The notes under the pieces are model-generated. The model had not been told where the DNA came from. It made no database searches and saw only the letters and a list, made by a program, of their open reading frames with translations. Source: Formosa algae (GTDB lineage: Bacteria > Bacteroidota > Bacteroidia > Flavobacteriales > Flavobacteriaceae). From it: a DNA stretch of 64,000 bases. Every line of letters begins with the position of its first letter. Position 1 is the first letter of the stretch. The stretch is from positions 186,001 to 250,000 of the forward strand of contig NZ_LMAK01000014.1 of assembly GCF_001439665.1 (NCBI RefSeq), given 5' to 3'. This document shows positions 1 through 64,000 of the stretch, one piece after another. A program made the position numbers and the translations under genes.

Positions 1-1
1 A

Positions 2-1360
2 AGACAACACTATCAGAATGCTTGCTTACATTTTGAACGTACAAAAAAAGGAACAGCTCCGGTAAAACCTAAAGGTAATTTATATACTTGCCCGGTTTGT
101 TCAGGTTCGGGTATTGTAGCATCAGACCATGTGCTTTTGGCAGATACTGCACGCTATCCGCATATAGCTATTATTGGTGGAGGCATAGGAGGTATGGCAT
201 TGGCTGTCGCTTGTCTGCATCGGGGTATTCCGTTTACACTTTTTGAGCGGGATTCAAGTTTTAATGCCAGATCTCAAGGGTACGGACTTACATTACAACA
301 AGCAAGTAAAGCCATGTCTGGTTTTGGTATTTCTAAATTAAAAGCAGGTATCGTTTCTACTAAGCATATAGTACATACTACAGACGGAACGATAATAGGG
401 GAATGGGGCATGAGAAAGTGGCTAGAAACTAAAACGCAAGACACTTCCAAACGCACTAATGTACATATTGCACGGCAAGCTTTAAGACAGGAACTTATGG
501 AACAGCTTCGCGGAGACGCTGTCGTAGAATGGAATTATCAATTAATTGATATAAAAGAGACGACAAACCATGAAGTAGATTTAAGTTTTATGGTTAATGG
601 CGCTATAAAACACATTCAGACAAATCTAGTTGTTGGAGCAGATGGCATAAGAAGTACAGTTCGGAAATTAATTATTAAAGAACACATTACACCTTTGCGT
701 TATTTAAATTGTATAGTTATTCTTGGCATTTGCCCATTATCTGAATTAGAAGATATAGAAAGTCCGTTGTTAGATGCTGCTACGGTATTTCAAACCGCTA
801 ATGGGAACGAACGTATTTACGTTATGCCATTTTCTAAAGACACTGTGATGTGGCAACTTAGTTTCCCTATGAATGAAAAGGAAGCTATAGCCTTAAGTGC
901 TCAAGGTAAAACCGCTTTAAAACAAGAAGCTTCTAAACGTACACTTTGGCATACTCCAATTCCGGAAATTATTGCAGCCACATCAGAAGCCGACATATCT
1001 GGTTATCCTGTGTATGACAGAGCGTTGTTAACGGCAGACCTCATGAAAAACCATAAACAGATGACTTTGATAGGCGATGCTGCACATCCCATGAGTCCGT
1101 TTAAAGGGCAAGGTGCCAATCAGGCTTTATTAGATGCTTTGTCTTTAGCACGTGGTATTACTAAAGGTTGTAAGGCAACAGAGTCATGGAAGTTACACGG
1201 ATTAAGAGCAAATGTGTTAACAGCATTCGAGTCTGAAATGTTAAGACGAAGTGCTACTAAAGTTAAAGATTCTGCTGCGGCAGCAACCTTTTTACATTCA
1301 GAGGTGGTATTAGATACTAGTGATGCTCCTAGAGGAAGCCGATTAAAATCAGATTTATAA
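2..1360 (+). CDS. FAD-dependent monooxygenase, 5' end cut by window edge
   Basis: Aromatic-hydroxylase (PHBH/UbiH-type) flavoprotein, expected to hydroxylate a small organic substrate with NAD(P)H and O2. Seen: a Rossmann FAD motif GGGIGG about residue 56 of the visible part, the mid-protein GADGIRSTVR motif, and GDAAHPMSPFKGQGAN near the C terminus that binds FAD ribityl. The frame stays open with no stop from base 2, and the part before the GTG at 131 reads as sensible protein containing CPVCSGSG, a CxxCxGxG zinc-knuckle-like element. I therefore take the GTG as internal and the true start as lying outside the window. About 452 residues are visible. Substrate unknown; TetX-like drug inactivation cannot be inferred from sequence alone. 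Confidence 0.85.
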   Translation, partial: RQHYQNACLHFERTKKGTAPVKPKGNLYTCPVCSGSGIVASDHVLLADTARYPHIAIIGGGIGGMALAVACLHRGIPFTLFERDSSFNARSQGYGLTLQQASKAMSGFGISKLKAGIVSTKHIVHTTDGTIIGEWGMRKWLETKTQDTSKRTNVHIARQALRQELMEQLRGDAVVEWNYQLIDIKETTNHEVDLSFMVNGAIKHIQTNLVVGADGIRSTVRKLIIKEHITPLRYLNCIVILGICPLSELEDIESPLLDAATVFQTANGNERIYVMPFSKDTVMWQLSFPMNEKEAIALSAQGKTALKQEASKRTLWHTPIPEIIAATSEADISGYPVYDRALLTADLMKNHKQMTLIGDAAHPMSPFKGQGANQALLDALSLARGITKGCKATESWKLHGLRANVLTAFESEMLRRSATKVKDSAAAATFLHSEVVLDTSDAPRGSRLKSDL

Positions 1361-1411
1361 AACCATTAAATTTTTTTAATCTCAATTCAATATATAATAT
1401 GATTCAAAATA

Positions 1412-2095
1412 ATGACACATAGATTTTACGCTAAAACTGAAAAAAAACAAAATCAATTAGTATTAAAAATTGGTTTAGGAGCCCTAATAGTCATCATCTT
1501 ATCTTTTGTCCTAGCCTGGTATTTAGGGGTTTATGTTATCGGTTTTCTGGTGTTTTGGATTGCATTATCAATTATTGCTCCTTTTTTTGATACACCTTCA
1601 CTTAAGAAAAGCGGAAATATAATCTATCATTCGCCACTGTTTCTGTCTGAAAAACCTAAAAAAGGTGTGGTTGTTATACATGGCGGCACTTTGTTTGATT
1701 ATATTTTTGTTCTTGAAAATCAAATGAATGGTTCAGAACGTACTAAATTGATTCTTCAGCAGTATTTAGAAGGCCTGCTGAATTTTATAAATTACTGCGA
1801 AACTGAAAACGTGGAGCTCTTAAAAATTAGAGGCACGAGTTATATTATTAATGAAAACACAGCGACTCGTATTGGATTTAAAATTGAAAAGACCGATGCG
1901 GTTCAAAAATTAATATTAGCGTTTAATTATTTCAATCTATTGGTGTCCGCTTCTGTGGCAAAAAACAAACTTACCTTTCCAAATTTAAATGAAACCAAAA
2001 CTTTTGAAGCTACACTTAATGCTTTATCAGCGCGTAAAGCGTACATCAGTAATTTGAATGATAAATTAAAGCAAGGAATTACTGAAAAGATATAA
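1412..2095 (+). CDS. unknown membrane-anchored protein
   Basis: A 227-residue protein I do not recognise. Residues about 18-60 form one long or two closely spaced hydrophobic segments, so the N terminus is membrane anchored. The rest is soluble and mixed alpha/beta, with a GGTLFDYIFVLE strand-helix piece and a C-terminal region rich in Lys, Asn and Leu. The short gap of about 50 bases after the monooxygenase allows co-transcription. Nothing points to a reaction. Confidence 0.7.
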   Translation: MTHRFYAKTEKKQNQLVLKIGLGALIVIILSFVLAWYLGVYVIGFLVFWIALSIIAPFFDTPSLKKSGNIIYHSPLFLSEKPKKGVVVIHGGTLFDYIFVLENQMNGSERTKLILQQYLEGLLNFINYCETENVELLKIRGTSYIINENTATRIGFKIEKTDAVQKLILAFNYFNLLVSASVAKNKLTFPNLNETKTFEATLNALSARKAYISNLNDKLKQGITEKI

Positions 2096-2217
2096 TCATC
2101 ATTTTGGAATTAAATAATATGGAACTCAAACTATTTTAAAAAAAGTTTCGTTGTTGTAATTCTATTGTGCTCGCGTTTATCTAAATTTAATCGTATTAAT
2201 TGTTACCTGAGATTAAA

Positions 2218-2706
2218 ATGATTAGAGAAATGCTACCTACAGATGGTCCTAGAGTTTTAGACATCTATAATATGGGATTAGAATCTAGAAATGCCACATT
2301 TGAGACTACGGTTCCGCTTTGGTCGGATTGGGATAAAAATCATTTAAAACATTCAAGATTTGTATGGGACGCAGATGGCGTTGTAATCGGTTGGGTGGCT
2401 TTATCTCCAGTATCTGCTAGGGTAATGTATCAAGGTGTGGTAGAAGTTAGTATTTATTTGGATACCAGTTGTGTTCAAAAAGGAATTGGGTCTTTATTAA
2501 TGAACCATGTAATACAGTCTTCTGAAAATCATGGCATTTGGACTCTATATTCAAGTGTTTTTCCTGAAAATGAAGGCACATTAAAACTTCACGATAAATT
2601 CAACTTTAGATGTATTGGTTATAGAGAAAAAATAGCCAAACTAGATGGTGTTTGGAGAGATACGTTACTCTTAGAGCGCAGAAGTAGTGTAGTAGGTAAG
2701 GATTAA
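2218..2706 (+). CDS. GNAT N-acetyltransferase, phosphinothricin-acetyltransferase-like
   Basis: Acetyl-CoA dependent N-acetyltransferase of the Pat/BAR subgroup. The start MIRE..., followed by DIYN and ATFET, matches the usual N terminus (IR.A...D...I.AIYN.....TA.FE), so I choose the ATG at 2218 rather than the in-frame TTG 18 bases upstream. The motif A region is VEVSIYLDTSCVQKGIGSLL, where family members have a Q/R-x-x-G-x-G/A acetyl-CoA loop; here it is QKGIG. 162 residues is normal length. The acceptor may be an amino acid analogue or methionine sulfone; it cannot be told here. Followed by a shared bidirectional terminator. Confidence 0.85.
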   Translation: MIREMLPTDGPRVLDIYNMGLESRNATFETTVPLWSDWDKNHLKHSRFVWDADGVVIGWVALSPVSARVMYQGVVEVSIYLDTSCVQKGIGSLLMNHVIQSSENHGIWTLYSSVFPENEGTLKLHDKFNFRCIGYREKIAKLDGVWRDTLLLERRSSVVGKD

Positions 2707-2709
2707 AAA

Positions 2710-2748
2710 AAAACAGTCAGATAAAACTATTTTTCATCTGACTGTTTT
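2710..2748. terminator. bidirectional rho-independent terminator
   Basis: A 13-bp inverted repeat (AAAACAGTCAGAT at 2710-2722 and its complement at 2736-2748) around a 13-base loop, with A and T runs outside both arms. It sits between two convergent genes and can serve both. Confidence 0.85.
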
Positions 2749-2771
2749 GGACTTTGTGTTTTAAAAAGCAT

Positions 2772-3191
2772 TTATTGTTTTCTAATCCAGTATTGTGTTC
2801 TTCCAAAAAGCGACACGCCAAGAAAACCTCTCACTTTTAATTTGTTAGCATTTACAAGTTTTAAATAGCAGCTGTATACATCTCCAGATTCAGGATCTAA
2901 AATAGTACCATCACTGTATTCATCACCGTCCTTTTTTATATCTTCTATAATCACTAAGCCAATCATGGGATGATTTTTCTTTTCTCCTTCACATTTTTCA
3001 CAAACAGAATCTTTATCACCAACAAATTTATCAATGATTTTAGCCGAGTATACATCGTTCGTTTCAGAAATTTCTATCAGTGCTTTTTTTTCATTGGTTT
3101 TATCATCGTAGGTTTCCCACTGTCCAACAATGTTTTGTGCCGAGACTGTAATGCTCATCGAGATTAAGAAAAATAAAAATAAGTGTTTCAT
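2772..3191 (-). CDS. exported DUF2147 family protein
   Basis: 139 residues with a clear signal peptide (hydrophobic 3-17, cleavage after VSAQ). The mature part begins IVGQWETYDDKTNEKKALIEI, the usual opening of DUF2147 proteins, which form a small lipocalin-like barrel. A CEKC pair near residue 67 could bind a metal or form a disulfide. The C-terminal GFLGVSLFGRTQYWIRKQ is the family's typical ending (YW.R). Function of the family is not established. Single gene, ended by the terminator shared with the acetyltransferase. Confidence 0.85.
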   Translation of the reverse strand: MKHLFLFFLISMSITVSAQNIVGQWETYDDKTNEKKALIEISETNDVYSAKIIDKFVGDKDSVCEKCEGEKKNHPMIGLVIIEDIKKDGDEYSDGTILDPESGDVYSCYLKLVNANKLKVRGFLGVSLFGRTQYWIRKQ

Positions 3192-3461
3192 CTAGTTATT
3201 GTTTTTAGTTTGTTTAATGTTTAAAATAAAAGCTCAAAATATATTAAATTATTAATAAAAGCAATGTTTTGTTGTGAAAACGTGTAAAATATTCCATAAG
3301 GTTAAAAATGTGATAGTTTTAAGAATGTTTTTTGATCGAAAACCATCTAGATTAGAACCCATTCAGTGTTAAAGATTCCTTAAAACAAAGTGTCAAATTA
3401 AACCTTTATCTAATTTCGTTATCCTAACACTCAGTATAACATATAACTTTATTACATTATA

Positions 3462-3977
3462 ATGAAAAGACAAAAACACGTACTACGTTTAGTTTTGTTA
3501 TGTATTACCCTTTTTAGCGGTGCAATTTATGCACAATCCAAAACGGCTTCAGATCTTGATACAATTACAGTTTATGATTTTGATGCTATTGAACCATTAT
3601 TATACACAGATTCAGATACCATACATATTGTGAATTTTTGGGCCATGTGGTGCGCTCCTTGTGTAAAAGAATTACCGATTTTAAAAGCCTACGAAGAAAA
3701 ACATCCTAATGTAAATGTATTACTCGTTAGTATGGACTTTCCAGAAAATATTGAATCTGATCTTAAACCATTTTTAAAAGAAAAAGGAATAACGTCTAAA
3801 GTCGTGATGTTAGACGATCCTGATGCTAATACTTGGATAGATAAAATAGATCCCAATTGGTCTGGAGCCATTCCTTTTACCATCATTTTTAATAAAGATA
3901 AACGCACCTTCCACGAAAGGGCATTTAAGAATTTAGAAGATTTAGAACAAGAAATACATAACACTTTAAATAATTAA
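3462..3977 (+). CDS. exported TlpA-like thioredoxin
   Basis: Periplasmic thiol-disulfide oxidoreductase. Signal peptide at residues 1-25 (cleavage after IYAQ). The redox site is WCAPC, Cys64 and Cys67, in the strand-helix context NFWAMWCAPCVKELPIL typical of TlpA/ResA. The cis-proline region reads SGAIPFTIIF. 171 residues. Five bases separate it from the next thioredoxin-fold gene, so the pair probably forms an operon and may pass electrons to the same exported targets. Confidence 0.9.
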   Translation: MKRQKHVLRLVLLCITLFSGAIYAQSKTASDLDTITVYDFDAIEPLLYTDSDTIHIVNFWAMWCAPCVKELPILKAYEEKHPNVNVLLVSMDFPENIESDLKPFLKEKGITSKVVMLDDPDANTWIDKIDPNWSGAIPFTIIFNKDKRTFHERAFKNLEDLEQEIHNTLNN

Positions 3978-3982
3978 TACCA

Positions 3983-4657
3983 ATGAAAACAAGACACATC
4001 GCTTTTGCCATTACTTTTTTAATGAGTAGCTTATTTATTCCTTTTAGTGCAACTGCACAAGATAGAAAAGGACCACCTCCAGGAGGCGGACATAGTCCAG
4101 TACAAACAGAAACTTTAGAAGAAGCTGGTGGATATCAGATTGGAGAGGTCGCTACAGATTTTAAACTAAAGAATGTAGATGGTAAGATGTTTTCTTTATC
4201 TGATATAAAAAATGCTAAAGGATACATTGTTGTATTCACTTGTAACGAATGTCCGTTTGCCAAAATGTACGAAGATCGTTTAATTGCTTTGCATAACGAA
4301 TATGCTCCTAAAGGATATTCTGTAGTGGCGATTAACCCTAATGTGAATGAATCTAACACCAAAGAAAATTTTGCAGCGATGCAAAAAAGAGCAGCAGATA
4401 AAAAATTCCCATTTGTATATTTAGCAGACGAAGGGCAAAAGATATTTCCTCAATACGGTGCGTTAAGAACACCTCATGTATTTTTATTAGATCAGGATAA
4501 AAAAGTACAATATATTGGTACCATAGACGATAATGCAAGATCTGCAGAAGACGTGAAAGTAAAATATGTAGAAGATGCAATTCATGCCTTAGAAAACGGG
4601 AAGAAACCAGAACCTAATTTTACAAAAGCTATTGGTTGCCCAGTAAAGGCTATCTAA
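3983..4657 (+). CDS. exported redoxin / AhpC-TSA-like thioredoxin-fold protein
   Basis: 224 residues, signal peptide ending near residue 25, a Pro/Gly-rich linker, then a thioredoxin fold starting GEVATDFKLKNVDGK. The active site is CNEC (Cys87 and Cys90) in TCNECPFAKMY, as in Bacteroidota redoxins annotated as thioredoxin family. The cis-Pro stretch is RTPHVFLLD. It differs from true peroxiredoxins, which have PxxxTxxC. Second gene of a pair with the TlpA-like protein; a terminator follows 25 bases after the stop. Confidence 0.9.
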   Translation: MKTRHIAFAITFLMSSLFIPFSATAQDRKGPPPGGGHSPVQTETLEEAGGYQIGEVATDFKLKNVDGKMFSLSDIKNAKGYIVVFTCNECPFAKMYEDRLIALHNEYAPKGYSVVAINPNVNESNTKENFAAMQKRAADKKFPFVYLADEGQKIFPQYGALRTPHVFLLDQDKKVQYIGTIDDNARSAEDVKVKYVEDAIHALENGKKPEPNFTKAIGCPVKAI

Positions 4658-4681
4658 GAAATTAGGTAAATGTAATACATC

Positions 4682-4717
4682 AAGCATTCGTATGGCACAT
4701 TAGCTATGCGAATGCTT
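4682..4717 (+). terminator. rho-independent terminator
   Basis: AAGCATTCG at 4682-4690 pairs with CGAATGCTT at 4709-4717, with extra pairing inside the loop, followed by a T-rich stretch. It ends the two-gene redoxin operon. Confidence 0.75.
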
Positions 4718-4813
4718 TGTTGTTTAGTGTCATATGTTTCAAGTTTACGAGTATACAAGATGCAGATTTACAATTTTTTAAGTAGGAATTTATTATATTA
4801 GTTGAATCTTTAA

Positions 4814-5278
4814 ATTGAACACGGTATTACTTATACATTAAAACCCACAGATTTAGATTTTAGAGCTGCAACGGCATCAGATTTAAATTTAACGTATGCG
4901 ATTAAAACAAAATCTATTAAGCCTTATGTTGCTTCCATTTGGGGATGGGATAACGATTTTCAGTATCAGTACCATACAGAATGTTTCAATCCGTTAAACA
5001 CACAAATTATTTGTTATAAAACAGAAGCTATTGGTTTCTTTAATCTTATAGAAGCTGAAACATTTTTTATTATTGAAAACTTACTTATCTCTGAAGATTT
5101 TCAGGGTTTGGGTATTGGAGAATTTGTTATGAATAGGATTCTTTCAGAAGCAATTAAAGATAAGAAGTCTGTGCGTTTACAAGTGTTCAAAATTAATACG
5201 AAAGCACTACAATTTTATAAAAGATTTGGTTTTAAATCCATTTCAACATCAGAACACCACATTCTTATGGAGAAATAA
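4814..5278 (+). CDS. GNAT N-acetyltransferase lacking a standard start codon
   Basis: An uninterrupted frame of 154 sense codons opens directly after a TAA at 4811 and ends at a TAA at 5276. It encodes a complete small GNAT: N-terminal DLDFRAATASDLNLTYAI, an ENLLISEDFQGLGIGEFVM acetyl-CoA motif with QGLGIG, LQVFKINTKALQFYKRFGF for motif B, and a short tail. No ATG, GTG or TTG occurs in frame before the middle of the domain. The only plausible initiation point is ATT at 4814, so either it uses this rare start or it is a recently silenced gene. It lies between the redoxin operon terminator and another GNAT gene. Confidence 0.65.
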   Translation: MEHGITYTLKPTDLDFRAATASDLNLTYAIKTKSIKPYVASIWGWDNDFQYQYHTECFNPLNTQIICYKTEAIGFFNLIEAETFFIIENLLISEDFQGLGIGEFVMNRILSEAIKDKKSVRLQVFKINTKALQFYKRFGFKSISTSEHHILMEK

Positions 5279-5342
5279 TAGCACGATGATGTATTTGTTT
5301 TTAGATTATATTTAGTCTTTTAACGAACTAATACGTAAATAC

Positions 5343-5879
5343 ATGCTATTATTTGAAACCGATAGATTACAGGTTAAAGGCTTAACACAGAAAGATAAAG
5401 CATATTTTGCTGAGTTATTTACAGATCCTAAGGTTTTAGAATTAATTCCACAAAAGGCATTTACAGCAGCACAAATTACCCATCGTTTTAATAATAATTT
5501 GAATTTAGATTTAAGTCGGTTACAAAATGAGAAATGTGTTTTTGGGATTTACGAGATTGGACAATCTGAACTTATCGGCTTGTGTTTGTTTTTAATAAAT
5601 GCTGACCAAGAATACGAATTGGGGTATCGTTTTAGAACAGCATTTTGGGGTAAAGGCTACGCCACAGAAACCACTAAAGGCATGTTAGACTATTATTTTA
5701 ATATAATGCAAGTTGAAGCAGTGACTGCCGATGTTAATATTGCCAACCCAGCTTCTGTTAAGATTCTTCAAAAATTTATGTCACCAATACAATCGTTTTA
5801 CAATGATAGAGATCACTGTACAGATAGACGATTTAAAATTCAAAAAGACGATTATTTAAAAGAGAATTATAAATTATAA
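5343..5879 (+). CDS. GNAT N-acetyltransferase, RimJ/RimL-like
   Basis: 178 residues beginning MLLFETDRLQVKGLTQKD, the usual opening of RimJ/RimL-type acetyltransferases (ETERL.LR.L...D). The acetyl-CoA loop is FWGKGYATE, and the downstream motif VTADVNIANPASVKILQKF is the conserved N.aS..vl.k.GF element, here with FM instead of GF. Family members acetylate protein N termini or small amines; the target is unknown. It stands 60 bases after another GNAT gene and is convergent with serine dehydratase. Confidence 0.85.
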   Translation: MLLFETDRLQVKGLTQKDKAYFAELFTDPKVLELIPQKAFTAAQITHRFNNNLNLDLSRLQNEKCVFGIYEIGQSELIGLCLFLINADQEYELGYRFRTAFWGKGYATETTKGMLDYYFNIMQVEAVTADVNIANPASVKILQKFMSPIQSFYNDRDHCTDRRFKIQKDDYLKENYKL

Positions 5880-5904
5880 TTACAAAACAAGTTTGAAATT
5901 ATAC

Positions 5905-7491
5905 TTAACAATTTTTAAAACTAGGCGTGTTTAAAATGCTTTTGTAGCCGGCAAGTTTAGCTTCAATAGTTTTAGCTGTTTTAGTAATGGCCAAACCGCC
6001 TAAACCAGTACATCTAAGTGTATGGTGAATTGCATCTCCAACGCGTTTCATAGTTTCAATAACTTCATCTAAAGGTATTACTTGATCATAATCAGATAAC
6101 GCCATATTAGCACTTGAAATAGCAGTGGAACTCGCCATTACATTTCTGTTTAAGCAAGGTGCTTCTACACGATCTGCAACGGTATCGCAAATTAAACCTA
6201 AAGAACTTTGCAATGCTATAGAAGCGGCAGCCAATGCGTGTTGTAAGGATCCGTTTTTTAAAACTACAAGTCCAGCGGCTGCCATTCCTGAAGCCGATCC
6301 GCATTCGCCCATACATCCGCCAACTTCAGCCGAAAATGTAGCGTGTTCTGTAATAAATACCCCAATAAGCCCCGCGGCTAACATGGCCTTAACAATATCG
6401 TCTTTTGGTAAATGTAGCACATCAGCAGTCCCAATTAAAGTGCCAGGAATGGCGCCACAAGAGCCGGCAGTAGGCGCAGCTACAATAACACCCATAGCAC
6501 TTTTTACTTCCATAATGGCAGAGGTGTACATCGTACACGTATTTAAAACGTCTCCAGGAAGTAATGTCCCGTTTTCAAACTTCTGTTTAAATGTTAGAGA
6601 TTGCGGTCCGAGAATACGGTCTTTATACTTGGTACCTTTCAAACCCGTAATCACAGCATTACGCATAACTTCTACAATATTACCCATTTTGTCTAAGACG
6701 TCTTGTGGTTTTATATGTCCTCTTATACTTTCATATTCTAAGGCCAATTCCCAAAGGTTTAAATTCTTATCTGCATTATAAATGAGCATGTCTTCTACAG
6801 TAATAAAAGGGACGCTTAGGTTTTTTCTAGATTTTATAGGAAGCACTGGTGTTATGGCTTTAATACTTTTAATATCCTTTAAGGTTGTAATCACTTGCTG
6901 TAATTCTGCTTGTAATGCTTTACTAGAACGTACAGAAATAAACTTTTGATTTCCAATGTGCATGTTAACTTCTCCTAAATTTTGATCTTGTAAAGTATTA
7001 TAGATTGCTGAAGGTTTTTGAGTATATAGGAGTGTTACATAAAAATCGCCATACATACTAACTGTCGCTTGATCTATTTCTATAATCTCAATCATCCCAC
7101 CACCTGTAGATATAGCGATTACTTGGTGTGTTTCCGTATTGTTTTTTAAAGTAATTTTATATGTATTGGGATGTGTTGCCGCGATATCATGAATATCAAT
7201 TGTAATCTGTATGCCAGCGTCTTGAATATGATGTTCGTAATCTTTTAAGCGTTCGTCGTCTGCTTCCCAACCTAATAATCCGCCAAATAATCCCATATCC
7301 GAGCCTTGTCCGGAATGTGTGGTTGCTAAAGAGCCGTTTGGGTCAAATTCAATGTAAACCTCTTTAATATCGTTATTCATAATAGCTCTACATATTTTTC
7401 CAATACGTAAAGCTGCTGCACAATGCGAACTTGAAGGGCCTCTCATTACAGGTCCAATAACGTCATTAAATATACTTGGATACGATTTCAT
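5905..7491 (-). CDS. sdaA: L-serine ammonia-lyase, iron-sulfur type, single chain
   Basis: Converts L-serine to pyruvate and ammonia with a [4Fe-4S] cluster. Beta domain first (residues about 1-220, starting with FNDVIGPVMRGPSSSH), alpha domain after. Cluster cysteines visible are Cys345 in GSCGAIPG, Cys393 in GGCMGE and Cys446 in APCLNRN. The last residue of the protein, Cys528, is placed like the C-terminal cysteine that acts as a removable fourth iron ligand in the Legionella enzyme. At 528 residues it is somewhat longer than the usual 455-475. Divergent from dipeptidyl peptidase IV across a 386-base control region that carries an AraC-type motif. Confidence 0.95.
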   Translation of the reverse strand: MKSYPSIFNDVIGPVMRGPSSSHCAAALRIGKICRAIMNNDIKEVYIEFDPNGSLATTHSGQGSDMGLFGGLLGWEADDERLKDYEHHIQDAGIQITIDIHDIAATHPNTYKITLKNNTETHQVIAISTGGGMIEIIEIDQATVSMYGDFYVTLLYTQKPSAIYNTLQDQNLGEVNMHIGNQKFISVRSSKALQAELQQVITTLKDIKSIKAITPVLPIKSRKNLSVPFITVEDMLIYNADKNLNLWELALEYESIRGHIKPQDVLDKMGNIVEVMRNAVITGLKGTKYKDRILGPQSLTFKQKFENGTLLPGDVLNTCTMYTSAIMEVKSAMGVIVAAPTAGSCGAIPGTLIGTADVLHLPKDDIVKAMLAAGLIGVFITEHATFSAEVGGCMGECGSASGMAAAGLVVLKNGSLQHALAAASIALQSSLGLICDTVADRVEAPCLNRNVMASSTAISSANMALSDYDQVIPLDEVIETMKRVGDAIHHTLRCTGLGGLAITKTAKTIEAKLAGYKSILNTPSFKNC

Positions 7492-7877
7492 ATTGATACT
7501 TAAATGATTAAGAGATTAGTACTAACAGCGGATATTTTTTGTATCGATTGTTTTAGATACACACATAAGTTGTGTTACAGTTTAAGTTGTTGGTTTCCAG
7601 TTCTTAATTTCTGTAGGTTTTAACTGAAATTTTCTTTTATACGAAGACTTTCAATTAAAAATCTAACCATTAAATGTAATAAAATTATCAATAGTCAATC
7701 CAATCAATTTTGCTTTGGTTAATATAGTATTAGTATTGGTTAGTATACTCAAAAAATGCAATCAGATAATATCTTAATATTGTTTCTATAAATCAGTTTG
7801 TAAATAGTTATACCACGTATAAGATTTTATAGAGCGCTTAACATTCTTACTCACTGAAATTCCAAAAGAATATATAC
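7492..7877. promoter_or_regulatory. divergent control region with AraC-type repeat motif
   Basis: A 386-base gap between divergent sdaA and the dipeptidyl peptidase gene. At 7715-7726 and 7736-7747 lie direct repeats TTGGTTAATATA and TTGGTTAGTATA, 21 bases apart (two helical turns), as expected for AraC-family binding. Downstream at 7761-7770 is ATCAGATAAT. The combination recurs in front of the araC/DapA-like pair at 11100-11130. No gene was seen in the gap. Confidence 0.6.
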
Positions 7878-10112
7878 ATGAATACACATTCAGTAGCATT
7901 AATAGCTATTTTTTTAATGATTTTTCAAGCACAATCGCAGACTCCTAAAACATTAACTTTAGAAGATATTTATAAGAACAATACCTACAAGGAAAAAGGT
8001 TTTGGTCCAGTAAGATGGATGAAGGATAATAAAGGCTATTCAACATTAGAATCTAATTCTGAAGTAGGCGGAAAGGATATTGTAAAATATGATGCCAAGT
8101 CGGGTAAACGTACCATTTTGGTGTCTGCTACTCAATTAATACCTGAAGGCGAAACCAAAGCTTTAAAAATTTCAGACTATCAATGGTCTACAGACGATAG
8201 TAAGCTTCTTGTGTTTACCAATACAAAACGGGTTTGGAGATATAACACTAAAGGTGATTATTGGGTGCTTGATTTAGTAACTAATGAGTTAAAGCAATTG
8301 GGACCAAATTTACCAGAATCTACATTAATGTTTGCTAAATTCTCTCCAGATGCGACTAAAGTAGCTTTTGTAAGTGAACTAAATATTTTTGTTCAAGATC
8401 TTAAAACACAAACTGTAGAACAATTAACTACAGATGGAGGCGATCATATTATTAACGGAACTTTTGACTGGGTTTACGAGGAAGAATTAAGTTGTAGAGA
8501 CGGTTTTAGATGGAGTCCAGATGGTGAAAACATTGCCTATTGGCAATCGAATACAGAAGGTGTGGGGACATTTTATATGATTAATAATATAGATTCTATT
8601 TACTCTAAACCTATACCAATGCCATATCCAAAAGTGGGAACAACATTGTCTGCTGTAAAAGTAGGAGTTATACCAGTTAAAGGTGGCGAGACTAAATGGT
8701 TTGATATTCCAGGCGATCCCAAAAATAATTATTTAGCACGTATGGATTTTATACCGAATTCTAACGAGGTTATGGTACAGCAATTAAATCGTTCGCAAAA
8801 CGAAAATAAAGTTTGGATTGGTGATATAGAAACCATGAAACTTAATAATATACTAACAGAGACCGATGATGCCTTTTTAGATATCCATGATGATATTCGT
8901 TGGTTAGATAACGCCTCTTATTTTACATGGTCTAGCGAACGCGACGGTTGGTTACATCTATACAAAGTGTCTAGAGACGGTAAAGAGATTACACCAATTA
9001 CTAAAGGTAATTTTGATGTCGTTAATATTAATAATATCGATGCAAAAGGCGGTTATGTGTATTATATCGCATCTCCAGGTAATTTTACACAACGTTACTT
9101 ATATCGCAGTAAAATAAACGGAAAAGGAACCGCTCAGAGAATAACTCCAGTAAGTCAAGACGGACAAAGCAAATATCAAATATCTTCAGATGCTAAATGG
9201 GCCATTCAAACCTTCGAGAATACAACTACGCCTTCAGTGTTTTCACTTGTTAGTTTGCCTGCTCATAAAACAGTTAGAGTATTGGAAGATAATAGTGCTT
9301 TAAAACAAAAGTATGATGCTTTAGGTATTAATGATAAGGAATTTATAAAAGTTGATATTGGAGATGATGTGCTTGATGCGTGGATGATAAAACCTAAAGA
9401 TTTTGATGCTTCCAAAAAATATCCTTTGTTCTTTTATGTGTATGGCGAACCTGCAGGATCTACTGTGCAAGATAATTGGGCTGGCGGAGATCTATGGCAT
9501 CACTATATCGCAGATCAAGGGTATGTGGTAATTAGTGTAGATAATAGAGGAACAAAAACACCACGTGGTCGCGATTGGAGAAAATCTATTTATGGACAAA
9601 TCGGAATATTAGCTTCAGAAGATCAATCTAAAGCTGCAACAGAAATTTTAAACACATATAATTTTTTAGATCCAGAACGCGTAGGTATTTGGGGATGGAG
9701 TGGAGGCGGACAAATGACGCTAAATTGCATGTTTAGATATCCGGAGATTTACAAATCTGGATTGGCCGTTTCATTTGTATCCGATCAACGTTTATACGAT
9801 GCCACATATCAAGAACGCTACATGGGCTTATTAGAAGATAATGCAAAAGGGTATCATGATGGATCTCCTATAAACTATGCGCAAAATTTAGAAGGAAACT
9901 TAATGGTTATTCATGGAACTGCAGATGATAATGTGCACTATCAGAGTTACGAAATGTTGGTAGATCGATTAATAAAATATAATAAATTATTCTCTATGAT
10001 GTCTTACCCAATGCGTTCTCATTCTATACACGAAAGAGAAAACACTTCGTATCATTTAAGAGAAACTATGGAAAAATACTGGAAAGCAAATTTACCTGCT
10101 GGTGGAAAATAA
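7878..10112 (+). CDS. dipeptidyl peptidase IV, S9 family
   Basis: Exported serine peptidase that removes X-Pro or X-Ala dipeptides from peptide N termini. Signal peptide residues 1-21. An eight-bladed propeller domain follows, including DWVYEEEL (Glu201-Glu202), the acidic pair that binds the substrate N terminus in DPP-IV. The catalytic triad is Ser608 (GWSGGG), Asp683 (GTADDNVH) and His715 (RSHSIH). The usual Tyr or Phe right after the nucleophile is Gly here. 744 residues is normal length. A strong terminator follows. The shared motif upstream ties it to the AraC regulator next door, so it may supply peptide-derived substrate for the DapA-like enzyme. Confidence 0.95.
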   Translation: MNTHSVALIAIFLMIFQAQSQTPKTLTLEDIYKNNTYKEKGFGPVRWMKDNKGYSTLESNSEVGGKDIVKYDAKSGKRTILVSATQLIPEGETKALKISDYQWSTDDSKLLVFTNTKRVWRYNTKGDYWVLDLVTNELKQLGPNLPESTLMFAKFSPDATKVAFVSELNIFVQDLKTQTVEQLTTDGGDHIINGTFDWVYEEELSCRDGFRWSPDGENIAYWQSNTEGVGTFYMINNIDSIYSKPIPMPYPKVGTTLSAVKVGVIPVKGGETKWFDIPGDPKNNYLARMDFIPNSNEVMVQQLNRSQNENKVWIGDIETMKLNNILTETDDAFLDIHDDIRWLDNASYFTWSSERDGWLHLYKVSRDGKEITPITKGNFDVVNINNIDAKGGYVYYIASPGNFTQRYLYRSKINGKGTAQRITPVSQDGQSKYQISSDAKWAIQTFENTTTPSVFSLVSLPAHKTVRVLEDNSALKQKYDALGINDKEFIKVDIGDDVLDAWMIKPKDFDASKKYPLFFYVYGEPAGSTVQDNWAGGDLWHHYIADQGYVVISVDNRGTKTPRGRDWRKSIYGQIGILASEDQSKAATEILNTYNFLDPERVGIWGWSGGGQMTLNCMFRYPEIYKSGLAVSFVSDQRLYDATYQERYMGLLEDNAKGYHDGSPINYAQNLEGNLMVIHGTADDNVHYQSYEMLVDRLIKYNKLFSMMSYPMRSHSIHERENTSYHLRETMEKYWKANLPAGGK

Positions 10113-10146
10113 TTAATACGTTTTTTACATTGTTTAAATCCCCCGT

Positions 10147-10183
10147 AATCACTCTGCATTTTATCTTGTAGAGTGATTTTTTT
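10147..10183 (+). terminator. rho-independent terminator
   Basis: AATCACTCT (10147-10155) pairs with AGAGTGATT (10170-10178), followed by a run of T. It ends the dipeptidyl peptidase gene and lies just beyond the stop of the convergent araC gene. Confidence 0.85.
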
Positions 10184-11060
10184 ATGCATTAATATCCTCT
10201 AACTCTTCTATATTACTCTTTCTGTGCTGTAGGTAATAAGATGGCGATACGTGTTTTAATTCTTTAAATTTTCTGTTGAAGTTTGAAATGGATCGAAAGC
10301 CAGACAGATCAGAGATTTGTGCAACAGATAGGTCTTTATTTGTCTTTAACAATTGGCAAGCATGTTCTATGCGTAATTCAATTAAATATTTAAAAAAGGT
10401 TTTGTTTGTGCGTTGTTTAAAAAAACGACAAAAAGCATTTGGTGTCATATGTATTAGAGCCGATACTTTTTCTAAAGTTATATCATTCTGAAAATTATTA
10501 ATAATATAATCAAATACAATTTGCATGCGCCTATCGTCTGTATTCGACATTTGTTTAGGGTAAATAAAATCGGTCAAAACCGTCATCTCACAATTGCACA
10601 TTCGCCTCAATAATTTCAGAAAGATAATATACCGTAAAAGTGTAGTCGATTTTGGTAATTTAAGCATCAGTTTTTTTATAGACCTTGTTTTTGTTTTAGG
10701 TTTAAACCCAGACGTTGCTTTATTAAAAAACTGATGTAAATCTTCTAATTCAGAAATTTTTAAAAGATGATCTTTAAAAATGTGTTCAGAAAAAAATAAT
10801 GAAATCATATGAGAATCACCTTCATTTTGTCCCATACTTTTAAATAAGTGCGGACTGTTGCTTCCTATTATAAAAATGTCGCCATCTGTATACGGATGAA
10901 TACTATCAGATATAATTAACTTTCCATGACCTTTAACAATGTAAGCGACTTGTATCTCTTCATGTTGGTGTAGTTTATTGTAAAAAGCTTGGCCTTGATC
11001 CACTTCTACAACAAGATTCTCATTTATTTGCTTAGGAATTTTAAACGGATATACCTTCAT
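10182..11060 (-). CDS. AraC-family transcriptional regulator with cupin sensor
   Basis: 292 residues. Residues about 20-95 form a cupin: HQHEEIQVAYIVKGHGKLII then a GDIFIIGSNSPH turn, with His residues suited to bind a small ligand or metal. Residues about 190-285 form the double helix-turn-helix, including ITLEKVSALIHMTPNAFCR and the second helix pair around VAQISDLSGFRSISNFNRKF, ending in the P-SYY/R signature. Divergent from the DapA-like gene. A motif in the shared promoter matches one in front of the dipeptidyl peptidase, so this protein probably controls both. Confidence 0.92.
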   Translation of the reverse strand: MKVYPFKIPKQINENLVVEVDQGQAFYNKLHQHEEIQVAYIVKGHGKLIISDSIHPYTDGDIFIIGSNSPHLFKSMGQNEGDSHMISLFFSEHIFKDHLLKISELEDLHQFFNKATSGFKPKTKTRSIKKLMLKLPKSTTLLRYIIFLKLLRRMCNCEMTVLTDFIYPKQMSNTDDRRMQIVFDYIINNFQNDITLEKVSALIHMTPNAFCRFFKQRTNKTFFKYLIELRIEHACQLLKTNKDLSVAQISDLSGFRSISNFNRKFKELKHVSPSYYLQHRKSNIEELEDINA

Positions 11061-11099
11061 GAGATTAAATATACAAACATTGATGATCTGTTTGTTCTG

Positions 11100-11130
11100 T
11101 TGGGTTAATATAGTATTGGTATCAGATAAT
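11100..11130. promoter_or_regulatory. AraC-type motif in the araC / DapA-like promoter
   Basis: GGTTAATATAGTATTGGT followed at once by ATCAGATAAT. The first part matches 15 of 15 bases of the motif at 7717-7731, and the ATCAGATAAT block recurs at 7761-7770. It lies 40-70 bases in front of araC and about 180-200 in front of the chosen DapA-like start. Confidence 0.6.
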
Positions 11131-11306
11131 TTTATATAATTTTTACATCAATACTATCCAAATTGATGCTTTATGAGTTTATAAAGCGTAGAAAAAGGCA
11201 TCAGCTCTATAAATCTGTTAATATAGTCTCAATGTTGGCTAATATTCTTTTAACCACATACCGTTCTAAAAAGATATTTTTGATAGCTGATAACAACAGA
11301 TTATAT

Positions 11307-12221
11307 ATGTTAGTACAATGGAAAGGCGTTATGCCAGCAGTGACAACTAAATTTACAGCAGAAGATAAGTTAGACTTACCCATGTTTATAAAAAATATTG
11401 AAGCTCAGGTAGAAGCAGGAGTTGAAGGTATTATTTTAGGAGGAACACTTGGTGAAGCAAGTACGCTTAATGATGAAGAAAAAAAGATTTTAATTGAAAC
11501 GACGGTTAAGGTTGTTGATGGTAAAATTCCTGTGATTATTAATGTTGCAGAACAAACTACAAAAGGAGCTATTGAAGCTGCATATAAAGCAGAACAATAC
11601 GGCGCAGTTGGATTAATGATGTTACCACCTATGCGTTATAAGGCTAACGATAGAGAAACGGTTACCTATTTCTCTGAAGTTGCAAAAAGCACGTCATTAC
11701 CAATCATGATTTATAATAATCCGATAGATTACGGTATTGAAGTGACCTTGGATATGTTTGATGAACTCCAAAAATTTGAGAATATTCAAGCCATAAAAGA
11801 ATCGACTCGAGATATCTCTAATATTACCAGAATTCGCAACCGCTTTGGAGATCGTTATAATGTACTTACAGGCGTAGATACTTTAGGATTAGAAAGCACG
11901 CTTATGGGAGCAGATGGTTGGGTTGCTGGATTGGTCTGTGCATTTCCTTCAGAAACAGTGGCTGTTTATAAATTAGCGCAAGCAGGCCAGATAAAGGCCG
12001 CATTAGACATTTACCGTTGGTTCTTGCCTATACTGGAATTAGATATTAGTCCGCAATTGGTACAAAATATTAAACTTGCAGAGGTTTATACCGGTATTGG
12101 TACGGAACACGTAAGAGCCCCAAGATTACCATTACATGGCGAAGAGCGCACACGCGTTATTAAAATACTAGAAGACGGATTAAAGACAAGGCCCGTACTT
12201 CCAGAATACAAACATTTATAA
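11307..12221 (+). CDS. DapA-superfamily aldolase/dehydratase
   Basis: A class I aldolase-fold enzyme that forms a Schiff base with a 2-oxo acid. Starting at the ATG at 11307 (MLVQWKGVMPAVTTKF) gives 304 residues, the standard length; the in-frame ATG 144 bases upstream would add a stretch without family likeness. Visible catalytic residues are Tyr136 (YNNP) and Lys164 (IKEST). The GTTGE motif of true dihydrodipicolinate synthase reads GTLGE here (Thr47-Leu48), losing the second threonine, so a catabolic role is more likely than lysine synthesis. In flavobacteria a close relative often sits with AraC and hydroxyproline genes; that assignment is only inferred here. Confidence 0.88.
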   Translation: MLVQWKGVMPAVTTKFTAEDKLDLPMFIKNIEAQVEAGVEGIILGGTLGEASTLNDEEKKILIETTVKVVDGKIPVIINVAEQTTKGAIEAAYKAEQYGAVGLMMLPPMRYKANDRETVTYFSEVAKSTSLPIMIYNNPIDYGIEVTLDMFDELQKFENIQAIKESTRDISNITRIRNRFGDRYNVLTGVDTLGLESTLMGADGWVAGLVCAFPSETVAVYKLAQAGQIKAALDIYRWFLPILELDISPQLVQNIKLAEVYTGIGTEHVRAPRLPLHGEERTRVIKILEDGLKTRPVLPEYKHL

Positions 12222-12718
12222 CGATAATAAAATATATTGGAGCAGACAGATTTGATTACATAGCTGTATAATTTTAATTCTCCCTAAATTAAATATACTA
12301 AATATCAATCATTTCTATCTAACCCAATTAGTAAACCCTCTATTACATATTGCAGTGTAAACTGTAATAACATTAACCCTCTGTTTTGAACCGTTGTATG
12401 TCGGTTTAAAATTTAAAGCATTAAGTATGGATAAAACCATTATTTGATGCTTTTTTTGTGTCTATTGTTTACATTATATTTTTTAATACAAAACTGTAAG
12501 ATTTAAGCGTTCTGAATAGGATATTGAAAAAGTAGATTATTATATGTCTATTTGTGATTCAGAATTTAAAAATAATTATTAATCAATGCCTTAGGAGTTA
12601 AATTTTATAAAATTTAATGAAAACTTATAACTAAAAATGTTCTATTGATTAGACTTAATGGTACATTTGCAGCAAAATTGTGAGCTGTAAAAGCTTTTAA
12701 CAACAAAAGAGAAAGATT
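12222..12718. other. intergenic stretch without a gene
   Basis: About 500 very AT-rich bases. I see an inverted repeat TATTACA (12341-12347) / TGTAATA (12363-12369) with an inner CAGT/ACTG, flanked by two AACCCTCT direct repeats, and no T-run, so it is not an obvious terminator. No coding frame with family likeness was found. Confidence 0.5.
12662..12669 (+). promoter_or_regulatory. putative Bacteroidota -7 promoter element
   Basis: TACATTTG fits the TAnnTTTG -7 consensus and lies 50 bases before the SHOCT gene start. A TTG is present upstream at 12645 but the spacing is shorter than the usual -33 box, so the -33 element is uncertain. Confidence 0.35.
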
Positions 12719-13516
12719 ATGAATGCAATATTCACAGATGCTAGTTTTCAAAACATGATGAATGTAGCAAATCGTTACGGTATAAGCGTTAATGCGGTTA
12801 CAGATTTAACACATGCACTCATGCTGAGTAATGGTACAATGGCACAATTTAATATTCCTGAATTAGGTGGCGGAGGTCAATGGATGCAAGGCGGAATGAC
12901 TATGGTAGGAGATATGTTTAATAATCAGTTAAAATCTACTGTAGATGGGTTGTGTTACGAGTTGTCTAATTTAATTAATCAAGGTGCAATCCAATATAAG
13001 CCTTTACCAAAAATACAAAACCAAAATGGTTCTCAGTCTTCTGGAAATTGGTGGGGAGATTTAGGGTTTCCTAATTCTACAGGTAGCCAAAACGGTACGA
13101 GCTATGCGATTTTTAATAATATTAGACGTTTAGCAATACAAGATCATGGGAAAGTAACAGTATTCGATACGCTTGACAATCAAATTGGTGGAGTAGGACA
13201 GCAGCAAGGCGGAAATTATGGTATGAGTTTTACAAGCCAATATGGTACTGTAGATTTAAATACTTTACCTATTGTTTCTGGTGGTGATCAAAAACCACAG
13301 CAACAAAATGCACCTATAGTTCAAGACGCTATTCAAAATCAGCCTGAAGCGATAGAATTTACACCTCAAGTTCAAGAAGTGCCTAATGAAAATACTTCAG
13401 AATTAGAAGAGGATATTTTTGCTAAAATTGAAAAATTAGCGGGTTTAAAAGATAAAGGAATCCTTACTGAAAACGAATTTAATAGTAAGAAAACAGATTT
13501 ATTAAACAGACTATAA
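12719..13516 (+). CDS. SHOCT-domain protein
   Basis: 265 residues with no signal peptide. The last 34 residues (DIFAKIEKLAGLKDKGILTE and the following NEFNSKKTDLLNRL) are a classic SHOCT domain, a short two-helix module (L..L...G.IT..EF...K..LL) thought to mediate oligomerisation. The N-terminal half is Gly/Gln/Asn-rich with GGGGQWMQGG and SSGNWWGDLGFPNSTG, low complexity. Single gene with its own promoter element and a strong terminator. Role unknown. Confidence 0.85.
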   Translation: MNAIFTDASFQNMMNVANRYGISVNAVTDLTHALMLSNGTMAQFNIPELGGGGQWMQGGMTMVGDMFNNQLKSTVDGLCYELSNLINQGAIQYKPLPKIQNQNGSQSSGNWWGDLGFPNSTGSQNGTSYAIFNNIRRLAIQDHGKVTVFDTLDNQIGGVGQQQGGNYGMSFTSQYGTVDLNTLPIVSGGDQKPQQQNAPIVQDAIQNQPEAIEFTPQVQEVPNENTSELEEDIFAKIEKLAGLKDKGILTENEFNSKKTDLLNRL

Positions 13517-13540
13517 AACGGTTTAATTGTTTAAGAAATT

Positions 13541-13571
13541 AAAAAGCGAGGTCCTAATGGCCTCGCTTTTT
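13541..13571. terminator. bidirectional rho-independent terminator
   Basis: AAAAAGCGAGG (13541-13551) pairs with CCTCGCTTTTT (13561-13571) around a 9-base loop, with T-runs readable on both strands. It separates the SHOCT gene from the convergent lipoprotein gene. Confidence 0.88.
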
Positions 13572-13638
13572 TTGTGTCATAGTTTAGAAATATGGTTGTA
13601 ATTACTCATGCAATTTAAGTGATTACGAATCAGTTTTT

Positions 13639-15111
13639 TTATTTTACATTTCTAACTAATCGCACATAATTATTAATACGTTCTTCATTTTCTATAGCAG
13701 GACCATCTTTAATTTTAGTATCAAAACGTACGGCACCTGCACCATGAATATCCTCACCATCATGATCGACTGCATATCCAAAAGCAACGTAATCTGCAAA
13801 ATACATTCCACTCACTCTTTCGCTACCAGCAGATGTACTTGTCCAGAAATATGGGTAATCTGTATGTCCAGCTTCATTTGTTATTTTAGAGATGTTAAAC
13901 ATAGTAGTGTCAATTGCAGGGAAAGCGCCTGTATATTCTACAATACTTTGTAGTTCTTTTACATTAGGTAAGCGCCAATCAGAATATCCTGCGTAATCTG
14001 CATTTTCAGCATAAGCAAGAGCAGCTTCCCAATTCATTCCTTTTCCACTATCGTTTTTAGCCCACATGAGTCCAGTGGCATTATCTGTAACGGTTTGATT
14101 ACCGTTATCTTTAAAGTTATTTACACCATAAACGCCTCCACGAACAGCACGCACATAACGTCTGCCATCTAAAGCTTTAATATGTCCAGTCCAATCGTTA
14201 ACAATAAAAGCTACTCTTGTGTTTGCTTCGGGAGTGTTCACTAAATAAAAATTACTAGACCAAGTATGTTGTTCTCTTTGCTCTTTTCCATCTTCACTAA
14301 CCAAGTGAAAGTAATCTGTATTCACATAAGGCCAACCTACAGATTGATCTCGTATAGACCATAATTCTTTAATTGTTGGCATGCGCCAATCTGAGTATCC
14401 GCCAAGAGTAAGCGAATCTGTGTAGGTAAACGATTCTTCCCAACCTTTACTTTGTTCAGATTGATCTTGTGCCCACATTAATCCTGTGACATTATCGGTA
14501 ACAGTACCATCTCCATTATCTGTATAAGACATTTTTTCACCAGCCTGATAATTTCCATCTTGACCATAATAAGCATCACCAATTTGTAATCCTGTTAATG
14601 TTTTTCCATAAGCATCATAAGTATGAGTTTGGCCTGTAGCTGTAAGGACATAATTATTTTCTGAAATATGCTGAGGTGTTTTATTCGGATCCATTTTAGC
14701 CAAAACTTCGGCTACTGTAGGTAATTGTTTATCGTTTCTGGGAGGTCTGCCTTCTCCGCCTCCCTCACCATTTGGTTTAGGAGCTTCATTAAATTCTGCT
14801 TCGGTAATAAAACCATCAGCATTGGTATCTATTTTTGAAAAGTCATTTTTTAAAGGGCCTTTAACTTCACTTTCTGCTAACTTTCCATCTTTGTTGGTGT
14901 CCATTTCTGCCATCATATCAGCAACATTTGGTCGTTCACCTTGCGGGCGATCTCCTTGTTGAGGTTTACCGTCTCCACCTGCATGCTGACGTTCTGTTTG
15001 TTCGGGTTCGCTAACTTGATCTTTTTTTTGTTTAGATCCAGAACCACAAGCTGTAAATAGGGCTAATGTTATAACAAGTAAGCCTACTTTAGTTATGCTT
15101 TGATATTTCAT
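13639..15111 (-). CDS. EF-hand lipoprotein with two Lcl/DUF1566 domains
   Basis: 490 residues. Lipobox FTAC places the lipid Cys at 22. A Gly/Gln/Pro-rich linker leads to two calcium-binding EF-hand loops, DTNKDGKLAESE (71-82) and DTNADGFITEAE (95-106). Two Lcl C-terminal (DUF1566) domains follow, each with the marks TGLMWA, GYSDWR and P..KEL. Such domains are surface beta folds often found on adhesive or sensing proteins. The promoter region and first 22 codons are near-copies of those of the small lipoprotein gene just upstream, and both carry the ECF-type promoter, so the gene likely belongs to the adjacent sigma factor's regulon. Confidence 0.9.
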   Translation of the reverse strand: MKYQSITKVGLLVITLALFTACGSGSKQKKDQVSEPEQTERQHAGGDGKPQQGDRPQGERPNVADMMAEMDTNKDGKLAESEVKGPLKNDFSKIDTNADGFITEAEFNEAPKPNGEGGGEGRPPRNDKQLPTVAEVLAKMDPNKTPQHISENNYVLTATGQTHTYDAYGKTLTGLQIGDAYYGQDGNYQAGEKMSYTDNGDGTVTDNVTGLMWAQDQSEQSKGWEESFTYTDSLTLGGYSDWRMPTIKELWSIRDQSVGWPYVNTDYFHLVSEDGKEQREQHTWSSNFYLVNTPEANTRVAFIVNDWTGHIKALDGRRYVRAVRGGVYGVNNFKDNGNQTVTDNATGLMWAKNDSGKGMNWEAALAYAENADYAGYSDWRLPNVKELQSIVEYTGAFPAIDTTMFNISKITNEAGHTDYPYFWTSTSAGSERVSGMYFADYVAFGYAVDHDGEDIHGAGAVRFDTKIKDGPAIENEERINNYVRLVRNVK

Positions 15112-15143
15112 GATACTATAATTTAATTTTTGTTTCCATATAT

Positions 15144-15171
15144 TTAGACCGATGGAAATTTAAAATCCTTC
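15144..15171 (-). promoter_or_regulatory. ECF-type promoter GAAGG-N16-GGTCTAA (copy 1)
   Basis: On the minus strand GAAGG (15167-15171) and GGTCTAA (15144-15150) are exactly 16 bases apart, in front of the EF-hand/DUF1566 lipoprotein gene. The GGTCTAA box lies between arms TTTCCA and TGGAAA of a dyad. Confidence 0.7.
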
Positions 15172-15253
15172 GCATTAATTTCTTTTTTTTCAAAAATTTT
15201 AAAATCAATATGCAAAAGGGAATTTTAGTCTTCTATAATTTTGATTTTTATCA

Positions 15254-15415
15254 TTATTTATGTCCGGATTGTTTTTTAGCAGATTCTGCAACGTGATGAT
15301 TTGAGTGCGCTGGCTGACTTTCTAAAGACTTTTTTTTAGAATCTGGTTTGCAGGCTGTAAATAGAACAATCGTTATAATAAGTAAGCTTGTTTTAGTTAT
15401 GCTTTGATAATTCAT
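15254..15415 (-). CDS. small His/Lys-rich lipoprotein, paralogous leader
   Basis: A 53-residue gene. It begins MNYQSITKTSLLIITIVLFTAC, matching the signal peptide of the EF-hand lipoprotein (MKYQSITKVGLLVITLALFTAC), with lipid Cys at 22. The mature part is only 31 residues, rich in Lys, Ser and His (SNHHVAES, SGHK), which may bind metal. Its upstream region is also a near-copy of the one in front of the larger gene. I take it as the product of a tandem duplication that kept promoter and signal peptide. Expected to be expressed with the sigma factor cluster. Confidence 0.75.
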   Translation of the reverse strand: MNYQSITKTSLLIITIVLFTACKPDSKKKSLESQPAHSNHHVAESAKKQSGHK

Positions 15416-15444
15416 GATAATATTTATTTTTTGTTTACATCTCT

Positions 15445-15472
15445 TTAGACCGGTGTAAATTTAAAATCCTTC
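15445..15472 (-). promoter_or_regulatory. ECF-type promoter GAAGG-N16-GGTCTAA (copy 2)
   Basis: GAAGG (15468-15472) and GGTCTAA (15445-15451) on the minus strand, again 16 bases apart, in front of the small lipoprotein gene. The flanking dyad arms are TTTACA and TGTAAA, at the same 20-base offset as in copy 1 but with a compensating base-pair change. Confidence 0.7.
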
Positions 15473-15495
15473 GGTCACTTTATATTTTAAATAAA

Positions 15496-15527
15496 AAAAG
15501 CATCATCTAGAAATAGATGATGCTTTT
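15496..15527 (-). terminator. rho-independent terminator
   Basis: A 14-bp stem (AAAAGCATCATCTA at 15496-15509 with its complement at 15514-15527) closed by a four-base loop, with a T-run on the minus strand. It ends the sigma/anti-sigma/Spy-like operon. Confidence 0.9.
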
Positions 15528-15550
15528 ACATATAACGCTTAAATCCTTTT

Positions 15551-15988
15551 TTAGTCTCGTGGCGGACCAGAAGCCGAATTTTTTTCTAATATGCTATTTA
15601 ATGCTTCCTTTTTAAAACGTGCAAATTCAGAAACCTGATTCGTGTCTAGCATGCTTTTTATATCTAAAAAGTGTTGTTCTGTAGCTTGGATTTTTTCCAT
15701 TTCAATTTTAGAAATTGTACTTAATAAAGTATCAGACGGTGTTTCAAAATATTGAGTAACAAGTCTCGATTCTTTTTTATATAAATTCACCATTTTGTTA
15801 CGGTGCTCATGTGCAAAATCTAAAAAGGTTTGTTGTTGTGCTGCTGTTAAATTTAAAATTTCGATTGCTAAATCTTGAAATTTATCTTGCTGTGGTGGTT
15901 TAGGGTTAAACATAAATGTACCCATTTGCAAGAGATTAATCCCAAGAAGTAAGCCTATTATTAGTTTGTAAACAATATCTTTTTTCAT
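15551..15988 (-). CDS. Spy/CpxP-like periplasmic sensor or chaperone
   Basis: 145 residues from the ATG at 15988; the start codon lies one base after the stop of the preceding gene, and the longer upstream frame looks unlike protein. An N-terminal membrane anchor (residues 7-25) is followed by an all-helical, charged region with LNLTAAQQQTFLDFAHEHRNK, resembling the LTxxQ motif of Spy/CpxP and the heavy-metal-sensor family. Such proteins sit in the periplasm and bind misfolded protein or metal. Third gene of the sigma operon, so it is probably the stress sensor or effector that acts with the anti-sigma factor. Confidence 0.8.
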   Translation of the reverse strand: MKKDIVYKLIIGLLLGINLLQMGTFMFNPKPPQQDKFQDLAIEILNLTAAQQQTFLDFAHEHRNKMVNLYKKESRLVTQYFETPSDTLLSTISKIEMEKIQATEQHFLDIKSMLDTNQVSEFARFKKEALNSILEKNSASGPPRD

Positions 15989-15989
15989 C

Positions 15990-16274
15990 TTAATTCGTTT
16001 TATAAAGCACGTAATCGTTAAGTAATTCTGTAGTTTCAGAAGTACTATTGGTATCGGTGTTATTTTGTGTATTAAACACATGTATATTTATGGCAATTAC
16101 AATACTAGCAGCAGCTGCTAACCAAACTAAACGTTGTAACGGAATAATTTTTACGTCATTCTCTTCTGGTAATTGTGCCGTGATTTTAGCAAACAAATCG
16201 GCACCTGGTTCGGCTTTTTTTATACCGTCCAAACTTTTTAAAATGTCGTCTGCCCATTGTTCTTCAGTTTCCAT
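15990..16274 (-). CDS. small single-pass membrane protein, probable anti-sigma factor
   Basis: 94 residues. Residues 1-45 are soluble and acidic with DDILKSLDGIKKAEPGADLF, the kind of segment that faces the cytoplasm in flavobacterial anti-sigma factors. Residues about 48-66 (VWLAAAASIVIAINIHVF) form one transmembrane helix, and a short Asn/Thr-rich tail lies outside. There is no zinc HxxxCxxC motif. It follows the ECF sigma gene by 27 bases and precedes the Spy-like gene by one base. The role is inferred from this order. Confidence 0.75.
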   Translation of the reverse strand: METEEQWADDILKSLDGIKKAEPGADLFAKITAQLPEENDVKIIPLQRLVWLAAAASIVIAINIHVFNTQNNTDTNSTSETTELLNDYVLYKTN

Positions 16275-16295
16275 GTGTGTTGTTCTTTATATAGT

Positions 16296-16323
16296 TAGAC
16301 CTTATTTTTTATGATTTCCTTCG
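16296..16323 (-). promoter_or_regulatory. ECF-type promoter GAAGG-N16-GGTCTAA (copy 3)
   Basis: GAAGG (16319-16323) and GGTCTAA (16296-16302) on the minus strand, 16 bases apart. It overlaps the last codons of the sigma gene and points at the anti-sigma gene 22 bases downstream of the box. Identical spacing to copies 1 and 2 suggests feedback on the anti-sigma/sensor part of the operon. Confidence 0.6.
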
Positions 16324-16856
16324 GGATATATCGAAATTAATTTTTTCTTTAAATTGGTTTTAGCACGTTGCAATAAACTTTCTACAGATTTTACGGTTGT
16401 CTCCATAATATCTGCAACCTCTTGTTGCGGTAACCCTTCTACATAACTTAAAATAAAAGCTGTCTTCTGGGTAGCAATTAGCGTGTTAATTACCGAAAAC
16501 AAATACTGTGCTTTTTCTTTATTTTCTAATAAAATACCTGGATGCTGAAAATCTATTTGGTGATAATCTTGAATTTCCAGATTTGATTTTGGTCGCCTGT
16601 TTCGCTTCTCAATTTGGTTAAGCGCTTTGTTTATAGTAATTCTATAAATCCATGTACTGACTTTGGATTGGCCTTTAAATGTGTTTGCTCGTTTAAAAAT
16701 TGAGAGAAATACATCCTGAGTTATTTCTTCTGCTTCTTCTACATTTTGTAAATAGCCTAAGGCTGTATTATACACTTTGTTTTTATACAAAAGGTATAAT
16801 TCCTGAAAGGCTTTTTGATTGCCTTTTGCTATCTGTATTAAAAGCTTCTGTTCGAT
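16302..16856 (-). CDS. ECF RNA polymerase sigma factor, probable ATC start
   Basis: Extracytoplasmic-function sigma-70 factor. Region 2 is ALGYLQNVEEAEEITQDVFL through VSTWIYRITINKALNQIEKR; region 4 is SYVEGLPQQEVADIMETTVK with SVESLLQRAKTNLKKKL. An internal TTG at 16790 would remove the first helix of region 2. The frame stays open upstream and reads EQKLLIQIAKGNQKAFQELY, the standard opening of flavobacterial ECF factors, beginning at ATC 16854-16856 right where Met is expected. This gives 184 residues, the normal size. The frame has a stop four codons further upstream, so ATC is the best start available. It heads the anti-sigma/Spy-like operon. Confidence 0.8.
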   Translation of the reverse strand: MEQKLLIQIAKGNQKAFQELYLLYKNKVYNTALGYLQNVEEAEEITQDVFLSIFKRANTFKGQSKVSTWIYRITINKALNQIEKRNRRPKSNLEIQDYHQIDFQHPGILLENKEKAQYLFSVINTLIATQKTAFILSYVEGLPQQEVADIMETTVKSVESLLQRAKTNLKKKLISIYPEGNHKK

Positions 16857-16914
16857 GGTTTGGTTTTAAATAGTAAGACGCTGTTTGATATTGAAAAGTA
16901 GTAGACTTTGCGTT

Positions 16915-16931
16915 ATTTTCCTAAGGAAAAT
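16915..16931. promoter_or_regulatory. inverted repeat upstream of the sigma operon
   Basis: ATTTTCC / GGAAAAT, seven bases on each side of TAA, about 60 bases before the sigma start. It could be an operator or part of the promoter; no other support. Confidence 0.3.
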
Positions 16932-16974
16932 TAGAAAATTACCAAAGCGTGATTTCACTGCACTACCATATGTT

Positions 16975-17790
16975 CTATGTTTTGCTTCTGTCTTCTAGAA
17001 ATGGGTTATACATCATGATAGCGTGATTTTCTACAAGTACAGTTTCTGTTTCAGAGTCTGCAGTAATACAGCGTTTAATAATCTGGTTGTGCCTAGAGTA
17101 ACCTCCCCATATTTGTTGCTTTATATGGTGATTTCGTTCTTCAATAGCATAAGAGGTGTTAAGTTTATTTTTAGAGAATAATTCGCCATGTAAATGAGTT
17201 TTGTCTAACCACAATTTAATGACAAAGCTGTTATGGGTTTCATTTTTAACTTGCAAATCTATATAGTTGTAAGACAAAGTTGCTCCAGCACCAAAAGGCA
17301 CTTTTCTATTAATATCGGGGAATACATCAAAACCATGCCGATAGCGTTCTGTAATCGTTAGCGGACTGTGAGCGAAAATCCAAAACAGTAAATTTCCTAA
17401 TTGGCAGAGTCCGCCACCAATGTCTTTATCCATTTTTCCGTTGTTTAAAACCAAACCTTCTAGATAGCCTTTCTGCTGTGTTGGTCTGCCCACCAATTTC
17501 CATAACGAAAAGTACTCGTTAGGTTTAATTTCTATCTGATTAAGATGTTGAATTGCTAATCTTAAATTGGTTCTCTTGTTCTCCTGTAAATACATATCTA
17601 CATCTTTCAGCGGCCTTAAAATCAAAGATTGATGCTTAAATACGGTGTGTTTAAAATCTCTTTCTAAATGTTGTTTAGCATAATGTTTGCCAGCGAAGGC
17701 CCATTGCCACTTTCGTTTTAGTATAAAGTATTCCTTCCCTAAAATCTGTCTTAATCGGGTTCTTTTTTTAGGTTTATCAATGGCGTTCAC
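16975..17790 (-). CDS. VanW family protein
   Basis: 271 residues. The central block NEYFSLWKLVGRPTQQKGYL, then NNGKMDKDIGGGLCQLGNLL, is the VanW signature (FS....G.....G......G....GGG.CQ.s..L). VanW is found in some vancomycin gene clusters but its biochemical role is unknown, and most VanW proteins, this one included, are outside any resistance cluster. No signal peptide or transmembrane helix; the N terminus is basic. It stands alone behind the ECF sigma promoter region. Confidence 0.88.
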   Translation of the reverse strand: MNAIDKPKKRTRLRQILGKEYFILKRKWQWAFAGKHYAKQHLERDFKHTVFKHQSLILRPLKDVDMYLQENKRTNLRLAIQHLNQIEIKPNEYFSLWKLVGRPTQQKGYLEGLVLNNGKMDKDIGGGLCQLGNLLFWIFAHSPLTITERYRHGFDVFPDINRKVPFGAGATLSYNYIDLQVKNETHNSFVIKLWLDKTHLHGELFSKNKLNTSYAIEERNHHIKQQIWGGYSRHNQIIKRCITADSETETVLVENHAIMMYNPFLEDRSKT

Positions 17791-17959
17791 AGGTGTTTTT
17801 AATTAGATTTGGTTGCTTTATATCAGGCTTCAAGTTGCTGAAGTACAAAATAAGCTTTTTCTTTTTTTCTACTTCTAATACTCTTCTTTTTTAGTGTTAG
17901 AAAGATCTATTTACTGAAGTTATGTCTTTAAGTTAATGAAAGTTGGTAATATGTAAAAA

Positions 17960-17990
17960 GCTCACCCATTCAAATAACTGAATAGTGAGC
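17960..17990 (-). terminator. rho-independent terminator
   Basis: GCTCAC / GTGAGC outer arms with an inner ATTCA / TGAAT pairing and a T-run on the minus strand. It ends the PepSY-like lipoprotein gene. Confidence 0.75.
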
Positions 17991-18017
17991 CTTCTATAAT
18001 TGGGTATGATGTTATGT

Positions 18018-18482
18018 TTAGTCTTTGTCTAATCGGATAAAATCACCGTTTAATTCAAATTCTAATTCATAACCGTTATTTAATTCTACTTGTTGGTAGT
18101 TTGTTTCTAACTCCCAATCTGTAATAACTTGATTTGGATAATTGGTTGTAACATATTCTAAAATTAATTCTGGAATTACAGAATCTGGCAATGCTGTTAT
18201 ACCATCAATTTCAACGATTTCTAAATCGCTATTAAATTCTAATTGATAATTCAAATCTAATAGAACTTCGTAGGTTATACCGCTGTTTTCAGTTTCTTTT
18301 TCAGCTCGTGTAATGGTAGAAGTGTCGAAATGTGTAGATACATAAGTTGTGATTTCTGAAGGAATTTCATCGTCTGTAAGTAAGACTTCATTCGAGCTTC
18401 CATCATCGTCGCTACTGCAAGCGGTAAAAAATACTAAAGCAGAAAAAATCGATAATACTGTTGTTTTCGTTGTTGTTTTCAT
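18018..18482 (-). CDS. PepSY-like lipoprotein
   Basis: 154 residues, lipobox FTAC with lipid Cys at 22 and an SSDDDGS tail after it. The mature part has two repeats of about 60 residues, each with a helix (IPSEITTYVSTHF; VIPELILEYVTTNYP) and a strand pair ending in YEVLLDLNYQLEF or YELEFELNGDFI. This is the PepSY-like fold common in Bacteroidota lipoproteins, found beside two-component systems. It is followed on the upstream side by a histidine kinase and response regulator, so it may be their target or periplasmic partner. Confidence 0.85.
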   Translation of the reverse strand: MKTTTKTTVLSIFSALVFFTACSSDDDGSSNEVLLTDDEIPSEITTYVSTHFDTSTITRAEKETENSGITYEVLLDLNYQLEFNSDLEIVEIDGITALPDSVIPELILEYVTTNYPNQVITDWELETNYQQVELNNGYELEFELNGDFIRLDKD

Positions 18483-18643
18483 AGAAATTTGTGTCTTTTA
18501 ATACTAAATGTGTCTTTTAAAAGTATTGTTTGTACAACAATCTCTTAATTTAAGACGTGTTTTAGTATTGCATTATTTTCTTTTTATAACACAAATATGA
18601 TATGCAAATCTGGAAAGACTTTGGAATTTAGTTTTAAGATCTA

Positions 18644-19915
18644 TTAATTTTTAAAATGAATAGAAAAATGATGTTCGTTCTGAATAAATTGATAGTTTAG
18701 TTTAAACTGATATAAGTCGCAAATAGCCTTACAGACTGCTAAACCAAGGCCTGTACTTTGCGTTTTAGATTCGTTTTTTGTAAAACGATTAAATATAGTT
18801 TTAGAATCGAGTGCTGTTTTTGCTCCAGTATTTATTATAGTAAACATTTGATGAGTAATTAAAATAATGATTTTCCCGTGTTCTATATTGTGGAAAATAG
18901 CATTCTTAATAAGATTTGAAATGAGTATATCTGCCAGAGAATCATTCATTTGAACCTGTACATTTGCAGCTTCTTCTATTTTAATTTCTATATGTTTAAA
19001 TGCTGTGTATTCCGCAAACTGTTGGCAATGTGCTTTTGCAATAGTATTAATTGAAATACCTTCCTGTTGTATAAATTGTTTGTTTTCAATTTTAGTGAGC
19101 AGTAATAAGGTTTTGTTCAACTTTTTAAGACGGTCTGTCATTTGAATAACTTCAGAAATCGTTTTGGCATCATCGTGATTTAAGTGATCAGATTCTAACA
19201 ATAATTCTAATTTATTCGTAATAATGGCAATCGGTGTTTGTAGCTCATGAGACGCATTTTCTGTGAATTCTTTTTGAGCTATAAACGCTTTCTTTGTATG
19301 ATGGATTAAAGCGTTAGAAGCGTCTTGTAACTGTATAAATTCTTTGGTATTTGTAGTTACACTAATGGGCGAATTGTTTGTGTTTAGTCTGTAGTTTTTC
19401 AGGCTGTTAAGAATCTCGTAAAACGGATGCCATACTTTTCTTAAAACAAAATTATTTATAATAAATATGCATGCAATTAAAATAATAAAAAGCCAAAAAA
19501 TACTATAAGAAGCATCTTCAATTAAATCGTCTTCCTCGATTAACGATGAAATTATTTTTAAGCGATAATAGTTGTTTTGATGTTTAAAAGTAGCGTGTAA
19601 AATACGTACAGGTTCTAAATCGTCTTCGTTGTGGCGGTACATTAAAGTATCTTTATAGACGTCTTTTCTAAACGGCACTTTTTGAGTAGAAATCGGGTGA
19701 ATTTCAAAATTATTTCCCCCAAACTCTCGTTGTAAAAGTAGAGTGGAATCTGCTTTAATTTTTTGATAAATGAGGAGTTTATTATTCTCTAGACCGTCAT
19801 CAATACTATCTCGAATTTCGTCTTTAATATTTATATAAAATAAAATAGACCACACGCCAATAATAACTAAAAAGGCTGATGAAAGATAGGTTAAGGATTG
19901 ATTAAGTAATCTCAT
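18644..19915 (-). CDS. sensor histidine kinase
   Basis: 423 residues. Transmembrane segments at about 8-29 and 137-160 bracket a periplasmic domain of some 105 residues with no recognised fold. The dimerisation box is ENASHELQTPIAIITNKLEL with phospho-acceptor His223. The ATPase domain carries LISNLIKNAIFHN (N box) and STGLGLAVCKAICDLY (G box). The phosphate is passed to the OmpR-type regulator whose gene overlaps its start by four bases. The adjacent PepSY-like lipoprotein is a possible stimulus or output. Confidence 0.95.
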   Translation of the reverse strand: MRLLNQSLTYLSSAFLVIIGVWSILFYINIKDEIRDSIDDGLENNKLLIYQKIKADSTLLLQREFGGNNFEIHPISTQKVPFRKDVYKDTLMYRHNEDDLEPVRILHATFKHQNNYYRLKIISSLIEEDDLIEDASYSIFWLFIILIACIFIINNFVLRKVWHPFYEILNSLKNYRLNTNNSPISVTTNTKEFIQLQDASNALIHHTKKAFIAQKEFTENASHELQTPIAIITNKLELLLESDHLNHDDAKTISEVIQMTDRLKKLNKTLLLLTKIENKQFIQQEGISINTIAKAHCQQFAEYTAFKHIEIKIEEAANVQVQMNDSLADILISNLIKNAIFHNIEHGKIIILITHQMFTIINTGAKTALDSKTIFNRFTKNESKTQSTGLGLAVCKAICDLYQFKLNYQFIQNEHHFSIHFKN

Positions 19916-20589
19916 TTTTCAATTAATTTATAACCAATTCCGTACACGGTTTCTATGGCCATTTCAGCATTAGAATCTTCTAACTTTTTGCGTAAGTTTT
20001 TGATTTGATAGTATATAAAATCGAAATTATCGGCCTGATCTATATGGTCGCCCCAAACGTATTCTGCCAAGGCAGATTTAGTAATTAATCGGTTTTTATT
20101 TAAAGAAAAATAATTAAGAATATCGAATTCTTTTCGGTTTAAATGTACGTCGTGCTGGTTTACTTTTAATGTGCGTTCTTGTATATTGATAGTACAATTA
20201 CCGAGTTGTACTTCAGACTTTCCATTGAAATATTTACGGCGTAATACAGCAGTTATTCTTGCGGTGAGTTCTGCAATATGAAAGGGTTTAGTTAAATAAT
20301 CATCTGCACCTAAAGCAAGCCCTTTAAGTTTATCGTCTAAGGCATTTTTTGCAGAAATAATAATTACATTTTCAGATTTCCCCAATTGTTTTAAATGTTT
20401 TAGAAGATCTAAACCATTTCCATTTGGTAACATAATATCAAGAAGAATACAATCGTAATTATACATTGTAATTTTATCGCTGGCACTGGTAAAATCATGG
20501 GCTGTTTCAACCGTGTATTTTTCCTTCAGAAGCGATTTTTGTATCGTTTCGCGTAATTCAGCTTCGTCTTCAATGATTAGAATTTTCAT
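19912..20589 (-). CDS. OmpR/PhoB-family response regulator
   Basis: 225 residues. Receiver domain 1-120 with acidic pair ED near residue 7-8, phospho-acceptor Asp51 in CILLDIMLP, Ser/Thr in IISAK and the Lys of TKPF. A winged-helix DNA-binding domain covers about 128-223, with LNRKEFDILNYF and the recognition part NFDFIYYQIKNLRKKL, ending in VYGIGYKL. Its stop overlaps the kinase start (ATGA-type coupling), so the two are made together. Confidence 0.95.
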   Translation of the reverse strand: MKILIIEDEAELRETIQKSLLKEKYTVETAHDFTSASDKITMYNYDCILLDIMLPNGNGLDLLKHLKQLGKSENVIIISAKNALDDKLKGLALGADDYLTKPFHIAELTARITAVLRRKYFNGKSEVQLGNCTINIQERTLKVNQHDVHLNRKEFDILNYFSLNKNRLITKSALAEYVWGDHIDQADNFDFIYYQIKNLRKKLEDSNAEMAIETVYGIGYKLIEK

Positions 20590-20636
20590 TCTACAAAAAT
20601 AATATTGAATTCTGTAAAACTTACGTTATAATGGGT

Positions 20637-21668
20637 TTATTTACTTGCTTTTAAAAAATTAGAAATCCTTTTTCTTTTGGTCGCACGCATCACAGCTTTT
20701 ATTGAGATGACATTTAAAGGAAATTCTAAAAGCACATGTAAAAAACTTAAAAAATATAAGGCAATCAAGCCTGTTTTAAAGTCGTAAATACAAAGTCCTA
20801 CAGCAGTAAGCCAAATCCCTATGATAAAAAACACACTTTTTTTGGTAATGGATGCTTTCCAACCAATGATAGATGTTTTAGAAAACCAATTGAGGTAGTG
20901 ATACGTGTATGCAAAGGCTATAAAAATTTGAATTCTAACACCTATGTCAGATAAAGTTTCAAAGACATCATTTCGAAAATTGTTACAGACTTTGGCGATA
21001 AAAGCCTTAATCCCCATCATGTTTAAACTATTAAATTTTTCAAAAGTTGCTTTAGAAGGCGTATAATTAGTATAATCTAATGGAATATATGTAATAATGA
21101 AAGGTACTGAAAGTAGCAGTAATCCTAAATAAATGCCCAACTGACTTTTAGATTTTATAGCACCATAGATGATGAAAAAAAAGGTAAAAATATAGACATG
21201 AACTAATGTTGGAAGAAAAGCTCCAATTAGAAAGAATGGTTTAGGGACATATGTTATTGTAAAAAAAGAGACTAAAATAATGAGTGCTAATGCATATGCT
21301 AAAGCTTTGTTTGTTTTTAAAAAGAGTAAACTTATGGCAAATAAAAATCCGATAATAAGAAACATTTTAGTCTGTTTTCCTAGAATTAATAAACCATGTT
21401 CTATAGTTGGATTAAGGGGGATATTACTGAATATAATAATTGGGGCAATAGCAATTAAAGTAGCTAATACTAAAAAGACTAAAGCCCAATTTTTATGTGC
21501 GGTTAAAAAATAATTTTTGTCGCGTAGCCAGGTAATTTCCGTCAAGTAATGTAATGGTCCCAAAAAGGCATATGAAAACAAGAACAACTTAAAAGGCAAC
21601 ATTATCGCTGTAATTAGTGAAATAATTATCAGAAAAATATTTAATACATCTACGCGTTTTGTATTCAT
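20637..21668 (-). CDS. polytopic membrane protein with conserved-looking His motifs
   Basis: 343 residues with roughly eight to ten hydrophobic segments and no signal peptide. Histidines occur at membrane-edge positions: FLGPLHYLTEITWL near the N terminus, TYHYLNWFSK in the last third, and FLHVLLEFPLN near the C terminus. By eye these recall the PHGALD / HS-RHF / PHMIL pattern of Brp/Blh beta-carotene dioxygenases, which use His-bound iron in the membrane. The likeness is weak and no carotenoid genes lie nearby, so function is left open. Single gene behind the two-component system, not clearly in operon. Confidence 0.75.
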   Translation of the reverse strand: MNTKRVDVLNIFLIIISLITAIMLPFKLFLFSYAFLGPLHYLTEITWLRDKNYFLTAHKNWALVFLVLATLIAIAPIIIFSNIPLNPTIEHGLLILGKQTKMFLIIGFLFAISLLFLKTNKALAYALALIILVSFFTITYVPKPFFLIGAFLPTLVHVYIFTFFFIIYGAIKSKSQLGIYLGLLLLSVPFIITYIPLDYTNYTPSKATFEKFNSLNMMGIKAFIAKVCNNFRNDVFETLSDIGVRIQIFIAFAYTYHYLNWFSKTSIIGWKASITKKSVFFIIGIWLTAVGLCIYDFKTGLIALYFLSFLHVLLEFPLNVISIKAVMRATKRKRISNFLKASK

Positions 21669-21762
21669 TTTGTGGTTAACTCTAAATTAAAATTGTCCTA
21701 ATCTGTATACAAGTATGGTGTGTCTTTAGTGTACGACCTAAAGCCCCTATAAATATCTGATC

Positions 21763-23196
21763 TTAATCTTTTTCTATAACCAATTTTGAAAGCGCTCCAG
21801 GATAACCACGTTCTACTGCTAACTGCTCTGAGAGTATGTTAATGTCTTGAGTAGAAATGCGATCTAATAACACATTATTGTTGGTATGGTTTGATAGTTT
21901 AGAAATAATACCTTCTTCTTCCATATTGTTTATAATCTGGTTAGCAACAGTAAGAGCAGAAGAGGCTTTTATAATTTCACTTCTTGCATACGATTTACTT
22001 GGAAATTGTACTTCTCCAACTCTTAAACTTGGATCGTCCCCAGAAATTTGTTGTGCACCATACATTGGTGGTCCACCAACCGTTGCAGAACAAAAAGAAG
22101 GGATAAATTTACCCACAAAAGCAATGGCGTTTTCGGTTCTGTTTTTTACTTCTGCAGTATCCCAATGGCGTTCTAATTTCTGCTTAATCCCGGCGTTAAA
22201 TTCAGGTTGTACTGTATCTGCTTTAGATTGAACTAAACCATTTTCAAATAATGTAATATCCTCGGTCATTCCGTGAATTTGATAATACTCATCACAATAG
22301 GGGGTAAGTTGTGCCATACCATGAGGTGTACCACGTTCCCCATGAAAAATAAGTTCTGGAATTAATCCCGGAATGGGATGCCACTTAGAGACATATGCGG
22401 CTTTAAATTCTATTAAACGTTCCGAATTTAAGTGCAAAGATTCATCAAAAGTCCCTGTTTTGAATCCGCTTGAGTTTACCAAATAGTTTACTTTGTACAC
22501 TTGATCTTTGGTGCAAATTTCCCAATTATGGTCTAGATTTAAATCGCGGACATCTTTAATGTCTGTAACAAACGTATTTGTTTTTAAAGTACAGCTCTCA
22601 GATGCATTTAAAGCTAATTGTGCTTGTGCTGCCAATCTAAATAAATTCCAACCGTATTCCTGTACTAAAATTACAGGCGTTTTTAATTTATTGTAATCTA
22701 CTATTTTAATGGCGTTAGACATCCATTCGTCTGCTGTTTGCGGACGTTTTACTGTAGGCGAATCTTTTATAGCATCTAAATCTGCTTGCTTATATATTTT
22801 ATAATACTGTTCTGGAGCACCCAATATTTGGTTTTCAGGATCTTCTTCTATCAATTCCTTATAATAAGAAACCAACATGTCTAAACGACTCTCGATGTCC
22901 TCTACAGCATATTTTTCAGTTTTAGGAATACTTATAAATGTTGGTCTTTCATCTATAGATTGCGGAAACAAACGCGCCATCTCTATAGATTGTTTCATCA
23001 GTATTCTGCATTGCTCTTCAGAAATGTCTGGGTATAAGTTTCCACCTGCATGTAAATGGCAAAACGGAGGTCCGTTTACCACGCTGTTTTCTTGTTCAAA
23101 CAAAATATTTTCAACACCATATTTTGCTAATTCTAGTGCAATTACAACACCAGAAACACCGCCACCAATAATACCAACATTGTAAATTTTATTCAT
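21763..23196 (-). CDS. FAD-dependent oxidoreductase, DAO-like
   Basis: 477 residues. The N terminus IYNVGIIGGGVSGVVIALEL is a Rossmann dinucleotide-binding motif (GGGVSG), followed by the acidic Glu of LFEQE that holds the ribose. The middle contains YLVNSSGFKTG, where such enzymes have the second FAD contact, and a GGPPMYGAQQISGDDP stretch near the C terminus. Family members oxidise amines, amino or hydroxy acids; the substrate is unknown. One base separates it from the HAD phosphatase gene upstream, so the two are probably co-transcribed. Confidence 0.85.
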   Translation of the reverse strand: MNKIYNVGIIGGGVSGVVIALELAKYGVENILFEQENSVVNGPPFCHLHAGGNLYPDISEEQCRILMKQSIEMARLFPQSIDERPTFISIPKTEKYAVEDIESRLDMLVSYYKELIEEDPENQILGAPEQYYKIYKQADLDAIKDSPTVKRPQTADEWMSNAIKIVDYNKLKTPVILVQEYGWNLFRLAAQAQLALNASESCTLKTNTFVTDIKDVRDLNLDHNWEICTKDQVYKVNYLVNSSGFKTGTFDESLHLNSERLIEFKAAYVSKWHPIPGLIPELIFHGERGTPHGMAQLTPYCDEYYQIHGMTEDITLFENGLVQSKADTVQPEFNAGIKQKLERHWDTAEVKNRTENAIAFVGKFIPSFCSATVGGPPMYGAQQISGDDPSLRVGEVQFPSKSYARSEIIKASSALTVANQIINNMEEEGIISKLSNHTNNNVLLDRISTQDINILSEQLAVERGYPGALSKLVIEKD

Positions 23197-23197
23197 A

Positions 23198-23869
23198 TTA
23201 AAAAAGGTCTTGTAATTCTGAAAAAAGATCTGCTACCACTGTCGGCTTGTAATCTGCAATATTTTCGTTATAGTTGTAACCATAACTTACACCAATACTA
23301 TCCATTTTAGCATTTTGAGCCGCCAAAATATCATTTTTAGAATCTCCAACCATAACGCTTTTCGCTACTGTAGTTTGCATACGTTCTACCAAGTGTAAAA
23401 GTGGAGCGGCATCAGGCTTTTTCTTAGATAAAGAATCTTCGCCAATCCAAGCCTCAAAATAATCTTTAATCTCTAGTGCTTCTAAAATTGGAGCAATAAA
23501 ATCAAAAGGCTTATTGGTACAGATAGCTAAAGTATACCCTTTAGATTTTAATTTTTGTAATGTTTCTAGAACTCCTGGATACAAAAAAGTGTCTTTACAA
23601 GTTTCTTCTTTGTAAGCAGAAAAATATATATCGAAAGCTTCTTTTAAAAACGTTTCTGTTAAGTCTCTTTCAGGCAAAGCACGTTCTATAGCACGACGCA
23701 CCAAAGGTTTTGCACCATTTCCTATAAAGGGTGTAACCTCTTCTATAGTTAAAGGAGCTGCGTTATATTGCGCTAGCATTTTATTGATAGCCAACGTTAA
23801 ATCGGGAATACTATTGATGAGTGTTCCATCAAAATCGAATATGATTAGGTCTTTGTCTTTAAAATTCAA
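23198..23869 (-). CDS. HAD hydrolase, phosphoglycolate-phosphatase-like
   Basis: 223 residues. HAD motif I is DFDGTLINS (nucleophile Asp and the acid-base Asp two residues on), motif II is CTNKP, motif III is the Lys of KKPDAAPL, motif IV is MVGDSKNDILAAQNA. The helical cap between residues 20 and 85 is the type seen in Gph and PgmB enzymes, which hydrolyse phosphoglycolate or other small sugar phosphates. Substrate cannot be fixed from sequence. First gene of a two-gene unit with the FAD oxidoreductase. Confidence 0.88.
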   Translation of the reverse strand: MNFKDKDLIIFDFDGTLINSIPDLTLAINKMLAQYNAAPLTIEEVTPFIGNGAKPLVRRAIERALPERDLTETFLKEAFDIYFSAYKEETCKDTFLYPGVLETLQKLKSKGYTLAICTNKPFDFIAPILEALEIKDYFEAWIGEDSLSKKKPDAAPLLHLVERMQTTVAKSVMVGDSKNDILAAQNAKMDSIGVSYGYNYNENIADYKPTVVADLFSELQDLF

Positions 23870-24088
23870 AATGCTTGTTTTTTATAACAAAGATGGGGAA
23901 GATTTAACAAATGAGGTGCTATTTAAGACAATTTTGACATCTAAAATAGGCGACTGCTTTAAGTTTTTTAGTAATAATAATTTATACTGTCAATTATTAT
24001 TATATTCTTATTAAATGAAGTGTATTTGTGAATTTTACTTTTTATTTTAAGGGGAATTTTAGATGGCTTTTGGAATCTTAAAATATCA

Positions 24089-24850
24089 TTATTTTCTACT
24101 TTTAGACTTCGCAAGTAATCTTAATATTTCAAGATATAACCAAATAATAGTAACCATAAGTCCAAAAGCAGCATACCATTCCATATACTTAGGCGCTTTC
24201 ATTTCGGCTCCTTTTTCAATAAAATCGAAATCTACCACTAAATTTAAGGCCGCTATTATAACTACAAATAAGGAGAATATAATTCCTGAAATTGAATTAT
24301 CATGAATGAAAGGTAAATTGAATCCTATAAATGAGCCAACCAATGAAACGATATAACACAAAGCAATTCCAGCTGTTGCTGATGCGACTATAAGTTTAAA
24401 ATTTTCTGTAGCTTTAATTATGCCTAGTCTATAAATTATTAGTAAACTAAATAGTATACCAAAGGTTAATATAATGGCTTGAATGACAATTCCTGGGAAC
24501 CTGGACTCCATTAATGCAGATAATCCTCCTATAGCTAATCCTTGTAATCCACAATAAATTGGTGCTAAATACGGCGCTGTAGTTTTCTTATAAATAATTA
24601 ATACCGCTACACCAAAAGCAGTAAGAGAGGCTCCGAGCAAATATGGTTGTATACGTGTTATATCTTGGTTTTCTTGAAACAAGTTCCATGTATAATAAGC
24701 AGTGGCTAGTACTATAAATCCTAAAAAGGCTATTTTATTCACCGTACCATTTATGGTCATGACTTCGGTAATCTGACCTAAAGGTTGTGTTTTTGCAGTT
24801 GAAAAAACCTCTGATTTTAAGGCGGGGTTTTTAGATTTGAATAGGGACAT
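24089..24850 (-). CDS. Bax inhibitor-1/YccA family membrane protein
   Basis: 253 residues. A polar N-terminal tail (MSLFKSKNPALKSEVFSTAK) is followed by seven hydrophobic segments. The pattern NGTVNKIAFLGFIVLATAYY at the start and the closing LYLEILRLLAKSKSRK are typical of the Bacteroidota YccA/BI-1 group. TMBIM proteins conduct protons or calcium and interact with membrane proteases in E. coli; the role here is not shown. Followed closely by an unknown gene upstream (26 bases), perhaps co-transcribed. Confidence 0.9.
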   Translation of the reverse strand: MSLFKSKNPALKSEVFSTAKTQPLGQITEVMTINGTVNKIAFLGFIVLATAYYTWNLFQENQDITRIQPYLLGASLTAFGVAVLIIYKKTTAPYLAPIYCGLQGLAIGGLSALMESRFPGIVIQAIILTFGILFSLLIIYRLGIIKATENFKLIVASATAGIALCYIVSLVGSFIGFNLPFIHDNSISGIIFSLFVVIIAALNLVVDFDFIEKGAEMKAPKYMEWYAAFGLMVTIIWLYLEILRLLAKSKSRK

Positions 24851-24876
24851 AAAATATTGTAAAAAAGAGTGTTAAG

Positions 24877-25410
24877 TTAATGGGATTGTGCTTTTAAATA
24901 CATACAGTAATCATTCCAAACCGGGGAATAGTTGGGGTCTAAAAACCAATTTATTCTCGATTTAGTGATGGTCTGGTTATTAAATTTTTCCCCATATAAA
25001 GCCATACTTTTATCGTTTTCAGATGCTAGCCATGTAACAAACGCCTCTTTAGAATTAAAAGTTATAATCGGGTCTTTAATACCGTAACCATCGTAAACTG
25101 TTCCTAAAACGGAGGTGTTTTCTTGGTAAAATATTCCTTGGCCACAATAGTCGCGATGTGCAAAATACAATCCATTTCTAGCAGATGCTTTAGTTAGTTT
25201 TTCAGCGACTTGTAAGCTAAGATCTTCACCATAATTTTCAGAATTTAAATTCCGGTATATTTTTAATTCTTTTTTATTGAGTTGTTTGAGCGTCATCTTA
25301 GGCATATGAACCGTTAAGTTTAAATTGGTCAGGTCTGTTACGTCTAATTGTACTTTAGAAGGCGTAAAAGTATGTTGTAAAAACCTAAATAAACTAAATT
25401 TTGAATGCAT
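24877..25410 (-). CDS. conserved-looking cytoplasmic protein of unknown function
   Basis: 177 residues, no signal peptide or membrane helix. It is polar with a hydrophobic core pattern; the segment ITFNSKEAFVTWLASENDK followed by NNQTITKSRINWFL suggests a compact alpha/beta fold. Two Cys residues (DYCGQG; WNDYCMY) are far apart. I recognise no family motif. It lies between a DUF922-like gene and the BI-1 gene on the same strand. Confidence 0.65.
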   Translation of the reverse strand: MHSKFSLFRFLQHTFTPSKVQLDVTDLTNLNLTVHMPKMTLKQLNKKELKIYRNLNSENYGEDLSLQVAEKLTKASARNGLYFAHRDYCGQGIFYQENTSVLGTVYDGYGIKDPIITFNSKEAFVTWLASENDKSMALYGEKFNNQTITKSRINWFLDPNYSPVWNDYCMYLKAQSH

Positions 25411-25441
25411 GTTGCGAAATTATAATGTTGCAGAAACGGGT

Positions 25442-26020
25442 TTATAAGTTAAGAGTATAGTCTTCTAGAGATTCTAATTTTTTAGCAACTAAAATGTTCC
25501 ATTTTTCTTGAACATCTTCTAGGGTTGAATGCTTAGTCTCCGCATCATATAGGCGTTGGTAATTAATATAATCTTGGAATACTGTTTTATGAATGCGTCT
25601 GTAATCTGATTCTGAGACCTGTCCTATATTGCGTTTAACAAAATGTATTTCTTTTCTCATTTTTCTAGCAAAGAGTTCTGCAATATCAAAATGTAATTGT
25701 TCATGATCTATTATTGCACTACTGTCTGTACTTATCCATGAGAGATGTTTATAGAATTTGGCCAACACCCGATACTCATACTTACCATTTTTGTAAGCGG
25801 AAGGTATAATTATGATATTAGCACCTGTTAACGCTTTACCGGTAGCTTCAGCTGTTGCTTTTCCAAGAAAATCTGTTCTTTTTAATTTTCTGTTGGCTGT
25901 CCAAATAATACCTTCATCAGTGTCTAGTACTAATTTATCTACAGTCTGAGCACACAAATGAGTTGTATAACTTAAAATGATAAATAAAGGAATAAAGAAG
26001 ACTTTAATCACGTGATTCAT
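25442..26020 (-). CDS. exported DUF922-like putative zinc protease
   Basis: 192 residues with a signal peptide (residues 8-25, cleavage after LCAQ). Residues 112-121 contain HEQLHFDIAE, an HExxH zinc-binding motif with a following Glu, as in DUF922 proteins, which are predicted metalloproteases. Upstream of it is the family's opening block with WTANRKLKRTDFLGK (W..F.G). Length and layout fit. No target known. Single gene after a hairpin that ends the next upstream gene. Confidence 0.8.
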   Translation of the reverse strand: MNHVIKVFFIPLFIILSYTTHLCAQTVDKLVLDTDEGIIWTANRKLKRTDFLGKATAEATGKALTGANIIIIPSAYKNGKYEYRVLAKFYKHLSWISTDSSAIIDHEQLHFDIAELFARKMRKEIHFVKRNIGQVSESDYRRIHKTVFQDYINYQRLYDAETKHSTLEDVQEKWNILVAKKLESLEDYTLNL

Positions 26021-26048
26021 AGTATAAACTTACAAATTCTTAATACGA

Positions 26049-26093
26049 AACAAAGGTAATTATGTTTGATTTTATGACATGATTACCTTTGTT
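26049..26093 (-). terminator. hairpin, probable terminator
   Basis: AACAAAGGTAAT (26049-26060) pairs with ATTACCTTTGTT (26082-26093) across a 21-base loop that itself can pair (ATGT/ACAT). It lies just after the stop of the gene at 26121; the T-run is short. Confidence 0.6.
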
Positions 26094-26120
26094 ATATTGT
26101 ATTTAAAATGTAAGACTGGT

Positions 26121-26714
26121 CTACAGTCTGTCTGTAAGTGTTTTAGGTAATATTCTTTCTAAAATGGCTTTCTGACTTTTTTCGATGACTAAAAATTTCC
26201 AATTGGTTTCTCCATTTTCAGAAATAGCATAAGCATCTTTTTTAGCATAAATATTATACACTTCGGTGTCTTTGTTATAAGAGACATTTTCTGCACCGAA
26301 GGTTTGGTCAAAAGAGGCTTTAGTTAGGCTTAATCTGTTGGCAGTTTGTGTTTCAGTTTCTTCTAAATCACTATTAATTTTTATATTCATTTCGCTAGAA
26401 TACGTCAATAAAGCGTAATATTTAGATTCAATTTGTTCTGCATCTTCAACAGCTATAACCTTCGGGTCTATAATTTCAAACTCCATGGCCGGGTTATTAA
26501 ATGTTTGTTCTAAAACTGTAATTAATTGCGCTTTTGGAATAATTTCAAAAAACTCTGGTGTAATGTAATCCATAGATTTTTCGAACTCCATATTCACAAT
26601 ATCATTTAAATAATTACTGAATTCAGACTCAATATTTTTTTTATAATCTTGCGCAAATCCAACCGTACAAAAGGTTAAAAATAAAAGTGTAATTACGTTG
26701 TGCTTTAAAGTCAT
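26121..26714 (-). CDS. exported protein of unknown function
   Basis: 197 residues with a signal peptide ending at VGFAQ. The mature region starts with YKKNIESEFSNYLNDIVNME and MDYITPEFFEIIPKAQLI, a helix-rich NTF2-like style opening. The rest is beta strands with ETNWKFLVIEKS near the end, also as in NTF2-like domains (final strand W.f..i). No catalytic residues stand out. Not in an obvious operon. Confidence 0.65.
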   Translation of the reverse strand: MTLKHNVITLLFLTFCTVGFAQDYKKNIESEFSNYLNDIVNMEFEKSMDYITPEFFEIIPKAQLITVLEQTFNNPAMEFEIIDPKVIAVEDAEQIESKYYALLTYSSEMNIKINSDLEETETQTANRLSLTKASFDQTFGAENVSYNKDTEVYNIYAKKDAYAISENGETNWKFLVIEKSQKAILERILPKTLTDRL

Positions 26715-26845
26715 AATGTAGATTTAAATTTTGGTTTGTTTTGCTAAAATACCGAATACAAAACTTTTAATTTATGTAAATGCTGAAAATATTAATTAAA
26801 CGTTACAAATTAAAACAACTGATTGATTGCGATTTAAATGATAAC

Positions 26846-27439
26846 TTATTCTGTAATGTCTTGCTTTAATGCGATGATATCTGAAAGCTTTTGCATTTCG
26901 CCTTTTACACCTTTTCTAATCACAATAAATAGAATAACCGCAATCACAATGTACGATACGTCTATAAAAACAATATTCCAAAGTGGCATATACTGACTAA
27001 ATTCTGGGGTGATAAGGTAGAAGCCAACGGTATATAATATCACAATAATTGGAGCCACTACTTGATGAATCATGGTTCTGAATTTATGAAACGCTATGGT
27101 ATGTTCTGTAGCCTTTAAAGAATTGTCTAGTATATTAATATGTTTGGCTTTTTGTATACTTTTTAATTCAATACCAATCCTAAATATTAAACCAAAAATC
27201 ATTAATCCAGCACCTATTCTACTTAAGGTATATTGTACAGGTGCAACAAAATAAAAGAATAAAGAAATAACAATTAGAGTGGTTAGTAAAATGGTTATTG
27301 TACCATAATAGAACATGTAATTTTCTTTTTCTTTTGTTCTTATCTTTTTATATAAATTATCAAAATCAATGGTAGAAACATGTAGTTGATTCTTACTTGT
27401 ATTCCAATGACTTTGTAGGGTTTTAAAATCGCTACTCAT
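26846..27439 (-). CDS. four-helix membrane protein paired with ECF sigma factor
   Basis: 197 residues. A soluble N terminus (residues 1-40, SDFKTLQSHWNTSKNQLHVS) is followed by two transmembrane pairs at about 43-90 and 128-180, then a short cytoplasmic tail with MQKLSDIIALKQD. Its start overlaps the end of the sigma gene by eight bases. The cytoplasmic N terminus plus membrane segments make it the likely anti-sigma factor for that sigma, although no known anti-sigma motif is visible. Confidence 0.75.
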   Translation of the reverse strand: MSSDFKTLQSHWNTSKNQLHVSTIDFDNLYKKIRTKEKENYMFYYGTITILLTTLIVISLFFYFVAPVQYTLSRIGAGLMIFGLIFRIGIELKSIQKAKHINILDNSLKATEHTIAFHKFRTMIHQVVAPIIVILYTVGFYLITPEFSQYMPLWNIVFIDVSYIVIAVILFIVIRKGVKGEMQKLSDIIALKQDITE

Positions 27440-27938
27440 GGGTGTTTTGTTTTAAAATAGATTCTAGACGTTTCTTTATTCTGTGTGTTTTTACTCTTAC
27501 GTTTATGGCGTTAATACCGATTACTTCGGCAATGCTGTTGTAATCCTGATTTTCTAAAACCATCATTATAATTAAACGATCTATTTTTTTTAATTGTCCG
27601 ATGGCTTTATAGAGTTCTGGTATGTCGCTTTGTTTGCTGCTTTCTGTATGGTTGGTGTCGGATTGATTTTCAAGTTCTGATTCTGAAAAACGCCTCACTT
27701 TTTTGTCCTTTTTTACGTATTGTAAACACGTGTTTACTGTAATTCTGTAAATCCATGTTTTATAAGATGAAGCTCCACGAAATTTATCTAAATTATTCCA
27801 GACGCTAATAAATATATCTTGAGATAAATCGTTGGCTGTATCCTGATCTCCTTTTACAAAACCCAGACACATTTGTAAAACCATGGGATGATGTTGGCGG
27901 TAGATGGTTTCAAAAGATTCGTTTTTATTAGTTTTCAT
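27432..27938 (-). CDS. ECF RNA polymerase sigma factor
   Basis: 168 residues from the ATG at 27938 (MKTNKNESFETIYRQHHPMV); an in-frame ATG 15 bases further upstream is also possible. Region 2 includes DQDTANDLSQDIFISVWNNL and YKTWIYRITVNTCLQYVKK; region 4 includes IDRLIIMMVLENQDYNSIAE and NVRVKTHRIKKRLES. The start overlaps the hydrolase gene upstream by 11 bases and the end overlaps the membrane-partner gene, so hydrolase, sigma and anti-sigma candidate are translationally linked. It is distinct from the sigma factor at 16.3 kb. Confidence 0.88.
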   Translation of the reverse strand: MKTNKNESFETIYRQHHPMVLQMCLGFVKGDQDTANDLSQDIFISVWNNLDKFRGASSYKTWIYRITVNTCLQYVKKDKKVRRFSESELENQSDTNHTESSKQSDIPELYKAIGQLKKIDRLIIMMVLENQDYNSIAEVIGINAINVRVKTHRIKKRLESILKQNTHE

Positions 27939-28812
27939 CGACAAGAAAATCATTTACAGATTTATAAAACCATTCCGGCTGATCGAACATTACAAAATGC
28001 TTAGAGTTACTAGCCATTTGTATTGTTTTGTTGGTTAAATTGGCATACTGTTTTTCATAATTTTGTTTAGCCACAATGACATCTGGAAAAGAAGCTCCTA
28101 AAATTAAAGTTTCGCAGCTAACGTCTTTTAAAGTTGGTCGTAAATCCAATTTTAATAAATCTGTGTAGCCATACACCCAAGTTTTACGATCTGCGTTTAT
28201 CATCCAATTTGTAATAGCGTCTTGATTGTCTGTGTTAATTGTCATGTTCATGGCCATCATTTTAGCCATAGATTTAAATTGATCGACTTCCATATTTAGC
28301 ATTTGAGTATTATACGGACTCTCGTAATAAAAATGTTCTGCTGGTACTTGTGGCATCATCACTTCACGCATACAAGGTAAGGCATCAACAATAATAATTT
28401 TAGAAATGGTATTTGGAAGTGCTGCAGCAATATCTACGGCTAAATTTCCTCCCATACTGTGTCCTATAATTATTACATTATTTAGTTTTTCAGTAGTAAT
28501 ATACGCTATTATTGCTTTTTTAATTGTGTCATACCAAGGCATTTCAATTGGAGCATGGCCATTAAAACCTGCATAAGATACGAAAAGAGACGAGTGTGCT
28601 GTGTTTATATGATTTGCAGTGTCTTTAAAAACAGATCCTGGTGTTGCAAAACCTGGAAGAAATAATATGGGCAGACCTTTACCGACAGTTTCTATAGTTA
28701 TGGCTTTAGGTTCTGTGCGGTTTATGCATTCTATTTTTGCGAAACATTTAAAATTCAGTGCAGTATTGAATGTAAAAATACTTAAGACGATAATTTTGAT
28801 ACAAGTTTTCAT
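27928..28812 (-). CDS. exported alpha/beta hydrolase
   Basis: 294 residues with a signal peptide at 1-25. The fold begins KGLPILFLPGFATPGSVFKD (oxyanion strand), and the nucleophile elbow is VIIGHSMGGNLAVDIA, Ser in GHSMGG. The acid is likely Asp in LGASFPDVIV and the His is in SKHFVMFDQP. It could be an esterase, lipase or proline-iminopeptidase-like enzyme; the substrate is not known. First gene of the unit with the second ECF sigma factor, which is an unusual partner. Confidence 0.88.
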   Translation of the reverse strand: MKTCIKIIVLSIFTFNTALNFKCFAKIECINRTEPKAITIETVGKGLPILFLPGFATPGSVFKDTANHINTAHSSLFVSYAGFNGHAPIEMPWYDTIKKAIIAYITTEKLNNVIIIGHSMGGNLAVDIAAALPNTISKIIIVDALPCMREVMMPQVPAEHFYYESPYNTQMLNMEVDQFKSMAKMMAMNMTINTDNQDAITNWMINADRKTWVYGYTDLLKLDLRPTLKDVSCETLILGASFPDVIVAKQNYEKQYANLTNKTIQMASNSKHFVMFDQPEWFYKSVNDFLVDEN

Positions 28813-28986
28813 ATTACTATTGTTTTTAACGGTTTACACACCTTTGATTAAAAAAACAGTATTTGTTACACTTTAAAATTGATTTTTTTTAAAAATATCT
28901 GAATATAACAGATTTAAGTATGTAGAATAGAACTGAAGCAGGTTTTTAATCAATAGTTAATCAGTGTGTTATGTATGACAAATAAA

Positions 28987-29035
28987 AAAACACTACATCA
29001 ATACATATTTTTAAGTATGCAGGATATAGTGTTTT
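28987..29035. terminator. long hairpin, possible terminator
   Basis: AAAACACTA (28987-28995) pairs with TAGTGTTTT (29027-29035); an inner ATAC/GTAT pairing shortens the loop. It lies 50 bases after the stop of the lipoprotein gene at 29085 and has T-runs on both strands. Confidence 0.6.
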
Positions 29036-29084
29036 AATTATAGGAATTTAAACTAAATATTAAAAAAGTAGTGGGATACGTGTT

Positions 29085-30017
29085 TTAGTGCTTTAGTTTC
29101 AGTTCGTCGCGTTTAGCTTCATCAGCTATGCTTTTTTGTTTCCAATAAGGCTCTTGCAAGCTGGCTTTTAAAGTTGCCGTGGTTACCAAACCATCTCCAT
29201 TATCTTCAGTCCATCCCATAATTTTGTATGGAAACTGATTTTCTACATCAAAGGTTAATGTTCTATCAAGATTTAAGTATGTCACGGTATATTTAATTAG
29301 TTCCTGAGTTTCAGTTTTACTTATTGTGGCTTTAGAAGCATTCATTTTTTTATGAGATGACCGACTATAAATTGTCGACGGAATTATAGCAATTTCGCCT
29401 GCTTCTAATTGTCCGTTCTGAATGCGAATACGAGTCATTAAATCCTCTTCCAATAAAGCAACAGCTAATTCTCGAGTGTCGTCCCCTTCAGATTCAAAAT
29501 AAGAGAATTGTTTAAAATTATACTTTTCTCCATCCAGATTAAGTTGTGTAAAAGTCTGTCCACACCATTCTTGTATACTGGTTGTAGACTTTAAAGTGAA
29601 CGGATGTGATTTATAATCTATGGGTGTAAAAGTAGACGTGAGTATAGAGTAATCGTAAATTCCAGTTGTAAATTTACGCACATGGTTAAGTTTCATGACA
29701 GAAACCTGATCTGCTCCCGCAGTTTGTGGTCTATCTAATTTTACTTGTTTACTTAATGAAAAGGGCTCGGTTACAAAAATTAAAACCACTTCGCCATCAC
29801 GAATCGTTCCGTATTTAGATTGCTTTAAAGTATAGCTACTAATCTCTGCTTTCCCGGAATACCAATACGATTTAAAATCGGTTGGTTTAGGTGTCTCATT
29901 AGTTTTTTTAGTAGTGTTAGATTCAGAAACTTCTGGATTTACAGTGGTCTTTTGCTCTTGTTTAGATTGACAGGATAATGTTGTAAATAAAGCTAAAAGG
30001 AGTAATATTTTATACAT
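29085..30017 (-). CDS. conserved Bacteroidota lipoprotein
   Basis: 310 residues; lipobox TLSC puts the lipid Cys at 16. After a Thr/Lys-rich linker the domain opens SYWYSGKAEISSYTLKQSKY and continues with DGEVVLIFVTEPF and TSIQEWCGQTFTQLNLDG. I recall this pattern from widespread Bacteroidota lipoproteins that databases often label septum formation inhibitor Maf, a mistaken transfer; there is no Maf fold here. Beta-rich and outer-membrane or periplasmic by its lipid anchor. Function unknown. Confidence 0.8.
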   Translation of the reverse strand: MYKILLLLALFTTLSCQSKQEQKTTVNPEVSESNTTKKTNETPKPTDFKSYWYSGKAEISSYTLKQSKYGTIRDGEVVLIFVTEPFSLSKQVKLDRPQTAGADQVSVMKLNHVRKFTTGIYDYSILTSTFTPIDYKSHPFTLKSTTSIQEWCGQTFTQLNLDGEKYNFKQFSYFESEGDDTRELAVALLEEDLMTRIRIQNGQLEAGEIAIIPSTIYSRSSHKKMNASKATISKTETQELIKYTVTYLNLDRTLTFDVENQFPYKIMGWTEDNGDGLVTTATLKASLQEPYWKQKSIADEAKRDELKLKH

Positions 30018-30327
30018 AAGAATAGTATTAAATTTAGTTTGTAATACGCATATAACTGTGTGAGCTATTTAGATTCAGACGTGTGTCTTGACTATAAATT
30101 ACAAAAAATACTGTTCTATGTTGTAATCTTTTTCTATTCTGTTGATTTTTTAAATATTCATTTTGAATTTGTTTCCTTTTACCATTCTTCAAGTATAGAC
30201 TTTTACAAGGCTTTATGCCCATTTTATCATCTTTCATATATTATTTTGAACGCTATTTTGAACTCTAAAGATAGAATGATTGAAGGTAATTAAAGGTTAT
30301 AATTTTAGAACAATGTAAATATTTCTT
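30018..30327. other. intergenic stretch without a supported gene
   Basis: 310 AT-rich bases. Short frames of 67 and 77 codons occur on opposite strands over each other; neither has a recognisable start context, signal peptide or motif, so neither is called. Confidence 0.5.
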
Positions 30328-30786
30328 TTATTTCATTTTACTTTTTGCGATAAAAAAATTAACGTCTTGCTGTTCTAATTTAGACTTAGGTAAGGTAAAG
30401 GCAAAGGTTTTTTTTAGATTTATAGTCAACCAAATTCTATCTTTTTTTACTTCTATATCCTTTACCCAATCCCAACTTTTATTTTCTATGAGATCTTTGT
30501 TAACGTGTTTAATTACAATGTTATCAGGATTAAAAGAAACTAAAGCATCAAAGTTTAGATGTTGTCCCATAGTTTTAGTACTATAATACTGTAAAGGCCA
30601 TAATATAAAGATAATGATAAGAACATATATAGTAGTAGAAACGATGGGATGTGTACTATATATTGGCAATGTAATTCCCATAATTGCTGTAAGGAAGAGA
30701 TATTTCCAAACAGATTTTTTTTAAAAGAAATGAATTTTAGATCTAAATATATTATTAAAATCAGAAACTAATCTGTATTCTCTCAT
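30328..30786 (-). pseudogene. YcxB-like membrane protein gene with in-frame stop
   Basis: The downstream frame encodes 117 residues: one to two hydrophobic helices, then FNPDNIVIKHVNKDLIENKS and WDWVKDIEVKKDRIWLTINL, a YcxB-like domain. Upstream in the same frame, after one TAA (30721-30723), the reading continues to an ATG at 30786 that starts MREYRLVSDFNNIFRSKIHFF, a fitting N terminus for the family. Joined, the two parts make about 151 residues plus one stop, the expected layout. The TAA is directly followed by AAAAAA. I read it as a gene broken by one nonsense change; the ATG at 30681 may still give a shortened product. Confidence 0.7.
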
Positions 30787-30843
30787 TGTTGTTTTTTTGT
30801 TCAAATTTCAGATATATATACTTAGTATAATAGGCGAAGTGTA

Positions 30844-31265
30844 TTAAATTTCCTGGGCATTTATAAACTGTGTGATTATATTTTCAATTGCACTATTTTT
30901 AAAATCAAACCAATCTTTACGATGGGGAGAATTATCTATTGCATATTTAAAATGACTAAAAGGCTTTTTTTGTTCAAGAATGGTGTTTAGTTCCATTTAC
31001 AAAGGCTTATCTTTTAATTGTTCTGTAAACTTTTCCCATATTTTAAAGGATTGAAAACTATCTAATGGTTCTATTTTAGTAAATCGGCTTTTTTGTCTTC
31101 AATAGCATCTAATTGCTCCTGAAAGCTCTCTTTAAAAATATATTCATCTATAAATTCTGAAGAATCTGGAATGGCAATTATTTCGCCTGTTTTCACATTA
31201 AAGTAGCACATACATCCGCAATCTAATTCTTGCGCAATGTTTTTAAAAATCTTGCAGAGATACTT
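30844..31265 (-). pseudogene. UPF0158-like gene remnant
   Basis: Three pieces of one protein can be read on the minus strand. Piece one: NIAQELDCGCMCYFNVKTGE and IIAIPDSSEFIDEYIFKE. After a frameshift near 31088: TKIEPLDSFQSFKIWEKF. Then an in-frame TAA after KDKPL, followed by MELNTILEQKKPFSHFKYAI and DNSPHRKDWFDFK. This order matches UPF0158 family proteins, where the cysteine-containing start, the SFxSFKxMExF block and the KPFxxFK...DWF block occur in one chain. There is no start codon before the first piece. It adjoins the broken YcxB-like gene. Confidence 0.75.
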
Positions 31266-31347
31266 TTATTATTTTAAGTTATTTTTAATAATCTAAAGTT
31301 ATAAGAAAAAATATATAGGAGTCTCAGTATTGTGTTTAAATACCAAA

Positions 31348-32547
31348 CTAATATGTGTTAAACTCATTTATAATATCTTTTAATTGCAGTTTTAAATCTT
31401 CTCCGGTATCAAACACCATTTGCTCATTACTAGGAAAATCTATTGGTCTATTACGTAATAGTTCGCGATCTTCTTTAATTAAGGCACGTTCGTCTTTTTG
31501 ATCGTATCTGTTTTTTCTATAATATTCGGCATATCTGTTTTCAAAAATAAAACCACTATCTATAGGGAAGTTGTCTATAACCTGATTCGTTTTTAAATCG
31601 GTATACACCACGTTTGCTAAAATTTGAGCTTCTTTACTTTGTACGGTTTCTATAAACCTGTAATTAATGTTTATAATTTTATCTTCTTTGATGAAATTCC
31701 CTAAACTGTCCTTTACAGGATTTCCTTTTCTATCTTTTTTGTAAGTCGTACCATCTACAATTTTACGTTCTCTAAAAATTTCACGCTGATTAATACGCTC
31801 TGGAGAAACATTAATTTGCCTTAAATTAAGTTGCATGGCATAGTCATAGTTTACATTTTGTGCTTTTTGAGCATGATACACACTCCATTGTTTGTCTAAA
31901 CCGTAGGTTTCAAAATTCAATAAGTCGTTTTGTAAACGGTTTGGAATTATTTGCCGTGTTTGATTGTTTATGGTGACCAAAATATAATCTATACCTCTTA
32001 TCTGTGCATCGTTTATAAGTTGATAGGTGTTTTTGTAATTTGGAGATATTTGATTTAAATACACTAAATTATCGTAGGCTTGACGAATATCTGTTTTGTT
32101 TTTAGACGCAATTAATTTTAAGCTACTTGTATAAATATAACCTGAAAGATTTTTTTTAGATTCAATAGTTAATTGGTTATAATCTTTAAAATTGAAAGTT
32201 ACATCTTTGCCATCGACGCTTAATGGTAAAATAGGTTTTATAGCCTCTTGTCTTGAGCTTAAAGTGTTATATAAGTCGAAAATTTCTTGATAATTTTCAG
32301 GATTACCATCCATTTTTAAATAAGTTATTTTACTTAAATCTCGTGCTTCCCCCTTCGTAAATGCATCTTCAAGCATGATAATAAATTCAGCTTTACGTTT
32401 TTTTTCTTTATTGTTTTGAAGCTTATCTATTGCTGTATATATGGCATAATCGTAATCTCCAGAATACACTGCCTTTTCTACCTGTTTAGCCGTGTTACAA
32501 GCTATTAAAGTTAACGATGTTAAAAGTATAAGTAAAGTTCTTTTCAT
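31348..32547 (-). CDS. conserved flavobacterial lipoprotein
   Basis: 399 residues; lipobox LIAC gives a lipid Cys at 17. Residues 20-130 are helical with VEKAVYSGDYDYAIYTAIDK, like the first TPR-style repeats. The rest is beta-rich with many Asn and Arg, containing TTYKKDRKGNPVKDSLGNFI. The ending DTGEDLKLQLKDIINEF resembles other Bacteroidota lipoproteins of this size. The family has no assigned function that I know. Single gene, downstream of the pseudogene patch. Confidence 0.75.
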   Translation of the reverse strand: MKRTLLILLTSLTLIACNTAKQVEKAVYSGDYDYAIYTAIDKLQNNKEKKRKAEFIIMLEDAFTKGEARDLSKITYLKMDGNPENYQEIFDLYNTLSSRQEAIKPILPLSVDGKDVTFNFKDYNQLTIESKKNLSGYIYTSSLKLIASKNKTDIRQAYDNLVYLNQISPNYKNTYQLINDAQIRGIDYILVTINNQTRQIIPNRLQNDLLNFETYGLDKQWSVYHAQKAQNVNYDYAMQLNLRQINVSPERINQREIFRERKIVDGTTYKKDRKGNPVKDSLGNFIKEDKIININYRFIETVQSKEAQILANVVYTDLKTNQVIDNFPIDSGFIFENRYAEYYRKNRYDQKDERALIKEDRELLRNRPIDFPSNEQMVFDTGEDLKLQLKDIINEFNTY

Positions 32548-32777
32548 AGTTTGGAAATGTAATGATAATTACTACATGTCAATAGTAGTGCCAAAAAAAC
32601 TTTCTAAATTACTTTAGAAGATTATAAGTGTTTTCTAATTGTTGTTTTGTGTTTTTATTAATCAGTCTGAAGAGATAACAAAATATTTGATTTTAGACAT
32701 TTAAATAAAGTTATTAATTTGATAGCTAGAAACTTATGTAGTATTCTTAATACGCGCTAAGATTTTGTGTTTCAGAA

Positions 32778-33797
32778 CTAAAGTTCAATAAATTCCTCAT
32801 CACTTAAAGTTTTTAAGAATGCGATAAGATTTTCTTTTTCTGTATCTGTAAGCGGAATTCTGTTTTCATTTTCTTTTAAAATCGGATCGAGATTATCGGC
32901 ATCTAAAACGCCTGCATCTAAATAATCTAATAGATCTGTTAAGCTTTGAAACTGACCGAAACTTCCGTAAGGAGCTGTATATTCAATATTTCTTAGCGAT
33001 GGGACGCGGAAACTCATATAATCGTCTAACTCTAAAGAGACTCTAGCGCGTCCGCCCTCTTCGGTATCTGGATTTAAAGGAAATCCAATATTTCTAAAAC
33101 TTTGGTCGGTAAATAATTCGGTACTGTGACAACTGATGCATTTATCTTGAAAGACAGTATACCCAGCGGCTTCTTGTTCTGTAAACGTTTCGCCTTCTTC
33201 TCGTTTTACTTTATCGTATTTACTGTTAGCAGATATTAAGGTGTACTCGTATTGGGCAATACTATTATAAATCCCATCTGCGGTAATCCCTTCTCCATTA
33301 AAAGCCTTGTTAAACAGTTCTTCATAAGAACCTTCGGCTTCAAGTTTAGCAATTACTTCTAAAATTGATGAATCCATTTCTTCATAAGTTATAATAGGTA
33401 CTAATGGCTGATCTTCTAATTGTAGTTTACTTCCGTCCCAATTATAAAAATTCATAAATGCCATGTTTTGTATAGAAGGTGCGTTTCGAAGTCCGATGCG
33501 GCCTTCTATTCCAATTCCTTTTGCATTGTGATCTGCAAAGGCATTTTCTTGCATATGGCAACTCGCGCACGAGATGGTATTATCTGCACTCAATAAGGTT
33601 TCATTAAATAGTTTCTCTCCCAATTCTACGCCATAAACAGTAGGTACATTAGTATATACTGTACTATTAAATTCTGGAAAACCGAAAGGAATATCTATGG
33701 TGACTTCAGAGTTAACGTAAGACACAATTTCCGAACTATCGTCACTACACCCAAATACTATTAAAAGTAGGGCAATATGTCTTAAGATGTTTTTCAT
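32778..33797 (-). CDS. diheme cytochrome c peroxidase family, MbnH/MauG-like lipoprotein
   Basis: 339 residues; N-terminal lipobox VFGC. Two heme-binding CxxCH motifs: CASCH (Cys77, Cys80, His81) and CISCH (Cys220, Cys223, His224), the spacing of the bacterial cytochrome c peroxidase/MauG superfamily. It is the gene next to MbnP on the same strand. In methanotrophs MbnH of this family oxidises a Trp of MbnP to kynurenine, which then takes part in copper binding. By neighbourhood I call this the MbnH partner rather than an H2O2-scavenging peroxidase. A hairpin lies in the 73-base gap to MbnP. Confidence 0.85.
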   Translation of the reverse strand: MKNILRHIALLLIVFGCSDDSSEIVSYVNSEVTIDIPFGFPEFNSTVYTNVPTVYGVELGEKLFNETLLSADNTISCASCHMQENAFADHNAKGIGIEGRIGLRNAPSIQNMAFMNFYNWDGSKLQLEDQPLVPIITYEEMDSSILEVIAKLEAEGSYEELFNKAFNGEGITADGIYNSIAQYEYTLISANSKYDKVKREEGETFTEQEAAGYTVFQDKCISCHSTELFTDQSFRNIGFPLNPDTEEGGRARVSLELDDYMSFRVPSLRNIEYTAPYGSFGQFQSLTDLLDYLDAGVLDADNLDPILKENENRIPLTDTEKENLIAFLKTLSDEEFIEL

Positions 33798-33824
33798 GTT
33801 TATGGTTTAGAGAGACTAAATTAA

Positions 33825-33855
33825 GAGTCGGCTAAATGTATTTTATAGCCGACTC
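33825..33855 (-). other. intercistronic hairpin between mbnP-like and mbnH-like genes
   Basis: GAGTCGGCTA / TAGCCGACTC, ten base pairs around an 11-base loop, without a strong T-run. It could stabilise or partly terminate the mRNA so that MbnP is made in excess of the diheme enzyme. Confidence 0.55.
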
Positions 33856-33870
33856 CTAAGATGTTTTGTA

Positions 33871-34734
33871 TTAGTTTTCTACTTCAATGATAGAGAACAT
33901 TCCAGTGATATCTGTAGTTTCATTTCCACCAATATTATCTACAAACTTCTCCATTTCTGTTGCTGTATGTGCACTTGGAGTAGCATTATTAGTAATATCT
34001 GATGTAGTGACTAAAGTAATGCTATAGCTGTTTCCGCTTAATAAATAATCAAAGTCAGCTTCAATTTTAATTGTCGGTCCGTTGCTTCCAACAACAGCAG
34101 TAGTTGGTAAGTCTAAGGTGATATCTCTATACGCATCTACACCTTGTGTATAACTACCTTCTTCTCCTTCAAGGGTACTTCCTGAATGGAAAGACAATTC
34201 TTTGTTATCTGTATCGTAAAACCCTTCAATTTTAGTAAAACGATATCCTGTTCCCCATTCCCAGTGCATCTCTGTATCGTTTGCTCCAGCAGTTGCATAA
34301 AATTCAGGGAAACTAACTTCGTCTAAAGTGTTTAAATCAGATCTTACACCTAATCCAAATTTAATTTGGCTGTACTCATCTGTAGGAATATCACTTAAAA
34401 CATATTGTAAAGTCTCTTTTTTAGATTGGTCTACTACGGTAGCACCAGTATCTAAATTGTTGATATTGTAAGGAATTTCTGTGCCGTCTGTTTTAATTAA
34501 ACGAATGTTACTAATTACATATTTTAATTCTGCAAAGTGGTGTACTTGTCCTTGATCTGAAGTGTTTACTGTAGCTTCTGTAGATGTGTCGTCTCCTAAT
34601 ACAATTGTGGTTCCAGAGAAAGTGTTTGTAAATTCTAAGGTCACTTCATTTGCTACGGGCATATCGTCATCACTACACGATAAAATGGATAATGATGCGC
34701 ATACTAACAAAGCATAAATTTTAAGATTTTTCAT
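33871..34734 (-). CDS. MbnP-family copper-binding lipoprotein
   Basis: 287 residues; lipobox ILSC with Cys near 20 and an SDDD tail. The domain reads VTLEFTNTFSGTTIVLGDD, then HHFAELKYVISNIRLIKTDG and DIPTDEYSQIKFGLGVRSDL, the MbnP order (F...l.y.iSni.l...dG; i..G.g...d). Trp158 and Trp160 in MHWEWGTGYRF are the only tryptophans and lie in the family's conserved block, so one of them is the likely residue for kynurenine formation by the diheme partner. A His-rich copper site would include HHFAE. Part of the copper locus with the TonB receptor upstream. Confidence 0.88.
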   Translation of the reverse strand: MKNLKIYALLVCASLSILSCSDDDMPVANEVTLEFTNTFSGTTIVLGDDTSTEATVNTSDQGQVHHFAELKYVISNIRLIKTDGTEIPYNINNLDTGATVVDQSKKETLQYVLSDIPTDEYSQIKFGLGVRSDLNTLDEVSFPEFYATAGANDTEMHWEWGTGYRFTKIEGFYDTDNKELSFHSGSTLEGEEGSYTQGVDAYRDITLDLPTTAVVGSNGPTIKIEADFDYLLSGNSYSITLVTTSDITNNATPSAHTATEMEKFVDNIGGNETTDITGMFSIIEVEN

Positions 34735-34774
34735 TTTTTTTGATTTAATAGTTGATTTGAATTTTGGGTTTGTG

Positions 34775-36760
34775 TTATAAATTAATTTTTAGAGATGTAA
34801 AGATATTACGTCCCATTCTTGGGATATTTCCCCAGTCTGCATACGTACTGTAATACGTGTTAAATACATTTTCGGCACCTACTTGTAAGACTGTTTTTTT
34901 GTTTTTAATAAAAAAGGTGTAATCTGCAGAAACGTTCCAATTGGTATAAGACGGTGTTTCGTCTTCACCATATTCTGGACTGTAGTCTATTTGTTTTAAA
35001 TCGCCATTAAGTGCTGTTAAGATTCCGAATTTCTGATAAGAAAAATGTAACGAGGTTTGATAACTTAACGGACGGATAAAGGGTAAATTATTTTTATTTT
35101 CATCTAATCCTCTAGCATAGGTTAAGGTCCCTTTCCAATGTAAATTTTGTAAAATGCTATAATCTGCACTTACAGAAAAATTGAATAAAGTAGCGTGATC
35201 TAAAGAGGTGTAGCCTTTAACACCAACCGACTGATAATTCATTGGACTTCCTGAACTAAGTATTCTACCAATAATATAATTCTGAATATAGAAATAGTTT
35301 ACTTTAGCTTGAATATTTCCTTTTGCATGTGTAAAACCTGCACTAGCATTGGCCTCGTAAGACACTTCGTTTTCCAAATCTGGATCTCCTATATAATCAT
35401 ATCTATCAAAGCTATTGTAGATATAATAGCCATAACCTTCGGAAACCGATGGCGCTCTATGTCCGTAACCACCACCTGCAGAAAAATCGAATCCTCCAGT
35501 GTTTAGTTGGTAAGTGGTATATAAGTTTGGTAGAAAACGGGTTTTTTCTTGAGAAGCTCCAGGATGGAAAATACGGTTGAATTCTACATATTTTGAATAG
35601 TTATAATTTACACCTAAAGTCCCACCAAAAAGCAACTGACTATGAGCAGAGATGTCCCAAGAATTTGTCATAGATAATCCTGCATAGCGTGTTGTTACCC
35701 AAGGCCAACTGTAAGCAAACATAGTTGTTTCGCTATAGTCTTGCGGATACATACGCATTTCTGCAATAGATAAATTATCGTAAGCATTAAGCTGTATTTC
35801 TGATGCATAATTTTCGGAATTTAAATTTATTTTAGACACTAAACCATAGGTTGTGCTCCAACCTGGCATATCCATATGCACTAAGTTTTCTGGACGAGTG
35901 GTATCGTCCATATAATGCTCTATAGCGTTAAAATATAATTTAGTATCCCAAACTTTTATCAGTTTGTCTTCAAAAAACTGCTTGTAAGCTACAGAAGTTA
36001 TCAGGGCTCTAGATAGCGATAAATCCATAGGTAAGGCAGGATATCCTACATCATTAGCTCTATCAAAAATAGCATCGACACGTACCGAAGATAAGTCACT
36101 TGTTTTATAAGCCAACCCTAAAGACGTATTGAATTTAGTAAATTGAGAGTGGTCTACTTCATCATTATTCCCATCGGTATAATTTTTAGCTTTTCTAAAC
36201 GAAATACTTCCATCTGCTACGAGTTTTTCACTGGAATATGATACATTTCCAAGATTAAAGAACTGGTTGTTATTAAACTCGTAACCGGCTTGATAGGCAC
36301 CATCCCATGTGTTTTTAGTACCGAAAGCAGTACTTTTTCGTTTTAAGTCTATACTCCCGGCTACTGTTGCACCGTGTAAACTACCCTGTTGCCCAGATTT
36401 AATATCAATTTCAGATAAATTATTGCTTTCTACATACGAGGTTACAGGATCCATTTTATCTGTACAAGCTCCAAAAACATGCATGCCATCAATAGTGACT
36501 AAAGAACGCTCTGTACTCATATTATTTAAAAGCGGTTCCCATGCATAAGCTCCACGTTTTATAAAGCTTATATTATCAGACGATGCTAAAAACTCATCTA
36601 CAGAAACAGCCATTTTCATATCTGTTTCAATTTTGGTTTTCTTAGCTGCAATAACAAGAACTTCGTCTAAAAGCACATCAGAACTATCCCTAACGATGGG
36701 TGTGTTTTGTGCTTGAACAAAGCCTCCTAAAAGCAGTAAGATTAGTGTAAGTTGTCTCAT
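34775..36760 (-). CDS. TonB-dependent receptor, OprC/NosA-like copper transporter
   Basis: 661 residues from the ATG at 36760 (MRQLTLILLLLGGFVQAQ, a signal peptide), four bases after the preceding stop. Plug domain about 40-160 with LDEVLVIAAKK as TonB box region, then a 22-strand barrel ending in ...RMGRNIFTSLKINL. In the plug FGACTDKMDPVTSYVE holds Cys99-x3-Met103, and IEHYMDDTTRP in the barrel holds His282-x-Met284. OprC of Pseudomonas binds copper through a CxxxM and an HxM pair in equivalent regions, so copper is the probable cargo. The neighbouring MbnP, diheme and YtkA-like genes fit this. Confidence 0.9.
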   Translation of the reverse strand: MRQLTLILLLLGGFVQAQNTPIVRDSSDVLLDEVLVIAAKKTKIETDMKMAVSVDEFLASSDNISFIKRGAYAWEPLLNNMSTERSLVTIDGMHVFGACTDKMDPVTSYVESNNLSEIDIKSGQQGSLHGATVAGSIDLKRKSTAFGTKNTWDGAYQAGYEFNNNQFFNLGNVSYSSEKLVADGSISFRKAKNYTDGNNDEVDHSQFTKFNTSLGLAYKTSDLSSVRVDAIFDRANDVGYPALPMDLSLSRALITSVAYKQFFEDKLIKVWDTKLYFNAIEHYMDDTTRPENLVHMDMPGWSTTYGLVSKINLNSENYASEIQLNAYDNLSIAEMRMYPQDYSETTMFAYSWPWVTTRYAGLSMTNSWDISAHSQLLFGGTLGVNYNYSKYVEFNRIFHPGASQEKTRFLPNLYTTYQLNTGGFDFSAGGGYGHRAPSVSEGYGYYIYNSFDRYDYIGDPDLENEVSYEANASAGFTHAKGNIQAKVNYFYIQNYIIGRILSSGSPMNYQSVGVKGYTSLDHATLFNFSVSADYSILQNLHWKGTLTYARGLDENKNNLPFIRPLSYQTSLHFSYQKFGILTALNGDLKQIDYSPEYGEDETPSYTNWNVSADYTFFIKNKKTVLQVGAENVFNTYYSTYADWGNIPRMGRNIFTSLKINL

Positions 36761-36764
36761 CGCT

Positions 36765-37688
36765 CTAGAATAAAATATCGATATACAGTTCGCTACGTTC
36801 ACCTTCAATTCCTGGTGTAAATTCTGTAGAAACTTCAGTACCTTTTATCGTGTTTCCATCTGCATCTTGAAAAATAAAATTCAAGGTCCAATTCCCTGTC
36901 ATGGTATAATTTACTACACCGTGATATAGGCTATCTGTGTCTTGAGTTAAGTCTTCATTATTAGGTGAAGAATGATTTCCCATAGACGGTTCTGGCATTC
37001 TTGGGTCTAACACTAACGTATGATTTTGAACTATAGAGTAGGAGTACTGCGTAAGATCTGGGAATGTTCCAGCTTCACTTTCAGGCGTATTGTACTTGTA
37101 AATACCGGCAACCAGATCATTTTCCGACACTCCTGGACTTTGCGGAGCCACTAGCGCAATAATATATTGTTCCTGGTCATTTCCAGTAAAGGCAGTCATA
37201 TTAAGATTCATATTGGTTTGTTCTTCAACAGTAAAGGGTTGATTAATAGCGTACGTTTGCGAACTCTCCTGAAAATCGATATATGCCTGCCAGCTTACTG
37301 TACTATCACTTTCACTTGTAAATACCACATAGCCTAAATAATAGCCTTCTGTAGCATCGTATTCTAAATTATATTGGTGCGGACAAGAACTTTTATTTCC
37401 GTTAGCATCGGTCTGAATAGGTAAAAAAGTAACCGCTACATCTTCTAAATTTGTAAGCGTTTCTGAATTACTAATTTTTAGATGAATTTCGTTATAGCCC
37501 TTATAAAGGGTTCCGTTTAAGGCTTCAATACTAATGGTGTAATCTCCACTATTTGTAGTTGTTACCTCTTCGAATTCTATATATTCTGTAGTATCTGTAC
37601 TTAATTCTGCCTCGTAATCTGTTTTCTCTACGGTACACGCTGTGAGCACCACGAAAACCACCATTACAATACCTTGTAAAAGTTTCAT
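36765..37688 (-). CDS. YtkA-like domain lipoprotein of the copper locus
   Basis: 307 residues; lipobox LTAC with Cys near 18. The mature protein has two Ig-like halves. The second holds LDPRMPEPSMGNHSSPNNED and then YHGVVNYTMTGNWTLNFIFQ, the Met/His-rich pattern of YtkA-like and FixH-type copper-binding domains (MP.MgH.ssPn.......Y.g.v.ft.tG.W). Met and His in that stretch suit copper(I). It precedes the copper TonB receptor by four bases, so the two are co-made. The first half, with SCPHQY and two conserved-looking Trp, may be a degenerate second copy. Confidence 0.85.
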   Translation of the reverse strand: MKLLQGIVMVVFVVLTACTVEKTDYEAELSTDTTEYIEFEEVTTTNSGDYTISIEALNGTLYKGYNEIHLKISNSETLTNLEDVAVTFLPIQTDANGNKSSCPHQYNLEYDATEGYYLGYVVFTSESDSTVSWQAYIDFQESSQTYAINQPFTVEEQTNMNLNMTAFTGNDQEQYIIALVAPQSPGVSENDLVAGIYKYNTPESEAGTFPDLTQYSYSIVQNHTLVLDPRMPEPSMGNHSSPNNEDLTQDTDSLYHGVVNYTMTGNWTLNFIFQDADGNTIKGTEVSTEFTPGIEGERSELYIDILF

Positions 37689-38019
37689 GTGTTATAGACT
37701 TTTTTATTAAAAAACTATTGAAAATACGATAACATAAGCCGTACATACACATTACTTTTCTATTAAAAGTGCAGTGTAGTTTAGGTTTTACTACAGTTGT
37801 TATTGTAAATATTATCGTAAGAGATTTTACATAGAAATACACAAATTGAATACACTACGCGACTATTGCTTTATAATGTAGTTAGCTTAATCATATCGTG
37901 ACATATCATGTTTTTAGTTGAAATACAATAAAACATAACACAACACGAACCACTAACTATATAATATATTTAGTTTATGCGTAATTTAAAATTTAGGAAC
38001 TTTTATGTATATATTGAAA
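37689..38019. other. intergenic stretch
   Basis: 331 AT-rich bases between two copper-locus genes on the same strand. No gene, strong hairpin or clear promoter seen. Confidence 0.45.
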
Positions 38020-38388
38020 CTATACGAGAGGTGGATGAAATACAAAATTTACATAGTGGAAGTTGTAAATTTTACTGTAAAAAGATGCTGTTTTTAGTGG
38101 CTGTTCTTTAGGAAAGAACAAATCATAATTAAATTTTGAGTTCTGAAAGAAAACTAACGTATTTTCGAAAGAAATAGATCCTCCTTTATCGTTATTCCCT
38201 TTTTCAGTATCTGAAGCTTTAGCAAGTTGTTCTTTTAAATGACATTTTCCGTTACATTGCAGTTCGGGTACGTCTTTATTTTCACAAAGTTCGTTTACTA
38301 TATAATCGTAAAATGCAGCGTATTCCACTAAAGGGATTAGTGGTTTTACCATTAGAAATATTGCTAAAAGTAGACTTGCTGTTTTCAC
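38020..38388 (-). CDS. small CNGKC-motif protein of the copper locus
   Basis: 122 residues. A hydrophobic N terminus (SLLLAIFLMVKPLIPLVEYA) acts as membrane anchor or signal. The centre is VNELCENKDVPELQCNGKCH, with Cys-x10-Cys-x3-Cys and a following His, then KEQLAKA. This ELxCNGKCxL signature recurs in Bacteroidota beside copper-related TonB receptors, as far as I recall. The tail NFHYVNFVFHPPLV has further His and aromatic residues. A copper chaperone or sensor would fit, but this is inferred only from motif and place. Confidence 0.75.
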   Translation of the reverse strand: MKTASLLLAIFLMVKPLIPLVEYAAFYDYIVNELCENKDVPELQCNGKCHLKEQLAKASDTEKGNNDKGGSISFENTLVFFQNSKFNYDLFFPKEQPLKTASFYSKIYNFHYVNFVFHPPLV

Positions 38389-38621
38389 TTCGCGAATTTC
38401 AATAATTTTTTTAAAGTTTCCTAATCTTAAAACCGCTATAATAGTTAATGTTTTATACGAGGCGTTAAAATAGTGTGAATTAATATGTTGTTAATTACTA
38501 TAATACAGTGTGTTATATTTGTTTGTTGAAAGTGTTTATGTTAATAAAAATAAAAGACCTTTTAATCTTAATTTAGGTATGATGTCTCTGTAATAGGTCT
38601 GTAAAATTTCTCAAATCAGTT

Positions 38622-38865
38622 TTATTTTAAATCAGAAGCAGTTAAAAGTTGTCGTTTTTCTTTTTTTTCTATAAAATGATTAACCATTTTGTAAATGAAA
38701 ATAACGGCATTAAGAAGACTAAACCATAGGTGTGTTTTTTCATCATCATATCCAATTGAAGCAATCATACAATCGATTATAGTGCCGTTAATAATAGTGG
38801 CATATTTTTACTTGTTTTGCTTTGTCTAATAATTCATGATCTGTTAATTCAGGAGGTTTAAAATT
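38622..38865 (-). pseudogene. frameshifted remnant of a small membrane protein gene
   Basis: The minus strand reads FKPPELTDHELLDKAKQVK, then after a frameshift near 38806 continues ATIINGTIIDCMIASIGYDD, then KTHLWFSLLNAVIFIYKMVN and KRQLLTASDLK before a stop. The opening and the two hydrophobic segments recall small Bacteroidota membrane proteins that start with PPELTDxELLxxAK. No start codon precedes the first piece, as a stop comes two codons earlier. The neighbouring bases 38389-38621 hold nothing I can identify. Confidence 0.6.
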
Positions 38866-38899
38866 TTAGATATGGACGTCGAATGTTGTCTTTATAACC

Positions 38900-39397
38900 T
38901 TAATCTTGGTTTAGCTTAAATTTTGTCTCTATGGTTTTATGATCTTCATTATAAAAAGTAACGTCAATTTTTATGTTCCAAGTCGTATTAGATATTTTTT
39001 CTCCGCTTATGGTTCCTACTGGATCTACGTCTTTAGTTTCATCATATTCAAAAAAACAGAAACACGATTTTGTATATACAGCATCAATAGCGACTAATTC
39101 AGTATCAGTGTAAGAGAACTGTTCTAACTCTGGATCGATCTCGAATTTTATCCATTCTGTAAATCCAGAATCTGACATGTTTAAATCTACTCCGGCATCA
39201 TATCTGTATTCAAAAACTAATTTTTCCCCAGGGTTAACTTCACCATATTGTATATAGCTTTCAGTATCATAAGACACTACAGTTAATTCACTATTTTCAG
39301 TAAAGGTATAATCGTAAGTAGGTCCATATCCATCATCATCATTATTACAAGCAAATAAAAATAAACTGAATATAGCAATAAGGTAATACTTTTTCAT
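38900..39397 (-). CDS. lipoprotein of unknown function
   Basis: 165 residues; lipobox LFAC with Cys at 17 and a NNDDDG tail. The mature part is acidic and beta-rich with many Tyr (YIQYGEVNPGEKLVFEYRYD) and one Cys-rich turn KSCFCFFEYDE. No family is recognised. Followed by a second small lipoprotein on the same strand with 42 bases between, so the two may be one unit. Confidence 0.7.
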   Translation of the reverse strand: MKKYYLIAIFSLFLFACNNDDDGYGPTYDYTFTENSELTVVSYDTESYIQYGEVNPGEKLVFEYRYDAGVDLNMSDSGFTEWIKFEIDPELEQFSYTDTELVAIDAVYTKSCFCFFEYDETKDVDPVGTISGEKISNTTWNIKIDVTFYNEDHKTIETKFKLNQD

Positions 39398-39439
39398 ACT
39401 GTATGGATTAAAGGTTAGCGTTGATTTTAAATAGATTGC

Positions 39440-39859
39440 TTATTCGGTTTTAATTAATTTATAGGTAAAGTTTCCTAAATTATTTTTATAAGCAGAGAAT
39501 ACTAATGAATCTTCAGTCTTTGTATAGGTGTAGCTTCCGCTAAGAATAAGATTCCAATCGAAATTTGCTGTCCAAAAATTTCCATCATAACATTCTAAAG
39601 TTTCTGTATTACTACTAAAGCTTCCGCTACCACCAGCTGGGAAATAATTTTCGTTTCCGCTAGATATGTAAGTGTCATCAGTATAAAATTGAACAGTTAC
39701 CGGGTTAGAATACATTGTACTGTCGTTATATATTACAGTAAATTCTCCGGTATAATTTCCGTATAAAAGGGCATTGTTAGTCGTGTCATCATCTGAATTA
39801 CAAGAAGAACTTAGTAATAAAAGGACAGATGTTATAACCAGGTAAAAGTTTTTCATCAT
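39440..39859 (-). CDS. lipoprotein of unknown function
   Basis: 139 residues; lipobox SSSC with Cys at 20 followed by NSDDD. Short beta-rich domain with YGNYTGEFTVIYNDSTMYSN and YTKTEDSLVFSAYKNNLGNF, like small lipocalin-type Bacteroidota lipoproteins. No motif of known function. Probably transcribed with the neighbouring lipoprotein. Confidence 0.65.
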   Translation of the reverse strand: MMKNFYLVITSVLLLLSSSCNSDDDTTNNALLYGNYTGEFTVIYNDSTMYSNPVTVQFYTDDTYISSGNENYFPAGGSGSFSSNTETLECYDGNFWTANFDWNLILSGSYTYTKTEDSLVFSAYKNNLGNFTYKLIKTE

Positions 39860-39929
39860 TGCTGTTTATTAAAAGATGGCAATGTATAAAAAAGGTTGCG
39901 TTAAAAACGGTGTTATATTTGTTAACGTA

Positions 39930-40844
39930 CTAAAATATAGACAATTTAGACTCTGTAGTGAAAGCTTCAAGAAATTTCATCCCTTTAAAAGAATTCCCAT
40001 TTTTATTCAATTTTGGACTCCAAACTGCGATGGTATATTGATCGGGATGAACAGCTACAATACCACCCCCAACACCACTTTTTCCGGGTAATCCAACTTC
40101 GAAAGCAAATTCTCCCGACTCGTCGTAAAACCCGCAAGTTTGCATTAAGGCATTAATACGTTTTGACTGACGTTCGGTAAGAATTTCTTCTTTGCTATAT
40201 GTACAACACCCATTGTTCGCTAGGAATAAAAACAGTTCAGAAAGTTCTTTACAATTCATCTCGAGAGAGCATAAATTAAAATAAAAATCTAAGACTTCGT
40301 CAGGTTCATTATTAATATTTCCTAATGACTTAATGAAATTACATAAGGCAATATTTCTGTAGCCTACTTTTTTCTCAGATTCGGCAATTTTACTACAATA
40401 ATTAATGTTTGGATTATTAGAAATGCGTCTTACAAATTCTAAAAAGTCTTGTTTAGGATGATCTAATTCAGATACTAAGATGTCTGAAATGACTAAAGCA
40501 CCCGCATTGATAAATGGGTTTCTGGGAATTCCATGTTCAACCTCTAATTGTAATAACGAATTAAAGGCATTTCCAGAAGGTTCTACATCTACACGTTCCC
40601 AGATTTTTTTTCCTAAAATTTTATAAGCAAGCACTAACGATAAAACTTTAGCAATACTCTGAATTGAGAATTTTTCAAGCGCATCTCCCATACCAAATCC
40701 TTGCTGATCCATTGTGGTAATATGTACTCCAAATTTTTCAGGATCTATATTTGCCAATTCTGGAATATACGCTGCTAAATGGCCTTCGTTTTCTATGCCT
40801 TTAACTTGATTGAAGCAGTCTGTAATAATATCTTTAAAATTCAC
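39930..40844 (-). CDS. glsA: glutaminase A
   Basis: Hydrolyses L-glutamine to glutamate and ammonia. 304 residues with the serine beta-lactamase-like fold of the GlsA family. The SxxK motif is Ser63-Ile-Ala-Lys66 in FSIQSIAKVLSL. PRNPFINAGALVISD and the late GLPGKSGVGGGIVAV block with the substrate Gly-Gly turn are both present. No signal peptide. Overlapping palindromes lie just before its start. Single gene. Confidence 0.95.
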   Translation of the reverse strand: MNFKDIITDCFNQVKGIENEGHLAAYIPELANIDPEKFGVHITTMDQQGFGMGDALEKFSIQSIAKVLSLVLAYKILGKKIWERVDVEPSGNAFNSLLQLEVEHGIPRNPFINAGALVISDILVSELDHPKQDFLEFVRRISNNPNINYCSKIAESEKKVGYRNIALCNFIKSLGNINNEPDEVLDFYFNLCSLEMNCKELSELFLFLANNGCCTYSKEEILTERQSKRINALMQTCGFYDESGEFAFEVGLPGKSGVGGGIVAVHPDQYTIAVWSPKLNKNGNSFKGMKFLEAFTTESKLSIF

Positions 40845-40862
40845 GAGTCTTTCTATTTATTT

Positions 40863-40889
40863 GTAACTTATGTTAAGTTACGCTTAACA
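40863..40889. promoter_or_regulatory. overlapping palindromes before glutaminase
   Basis: GTAACTTA-TGT-TAAGTTAC (40863-40881) overlaps TGTTAAG-TTACG-CTTAACA (40871-40889). Located 19-45 bases before the glsA start, suited to a repressor site. The first also resembles half of the CRP/FNR-like sites listed elsewhere. Confidence 0.45.
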
Positions 40890-41002
40890 AAGAGCGAATG
40901 TAATAAATACAAACGGAATACAAACTATATGATGAATTTAGCACAAATTCTATGTTTTTAAAGCACTTGTCTACATCGGTTTGTATGTATTAATAATAAA
41001 GC

Positions 41003-41515
41003 TTATTTAGTATAAGCACCAGAAGAATAGGTTAACTCGTAACTGTGGGTGTAAATTTCGAATACAATTCCGAAAGGATCTTCTACATAACACATTTTAA
41101 AAGGTTTTTCTTCAGGGTAATAGGCTCTAATTGGCATACGTTGTTTTCCGCCGTAAGCCACAATTTTATCTATTAAATCTTCGATGTTTGGATCTTGAAT
41201 ACTAAAGTGGAATAATCCGGTGTTAAACGGACTAAACTCTGGTGCGTCTTTAACGCCATGAGGAAATGAGAAAATCTCTATACCAACACCATCTGAAGTC
41301 GAGAGGTGTGCAATTTCAAACGTCTCCCAATCTTCGCCAAACACATCGATACACATAATTCCTATGGCTGTGTCTTTTTCCTTTTTAATGGTTGACGGTT
41401 CCATTATGGTGTACCAGCCCATAACTTCTGTATAAAATTGTACTGCTTTTTTAATATCCGGAACGGTGATTCCTATATGTGAAAATGATTTTGGATAATC
41501 TTGTTTTACTGACAT
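41003..41515 (-). CDS. VOC-family (glyoxalase/dioxygenase fold) protein
   Basis: 170 residues from the ATG at 41515 (MSVKQDYPKSFSHIGITVPD), preferred to the upstream in-frame ATG. Two beta-alpha-beta-beta-beta units carry the usual metal ligands: His in FSHIGIT, Glu in VGIEIF, His in LFHFSI and Glu in GIVFEIY. Substrate unknown; glyoxalase or extradiol dioxygenase are the main options. Divergent from an HxlR regulator, which probably controls it. Confidence 0.85.
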   Translation of the reverse strand: MSVKQDYPKSFSHIGITVPDIKKAVQFYTEVMGWYTIMEPSTIKKEKDTAIGIMCIDVFGEDWETFEIAHLSTSDGVGIEIFSFPHGVKDAPEFSPFNTGLFHFSIQDPNIEDLIDKIVAYGGKQRMPIRAYYPEEKPFKMCYVEDPFGIVFEIYTHSYELTYSSGAYTK

Positions 41516-41635
41516 AATATCTAATTTAGAATACAAATTTAGATTATATTTGTCTGTTTGGCAAGTACTTACTAAAAAGTAGTATAGTTACCTAAAGTAG
41601 TAAAATAATGATTATCAAGTAAATAAAAATTAATT

Positions 41636-41950
41636 TTGAACAAAGAAAATAACTGTCCGCTTAATTACACCATGAATTTAATAGGTACAAAATGGAAGCC
41701 TTTAATATTATTTCATCTTTTAGAAGGCGATTTACGTTCTGGAGTTTTACAAAAACATATTTCTGGTATATCTAATAAAATGTTTACACAAACCGTTAGA
41801 GAATTAGAAAAAGACGGTTTGCTTTGCAGAACTGTGTATCCTGTTGTTCCACCAAAAGTGGAATATGGTTTAACGGCTCGTGGGAAATCTTTAGAAACTA
41901 TTTTAAGAGGTCTGGATGCTTGGGGAGAAAAAGATTGGAAACAGTTATAA
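41636..41950 (+). CDS. HxlR-family transcriptional regulator
   Basis: 104 residues starting at TTG 41636: MNKENNCPLNYTMNLIGTKW is the standard family N terminus, which supports this start. Cys7 sits where redox or aldehyde-sensing Cys occurs in HypR/YodB relatives. The winged helix follows with KHISGISNKMFTQTVRELEK and the wing VYPVVPPKVEYGLTARGKSL. Divergent from the VOC protein gene, and convergent with the arsenic operon. Confidence 0.9.
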   Translation: MNKENNCPLNYTMNLIGTKWKPLILFHLLEGDLRSGVLQKHISGISNKMFTQTVRELEKDGLLCRTVYPVVPPKVEYGLTARGKSLETILRGLDAWGEKDWKQL

Positions 41951-41977
41951 TCTTAGTTAGTAAATAAAGGATTTAAT

Positions 41978-42685
41978 CTAAAAGAATCCCATAAATATAC
42001 TAACATAATACACACCTGTAAGTATAAAGACAATGCCCGCTAGAAACCGCATGATTTTCTCAATTTTTGTAATTCTACTGTAAAAAACACCAATTTTTCC
42101 AGCCGTAAAAGCCAATAGATAGGTGAATAAAATGACAGGTAATCCGGTTCCAAAAGCGAAAATTACAGGTAAATATAAGCCGTCTGCAGAAGTAATTGTC
42201 ATGGGAATAAGCATACCAAAAAACAGAGCGCCACTATATGGACAAAAAGCTAATGCGAATACCACACCAATTATAAAAGCACCTAAAAGCCCTTGATCTT
42301 TAAATTTATTGGTGAATTTTTCTTGAATATTAGATGTCTTGAAAAAAGGAATTTTAATAACGTTTAGCATGATGAGTCCAATAAGAATTAATAACGGACC
42401 TAAATATTTTTCGCCATGCTGATTAAAGAACCGTGCCACATGAAATTTATTGGCTCCGAAATATAAAATTATTCCAATAACCGTGTAACTAAATGCTCTT
42501 CCTAAAGCATAGAGTATGCCACTTAAAAACACGTTACGCTTGCTAGAAATCTGTTTAGAGATATATGCCGTTGCCGTGATATTGGTCGCTAATGGGCACG
42601 GACTAATAGCTGTCATTAGTCCGAGTACAAAAGCCGATAATATGGGAATGTTGTATTGCGCTATTAACAATTCTAATACATCCAT
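41978..42685 (-). CDS. ArsG-family/CcdA-like membrane transporter
   Basis: 235 residues, six hydrophobic segments. MTAISPCPLATNITATAYIS near residue 30 and FALAFCPYSGALFFGMLI in the middle hold paired Cys-Pro motifs in membrane helices, as in CcdA/DsbD and in the ArsG group linked to arsenic operons. It could move electrons or arsenical across the membrane; family labelling as an aromatic-arsenical efflux permease is by association. Last gene of the seven-gene ars operon, contiguous with the ArsF-like gene. Confidence 0.8.
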   Translation of the reverse strand: MDVLELLIAQYNIPILSAFVLGLMTAISPCPLATNITATAYISKQISSKRNVFLSGILYALGRAFSYTVIGIILYFGANKFHVARFFNQHGEKYLGPLLILIGLIMLNVIKIPFFKTSNIQEKFTNKFKDQGLLGAFIIGVVFALAFCPYSGALFFGMLIPMTITSADGLYLPVIFAFGTGLPVILFTYLLAFTAGKIGVFYSRITKIEKIMRFLAGIVFILTGVYYVSIFMGFF

Positions 42686-43123
42686 TTATAATGTATTTAA
42701 GGCTGTGTTAATTTTAGCTTTCAATCCTTCAGAAAAAGCTTCTTGATCGGTACCATTCATAAAGGCAAATTCTGTTAAATCTATGTGTTGTTCTTGTCCG
42801 TTAGTAATTACATTTAATATTAAAGCAGTTCCTGCTGCTTCAAATTTTTCAGCAATAGTTGCATTGCCTTTATCATCTACATTAATGACTTGAAACGTCA
42901 CTTTATTGTCTTTTAATTCATTTGCAAAATAGGTGTCCAAAGTATATTTTGTATTGGCTTCTATAGCTTTACACGTCATACATCTGTGTGTAGAGTGGAA
43001 GTCCATCACTTCTATTTTAGATATAGATTGGTCTATAGTTTGGTCTGGTTCCTTTGTTTGTGTGTTGCAGGCCGTTAATAAAAAAGAAAAGATTAAAACG
43101 ACTAAAAAATTGATTGCTTTCAT
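42686..43123 (-). CDS. ArsF-family exported thioredoxin-like lipoprotein
   Basis: 145 residues; lipobox LTAC with Cys near 19. The redox motif is HRCMTCKAIEANTKY, CxxC in thioredoxin-like setting (VMDFHSTHRCMTC). The family is described as ArsF-like and always lies with ArsG; the pair would work like a DsbD-thioredoxin relay. The stop abuts the ArsG start with no gap. Confidence 0.8.
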   Translation of the reverse strand: MKAINFLVVLIFSFLLTACNTQTKEPDQTIDQSISKIEVMDFHSTHRCMTCKAIEANTKYTLDTYFANELKDNKVTFQVINVDDKGNATIAEKFEAAGTALILNVITNGQEQHIDLTEFAFMNGTDQEAFSEGLKAKINTALNTL

Positions 43124-43126
43124 AGT

Positions 43127-43816
43127 TTAAAAAATTAATGAGTTACAAGTAGATTTATTTTTGTTGAGGATATCGGTTTTTGTATAATCGTGTTTTACTA
43201 ACGGATTCCATTTAAAATTTGTGAGTTCGGTAACTGTAAAATTGGTTTCAGAATCTGTAGTGAGTAAATGTTGTGAAAATTGATTTTCTAAAGTTTTAAG
43301 TGTCTCTAAATCGCAAGATGAAAGTGTACCTTTAATGGCTTTAGCACCCATAAAATCTATTTCTGGAGGTTTAACACCCAGATTCATCTGGATTCTTACG
43401 GTTATTAGATTGTCTATTCTTTGCATAATGTAAAATCCATTTGTTATTGAATCATCTACATAAAAGGAATTGTATTGATAACGTCCTCCGGTAAGATAGA
43501 TGGCCGCATCTGTAAGGCAAGGCGAACTTTTGCTAACTATACGCGTGTTGGTTCTGTCTATAATTCCATTAGGATATAAGACATGCATTCCGGCTTTAAT
43601 TCCTAAAAAACCTTGAACAAGTCCGTCGCATAAATGTCCATGATAATGTTCTAAACCCTGAAGATTTATGTCGTGTTCTAGAGTTAACTGTCCTTTAGAA
43701 AAATCGGTATCTAGTACAGTAATTTTTGGTGTTGTAGTCTGATTTTGTTGTTCATGACCTTTGGACTGACAACTTATTACTGTACTTAAAATTAGTATCA
43801 CTACAATATTTTTCAT
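43127..43816 (-). CDS. FmdE-domain lipoprotein of the ars operon
   Basis: 229 residues; lipobox VISC with Cys near 16. LEHYHGHLCDGLVQGFLGIK is the HGHxCxG-type FmdE motif, with His and Cys likely to bind a metal, and SPCLTDAAIYLTGGRYQYNS holds a second Cys. In methanogens FmdE belongs to formylmethanofuran dehydrogenase, but here no such enzyme is present; the domain probably binds metal or arsenic. Starts inside the end of the permease gene (overlap of four bases). Confidence 0.8.
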   Translation of the reverse strand: MKNIVVILILSTVISCQSKGHEQQNQTTTPKITVLDTDFSKGQLTLEHDINLQGLEHYHGHLCDGLVQGFLGIKAGMHVLYPNGIIDRTNTRIVSKSSPCLTDAAIYLTGGRYQYNSFYVDDSITNGFYIMQRIDNLITVRIQMNLGVKPPEIDFMGAKAIKGTLSSCDLETLKTLENQFSQHLLTTDSETNFTVTELTNFKWNPLVKHDYTKTDILNKNKSTCNSLIF

Positions 43817-44787
43817 AACACCATATTAAATAAGAATCCAGAAAATATGATGGCAAGTGTTACTACACCAAAGAAGATGGCAATTAACTTTAAAGACATT
43901 ACTTTTTTAAGTAAAGTAGCCTCAGGCAAGGATAAACCAACAGTTCCCATCATAAATGCAATAGCAGTTCCTAGTGGCACACCTTTAGCAACAAAAACTT
44001 GAATAATAGGTACAACACCTGCTGCATTAGCATACATAGGTACGGCAAAAATTACAGCTAGAGGAACAGTCCACCATTGGCCACCACCTAAAAATTCATT
44101 AAAAAAGTTTTCAGGAACATAACCATGCATGGCACCACCAATTGCGACACCAATAATAATATATAAAATCACGCCTTTTATAATGTCCCAGGCACTCTGT
44201 GTAATTTCTGGCAACCGTTGTTTAAAGGTTCGTTTTTCTTCTTGGTAATGGTCGTGTTGATTTTTTTGAGCCATGATATTTTTAACCCAATCGGAAAGTA
44301 GGGGTTCTAAATTAAATTTACCTAAAACCCAACCACCAACAGTTCCTAATATAATACCAGAAACAGTATAAATTAAAGTCGCATTTACACCAAACATACC
44401 TAAAAACATAGCTACAGCAACTTCATTGACTAAAGGCGATGTGATTAAAAAGGAGAAGGTGACTCCTAGCGGAATTCCGCCTTGTACAAAACCAATAAAT
44501 AGTGGTACAGAAGAGCAAGAACAGAAAGGGGTTATGGCTCCGAAAATGGAAGAGAATAGATATTCTAATCCATAGAGTTTGTTTTTATTCAGGTAGTTTT
44601 TTAAGCGTTCTATTGGGAAATAGGTATTCACAATTCCCATAATGAATACGATTATAAACAATAGAATTAGGATTTTAATGGTATCGTACACAAAGAAATT
44701 TAAGGTTGATCCTAAGTGTGTATCTGCTCCAATATTTAAAACAGAATAAATTAACCAGTCTGCGAAATGTTGTAACCAATCAAACAT
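43813..44787 (-). CDS. arsP: ArsP-type permease
   Basis: 324 residues with about eight to nine transmembrane helices. The motif FGAITPFCSCSSVPLFIGFV, a CSCSS loop in a membrane helix, is diagnostic of the ArsP/SO_0444 permease family, in which these Cys bind arsenic. A cytoplasmic loop with QKNQHDHYQEEKRTFKQR lies in the middle. ArsP exports trivalent organoarsenicals, which fits the divergent arsM methyltransferase that makes them. Confidence 0.88.
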   Translation of the reverse strand: MFDWLQHFADWLIYSVLNIGADTHLGSTLNFFVYDTIKILILLFIIVFIMGIVNTYFPIERLKNYLNKNKLYGLEYLFSSIFGAITPFCSCSSVPLFIGFVQGGIPLGVTFSFLITSPLVNEVAVAMFLGMFGVNATLIYTVSGIILGTVGGWVLGKFNLEPLLSDWVKNIMAQKNQHDHYQEEKRTFKQRLPEITQSAWDIIKGVILYIIIGVAIGGAMHGYVPENFFNEFLGGGQWWTVPLAVIFAVPMYANAAGVVPIIQVFVAKGVPLGTAIAFMMGTVGLSLPEATLLKKVMSLKLIAIFFGVVTLAIIFSGFLFNMVL

Positions 44788-44788
44788 T

Positions 44789-45187
44789 TTAAAGCGTTTT
44801 TATAGTTCCAGTAATGGCACAAGATAATTTTACTGTATTATAAATTGTACCGTGTTTCTCGATGTTTTTTTTTAGTAAATCTACATTCAGCTTTTCATCG
44901 GTGCTGTAAATTTTCAAATCATAATGTATGTTCTCCATCCTTGGCGGATGCTCTAAACGCGCTGCTTGGACATGTACAGTTGCTTTTGTATAACTAAAAT
45001 TCATCATTTTAGAAAAGCGTTCTACATTTTTAAGCATACATGCAGAAAAAGAACCTAAGAATAGTTCTGCAGGATTTGGTAAAGTGTCTGCAGTTTCGGG
45101 TGTCGTACCAAAATCTATTCTTGAAGATTTGATATGGATCTCTGCATCCTGATTTGAAACTGAAGATGCGTTGATTTGGTAGTTCAT
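44789..45187 (-). CDS. OsmC-family protein
   Basis: 132 residues. Catalytic Cys of the first motif is in FLGSFSACMLKNVERFSKMM and the second in VKLSCAITGTIK, the two positions of the Ohr/OsmC peroxidase pair. It probably reduces hydroperoxides that arise during arsenic stress or act on thiols. One base separates it from the permease start and five from the small thioredoxin gene. Confidence 0.9.
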   Translation of the reverse strand: MNYQINASSVSNQDAEIHIKSSRIDFGTTPETADTLPNPAELFLGSFSACMLKNVERFSKMMNFSYTKATVHVQAARLEHPPRMENIHYDLKIYSTDEKLNVDLLKKNIEKHGTIYNTVKLSCAITGTIKTL

Positions 45188-45192
45188 GGCTT

Positions 45193-45429
45193 TTATTTTA
45201 GAAGATCCAATACTTCAGTTTTTGATGGCACTCTACCTTTTATAGTAATGACATCATCAATTACCAATGCAGGTGTGGTCATGACATTATAGGTCATGAT
45301 TTTCATGATATCTTCTACTTTCTCAACGGTTGCATCTATATTGTTTTCAGAGATTACATCTTTTACAACGCCTGTCATTGCTTGACATTTTGGACAACCT
45401 GTTCCTAAAATTTTAACTACTTTACTCAT
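45193..45429 (-). CDS. small thioredoxin-fold protein
   Basis: 78 residues, MTH895/TM0996-like glutaredoxin. The redox site is GCPKC (Cys12 and Cys15) followed by QAMTGVVKDV, with cis-Pro in MTTPALVIDD. Such mini-thioredoxins often accompany ArsP permeases and may reduce arsenate or deliver thiols. A copy of the ArsR operator (45447-45462) lies in the 51-base gap upstream, so the operon may be started here as well as at arsR. Confidence 0.9.
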   Translation of the reverse strand: MSKVVKILGTGCPKCQAMTGVVKDVISENNIDATVEKVEDIMKIMTYNVMTTPALVIDDVITIKGRVPSKTEVLDLLK

Positions 45430-45446
45430 AATATTACTATTTGTTT

Positions 45447-45462
45447 ATCGCCAATAAACGAT
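45447..45462. promoter_or_regulatory. ArsR-type operator, copy 1
   Basis: ATCG-N8-CGAT (ATCGCCAATAAACGAT), 18 bases in front of the small thioredoxin gene. The same 16-base frame, with conserved ATCGC and ACGAT, recurs before arsR. Confidence 0.65.
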
Positions 45463-45480
45463 ATGATTATTAAAAAAATA

Positions 45481-45786
45481 TCAATCAAAAAACTGTTGAA
45501 ATAGTGATTTAGCCAACTTCCAATTGTCTTGATTAATACAATATTTGATTTTAGGGGATTTTAATTCACCTTGGATCAATCCCGCATTTTTTAATTCTTT
45601 AAGATGCTGAGAAATTGTAGACTGTGCTAAAGGGAATACCTCGACTAAATCGCCTGTAAAACAGCAAGACTGTGCGTCTAAATGTTTTAAAATGGCAATA
45701 CGTGTGGGGTGTGCTAAAGCTTTAGCAAATTTTGCTAGGGCTTCTGTGTCTTCTTTATACTCAATATGTTCTAAACTTCTTTTCAT
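45481..45786 (-). CDS. arsR: ArsR/SmtB-family metalloregulator
   Basis: 101 residues. Winged helix with FAKALAHPTRIAILKHLDAQ and PLAQSTISQHLKELKNAGLI (helix-turn-helix). An adjacent Cys pair in QSCCFTGDL, and Cys in YCINQDNW, are likely As(III) ligands, as in the CC group of ArsR repressors. It leads the operon of seven genes and is divergent from arsM, with operators in both gaps. Confidence 0.92.
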   Translation of the reverse strand: MKRSLEHIEYKEDTEALAKFAKALAHPTRIAILKHLDAQSCCFTGDLVEVFPLAQSTISQHLKELKNAGLIQGELKSPKIKYCINQDNWKLAKSLFQQFFD

Positions 45787-45793
45787 ATCTTAT

Positions 45794-45809
45794 ATCGCAA
45801 ATATACGAT
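45794..45809. promoter_or_regulatory. ArsR-type operator, copy 2
   Basis: ATCG-N8-CGAT (ATCGCAAATATACGAT), 7 bases upstream of the arsR start, so that bound repressor would block its own transcription. Confidence 0.7.
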
Positions 45810-45826
45810 TTGTTTTTTTATATTAT

Positions 45827-45842
45827 TGTGACTTATGTCACA
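45827..45842. promoter_or_regulatory. CRP/FNR-like palindrome between arsR and arsM
   Basis: TGTGACTTATGTCACA, the TGTGA-N6-TCACA form, centred about 48 bases before the arsR start. It is one of four similar sites in the window. Confidence 0.6.
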
Positions 45843-46009
45843 TAAACAGTTTTTTTATAAAAATAAATAAAATAAAAATTCTAAATATTAAAACATATAC
45901 ACCATGATTTAGTTGGGTTTGACGATTATTTTTATTCATTAAACATAACTTTAAAACGTAGTGATATATCTTTTTTTCACTATGAATTCATTTGAAAACA
46001 CAATTATTA

Positions 46010-46025
46010 ATCGTAATATTACAAT
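46010..46025. promoter_or_regulatory. possible third, degenerate ArsR operator near arsM
   Basis: ATCG-N8-CAAT, one mismatch from the ATCG-N8-CGAT frame at 45447 and 45794, about 90 bases before arsM. Confidence 0.35.
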
Positions 46026-46115
46026 GAATAGCTGTGACTCATATATTAAACATTTTGAAATATATATTCAGAGTTATAATAGACATTAGTTGTACGTAAA
46101 TTAAAATTAAATATC

Positions 46116-47003
46116 ATGAGCAAGAAACAAGATTTAAAAGACATTGTAAAGGCACGATATGCTAAAATAGCAGCACAAGACAAAGCAGAGAATGCTTCAT
46201 CCTGTTGTGGCGCAACGCCGACTACAAACAAAGTGTATAATATTATGATGGATGATTATTCTGAAACTAAAGGATATGTAGCAGATGCAGATTTGGGTTT
46301 AGGTTGCGGATTACCTACACAATTTGCTAAAATTAAAGCTGGAGATACTGTAATTGATTTAGGATCTGGTGCAGGTAACGATTGTTTTGTAGCTCGACAT
46401 GAAACCGGTACAACAGGTAAAGTGATTGGTATAGATTTTACGCCTATAATGATAGAAAAAGCCAGACTTAATGCAGAAAAGTTAGGCTACAATAACGTTG
46501 AATTTAGAACAGGAGATATAGATAATATGCCTGTAAATAATGATGTGGCAGATGTAATTGTGAGTAATTGTGTACTTAATTTAGTGCCAGATAAACAAAA
46601 AGTTATACATGAAATTTACAGAGTTTTAAAACCTAACGGGCATTTTAGTGTTTCGGATATTGTACTTACAGGAGAACTTCCTAAAGCCTTACAAGAAGAT
46701 GCCGAAATGTACGCCGGTTGTGTTGCAGGTGCTATACAACGCAGTGAATACTTGAAATTAATCGCTGATGAAGGCTTTAAAAATATTCAAATTCAAAAAG
46801 AAAAGCCGATAGTTATTCCTAATGATATTTTAAGTAAATATATCTCGGAAGCCGAAGTAAATGCTTTTAATAATGGTGGTGCAGGTATTTTTAGTATTAC
46901 CGTATATGCAGAAAAACCTGAAACTTTTGAAACCCCAAAGCCATTAGACTTTTCTGAAGCAGATACAACAAGTTGTTGTTCTCCATCTGCAGGATGTTGC
47001 TAA
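46116..47003 (+). CDS. arsM: arsenite S-adenosylmethionine methyltransferase
   Basis: 295 residues. SAM-binding block AGDTVIDLGSGAGNDCFVAR with motif I DLGSGAG, then GIDFTPIMIEKARLNAEKLG. As(III)-binding Cys candidates are in LGLGCGLPTQF, SNCVLNLVPD and YAGCVAGA, matching the three-Cys ArsM scheme, and N-terminal SSCCGATPTT adds a Cys pair. The C terminus TTSCCSPSAGCC is Cys-rich. It methylates As(III) to products that ArsP could export. Divergent from the arsR operon. Confidence 0.95.
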   Translation: MSKKQDLKDIVKARYAKIAAQDKAENASSCCGATPTTNKVYNIMMDDYSETKGYVADADLGLGCGLPTQFAKIKAGDTVIDLGSGAGNDCFVARHETGTTGKVIGIDFTPIMIEKARLNAEKLGYNNVEFRTGDIDNMPVNNDVADVIVSNCVLNLVPDKQKVIHEIYRVLKPNGHFSVSDIVLTGELPKALQEDAEMYAGCVAGAIQRSEYLKLIADEGFKNIQIQKEKPIVIPNDILSKYISEAEVNAFNNGGAGIFSITVYAEKPETFETPKPLDFSEADTTSCCSPSAGCC

Positions 47004-47023
47004 AGTATGTAAGATTATTTATT

Positions 47024-47060
47024 AAGCACTAGATATATTAAGCAATAAAATCTAGTGCTT
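47024..47060 (+). terminator. rho-independent terminator
   Basis: AAGCACTAGAT (47024-47034) with complement ATCTAGTGCTT (47050-47060), 15-base loop, then T-rich. It ends arsM and may serve the convergent gene at 47065 too. Confidence 0.85.
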
Positions 47061-47064
47061 TTAT

Positions 47065-47709
47065 TTAAGTATCTATCTGTGGTGTAGTCCCTCTTTTATC
47101 TATCTCTAATGCAATGTTATAAAACGTTCTAAAATCTTTACTATTGTATTTTGCTCGCATAGCCGATAACACATCTACCAAACTTAGACTGCACCAATCC
47201 CAAAGCATAGTATCAAAATTATATTTGTACATCTGTGAACCAACTTCTTTGCGTATAGCCTCAACTTCTGTAATATGTATTCCGTTTTCTGCTAGTTTTT
47301 CGGTGATTCTTTTTTCATCTTCAGGCGTAAATTCAGTGTCTAAATAAGGTTCCAAAATCCAATCCCAATTCCATCGGTGTTTTACTAATGGAATATGATG
47401 TTGTTTGGCAAATTGTTTTAAGGCATCTTTTTGAGAGGAAGATATAAAAATAATATCCTTTTCGATTTCTAGACTACAGATTCCAAAATCTAGACTGATA
47501 GCATCAATTGTATGGGGTAAAATGCGTTTATTAGGATAGGCTATTGAAGGTTCAAACGGATATTCTGTAATAAGAATATGGTGTTCTGAAATTTCAGATT
47601 GACCAACTCCACAAAGTAACATTTTAACATCTTTATATTTTGTGTTATAAAAATCGTCTAAAACGGACGTTTCTGCCTTCGATTTAAATATATGTTTAAA
47701 GAAATTCAA
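47065..47709 (-). CDS. unknown cytoplasmic protein
   Basis: 214 residues, no signal or membrane helix. It contains a Trp-rich piece HRWNWDWILEPYLDTEFTPE followed by a helix DEKRITEKLAENGI and a second helix EVEAIRKEVGSQMY, then TMLWDWCSLSLVDVLSAM. The look is of a small helical scaffold or immunity-type protein, but I recognise no family. Its stop lies beside the terminator of arsM. Confidence 0.65.
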   Translation of the reverse strand: MNFFKHIFKSKAETSVLDDFYNTKYKDVKMLLCGVGQSEISEHHILITEYPFEPSIAYPNKRILPHTIDAISLDFGICSLEIEKDIIFISSSQKDALKQFAKQHHIPLVKHRWNWDWILEPYLDTEFTPEDEKRITEKLAENGIHITEVEAIRKEVGSQMYKYNFDTMLWDWCSLSLVDVLSAMRAKYNSKDFRTFYNIALEIDKRGTTPQIDT

Positions 47710-47724
47710 GTGTTTAGAATAAAA

Positions 47725-49014
47725 TTAATGTTCAGAATTTAAAACCGATTGTATGGTCTCTAAATTTCCGTCGACATCACTAGGAACCTTAAGGTCTAAA
47801 ATATCACACATTAAAGGATAGATATTAATGTTTTGAGTGGACGGTATAACGAAGCCCGATTTAAATGCAGGACCATTGGCGTAAAAAATGCCATGCATAT
47901 CTTTTTGTTTCGGATCGTATCCATGCACACCAACAGCTTTTATGCCGCCATTCTTCATATCTTCAATACGTTGCGTTTTAGAAAAGTAATAGCCATAATC
48001 GGGTATAATTTGTATTTTCCCCCAATCTTTATTTTGAGGTGAATATTCAAAACCAGGCGTATTTTCCGTTGTATAGACTTTAAAATGATGTTCTTTTGGT
48101 TTCAATTCTTCTAGTATTGCATCAATAGAAACTCCAGTATTGGGATGAATATCGAGTATGGCACCATTATCTACAATGGTATATAATTCCGTAATAGTAA
48201 GCATTTCAATCGGTAAAAAATGAGAGGCTTCTACGGTTGTCATTCCGTGATCTGAAACAATTATAATATTTACATCAAGACCTGTAGCTGCAACACCATC
48301 AAATAAATCACCTAAATTTTTATCTAAATGCATTAATGCACGTTCTAGTTGTTCATGATTATCTGGACTATAACGGTGCCCTATATCATCCATATCAGAG
48401 AAATACATGGTAATTAAATGTGGACGTTCTTTTTCAGGTAAGGCTAGCCATTTTAAGGATTCTGAAACCCGTTCTTCATTTTTAATTTTACTATCATAAC
48501 TATGATAATAAGTGGGATGAATACCCTGAATGTTGGCTTCTGTTCCTACAAAAAAGTAACTGGCCGAGACCATATCTGCTTTGTCGGCTAGTACCCAAAT
48601 AGGTGTGCCTCCATAAAATTCGCCATCTTCAACTTGCGCTCTATTTCCTATGCTATAGTTGGTGTTTTTTTTGTAACTATAAAATGAATTTCCGATAATA
48701 CCATGTTTATCCGGATACATTCCGGTTGCAATAGAGTAATGATTTGGAAATGTTTTAGATGGAAAAGCAGGAATAAGCGATTCTGCTTTTACACCATTTT
48801 CTATAAACTTAGTTAGATGTGGTGGTTTATATTGATCGACATAATCCCAACGAAAACCATCTAAGGATACCAAAATAACATAAGGTTTCTTTATAGATGC
48901 TTTAGAATTGGTTGTTAAACTCGTAGAGTCTGTTACGGTTTTACTTGATTTACATGAACTACATATAAAAGGAAGTAGTACTAAAAGTAGGAGGTAAGTA
49001 ACTTTTTTAGTCAT
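47725..49014 (-). CDS. ectonucleotide pyrophosphatase/phosphodiesterase-like lipoprotein
   Basis: 429 residues from the ATG at 49014 (MTKKVTYLLLLVLLPFICSS); Cys after SS gives the lipid site. Alkaline-phosphatase superfamily fold: VSLDGFRWDYVDQYKPPHLT with metal Asp, then FPSKTFPNHYSIATGMYPDK with the Thr nucleophile in PSKTFPNH, and later SDMDDIGHRYSPDN and SDHGMTTVEASH with the other zinc ligands. Such NPP-type enzymes cleave nucleotides or phosphodiesters at the cell surface. Substrate not determined. Ends next to the unknown gene. Confidence 0.92.
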   Translation of the reverse strand: MTKKVTYLLLLVLLPFICSSCKSSKTVTDSTSLTTNSKASIKKPYVILVSLDGFRWDYVDQYKPPHLTKFIENGVKAESLIPAFPSKTFPNHYSIATGMYPDKHGIIGNSFYSYKKNTNYSIGNRAQVEDGEFYGGTPIWVLADKADMVSASYFFVGTEANIQGIHPTYYHSYDSKIKNEERVSESLKWLALPEKERPHLITMYFSDMDDIGHRYSPDNHEQLERALMHLDKNLGDLFDGVAATGLDVNIIIVSDHGMTTVEASHFLPIEMLTITELYTIVDNGAILDIHPNTGVSIDAILEELKPKEHHFKVYTTENTPGFEYSPQNKDWGKIQIIPDYGYYFSKTQRIEDMKNGGIKAVGVHGYDPKQKDMHGIFYANGPAFKSGFVIPSTQNINIYPLMCDILDLKVPSDVDGNLETIQSVLNSEH

Positions 49015-49115
49015 GGTATGTTTATAAGGGATATACTGAATGCTATACAAATTTAAACATATTTTTACATCCTAATTTTTTAAGAACTTAAAGTTATATT
49101 AAATATAACGCTAAC

Positions 49116-49256
49116 TTATTTTTTGAGAGGAGTTCGGGTTCCGCCATGGCCACCAGCAACTATAACCATAATCTTTATACTGAGAATGATAAATTTGAAA
49201 AACTGAAGCACTGGATTCATCATTCTAAATCGCATTCTAGGTGATATTCTTTGCAT
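49116..49256 (-). CDS. 46-residue small membrane protein
   Basis: A short frame in the gap between phosphodiesterase and SQR. It starts MQRISPRMRFRMMNPVLQFF, basic at the N terminus, followed by FKFIILSIKIMVIVAGGHGG (one hydrophobic helix ending in GHGGTR) and a TPLKK tail. The positive-inside layout and the AGGHGGTR ending, which I recall from short flavobacterial proteins, support a real gene. Its role is unknown. It lies just after the SQR gene, about 150 bases downstream on the same strand. Confidence 0.55.
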   Translation of the reverse strand: MQRISPRMRFRMMNPVLQFFKFIILSIKIMVIVAGGHGGTRTPLKK

Positions 49257-49351
49257 GATTTTATTCTTTTTTAAATGTGTTTTGGATGTTAAAACTTTGA
49301 ATAGAAATTCTCTTTTTTAATCCATTGATTTGTGTTTAATTATTATTCTAA

Positions 49352-49416
49352 AATCACTTTACTTAAGTTTGATGCCTATTCCGGAATCACTTTATTAAGT
49401 TTGATTCCTATTCCGG
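49352..49416. repeat. tandem duplication at the 3' end of the SQR-like gene
   Basis: Two near-identical copies (49352-49384 and 49385-49416) of a 32-33 base unit that starts AATCACTTTA and ends CCTATTCCGG; they differ at two or three positions. The second copy covers the stop codon of the gene at 49408, so the first is a non-coding echo of the gene end. Confidence 0.75.
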
Positions 49417-50865
49417 AATCAACCACCAAAATGGTTTCATTTTTGCTTTGTATAAGAAGGCATAATGTAGCATGAGTTTAAGCCAATGCCCTGCTAACCC
49501 TATGGCTCCAAAGGTTTTTCCTAAATGTCGACCATGCGAATCTGGATATTTTACAAAATCAGGTACAATAGGGTAAGTAGTTATACTCACACCGCTTCCG
49601 TTCCAGAATCCAAATCCAGCAGAAGCAATACAAGCTGCCCCCATATTTCCCATAGAACCTTTATGGTTTAGGGATGCTTTACCGTTTTTAATGCTGTCTA
49701 TAATATTCTCGGCTACTAATTTGGCTGTAATTCCTGATGGCATTCCTGTTCGTGGTGGAGCAGGAGCAATTACAGTCCCATTTTTACTGGTTCTGGGTTT
49801 AGAAATGGCATGTGGTGGTGCAAATGCAATTCCAGGCGCAAAGATGTTTGTATAACTAGGGTTCTGATAGGTTTCTGGCCAATCTTGAACTTTCCATTCT
49901 TCGTAAGGTTTTGGTGTGTAGTCAGCATCAACAATCATAAAACCTTTAAACAGTTTTTCTGTGATATCGTGTTCTTGCTTATCATAAGCTTTAAACCCAT
50001 GTCCTGAGAATGCAGGAATAAGCATCGCAAAATCGTAGGTTTCAGATTTTTGTTCACCATCTAAGTTTTCGTAATGCGCAATACCGTTTTCAATTTTATT
50101 TACGGCTACACCTAAAATCCATTTAATGCCTCGGTCTTCAAAAATCATTTCAACCAATTCACTAGATTTCATAATCATGTCTCCATAACTCATCAAGACA
50201 CCATCCATTCCAAAATCACCTAATTGGTATTCGTTAGAAATCCATGTTACTTCTGCCATGTCTCTAACTTTATGTTTACGTAATTCTTTTTCTACATTTA
50301 AAATGTATTCAAAAGCAGCACCTTGACAGGTCGATTTTGCATGTCCTGTACCAATTAATATTTTAGCTTTTTTACCTGCTTTCATGTGCTGTATGGCAGC
50401 ATTTAATCCTTTCCAAGCGTGTTCTGCATGCGAATAGGTACAGACAGAATACGTTTTGTGTTGTCCTGGAATTAAACCTTCTGTAGCTTCAAAATTTAAT
50501 TTTGGTCCCGTGGCATTAATAAGGTAATCGTAAGTTACTTTTTCTATTTGTCCTTTGTTAGATCCGTTTACATATTCTGATAATACATAAGGTTTTTCTT
50601 CTTTAGAGTCGCCTTCAGGGTGAAATGAAACGACTTTAGCTTGCTTAAAAGTAATCCCTTTCTTTTTATATAAAGGCGCTAACGGAAACAAGATTTTTTC
50701 AGCTTTCATTCTTCCAATACCAACCCAAATATTAGACGGTACCCATTGGTAATTACTGTTAGGAGATACTACGACTACTTCGTGTGTATTGGATAGTTTT
50801 CTGCGCAAATGTGTTGCTGCAACATGACCGGCAATACCTGCACCTAAAATGACAATTTTAGACAT
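49408..50865 (-). CDS. sulfide:quinone oxidoreductase-like flavoprotein
   Basis: 485 residues. Rossmann motif KIVILGAGIAGHVAATHLRR at the N terminus, second FAD contact LIPAFSGHGF, and LINATGPKLNFEA. Cysteines at 142 (YSVCTYSH), 180 (KSTCQGAAF) and 412 (GAACIASAGF) are placed roughly like the three redox Cys of sulfide:quinone reductases. The C-terminal LKLMLHYAFLYKAKMKPFWW is an amphipathic membrane anchor as in SQR. It oxidises sulfide and passes electrons to quinone. A CRP/FNR-like site precedes it. A persulfide dioxygenase gene lies in the same window. Confidence 0.88.
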   Translation of the reverse strand: MSKIVILGAGIAGHVAATHLRRKLSNTHEVVVVSPNSNYQWVPSNIWVGIGRMKAEKILFPLAPLYKKKGITFKQAKVVSFHPEGDSKEEKPYVLSEYVNGSNKGQIEKVTYDYLINATGPKLNFEATEGLIPGQHKTYSVCTYSHAEHAWKGLNAAIQHMKAGKKAKILIGTGHAKSTCQGAAFEYILNVEKELRKHKVRDMAEVTWISNEYQLGDFGMDGVLMSYGDMIMKSSELVEMIFEDRGIKWILGVAVNKIENGIAHYENLDGEQKSETYDFAMLIPAFSGHGFKAYDKQEHDITEKLFKGFMIVDADYTPKPYEEWKVQDWPETYQNPSYTNIFAPGIAFAPPHAISKPRTSKNGTVIAPAPPRTGMPSGITAKLVAENIIDSIKNGKASLNHKGSMGNMGAACIASAGFGFWNGSGVSITTYPIVPDFVKYPDSHGRHLGKTFGAIGLAGHWLKLMLHYAFLYKAKMKPFWWLIPE

Positions 50866-50910
50866 ATTATTTAATTTTAATTAAAGGTAACTTCAATTAA
50901 AACTCTAAAC

Positions 50911-50926
50911 AGTTACTTTGGTTACA
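50911..50926. promoter_or_regulatory. CRP/FNR-like site before the SQR-like gene
   Basis: On the minus strand TGTAACCAAAGTAACT, a degenerate TGTAA-N6-TTACA match, centred about 54 bases before the start at 50865. It is the weakest half-site match of the four. Confidence 0.5.
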
Positions 50927-50934
50927 TAGGTTAT

Positions 50935-52056
50935 TTAATTTGTCTTTTTATAACTCCAAACGGCAAGACCATTCATAATTAAAGCATAAAGTGTTGTTTT
51001 TAAAAGATTTGGTAAGATGTCTGAAAAGCCAGAACCTTTTAACATAACCATACGAATAACCTCGACAAAATATTTTACAGGATTAAATTCTGTGAGGTGT
51101 TGTGCCCATTTAGGCATACTATCTATGGGCGTAAATAGTCCACTCATAAGAATAAAAATCACGACAAAAAACCAAGAAATAAACATAGCCTGTTGCTGGG
51201 TATCTGTAAAATTAGAAATGAATAATCCCATTCCTAAAACAACTAAAATGTAAATAGACGTGTACAAATAGAGTAGAGGTAAACTTCCTAGAAAGGGAAT
51301 GTTAAATATAAGTCTTGCGAGAACTAAACCTACAGTTAATAATCCCATACCAATAACCCAAAACGGAAATAATTTACCGATAATAAACTGATTTTTTTTA
51401 ATAGGTGTTACATTAATTTGCTCTAACGTTCCTATTTCTTTTTCGCGAACAATATTCATCCCCGATAAAAATAAAGTAATCATGGTAACCAATAATACTA
51501 AGATTCCTGGCACCATATATGTTTTATAGTTTAAGGTTTCGTTATACCAAAATAACGGAATGGTTTCTATAATTTCAGGTTGTACGAATTGATCTGACGT
51601 TTGTGTTAATTCTACTTTTAAACGCGTATTAAAACGTTGAATAAGTTGCGTGACATATACATTTTCTACTCCGGCAGCTGCACCATCAATGGCATTTATA
51701 GTAATGCCTAAAGTATTGTATTGGTCTTTTTGTAGGTCACGTTCAAAATATAAAGGAATATTTAGAAGAACATCTATATCACCTCTTAGTATTGCCGAAC
51801 TAGCTAAATTTTCTGAAGGATAATGTCTAATTACATTAAAATAAGATGAAGCATTAAAAGTCTCTATTAAAGCGCGAGATGTTGAGGAATGATCCTGATC
51901 TATATAACCAAATTTAATGTGATTTACTTCAAAAGTTGCCGCATTGGATAATATAATGAGTTGCATTATTGGCATTACAAAAATGATAGGGAGCATCCCT
52001 TTATTTCTAAAGATTTGTTTGAATTCCTTTTGAATGATGTATAAAATCGTTTTCAT
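50935..52056 (-). CDS. ABC-2 type permease, second subunit
   Basis: 373 residues with one N-terminal helix, a large extracytoplasmic domain and five C-terminal helices, the YbhR/YhhJ layout. The region NIVREKEIGTLEQINVTPIK is the cytoplasmic coupling signature of ABC-2 exporters. FIISWFFVVIFILMSGLFTP is the conserved FxxP motif in the helical region. Its start overlaps the end of the sister permease by one base. Last gene of the efflux operon. Confidence 0.9.
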   Translation of the reverse strand: MKTILYIIQKEFKQIFRNKGMLPIIFVMPIMQLIILSNAATFEVNHIKFGYIDQDHSSTSRALIETFNASSYFNVIRHYPSENLASSAILRGDIDVLLNIPLYFERDLQKDQYNTLGITINAIDGAAAGVENVYVTQLIQRFNTRLKVELTQTSDQFVQPEIIETIPLFWYNETLNYKTYMVPGILVLLVTMITLFLSGMNIVREKEIGTLEQINVTPIKKNQFIIGKLFPFWVIGMGLLTVGLVLARLIFNIPFLGSLPLLYLYTSIYILVVLGMGLFISNFTDTQQQAMFISWFFVVIFILMSGLFTPIDSMPKWAQHLTEFNPVKYFVEVIRMVMLKGSGFSDILPNLLKTTLYALIMNGLAVWSYKKTN

Positions 52057-53162
52057 TATTCTAATCTGATTTTATAATTCTTTACGCTTAATACGATAAA
52101 AAACACAGTCATTCCTATTAAAATTAAAGTCTCTTTCCATATAAATTGAATGCCTACACCTTTTAGCATAATGCCTTTTATAATGATGATAAACCATTTT
52201 GCAGGAATAATATTACTTATAAGCTGAAGCGGTAAAGGCATGCTTGAAATGGGGAATATAAAACCGGATAACAAAATTACAGGTAGCATTAATCCCATTA
52301 AAGAAATCATCATTGCGGTTTGTTGAGTTTCTGAAATAGTTGAAATTAAAATACCCAAAGACAATGCTGTAATAATAAACAATACACTTTCTAATCCTAA
52401 TAATAAAATACTACCTTGAATAGGCATTTTAAAAATAAATAGACTTAATGTAACTATAATAATAGCATTTATAATGGATAGAAATATATAAGGGAAAACT
52501 TTACCTACAATAACCTGAATGGGTTTAATTGGCGAAACTAGAAGGATTTCCATAGTACCTAGTTCTTTTTCTTTGGTTATAGAAATAGACGTCATCATAG
52601 CCGAGACTAACATTAAAATGATGGTCATTACGCCGGGAACAAACATATATACACTCTTTAACTCTGGATTAAACACCATTCGTGTTTGAGGTATAATTTG
52701 GTAGTTTAAAGTAATATCTTGATTGATTTCTTTTTGATACTGAATAAGGATCGCATTTAAATAATTACTAATTGTGTTTGCAGTATTTGGGTCTGTGGCA
52801 TCTGTGATTAATTGAATGGACGCCTGATGTTCTTTAACGAGTTTTTTGCTAAAATCATTTTCAAAATTTAAGACGGCTTTGATTTTTCCTTTTTTAAAGA
52901 TAGCTTCTATATCAGATTCTTTTTCAATATATTGATTGATATTAAAGTGTTTAGATGCTGATATTTTATTAATAATTTCTGTTGTATTGATATCTTTAGC
53001 ATGATCTAAAATCGCAATATCAACGTTGTTGATTTCATTGGTGATGGCGAAACCAAATAACATAATTTGAGCGATAGGCATCCCAAAGAGGATAAATAAG
53101 GAACGTTTATCTCTAAAAATATGGTAAAATTCTTTTGTTATGAAGCCTTTAAATCTTTTCAT
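52056..53162 (-). CDS. ABC-2 type permease, first subunit
   Basis: 368 residues, YbhS-like. Same layout as its partner: one helix, an extracytoplasmic domain, then five helices. TSISITKEKELGTMEILLVS is the coupling signature, and LLSGFIFPISSMPLPLQLIS the conserved region with FPISSMP. It forms a heterodimer with the permease at 50935; the ATPases sit upstream. Confidence 0.9.
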   Translation of the reverse strand: MKRFKGFITKEFYHIFRDKRSLFILFGMPIAQIMLFGFAITNEINNVDIAILDHAKDINTTEIINKISASKHFNINQYIEKESDIEAIFKKGKIKAVLNFENDFSKKLVKEHQASIQLITDATDPNTANTISNYLNAILIQYQKEINQDITLNYQIIPQTRMVFNPELKSVYMFVPGVMTIILMLVSAMMTSISITKEKELGTMEILLVSPIKPIQVIVGKVFPYIFLSIINAIIIVTLSLFIFKMPIQGSILLLGLESVLFIITALSLGILISTISETQQTAMMISLMGLMLPVILLSGFIFPISSMPLPLQLISNIIPAKWFIIIIKGIMLKGVGIQFIWKETLILIGMTVFFIVLSVKNYKIRLE

Positions 53163-53303
53163 CTTTTATTCCTGAGATAACAGGAATCTTTTTAATTAAT
53201 ACTTTTATTTTCTATGGATATTACAGAGGTTAATTTTTTATAATCTATTTAACTTTTTAAAAACACCTTTGGTGAGGATATCTATATTATACCGTTTTCA
53301 ATA

Positions 53304-54038
53304 TTATTCTGTATGTCTCGCTAATTTCAAAAACACATCATTCATATGTTCTACTTTAAATTGTGCTTTCAGTTTTTTAGGTGTGTCTAAAGCTTCAATT
53401 TTACCATTCACCATAATAGAAACGCGGTCACAATATTCAGCTTCATCCATATAATGTGTGGTAACAAAAACAGTGGTGCCTTGGTTCGCTGCTTTGTAAA
53501 TCATTTCCCAAAACTGCCGTCTGGTAATAGGATCTACACCACCGGTGGGTTCGTCTAAAAACACAATTTTAGGATTGTGTAGTAAAGACACTGAAAACGA
53601 TAGTTTTTGTTTCCAACCCAATGGTAAAGCACCAACTAACTTGTTGGCCACATCTACTAATCCTAATTCTTCAATTAAATGTTTAGATTTTTCTTTTATA
53701 ATTTTTCTAGATAATCCATAAATACCTCCAAAAAATGCAATGTTTTCTTTTACAGTTAAATCGTCGTACAAGGCAAATTTCTGACTCATATAACCAATGT
53801 TTTTTTTGATGTCTTCGGCGTGCTTATAGACATCAAATCCAGCGATAGTGGCTTCACCAGAAGTGGGTTTTGAAATGCCAATTAACATTTTCATAGCGGT
53901 AGTTTTTCCTGCGCCATTTGCTCCTAAAAACCCAAATATTTCTCCCTTTTTAACTTCAAAACTTATCGCATTTACAGCTGTAAAATTGCCAAAGGTTTTG
54001 GTTAAACGTTCTACTTGTATAACATTTTCGTTGCTCAT
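53304..54038 (-). CDS. ABC transporter ATP-binding protein
   Basis: 244 residues. Walker A is GANGAGKTT, Q-loop in YMSQKF, Walker B IVFLDEPTGG, H-loop VTTHYMDEAEYCD. The signature loop reads ALPLGWKQKLSFS, where LSGGxxQ is usual; YbhF-type transporters often have PLGxKQR in one half, so this is probably the degenerate half. Its start overlaps the end of the other ATPase by four bases. Confidence 0.92.
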   Translation of the reverse strand: MSNENVIQVERLTKTFGNFTAVNAISFEVKKGEIFGFLGANGAGKTTAMKMLIGISKPTSGEATIAGFDVYKHAEDIKKNIGYMSQKFALYDDLTVKENIAFFGGIYGLSRKIIKEKSKHLIEELGLVDVANKLVGALPLGWKQKLSFSVSLLHNPKIVFLDEPTGGVDPITRRQFWEMIYKAANQGTTVFVTTHYMDEAEYCDRVSIMVNGKIEALDTPKKLKAQFKVEHMNDVFLKLARHTE

Positions 54039-54958
54039 GTTGTTGCTAATTCCATAAATGTATCTTCTATTGTAGGCAATGTTTTTTCAATTTTAATTTC
54101 AGACAAACTTTTAGATTCCAGATATGCTTTTAAATCTGCCATATTAAAATCTGTTCTGCTATCTGTATAATGTACAAATGCTCCAAACGGATACACACTA
54201 TGCTGATGTTTGTACTGTTTAAGTACATTTATAAGCTGATACATGTTGTGAGCACTCACATTATAAATATCTTTTTTATGGTGTGAAATCATTGCTTTTG
54301 GTGTATCAATTTGTAAAATTTCACCATCTTGTATTAGTGCTATTCTATCGCATAATGCGGCTTCATCCATGTAGGGAGTAGATACTAAAATGGTAATGTG
54401 TTTTTGTTGTAAACGCTTCAGCATTTCCCAAAATTCTTTTCTTGAAACGGGATCCACTCCCGTTGTGGGCTCATCTAAAAACAGAACTTTAGGTTTATGT
54501 ATTAATGCACAACATAATGCCAATTTTTGTTTCATACCACCTGATAATTGCCCTGCACGACGGTTTTTGAAAGGTTCTATTTGAACATATATATCTTTAA
54601 TAAGCTCGTAATTTTCTTCCAGAGTTGTATTAAATATCGTAGCGAAAAAATTTAAATTTTCTTCAATAGTTAAATCTTGATATAACGAAAATTTTCCGGG
54701 CATATAACCTACACAGTTTCGAATATCCTTATAGTCTGTAACCACATCAAAACCGGTAACGCTAGCAGTTCCCGAATTTGCTTTGAGTAATGTGGTTAAA
54801 ATTCTAAACAGTGTTGTTTTACCTGCACCATCTGGACCAATTAGTCCAAAAAGCTCTCCAGATTTCACATTAAAAGACACGTCTTTTAAGGCTTCGACAT
54901 TCTTATAAGATTTTGATATGTTGGTTACCGTAATACTCATTAGTTTGCGGTTAACCAA
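54035..54958 (-). CDS. ABC transporter ATP-binding protein, canonical half
   Basis: 307 residues. Walker A GPDGAGKTTLFRILTTLL, signature AGQLSGGMKQKLALCCALIH, Walker B VLFLDEPTTGVDP, switch VSTPYMDEAALCD. The His of the H-loop is Pro (VSTPYMDE), so this half may hydrolyse ATP less well although its signature is complete; the partner has the opposite defect. Together they make the asymmetric pair seen fused in YbhF. Its N terminus overlaps the end of the membrane fusion protein gene. Confidence 0.92.
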   Translation of the reverse strand: MVNRKLMSITVTNISKSYKNVEALKDVSFNVKSGELFGLIGPDGAGKTTLFRILTTLLKANSGTASVTGFDVVTDYKDIRNCVGYMPGKFSLYQDLTIEENLNFFATIFNTTLEENYELIKDIYVQIEPFKNRRAGQLSGGMKQKLALCCALIHKPKVLFLDEPTTGVDPVSRKEFWEMLKRLQQKHITILVSTPYMDEAALCDRIALIQDGEILQIDTPKAMISHHKKDIYNVSAHNMYQLINVLKQYKHQHSVYPFGAFVHYTDSRTDFNMADLKAYLESKSLSEIKIEKTLPTIEDTFMELATT

Positions 54959-55833
54959 AGTTCTGCTGGCATGCCTATTTTTAGACTACCATCGTTAATA
55001 ACTTTTACTTTTACAGCATAAACCAATGCGATTCGTTCTTCTTTAGTTTGAATTATTTTAGGTGTAAATTCTGCTTCTGAAGCCACCCAACTAATTTTTC
55101 CATCGTACGATTTCATGCTATCTTCTCCATCTATTTTAACGGTTACAGACTGACCAATTTTAATGTTTGCTAACTGAGTTTCACTAATATAAACTCGGAG
55201 TTCCATATGTTGTAAATCTGCAATTTTATAAAGCGGTTTTCCAAAGGCTGTAATTTCATTTGTTTCAGCATATTTAGTTAAAACCGTTCCGTTTATGGGA
55301 TTCACAATTTTACTTTTTAAAATTTGATCATCAATTAGTTTTAATTGCACATCTATAGTCTTTAATTCGTTAACTACGGGAGCATTCTGTATTTCTATAC
55401 TTTTAATCTGATTATTAATAACATCTATTTCTCCATTTACATTATCTAATTGCTGTTGTGTTGCGGCACGATCTTTAATTAAATTTTGTGTACGGATTTT
55501 ATTTGTGTTTGCAGTTTTTAATTTAGACTTTAAAACGGCTATCTGAGATAAAACACCTCTAGATTTAGAACTTATTACTGCTTTGGAAAGGTGTAATTGT
55601 TCGCGCTCTAATGCCAACGGTATAGTATCTATATAGCCAATGTATTGTTCTGCTTCTAAGAGGTCGCCCTCTTCGAGATTAAACTGCAACAGTTTGCCTT
55701 TGTTTTCTGCTGAGATCGTGATTTCTGTCGCTTCAAAATTGCCATAACCATCTGCTTTTTGGTCATCGTTTCCGCAAGCTAGTAAGCTCAAAGCCGCTAG
55801 GTAGAGCCCGAAAATATATATATTATGTTTCAT
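54940..55833 (-). CDS. HlyD-family membrane fusion lipoprotein
   Basis: 297 residues; lipobox LLAC with Cys about 20. A beta-barrel/lipoyl part (GDLLEAEQYIGYIDTIPLAL), a coiled-coil hairpin at about 75-160 with LKSKLKTANTNKIRTQNLIK and NKIRTQNLIKDRAATQQQLD, and the second lipoyl half around ILKSKIVNPINGTVLTKYAE. It is YbhG-like and links the ABC pump to the outer-membrane channel whose gene lies upstream. Confidence 0.92.
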   Translation of the reverse strand: MKHNIYIFGLYLAALSLLACGNDDQKADGYGNFEATEITISAENKGKLLQFNLEEGDLLEAEQYIGYIDTIPLALEREQLHLSKAVISSKSRGVLSQIAVLKSKLKTANTNKIRTQNLIKDRAATQQQLDNVNGEIDVINNQIKSIEIQNAPVVNELKTIDVQLKLIDDQILKSKIVNPINGTVLTKYAETNEITAFGKPLYKIADLQHMELRVYISETQLANIKIGQSVTVKIDGEDSMKSYDGKISWVASEAEFTPKIIQTKEERIALVYAVKVKVINDGSLKIGMPAELWLTAN

Positions 55834-55837
55834 TTTA

Positions 55838-57088
55838 TTATTGCCCTTTAATGATGTTATAATTCGCTTTTGCCAGTTCTAACTGAATTTTATGTGCAGC
55901 CAATGTCTGTTCATCTTCATATAAATTAGTAAGTTCTATAAGGTATGCAGATGCTGTAATAACACCGTTTTGTAACTGTGAAGCTGCTGTTTGCAACACG
56001 GTTTCTCGTAATGTAACAATCTGTTTATCCGAACTAATAAAATCCTCAATTTTATTAATTTCGTCTTGTTGCTTGTTTAGTTCTATATTGGTGTTAAGTT
56101 TAAAAATCTCAGTTTCATTTTCAATGATATCTTTTGTAATCGATAAAGATTCTCGTTGTTTTTTATTTGCATTCCAATCGAAAACATTCCAGTTTAGTTT
56201 CAATCCAACGGTATAAAAAGGTTGAAAGGAATTATCGAGTATATTTAAACCTGGATTCCCATAACCACCTGTTGCAAATCCAAGTAATTTAGGAGCATTC
56301 TGTTTTGAAATTAAGTTTTCCGAATTTTCAATTTCATCTTTTTTAAGTTGAAATACATCCAATTCTGGTCTGCTAATTTGATGTTGTATATCGTGCACTA
56401 CAATAGGAGTTTCAAATACAATTGAAGCATCTAATGGAAACGTGATTAACGTTGAAAGCGTCTCTATAAGTGTCTTTTTATTACTGTTTACAGCTTTGGA
56501 TTGCTGATCAACCTTTAATAATTCAGCTTCTAACACATTATCTGAACTTGGTACTACACTCCCGTTTTTAATACCAGATTGAATTTCTTTTAGTTTCGCT
56601 TCAAGTAATGTGTGTTTTGCTTTTAATAATGCATCTGATTCTTGTGCTAATAAGATGGAAAAGTAAAGTTGATTGATTTGTAATTTAAGTTGGTATAATT
56701 GGACTTCAATTTGTTTTTGTTTGGTTTTAAGTTGAGCCGATTTTAAATCTAATGCAGCAGTTGTAGCACCACCATTATAAATAAGTTGATTTACAGTTAC
56801 TGTAGCACGGTATTGATCTTTGTTTAAAGGTTCAACTCCTGACATGGCAACAGGAAATTCAATGACTTCTGATTGGTATGTAGCATAGGCATCTAAATCA
56901 ATTTTTGGTAATTTAGAAGTAGAAATAACAGCTGCTTCTAATTTATTTTGAGCTTCTAAAAGCTCTGTTTGCTTCACCAATGGGTAATTTTGGGTCACTA
57001 ATTGGTAACACGTTTCTAAAGAAATTTGCTCTTGTGCTTGTATTTGGAATGTAAATAAGACTAATAATATACAGCTTAGATATTTCAT
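55838..57088 (-). CDS. TolC-family outer-membrane efflux protein
   Basis: 416 residues with signal peptide 1-18 (QIQAQEQIS). Long helices with the OEP features: LETCYQLVTQNYPLVKQTEL in the first repeat, then KQKQIEVQLYQLKLQINQLYF, and in the second repeat ETVLQTAASQLQNGVITASA, the usual ..A...Y..G.i....Y motif. Forms the exit duct for the ABC exporter encoded after it. Confidence 0.92.
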   Translation of the reverse strand: MKYLSCILLVLFTFQIQAQEQISLETCYQLVTQNYPLVKQTELLEAQNKLEAAVISTSKLPKIDLDAYATYQSEVIEFPVAMSGVEPLNKDQYRATVTVNQLIYNGGATTAALDLKSAQLKTKQKQIEVQLYQLKLQINQLYFSILLAQESDALLKAKHTLLEAKLKEIQSGIKNGSVVPSSDNVLEAELLKVDQQSKAVNSNKKTLIETLSTLITFPLDASIVFETPIVVHDIQHQISRPELDVFQLKKDEIENSENLISKQNAPKLLGFATGGYGNPGLNILDNSFQPFYTVGLKLNWNVFDWNANKKQRESLSITKDIIENETEIFKLNTNIELNKQQDEINKIEDFISSDKQIVTLRETVLQTAASQLQNGVITASAYLIELTNLYEDEQTLAAHKIQLELAKANYNIIKGQ

Positions 57089-57089
57089 G

Positions 57090-57704
57090 TTAATTCTTCT
57101 TAATGGCGTTAATAATAAAGCTGGAGACTTCGGTTTCTCGTTCAGCCATTAATTGGCTATAAGTTTCATTTTCCGAATTTGTAAAAGCCATTAATAAGGG
57201 CTTGGCGAGAAATGGAAATACATTTAATGCCATAATATTAATAAATAACTGTTCTGCACTAATGGGCTTTATAATGCCTGCTTGTATGTCTTTATTTAAT
57301 TGATATTTAAACTTATCCAGATTAGGAAAATTTGGGTTTTCTTTCATTTTTATCATAAAATCAGGATTCCGATTGAGTTCTTGAATGATAAAATTTGGGA
57401 TATACGGATGTTGAAGTATAAATGAGATATAACTTGATGTAAAGTTTTTAATTTTATCTTCAATAGACGATTCATCATTTAAAATAGCCTTTAACTGTGG
57501 TGCTAATAATGAAAAAGCATTGTTAAATACAGCTTCAAACAATAATTGCTTACTTCTAAAATAGTAGTGTAACATGGCTTTGTTAATTCCTGCTTGATCT
57601 GCAATTTCTTGCATTCGAGCCCCGTCCATTCCTTTAGATTGAAATACAAATTTTGCAGCTTCTAATATTTGTTGCTCTGTGTTTTCGTCTTTCGATTTTT
57701 TCAT
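57090..57704 (-). CDS. TetR-family repressor of the efflux operon
   Basis: 204 residues. N-terminal helix-turn-helix: QQILEAAKFVFQSKGMDGAR and MQEIADQAGINKAMLHYYFR, the TetR three-helix pattern, then the Tyr-Tyr-Phe-x-x-K recognition part. C-terminal ligand domain is helical with LIQHP-type pieces. Heads the operon of TolC, HlyD, two ATPases and two permeases; a tandem palindrome covers its promoter, as for autoregulation. Confidence 0.93.
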   Translation of the reverse strand: MKKSKDENTEQQILEAAKFVFQSKGMDGARMQEIADQAGINKAMLHYYFRSKQLLFEAVFNNAFSLLAPQLKAILNDESSIEDKIKNFTSSYISFILQHPYIPNFIIQELNRNPDFMIKMKENPNFPNLDKFKYQLNKDIQAGIIKPISAEQLFINIMALNVFPFLAKPLLMAFTNSENETYSQLMAERETEVSSFIINAIKKN

Positions 57705-57707
57705 GTT

Positions 57708-57732
57708 AACTATTTAGTTTAACCATTTGGTT
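57708..57732. promoter_or_regulatory. tandem TetR-type operator
   Basis: Two adjacent 12-base palindromes, AACTATTTAGTT (57708-57719) and AACCATTTGGTT (57721-57732), 13 bases apart, both AACyATTTrGTT, right after the tetR start. The second extends to TTAACCATTTGGTTAA. The palindromes differ by a compensating C/G for T/A change. Confidence 0.65.
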
Positions 57733-57801
57733 AACAAAAATACAAAAAATAATCAAACGCGTTGAATTTGATTATTTTATATTTATAATAAGATGTTAGT
57801 G

Positions 57802-57817
57802 TGTAACTTAAATTACA
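57802..57817. promoter_or_regulatory. CRP/FNR-like site before the 37-residue protein
   Basis: TGTAACTTAAATTACA, a perfect TGTAA-N6-TTACA dyad, centred about 61 bases before the start at 57871. Confidence 0.65.
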
Positions 57818-57870
57818 TTGTGTATATCTTAGACGTTGTACTTTTAGGGTACTAATTTAAACCGTTTATC

Positions 57871-57984
57871 ATGCGAGGAGATTCTAACACCACGATGTAT
57901 ATTATTGCAGGCATTGTAATGCTGCACTTTATTGTTGGCTTTATTTGGCTTATTTATAAACTCACGAATAATAAAAAAGACTAA
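57871..57984 (+). CDS. 37-residue single-helix membrane protein
   Basis: Frame MRGDSNTTMYIIAGIVMLHF then IVGFIWLIYKLTNNKKD, one transmembrane helix with a positive C-terminal tail. It is not near any other plus-strand gene. A CRP/FNR-like site lies upstream. It converges on the cyd operon, beginning 73 bases beyond the end of its third gene. CydX-like subunits of cytochrome bd are about this size, but their position in the operon is normally just after cydB, so the role is uncertain. Confidence 0.55.
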   Translation: MRGDSNTTMYIIAGIVMLHFIVGFIWLIYKLTNNKKD

Positions 57985-58056
57985 TCGTATCTATACCATG
58001 TTTGTAATTAATTATAGACCTTGATACTTGGGGCTATAATATGTATAGAAAAACTA

Positions 58057-58353
58057 TCAAGCATTTAACTTTTTATAGAGTGTTTTAGCTAGTATTAGTC
58101 CGAGTATTCCGCCTAAAGCAGAGGTGATACAGTTTACAATAAATAATGTACTATGAAATGTTCCGTCTGCCATAATAGACCAAGGATCGAAACCTAATCT
58201 ACCAAAAGTTTTAATAAAAAATATACTCCCAAAAACACCAGCTAATGTATTTCCTGTAAAGCCAAACGTATACTTATGCCTAAAAGCTCCGTATACGTTT
58301 GCAGCAATAATACCTATAAAAATACTAATTAATGAAATTAAAGTACCAGTCAT
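58057..58353 (-). CDS. small membrane protein, third gene of cyd operon
   Basis: 98 residues with three hydrophobic segments: TLISLISIFIGIIAANVYGA, FTGNTLAGVFGSIFFIKTFG and STLFIVNCITSALGGILGLI. The middle GFTGNTLAGVFGS loop repeats a Gly-rich pattern, somewhat like GlsB/YeaQ proteins. It follows cydB by 17 bases, so it is made with cytochrome bd oxidase; it may be an accessory or assembly protein. Confidence 0.75.
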   Translation of the reverse strand: MTGTLISLISIFIGIIAANVYGAFRHKYTFGFTGNTLAGVFGSIFFIKTFGRLGFDPWSIMADGTFHSTLFIVNCITSALGGILGLILAKTLYKKLNA

Positions 58354-58370
58354 AATTGTGTGATTTACAA

Positions 58371-59447
58371 TTAGTGTTCACCATAACCTACATCATCCAT
58401 TTTTCCGTTAAATACTTTGTATTGTATAAACATATAAGCGGCGACTAAAACTGCAGCAATAACAAACCAATACACACCAACATTTAGTCCGTATTCATGA
58501 GCAGCTACATTATATAAAGTTAAATCTGGATTAATGTTATTTGTTGAAGGCAATACTTTTGGAAAAATAGAAGCCACTGTAGATGTTAATCCACCAAATA
58601 AAAACAAGGAAGAATATACAAATCCGACACCATGCTTTTTAAATGATTTAACTTTAAATAAACCAAATAACCCAGTTAAAGTAATGATAGGGAAAATGGC
58701 TAACCATGGATCTGTAATGAAATTTCGGAAGGGTTCAGGGTCTATGATGTGCCAAATTGCAATTGAAATGATAACTAAAGCTAAGAGTACAAAATTTAAA
58801 TAAAAGACAACTTTTTTTAGTTTTTCATTTAAATCGGAATTGGTTTTATAAATAATCCAATTGGCACCATGTATGGTTAAAGCAACCACACTAATAATAC
58901 CTAATAATAAAGTAAACCAATCGATAACACCGAGTTCTTCGGAGTGCGGACTAAAACTAGGGTTCCATAGTGGTAGAAAGAAATAATGCGCTTCGTGTGT
59001 TGAAACTCCATCTACAACACCACCTAAATTTACACCACGAACTATATTGCCTAATGCGACACCAAAAAAGAGAGCGAGTAACAAACTAGATATACCAAAG
59101 GCTTTATCCCATATGGCTTCCCACATTTTGTTGTGAACTTGGCCTCTTAACTCCAGACCAATGGCTCTAAATATAAGTAACCATAAAATCATCATTAATG
59201 GCAAATAAAACCCACTAAACGATGATGCATAAAGCGTAGGGAATGCAAAAAATAACACCCCTCCAGAAGCTATTAACCATACTTCATTGGCATCCCAAAA
59301 CGGACCAATAGCATTTGTAATGGCTTTTTTATCTTTTTCTGTTTTAGAAAAAAATAAGTGAATAATGCCTGCTCCAAAATCGTAACCATCTAAAATTACA
59401 TATACAGCTAACATTGTCATTAAAACGATATACCAAAATAATTCCAT
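58371..59447 (-). CDS. cydB: cytochrome bd oxidase subunit II
   Basis: 358 residues, eight to nine transmembrane segments. N terminus YVILDGYDFGAGIIHLFFSK is the CydB signature (DGxDFGxG), and GPFWDANEVWLIASGGVLFF follows. HDWFTLLLG-type middle and the late WHIIDPEPFRNFITDPWL are as in the family. With CydA it reduces O2 to water from quinol with high affinity. Second gene of the operon. Confidence 0.93.
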   Translation of the reverse strand: MELFWYIVLMTMLAVYVILDGYDFGAGIIHLFFSKTEKDKKAITNAIGPFWDANEVWLIASGGVLFFAFPTLYASSFSGFYLPLMMILWLLIFRAIGLELRGQVHNKMWEAIWDKAFGISSLLLALFFGVALGNIVRGVNLGGVVDGVSTHEAHYFFLPLWNPSFSPHSEELGVIDWFTLLLGIISVVALTIHGANWIIYKTNSDLNEKLKKVVFYLNFVLLALVIISIAIWHIIDPEPFRNFITDPWLAIFPIITLTGLFGLFKVKSFKKHGVGFVYSSLFLFGGLTSTVASIFPKVLPSTNNINPDLTLYNVAAHEYGLNVGVYWFVIAAVLVAAYMFIQYKVFNGKMDDVGYGEH

Positions 59448-59449
59448 TC

Positions 59450-60781
59450 TTAGTGTTGATTTAGTTGTGGTCCTTTATTAATAATTTTTCCTGCTAACAT
59501 TAAAAATAATAAGCCGAGTAATAAATACAGTCCGATAAAGCCTAATAAAGTAAATAATGTGTTTCCAGATGATACGGTTGGAGATGCTCCAGCAGATGTG
59601 CGTAATAAGTTATATACTAACCAAGGTTGTCTGCCCAATTCTGCGGTGTACCATCCTGTTGTATTTGCTATATATGGAAAAGGTAACATAAATAACAGTG
59701 CCCATAAAATCCATTTAGTAGTATATAATTTTTTTCTGAATAATTGTATAACGGCTAAAAGCATTAACCCAATAAATATAGTTCCTAAACCAACCATTAT
59801 ATGATAGGCATAATACAAGCCAGGAATATTTGTTGGATACACAGACGGGTCGAATTCGTTAAGACCTTTAATTTCTGCATTCCAATCTTGATAGGTTAAA
59901 AAGCTTAAAATATTAGGAACAGCAATTTTATTATCTAATTTCTTTTCAAGCATATTAGGCTGACCAATTAATACAATTTCAGATCCGCCTTCTTCTGTTT
60001 CAAAAATACCTTCCATAGCAGCGAAAGTTACTGGCTGATGTTTAACTACGTTTTTTGCAGCCAAATCTCCTGTAGGAAAAGCAACTAACAAACTAGATAT
60101 TAATCCGAAAATAACACCTGTCTTTACAAATAGTTTTCCGAAATCGTGATGTTTATCGTTTAATAAATAGAAGGCTCCAATCGCAGCAACTACAAATGAT
60201 GAAGTAACCATAGACGCCGCTTGATTATGTAAGTACGATGGTAATAACCATGGATTAGAAAAAAGTGCTCCAAAATTGTTTAAAACAAATTTACCATTTT
60301 CTAAGACCTCATAACCAACAGGATATTGCATCCAAGAGTGCGTGGCAATAATAAGGTAACCACTTGCCCAAGAGCCTAAAAAGACCAGAAACCCAGTTAC
60401 AAAATGTAATTTATGTCCTAAGAGTTTTTCGCCAAATAAAAAGAGTCCTAAAAAGGACGATTCTAAAAAGAAGGAGAACATACCTTCCATAGCCAATGTT
60501 TGTCCTATAATACCACCTGTAAGTTCTGAAAACTTAGCCCAATTGGTACCAAATTGAAACTCCATTGGAATACCGGTTACCACACCCATAGCAAAATTAA
60601 GTGCGAAAATTTTCATCCAGAATTTAGCAGCATCATTGTACTGATCTACTTTTGTTCTTAAAAATTTCCATTTAAAATAGACTATCAATAGGGATAATCC
60701 CATGGTGAGTTGAGGAAAGAGGTAATGAAATGTGATAGTAAACGCAAATTGCATTCTATCATAAAAGAGCATGTCTTCCAT
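59450..60781 (-). CDS. cydA: cytochrome bd oxidase subunit I
   Basis: 443 residues. His19 in FAFTITFHYLFPQLTMGL is the heme b595 ligand seen in all CydA. The second His is in PSYLHNQAASMV (b558 ligand), and the Met ligand with GWxxxExGRQPW is at MLPFPYIANTTGWYTAELGR. The Q-loop is short, the common type. First gene of the cyd operon, with a CRP/FNR-like site upstream. Confidence 0.95.
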   Translation of the reverse strand: MEDMLFYDRMQFAFTITFHYLFPQLTMGLSLLIVYFKWKFLRTKVDQYNDAAKFWMKIFALNFAMGVVTGIPMEFQFGTNWAKFSELTGGIIGQTLAMEGMFSFFLESSFLGLFLFGEKLLGHKLHFVTGFLVFLGSWASGYLIIATHSWMQYPVGYEVLENGKFVLNNFGALFSNPWLLPSYLHNQAASMVTSSFVVAAIGAFYLLNDKHHDFGKLFVKTGVIFGLISSLLVAFPTGDLAAKNVVKHQPVTFAAMEGIFETEEGGSEIVLIGQPNMLEKKLDNKIAVPNILSFLTYQDWNAEIKGLNEFDPSVYPTNIPGLYYAYHIMVGLGTIFIGLMLLAVIQLFRKKLYTTKWILWALLFMLPFPYIANTTGWYTAELGRQPWLVYNLLRTSAGASPTVSSGNTLFTLLGFIGLYLLLGLLFLMLAGKIINKGPQLNQH

Positions 60782-60828
60782 ATTCTGTGTTTTAGACTAT
60801 AAAAATACAAAGCAAGACTTAATTAAAA

Positions 60829-60844
60829 GGTAACTTTTATTACA
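60829..60844. promoter_or_regulatory. CRP/FNR-like site before cydA
   Basis: On the minus strand TGTAATAAAAGTTACC, a TGTAA-N6-TTACA match with one mismatch, centred about 56 bases before the cydA start. Confidence 0.6.
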
Positions 60845-60904
60845 TAAATTCAAACTCTTTTTATAACTCCTGACATATCAGAAAGGTGGCTTGTTTTAGA
60901 TGTA

Positions 60905-61510
60905 TTAAATTTTAACACCAATACAACGAATCACTTGGGCTTTACCAATATGATAACTGCCTTCAGAGAGTTCGATGGTTTGTTCTTCAAGTAATGTAAA
61001 TTTTAATCCTTTGAACTCCGCTTTAATTTCTTCAATAGAAAATAGCATATCTTCATTTTTTGGTCCGCCAGAAGAATATTGCAATTGCGCTTTAGCAAAA
61101 CACTCGAAAATTAAGGTGCCTCCCTGTTTTAAAAATTTAAGAATATGCTGATGTGCCTGCTTACGCATATCTGCAGGGAAGTGGGTATAACACAAGGCAA
61201 TTGCATCAAATGTTTTATCTGTTTGAAATTCTAAAACTCCACTAATATCATAATCAATAGTAACAGCTTTCATATTTGCCAATTGTAAAGCTTTTTCTTT
61301 TCCTTTTAAGCTGATATCAAAAGCATGAGCTGTCCAACCTTTAGAGGCTGCATATACTGCATTTCGACCTTCACCTTCGGCAGGAAGCAATACGGTTCCA
61401 GTTGGTAATGAATCTAATGTAGATTTAAAAAAGGTATTAGGCTGGGTACCGTATGCAAAATCATCTTCAGCATAACGTGCGTCCCAAAATTCTAGAGGCG
61501 TATTTTTCAT
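60905..61510 (-). CDS. SAM-dependent methyltransferase, tellurite/thiopurine type
   Basis: 201 residues. Motif VLLPAEGEGRNAVYAASKGW replaces the common GxGxG loop with PAEGEGRNA, as in TehB/TPMT-like enzymes, and FDISLKGKEKALQLANMKAV follows with the acidic SAM ligand. The start MKNTPLEFWDARYAEDDFAY is also typical of this group. Substrate is unknown: tellurite, thiol or other small nucleophile. It precedes an isoprenylcysteine methyltransferase-like gene by only 6 bases. Confidence 0.88.
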   Translation of the reverse strand: MKNTPLEFWDARYAEDDFAYGTQPNTFFKSTLDSLPTGTVLLPAEGEGRNAVYAASKGWTAHAFDISLKGKEKALQLANMKAVTIDYDISGVLEFQTDKTFDAIALCYTHFPADMRKQAHQHILKFLKQGGTLIFECFAKAQLQYSSGGPKNEDMLFSIEEIKAEFKGLKFTLLEEQTIELSEGSYHIGKAQVIRCIGVKI

Positions 61511-61516
61511 AAGGGG

Positions 61517-61969
61517 TTATATAAATCGTCGCGTTTTTGTTTTATAAGTCTTGTATTCTGGAAACATGTGTTGTAATAGCTCTTCTTCGTATTTTGATTT
61601 AAAATAGAAAAGCACCCACAGGGACAAACCAATTAGTAGTTTAAATACAGAGGCATTAAACATCGCGTAACCTAAGGTAATTGCTAAAATACCTGTGTAA
61701 ATAGGATGCCTGCTAATTTTAAAAGCTCCAGTTGTTCTAAGCGTACTCTTAACTTTAGGAGTAGGAAAAGGCGAAATTTTGGTATTGATTTGTAGTACCG
61801 CAACTAGGCTTAATATAAACCCTAAAGAGGTTAAAAGTAAACCAAAGTATTGTAGGCCTTCAGGTAAATTGACTTCTACGAATTTTAAAGGCAACATATA
61901 AATGATAAAAAGCACAAGCTGTAGGCCTACAAATACAAAATCTTTTAGAGTGGGATGTCCTGTTTTCAA
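61517..61969 (-). CDS. isoprenylcysteine carboxyl methyltransferase-like membrane protein
   Basis: 150 residues with four hydrophobic segments. The SAM-binding block near the C terminus is FKISRHPIYTGILAITLGYA (RHPxYxG), followed by SKYEEELLQHMFPEYKTYK, the ICMT/PEMT end motif with EE. Bacterial members methylate small lipid or thiol substrates. Lies with the TehB-like methyltransferase and the persulfide gene, so a thiol substrate is conceivable. Confidence 0.88.
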   Translation of the reverse strand: MKTGHPTLKDFVFVGLQLVLFIIYMLPLKFVEVNLPEGLQYFGLLLTSLGFILSLVAVLQINTKISPFPTPKVKSTLRTTGAFKISRHPIYTGILAITLGYAMFNASVFKLLIGLSLWVLFYFKSKYEEELLQHMFPEYKTYKTKTRRFI

Positions 61970-61986
61970 TAGGTTTATAATAGGTT

Positions 61987-63330
61987 TTATTTAAAATTAG
62001 TTACAGCATCACTCAAATCGTAAACAGAAACTTGTTCGGTAATATTAGACACTATACTACTTCCGGCAGCACTTCTGTAACCACCAGCACAATGTACTAC
62101 TATGGGTTTATCTGTAGGAATTTTATCTTTTTCTTCTCTTAACTGATTTAACGGAATAGCTAAGGCATTTTTAAATATTTTACCTTCATCTACTTCGCTT
62201 TTGTTTCTAATATCTAGTATGGTATATTGGTCTTGATGTTGTTTAAAATCGTCTAAATTTAAGAGTTCCGATTGTTCAGAGGTTACATTTCCTAAGGTCA
62301 TTAATCCTAATAATTGCGTTTCGTAACCAATCTTAGCAATTCGATTTAAAATGGTTTCACGTTCTTCAGTAGAATTTAAAACCACATAAAAAGATTCTTC
62401 AGGTTTTACTATTGAACCCAACCACGTTTCAAATTTATCATTTTCTGATTCAGCCATAATATTAAAACTATGTGCTAAATGGTTTTGCTTATAATCTGCT
62501 TGATTTCTAATATCAATAATTAAAGCGTCGTATGTAATATTAGTATCAACTTTAAAATGAAATTTTGTTTTGGAAATACTGGACTCTAAATTTTCTGCTC
62601 CTTTTTTATTGATGTCTACATTATAGCCAAAATAGGAAGGAATAAAAGGTTGATCTTTTAAAATATGTGCAACAAAATCTGCTTCAGTCATAGATTTAAA
62701 TGCCCAATTTTCTAGACGTTCTTTTCCTAATGTGCTCGAGGCATCTTTACTCATATTTTTACCGCATAACGAACCGGCTCCGTGAGCAGGATATACTTTA
62801 GTGTGGTCTGGCAAATGATTAAATTTTTGTGTGATGGTAGCATACATCTGTTTGGCTAATTCTTCACGTTTAGCTTTCATATTTCCTGCTTTTTCTCTTA
62901 AGTCAGGTCTCCCTACATCTCCAATAAACAAAGTGTCTCCAGAAAACATGGCGTAATTATCAGCATGATCTTGCGCAATAATAGTAATACTGTCTGGAGA
63001 ATGTCCTGGAGAGTTTATGGCTGTAAAAGTTACTTGTCCTAGGTTAAAAGTATCTCCGTCATCAAAAGTGATATGAGGATAATCTGCACTAACAAGTTGA
63101 CTGACATAAATATCTGCTCCCGTTTCTTTATGAAGTTGTAAATGACTACTCACAAAATCGGCATGCGGATGCGTTTCGAATACCGCTACTATTTTTGCGT
63201 TATGTTTTTCTGCTAGTTTGTAATATTGCTTTACCTGCCTTGAAGGGTCGACTAGGGCAATTTTTTGCTCACTAATTATAGCATAAGAATAATGAGCTAA
63301 TGGCTTATCTTCAAATTGTATAATATTCAT
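61987..63330 (-). CDS. persulfide dioxygenase-like MBL domain fused to two rhodanese domains
   Basis: 447 residues. Residues 1-230 are a metallo-beta-lactamase fold: THPHADFVSSH (His54, His56, Asp58, His63), NSPGHSPDSIT and VYPAHGAGSLCG for the remaining metal ligands, as in BLH/ETHE1 persulfide dioxygenases. Two rhodanese domains follow at about 255-350 and 355-447. The first has lost its Cys (YVVLNSTEERE), the second keeps it in VVHCAGGYRSAAG. It would oxidise glutathione or protein persulfide made by the SQR and pass sulfane sulfur on. Followed by methyltransferases. Confidence 0.92.
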   Translation of the reverse strand: MNIIQFEDKPLAHYSYAIISEQKIALVDPSRQVKQYYKLAEKHNAKIVAVFETHPHADFVSSHLQLHKETGADIYVSQLVSADYPHITFDDGDTFNLGQVTFTAINSPGHSPDSITIIAQDHADNYAMFSGDTLFIGDVGRPDLREKAGNMKAKREELAKQMYATITQKFNHLPDHTKVYPAHGAGSLCGKNMSKDASSTLGKERLENWAFKSMTEADFVAHILKDQPFIPSYFGYNVDINKKGAENLESSISKTKFHFKVDTNITYDALIIDIRNQADYKQNHLAHSFNIMAESENDKFETWLGSIVKPEESFYVVLNSTEERETILNRIAKIGYETQLLGLMTLGNVTSEQSELLNLDDFKQHQDQYTILDIRNKSEVDEGKIFKNALAIPLNQLREEKDKIPTDKPIVVHCAGGYRSAAGSSIVSNITEQVSVYDLSDAVTNFK

Positions 63331-63364
63331 CTTCTTTCTTTTTTACTTATAAAATATAATATAA

Positions 63365-63399
63365 AAATTCGGTCTAATGGTAATGTTAAGACCGAATTT
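63365..63399 (-). terminator. rho-independent terminator after the peroxiredoxin
   Basis: AAATTCGGTCT (63365-63375) and AGACCGAATTT (63389-63399) form an 11-bp stem with a T-run on the minus strand, ending the peroxiredoxin gene and separating it from the persulfide dioxygenase. Confidence 0.85.
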
Positions 63400-63408
63400 C
63401 TACAAGTT

Positions 63409-64000
63409 TTAAATGTTTTTCTTAGCTAAATACCAATCTACTTTTTCCAAAGAATCGTCTTCTAATCTATTATTTAACTCATCTAAAGTTTTAGGAGGTC
63501 CAACGATAACTTTATCACCTTTTTTCCAGTCTAAAGGCATGGCAACTTTATATTTGTCTGAAGTTTGAAGGGCTTCTAAAGCTCTTAAAATTTCGTCCAT
63601 GTTACGACCTACATTTAAAGGGTAATACATAACCAAACGTATTTTTTTTATAGGATCTATAAAAAATACGGCTCTTACGGCTGCGGTTTCACTTTCGTTA
63701 GGTTGTAGCATACCATAAAGCTTAGATACTTTCATATCTATATCTGCAATAATTGGAAAATCAAAGTACACGCCAGTGTGTTCTCTAACGTTTTGTACCC
63801 AACCTAAGTGCGCATGTATACTATCTATACTTAATCCTAGTAGTTCGGTGTTTAAGGCTGTAAATTCGTCTTTTCTAGTTGCAAATCCACTCATTTCTGT
63901 GGTGCAAACGGGTGTAAAATCTGCTGGGTGGGAAAACATTACAATCCATTTGTCTTTAGCAAAATCAGACATTTTAATTTTACCTTTTGTAGTTATTGCA
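63409..64000 (-). CDS. 1-Cys peroxiredoxin (Prx6), 5' end cut by window edge
   Basis: Reduces H2O2 and organic peroxides. The catalytic Cys is in SHPADFTPVCTTEM, the family motif PxxxTPVCTTE, with AVFFIDPIKKIRLVMYYPLN and a C-terminal extension typical of Prx6 proteins. The frame runs open to the window edge past the ATG at 63972 and reads AITTKGKIKM there, matching the usual TTxGKI stretch before that Met, so that ATG is internal. About 196 residues are visible. Single gene with its own terminator. Confidence 0.93.
   Translation of the reverse strand, partial: AITTKGKIKMSDFAKDKWIVMFSHPADFTPVCTTEMSGFATRKDEFTALNTELLGLSIDSIHAHLGWVQNVREHTGVYFDFPIIADIDMKVSKLYGMLQPNESETAAVRAVFFIDPIKKIRLVMYYPLNVGRNMDEILRALEALQTSDKYKVAMPLDWKKGDKVIVGPPKTLDELNNRLEDDSLEKVDWYLAKKNI

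Follow-up and report, generated by a model that had tools for sequence, protein, structure and literature searches.

The question raised by this locus is whether a flavobacterium builds a kynurenine-containing copper site in the manner known from methanotrophs. Current understanding of the enzymes MbnH and MauG centres on a Tyr-His-ligated heme that shares oxidising power with the other heme of the protein. In the window, the 64,000-nucleotide stretch of Formosa algae DNA that was analysed, the ORF listing places three ORFs in tandem on the minus strand, encoding a diheme enzyme, an MbnP protein and a TonB-dependent receptor. The operon also takes in a lipoprotein gene and a small leader gene (Table 1), both located beyond the segment 32778–36760 to which an earlier sequence-only reading had been confined.

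Table 1. Genes of the putative copper operon (positions in the window)
Feature	Position	Strand	Basis
MbnH-like diheme enzyme, clade B, 339 aa	32778..33797	-	PF03150, residue counts, tree
MbnP lipoprotein (C20-SDDD), 287 aa	33871..34734	-	PF20243, fold, conservation, export signal
OprC-like TonB-dependent receptor, 661 aa	34775..36760	-	OprC PDB matches, CxxxM-HxM site
Lipoprotein, weakly YtkA-like, 307 aa	36765..37688	-	PF13115 below cut-off, conservation
CutF/CruR-like leader, 122 aa, GTG start	38020..38388	-	CNGKC, Pro-Pro near C terminus

The sequence-only reading had placed a MauG-like enzyme and MbnP side by side, with the receptor upstream as an entry route for copper, and this layout was confirmed. 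The enzyme matches PF03150 (CCP_MauG) with 159.9 bits against a cut-off of 25.6, MbnP matches PF20243 with 116.3 bits against a gathering score of 27, both genes lie on the minus strand, and the copper site of OprC is present in the receptor. The gene order leader, lipoprotein, receptor, MbnP, enzyme recurs in relatives. The lipoprotein and receptor were found in 78 of the 80 named loci, and the MbnP gene adjoins the enzyme gene in all 94 loci of clade B, the enzyme clade represented in the window. Since the order recurs across loci, the arrangement is not due to chance.

The enzyme contains two CXXCH motifs (C77–H81 and C220–H224), both kept in 94/94 clade B enzymes. The peroxidatic-site residues H81, Q130, P134 and E140 are likewise kept in 94/94 and W120 in 93/94; Q130, P134 and E140 are the counterparts of MauG Gln103, Pro107 and Glu. 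The score against NCBIfam TIGR04039 lies below the cut-off (193.9 versus 362.85 bits), as does that of the canonical MbnH of locus L008 (229.6 bits). The column of the second-heme axial ligand, which holds Met in the bCCP structure 3o5c, is occupied by Tyr (Tyr293) in all 135 other flavobacterial MbnH compared, but in none of the 94 clade B enzymes, where Phe (68) or Leu (26) is found instead; the window's enzyme has L293. The neighbouring motif PYMHDGR, also kept in 135/135, is replaced by PYGSFGQ or PYGSYGQ throughout clade B (94/94; PYGSFGQ at residues 276–282 in the window's enzyme), and H279 is lost in the same 94 enzymes. Tyr and PYMHDG are kept in five of five proteobacterial and cyanobacterial MbnH, two of them from Methylocystis. 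In the tree the clade B enzymes are monophyletic and nested among the MbnH rows with a support of 100/100, on a long stem branch of 0.93 changes per site. Judged from these sequences, the Tyr and the neighbouring motif were lost at one point of the enzyme tree. The sequence-only reading missed this separate clade, and its likening of the pair to methanotroph loci is not supported in that form, the axial Tyr and PYMHDG being kept in the two Methylocystis MbnH and gone here. Because clade B has no Tyr in the axial-ligand column, the methanotroph mechanism is not simply transferable.

The clade B set comprises 94 loci with 87 distinct enzymes, seven loci being counted twice. Eighty of the 94 are the best 80 of 191 matches from a two-pattern scan, and the motif count in these 80 is biased because PYGSFGQF was one of the patterns; neither residue 293 nor MbnP was taken in by the patterns. 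In a family sample free of this bias, a PYGSFGQ-type motif without the Tyr was present in 14 of 14 clade B loci. A phylum sample of 30 loci contained 10 of this type, three of them also in the family sample, and 20 with PYMHDGR and Tyr. The homologue matches listed are those above about 96 bits, and regions were taken for most of them. Before counting, the window's own copies (L001, L032), duplicates with wider flanks (L002, L003, L004, L010), the long peroxidases L033 and L034, and short or cut ORFs were dropped; the enzyme residue counts (94 and 135) leave out the short loci from L235 on.

The MbnP protein scores below the equivalog cut-off of NCBIfam TIGR04052 (54.4 versus 140 bits), as does the canonical flavobacterial MbnP of locus L008 (55.1), while the Methylocystis iwaonis and Trichormus proteins score above it. 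A PDB search with the single sequence returned only an unrelated chain (E 0.52); the MbnP profile retrieved Methylosinus MbnP, 7l6g, at E 0.0027. The AlphaFold2 model of MbnP aligns with 7l6g over 233 residues (Z 18.0, rmsd 3.4), the following entry of the fold search reaching only Z 5.9, and Foldseek matches the same structure at E 4.9e-9. Family profile and predicted fold together indicate that the MbnP assignment is genuine. A surface-export signal is present in 92/94 clade B copies. Cys occurs only at positions 12 and 20, leaving the mature protein with no Cys besides the lipid Cys, and the four-Cys motif named in the title of 7l6g is absent. Like their enzymes, the clade B MbnP are monophyletic, with similar sister rows in the tree. 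In the wider family, MbnP occurs in 179 of the 397 Flavobacteriaceae genomes sampled.

The residue count bears out the earlier observation that W158 and W160 are the sole Trp of this MbnP, and the same is true of 85/94 clade B copies. W158, W160 and H183 are kept in 94/94 and M156 in 92/94; in an alignment with proteobacterial and cyanobacterial MbnP, the first three are kept in 8/8 and the Met in 7/8. The copper ligands of MbnP are a Met and a His, and by alignment these would be M156 and H183. In the alignment W158 falls on the WxW of methanotroph MbnP, whose leading Trp is the one reportedly converted in Methylosinus, in a 2021 PNAS paper. The modification target, previously limited to the two Trp, is narrowed further to W158, the first of the WxW, as the expected site. 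Four MbnP of another clade (L073, L088, L096, L098) have Phe at W158 with a canonical MbnH adjoining; this is a point against the model given below, since the two genes can stay together where the target Trp is missing.

The receptor ORF was predicted at 34775–36808 from a TTG; an internal ATG sets the boundary at 36760, and the resulting length also occurs in several relatives. The Plug domain scores 21.3 bits, just below its cut-off of 23.9, and TIGR01778 (TonB-copper) is matched at E 1.9e-23 with 83.1 bits, far below the equivalog cut-off of 472.45. OprC chains are the sole PDB matches at E ≤ 0.01. The CxxxM-HxM site (C99, M103, H282 and M284 in ATG numbering, +16 in TTG numbering) aligns with OprC and is kept in 91/91 receptor homologues, of which 84 are distinct. 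The lipoprotein matches PF13115 (YtkA-like) at E 0.0072, below the cut-off, and contains a conserved Met/His block, LDPRMPEPSMGNHSSPNN, in an alignment of 92 copies; a surface-export signal is absent in the window's copy and present in 1/92. The clade B receptor and lipoprotein were not found in 107 other flavobacterial MbnP/MbnH regions, which extended to either side by as much as about 8 kb.

The leader combines a hydrophobic N terminus with CNGKC and a Pro-Pro two residues before the stop, and 331 nt separate it from the next gene. Of the features listed for CutF in the available text of PMC9973294, a length of <170 aa, CxxxC, PP and the lack of a Pfam domain are found in it, and the hydrophobic N terminus may be the signal peptide of that list; no Pfam family was matched at E ≤ 0.01, and a search of the window's genome for DUF2946 (PF11162) at E ≤ 0.001 found none. 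Of 231 leader copies, 225 have Pro-Pro among their final 12 residues, repeated loci being included in this count and in the gap counts. Just one other leader copy was found in the genome, immediately ahead of a second receptor that also has CxxxM and HxM, and a CutF-like leader precedes many other flavobacterial MbnP/MbnH pairs too. No intrinsic terminator was found on the minus strand between leader and lipoprotein; the sole terminator-like site lies elsewhere, on the plus strand. Promoter-like sites (12 versus 8.1 ± 2.5 in shuffles) were not taken as a signal.

We give slightly better than even odds to a model in which the locus is a conserved cell-envelope operon for copper acquisition and its enzyme makes kynurenine with a differently ligated second heme. 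Under low copper, the leader would let the operon be expressed; MbnP would sit on the surface beside the receptor, bind Cu(I) at M156/H183 next to an oxidised W158, and hand the copper over to the receptor. In locus L037, whose genome has MbnP but no match of MbnH grade, both the WxW spacing and the His have been lost, which counts for this model. That the operon instead protects the cell by sequestering copper seems quite improbable. In its favour, no copper-dependent enzyme is found in the operon flanks, and CutF-like leaders precede efflux genes as well (PMC9973294, available text), but an inward OprC-type receptor belongs to 78/80 loci, and the accessible part of PMC3912023 describes CorA, the functional analogue studied most thoroughly, as copper-repressible. 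A service to nitrous oxide reductase, as once proposed for NosA, would suit a receptor of the OprC/NosA kind, and NosZ (TIGR04246) is above cut-off in 5/14 clade B genomes; the other nine, the window's genome included, have no NosZ above cut-off. This general role was rejected on these counts and is very improbable indeed.

In the acquisition operon, the enzyme would oxidise W158 of MbnP to kynurenine. It would keep a peroxide-binding heme site, while the axial position of the second heme would be open or taken by Tyr292 or Met261; because the usual Tyr ligand is lost, the product would have to be reached with such a heme. Clade B may thus form kynurenine by a differently ligated heme or by a shifted Tyr292, or may have lost the modification. 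In MauG and BthA, an axial Tyr-to-His change abolishes the bis-Fe(IV) signature, BthA keeping peroxidase activity, according to the portion of PMC6405878 available; unchanged chemistry in clade B is therefore disfavoured. A possible but rather unlikely reading is that clade B oxidises the MbnP Trp to kynurenine without a Tyr-ligated second heme or MauG-type bis-Fe(IV), and that several Bacteroidota families have kept this system in one operon together with an OprC-type receptor and a copper switch of the nascent-peptide type. Canonical chemistry with the axial Tyr merely moved by one residue, the helix being re-registered by the change from PYMHDGR to PYGSFGQ, is a rather doubtful possibility. 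Y292 is indeed invariant in clade B (94/94), with His or Phe there in the other 135/135, but the flanking V289, L/I290, D291 and G296 align gap-free, and without a turn of the helix Tyr292 would be expected to face another way. The enzyme model from AlphaFold2, built with 14 clade B sequences, does not decide the matter: at a mean pLDDT of 57.0, with residues 70–143 and 221–267 below 50, it is too poor for heme-ligand geometry to be read. It is unlikely that kynurenine formation was lost altogether, leaving a peroxidase or another oxidation and a Trp pair that is structural or binds copper unmodified. The missing Tyr column and H279 (94/94), the long stem branch and the BthA Y463H variant, peroxidase-active without the bis-Fe(IV) signature in the same portion of PMC6405878, speak for such a loss; against it stand the WxW, H183 and gene adjacency, invariant in 94/94, and the MbnP clade, which is just as monophyletic and has sister rows of a similar kind.

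The MbnP/MbnH pair itself is not new; the separate clade without the second-heme Tyr is what the sequence-only reading did not report. Its statement that no worked-out example exists outside methanotrophs stands insofar as no biochemical example was found, but the spread of the pair far beyond methanobactin producers has been in print since 2013, as seen in the available text of PMC3621798. No description of the clade B enzyme or its operon was found in the literature searched, although an earlier one is possible. Clade B is a natural clade in which the Tyr and its motif were lost while the presumed target Trp, the copper ligands and the pairing of the two genes stayed; the kynurenine status of its MbnP would tell if the chemistry requires a Tyr ligand in the first place. 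One operon here joins an OprC site, a predicted kynurenine-type copper protein and a CutF/CruR-like leader, each known separately, and so gives a specific model for how Bacteroidota may take up copper.

With the Methylosinus/Methylocystis system the locus shares the gene pair, the MbnP fold, MxWxW and His in register, and the two CXXCH motifs and peroxidatic-site residues of MbnH. Unlike that pair, the operon has an OprC-type receptor and a leader, its enzyme is without the Tyr and PYMHDG, its mature MbnP has no extra Cys, and no methanobactin genes are among the ORFs listed around the locus. The methanotroph proteins MopE/SACCP and CorA/CorB likewise combine a kynurenine copper site, predicted here, with a co-transcribed MauG-like cytochrome (PMC3912023, accessible part); however, their copper site has two His, and the available text of PMC3621798 sets CorA/MopE outside the MbnP sequence family. 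The receptor resembles OprC/NosA in its CxxxM-HxM site and differs in scoring under the TIGR01778 cut-off, in being flavobacterial and in its tie to MbnP. As in CruR and CutF, the leader is small, carries a Cys motif (CxxxC, as in CutF; CXXC in CruR) and a Pro-Pro near the C terminus, and heads a putative copper operon with a long gap to the next gene, stalling and copper sensing being putative here; unlike CruR, it has no DUF2946 match. The enzyme belongs with BthA and MauG to the bCCP_MauG superfamily and has their peroxidatic heme site, but in both of these Tyr and His ligate the second heme (PMC6405878, available portion), whereas the clade B column is without Tyr. The other flavobacterial MbnP/MbnH (clades A, C and D) are of the same families, L008 also scoring under the NCBIfam cut-offs, and differ from clade B in keeping Tyr293 and PYMHDGR.

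The sequence-only reading had placed a copper TonB receptor, MbnP and a diheme MauG-like enzyme side by side, and the open reading frames of the window bear out this description. The operon also includes a leader gene and a lipoprotein gene.

Genes of the operon in the order of transcription
Order	Gene	Coordinates	Strand	Length (aa)
First	Leader	38388-38020	-	122
Second	Lipoprotein	37688-36765	-	307
Third	TonB receptor	36760-34775	-	
Fourth	MbnP	34734-33871	-	
Last	Diheme enzyme	33797-32778	-	

The MbnP/MbnH pair itself is ordinary, because it is frequent in Flavobacteriaceae and its conservation far beyond methanobactin producers was stated in 2013 in the available text of PMC3621798. MbnP was present in 179 of the 397 sampled Flavobacteriaceae genomes. 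Among the matches listed, MbnH is the direct neighbour of MbnP at all of the first 30 loci and in 116 of the 120 regions added to them. Of the four exceptions, L037 and L100 have no MbnH within the stretch, and in L142 and L143 it lies about 4.1 and 0.8 kb away. MbnP paralogues adjoin a canonical pair at L129 (second pair) and L148 (first pair), and keep WxW with Glu for His183.

The protein of the window is identified as MbnP by Pfam, its residues and its fold, and not by the four-Cys motif, which it does not contain, or by the NCBIfam equivalog cut-off (54.4 against 140 bits). The NCBIfam miss reflects the distance of the flavobacterial branch rather than of this protein alone, since the ordinary flavobacterial MbnP L008 also fails (55.1) while the Methylocystis iwaonis and Trichormus proteins pass. 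Against PF20243 the protein scores 116.3 bits (cut-off 27), and its AlphaFold2 model (49 sequences, pLDDT 85.0) matches Methylosinus MbnP 7l6g with a Z of 18.0 (233 residues aligned), against 5.9 for the entry that follows. As the sequence-only reading stated, W158 and W160 are its sole Trp residues. M156, W158, W160 and H183 align in register with the methanotroph residues. According to a 2021 PNAS paper, the first Trp of WxW is reportedly converted into kynurenine, and Met and His hold Cu(I); M156 and H183 would be the Cu(I) ligands here. Position 158 is Trp in 145 and position 183 is His in 146 of the 149 Flavobacteriaceae sequences.

The diheme enzyme belongs to a distinct group, here named clade B (94 loci, 87 distinct enzymes); other flavobacterial MbnH are called canonical. 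In a tree of 88 enzymes, from which columns 278-282 and 292-293 were left out, the 27 clade B rows are monophyletic (100/100), with a stem of 0.93, and nested inside MbnH. Their sister group (97/92) comprises four canonical rows, of which three belong to a different family within the order and one to the same family. The MbnP tree (63 rows) also unites its 25 clade B rows (100/100), next to four canonical rows (99/96). By sequence, clade B has a single origin. The root was formed by two long peroxidases from the window's own genome, both on long branches. Long MauG-family peroxidases of about 605-625 aa are found in this genome at L033 (contig C14, 173908-174363) and L034 (contig C35, 42272-42697); the distance from one of these to the left end of the window is about 12 kb.

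The composition of the clade B operon is fixed. In the Flavobacteriaceae sample every clade B locus (14 of 14) has all five genes, and no receptor or lipoprotein of the clade B type was found in 107 other wide regions, some of which end at contig ends. Among the 80 named loci (the best 80 of 191 matches), whose hosts include Formosa, Winogradskyella, Flavobacterium, Chryseobacterium, Sphingobacterium and Chitinophagaceae, 78 have lipoprotein and receptor, and both loci without them are from Wenyingzhuangia (L171, L187). There the clade B pair stands behind a canonical pair, and each pair has its own leader. In the phylum sample, an enzyme above 580 bits with the motif occurs in 10 of 395 genomes, including that of the window; the next score is 400. 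Median gaps are 292.5 nt between leader and lipoprotein (n=90; 331 in the window), -17 between lipoprotein and receptor (n=91), 43.5 between receptor and MbnP (n=80) and 48.5 between MbnP and enzyme (n=256). Elsewhere in the window, an ArsG-family efflux permease (41978-42685, - strand; 303.4 bits against NF040495, over the cut-off) lies beside an HxlR-type regulator (41636-41950, + strand).

Residues were compared in 229 flavobacterial and related enzymes. Clade B carries PYGSFGQ (92) or PYGSYGQ (2), a count biased for the 80 loci found by a scan with PYGSFGQF as one of two patterns, and the remaining 135 enzymes carry PYMHDGR. The Tyr column of the second heme holds Phe (68) or Leu (26) in clade B and Tyr in 135 of 135 others; no enzyme among the 229 combines the motif of one clade with the Tyr-column state of the other. 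PYMHDGS with Tyr is found in five of five MbnH from two Methylocystis, Pseudoalteromonas, Diaphorobacter and a cyanobacterium, and likewise in the Methylosinus MbnH structure 6e1c. This column is regarded as the axial ligand of the second heme because the ligands are Met-His in bCCPs and Tyr-His in MauG and BthA (PMC6405878, available part), the Met of bCCP 3o5c falls in it, and the spacing from PYxHxG is equal; in 3hq9 and 2c1u Met also falls there if the program's gap is ignored. Since both Tyr and PYMHDG were looked for and are absent, the enzyme, which descends from MbnH and pairs like MbnH, is not filed as a standard MbnH.

In MauG Y294H and BthA Y463H the bis-Fe(IV) band is lost, and BthA retains peroxidase activity (PMC6405878, same part). 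Three readings of the clade B chemistry follow from this loss. The peroxidatic site is intact (H81, Q130, P134 and E140 in 94/94, W120 in 93/94). Tyr292, one residue before the Tyr column, is present in 94/94 and Met261 in 90/94, and both are candidate replacement ligands; Tyr292 may be a shifted axial ligand. Alternatively, the Trp modification may have been lost in clade B. There the enzyme adjoins MbnP in 94/94, and the partner is unchanged by sequence: W158, W160 and H183 are each present in 94/94 and M156 in 92/94, with W158 and W160 as sole Trp in 85/94. As part of the best explanation, we favour kynurenine formation with a differently ligated second heme.

MbnP of the NVP clade and L100 speak against a simple reading. 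Second WxW Trp is Val in most of that clade; L073, L088, L096 and L098 have Phe at 158 and have lost the second Trp, beside an MbnH that keeps Tyr and PYMHDGR. L100 keeps Trp with no MbnH in its stretch, although a clade B enzyme is encoded at another place in its genome. The orphan MbnP L037 (genome G252), with WxxW spacing and Gln for His183, is a single case in favour; its genome has no MbnH-grade match, the best enzyme match being 191.5 bits, against at least 441 (443.5 to 554) in the five other genomes searched alongside.

The receptor, which scores below the TIGR01778 equivalog cut-off, is OprC-like by its CxxxM-HxM site, with which OprC holds copper (PMC8610252, in part). All four residues occur in every one of the 91 clade B receptors, 84 of which are distinct, and OprC chains are the sole PDB matches at E<=0.01 (best 2e-7). 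In surface lipoproteins of flavobacteria and Bacteroides, the lipid Cys is followed by an acidic export signal, for example SDDFE or SDDDD (PMC5080379, in part). MbnP of the window has C20-SDDD, and at least two acidic residues follow Cys in 92/94 MbnP, 66/94 enzymes and 1/92 lipoproteins of clade B. These counts predict an outward-facing MbnP and perhaps enzyme, and not lipoprotein.

Building on gene set, residues, fold, order and descent, we propose that the operon would be expressed in low copper, that surface MbnP would bind Cu(I), with kynurenine 158 completing the binding site, and that it would hand copper to the receptor. Copper would be sensed by the leader, which contains CNGKC and Pro-Pro two residues from the stop. 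Pro-Pro lies in the final 12 residues of 225 of 231 uncut copies; the strict CxGxC pattern is found in 176, at a spacing of 64-73 to Pro-Pro. Two copies of the leader family reach E<=0.01 in the window's genome. The second (L276, contig C14, 250300-250647; CNGKC, ...CFHPPRL), about 300 bases beyond the right end of the window, directly precedes a further TonB receptor, whose HACPNRMDP and DHLM supply CxxxM and HxM and so represent a second copper site of OprC type. A different leader-like gene, often with CHGKC and C-terminal FVPPPI, stands between receptor and MbnP in 41 of the 80 named loci (best 80 of 191 matches; e.g. L157, 6640-7026), which suggests separate control of the MbnP-enzyme part.

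The leader does not belong to DUF2946, the family of CruR. In the available text of PMC9426467, CruR of Bordetella is a copper-sensing nascent peptide with CXXC, a long gap and RAPP near its end that controls a TonB receptor, and its relatives also stand before MbnPH-like genes. By most published rules the leader is CutF-like: CutF is a copper-sensing nascent peptide with CxxxC and a Pro-rich end, and many CutF-like proteins of Bacteroidota are already on record in the available part of PMC9973294.
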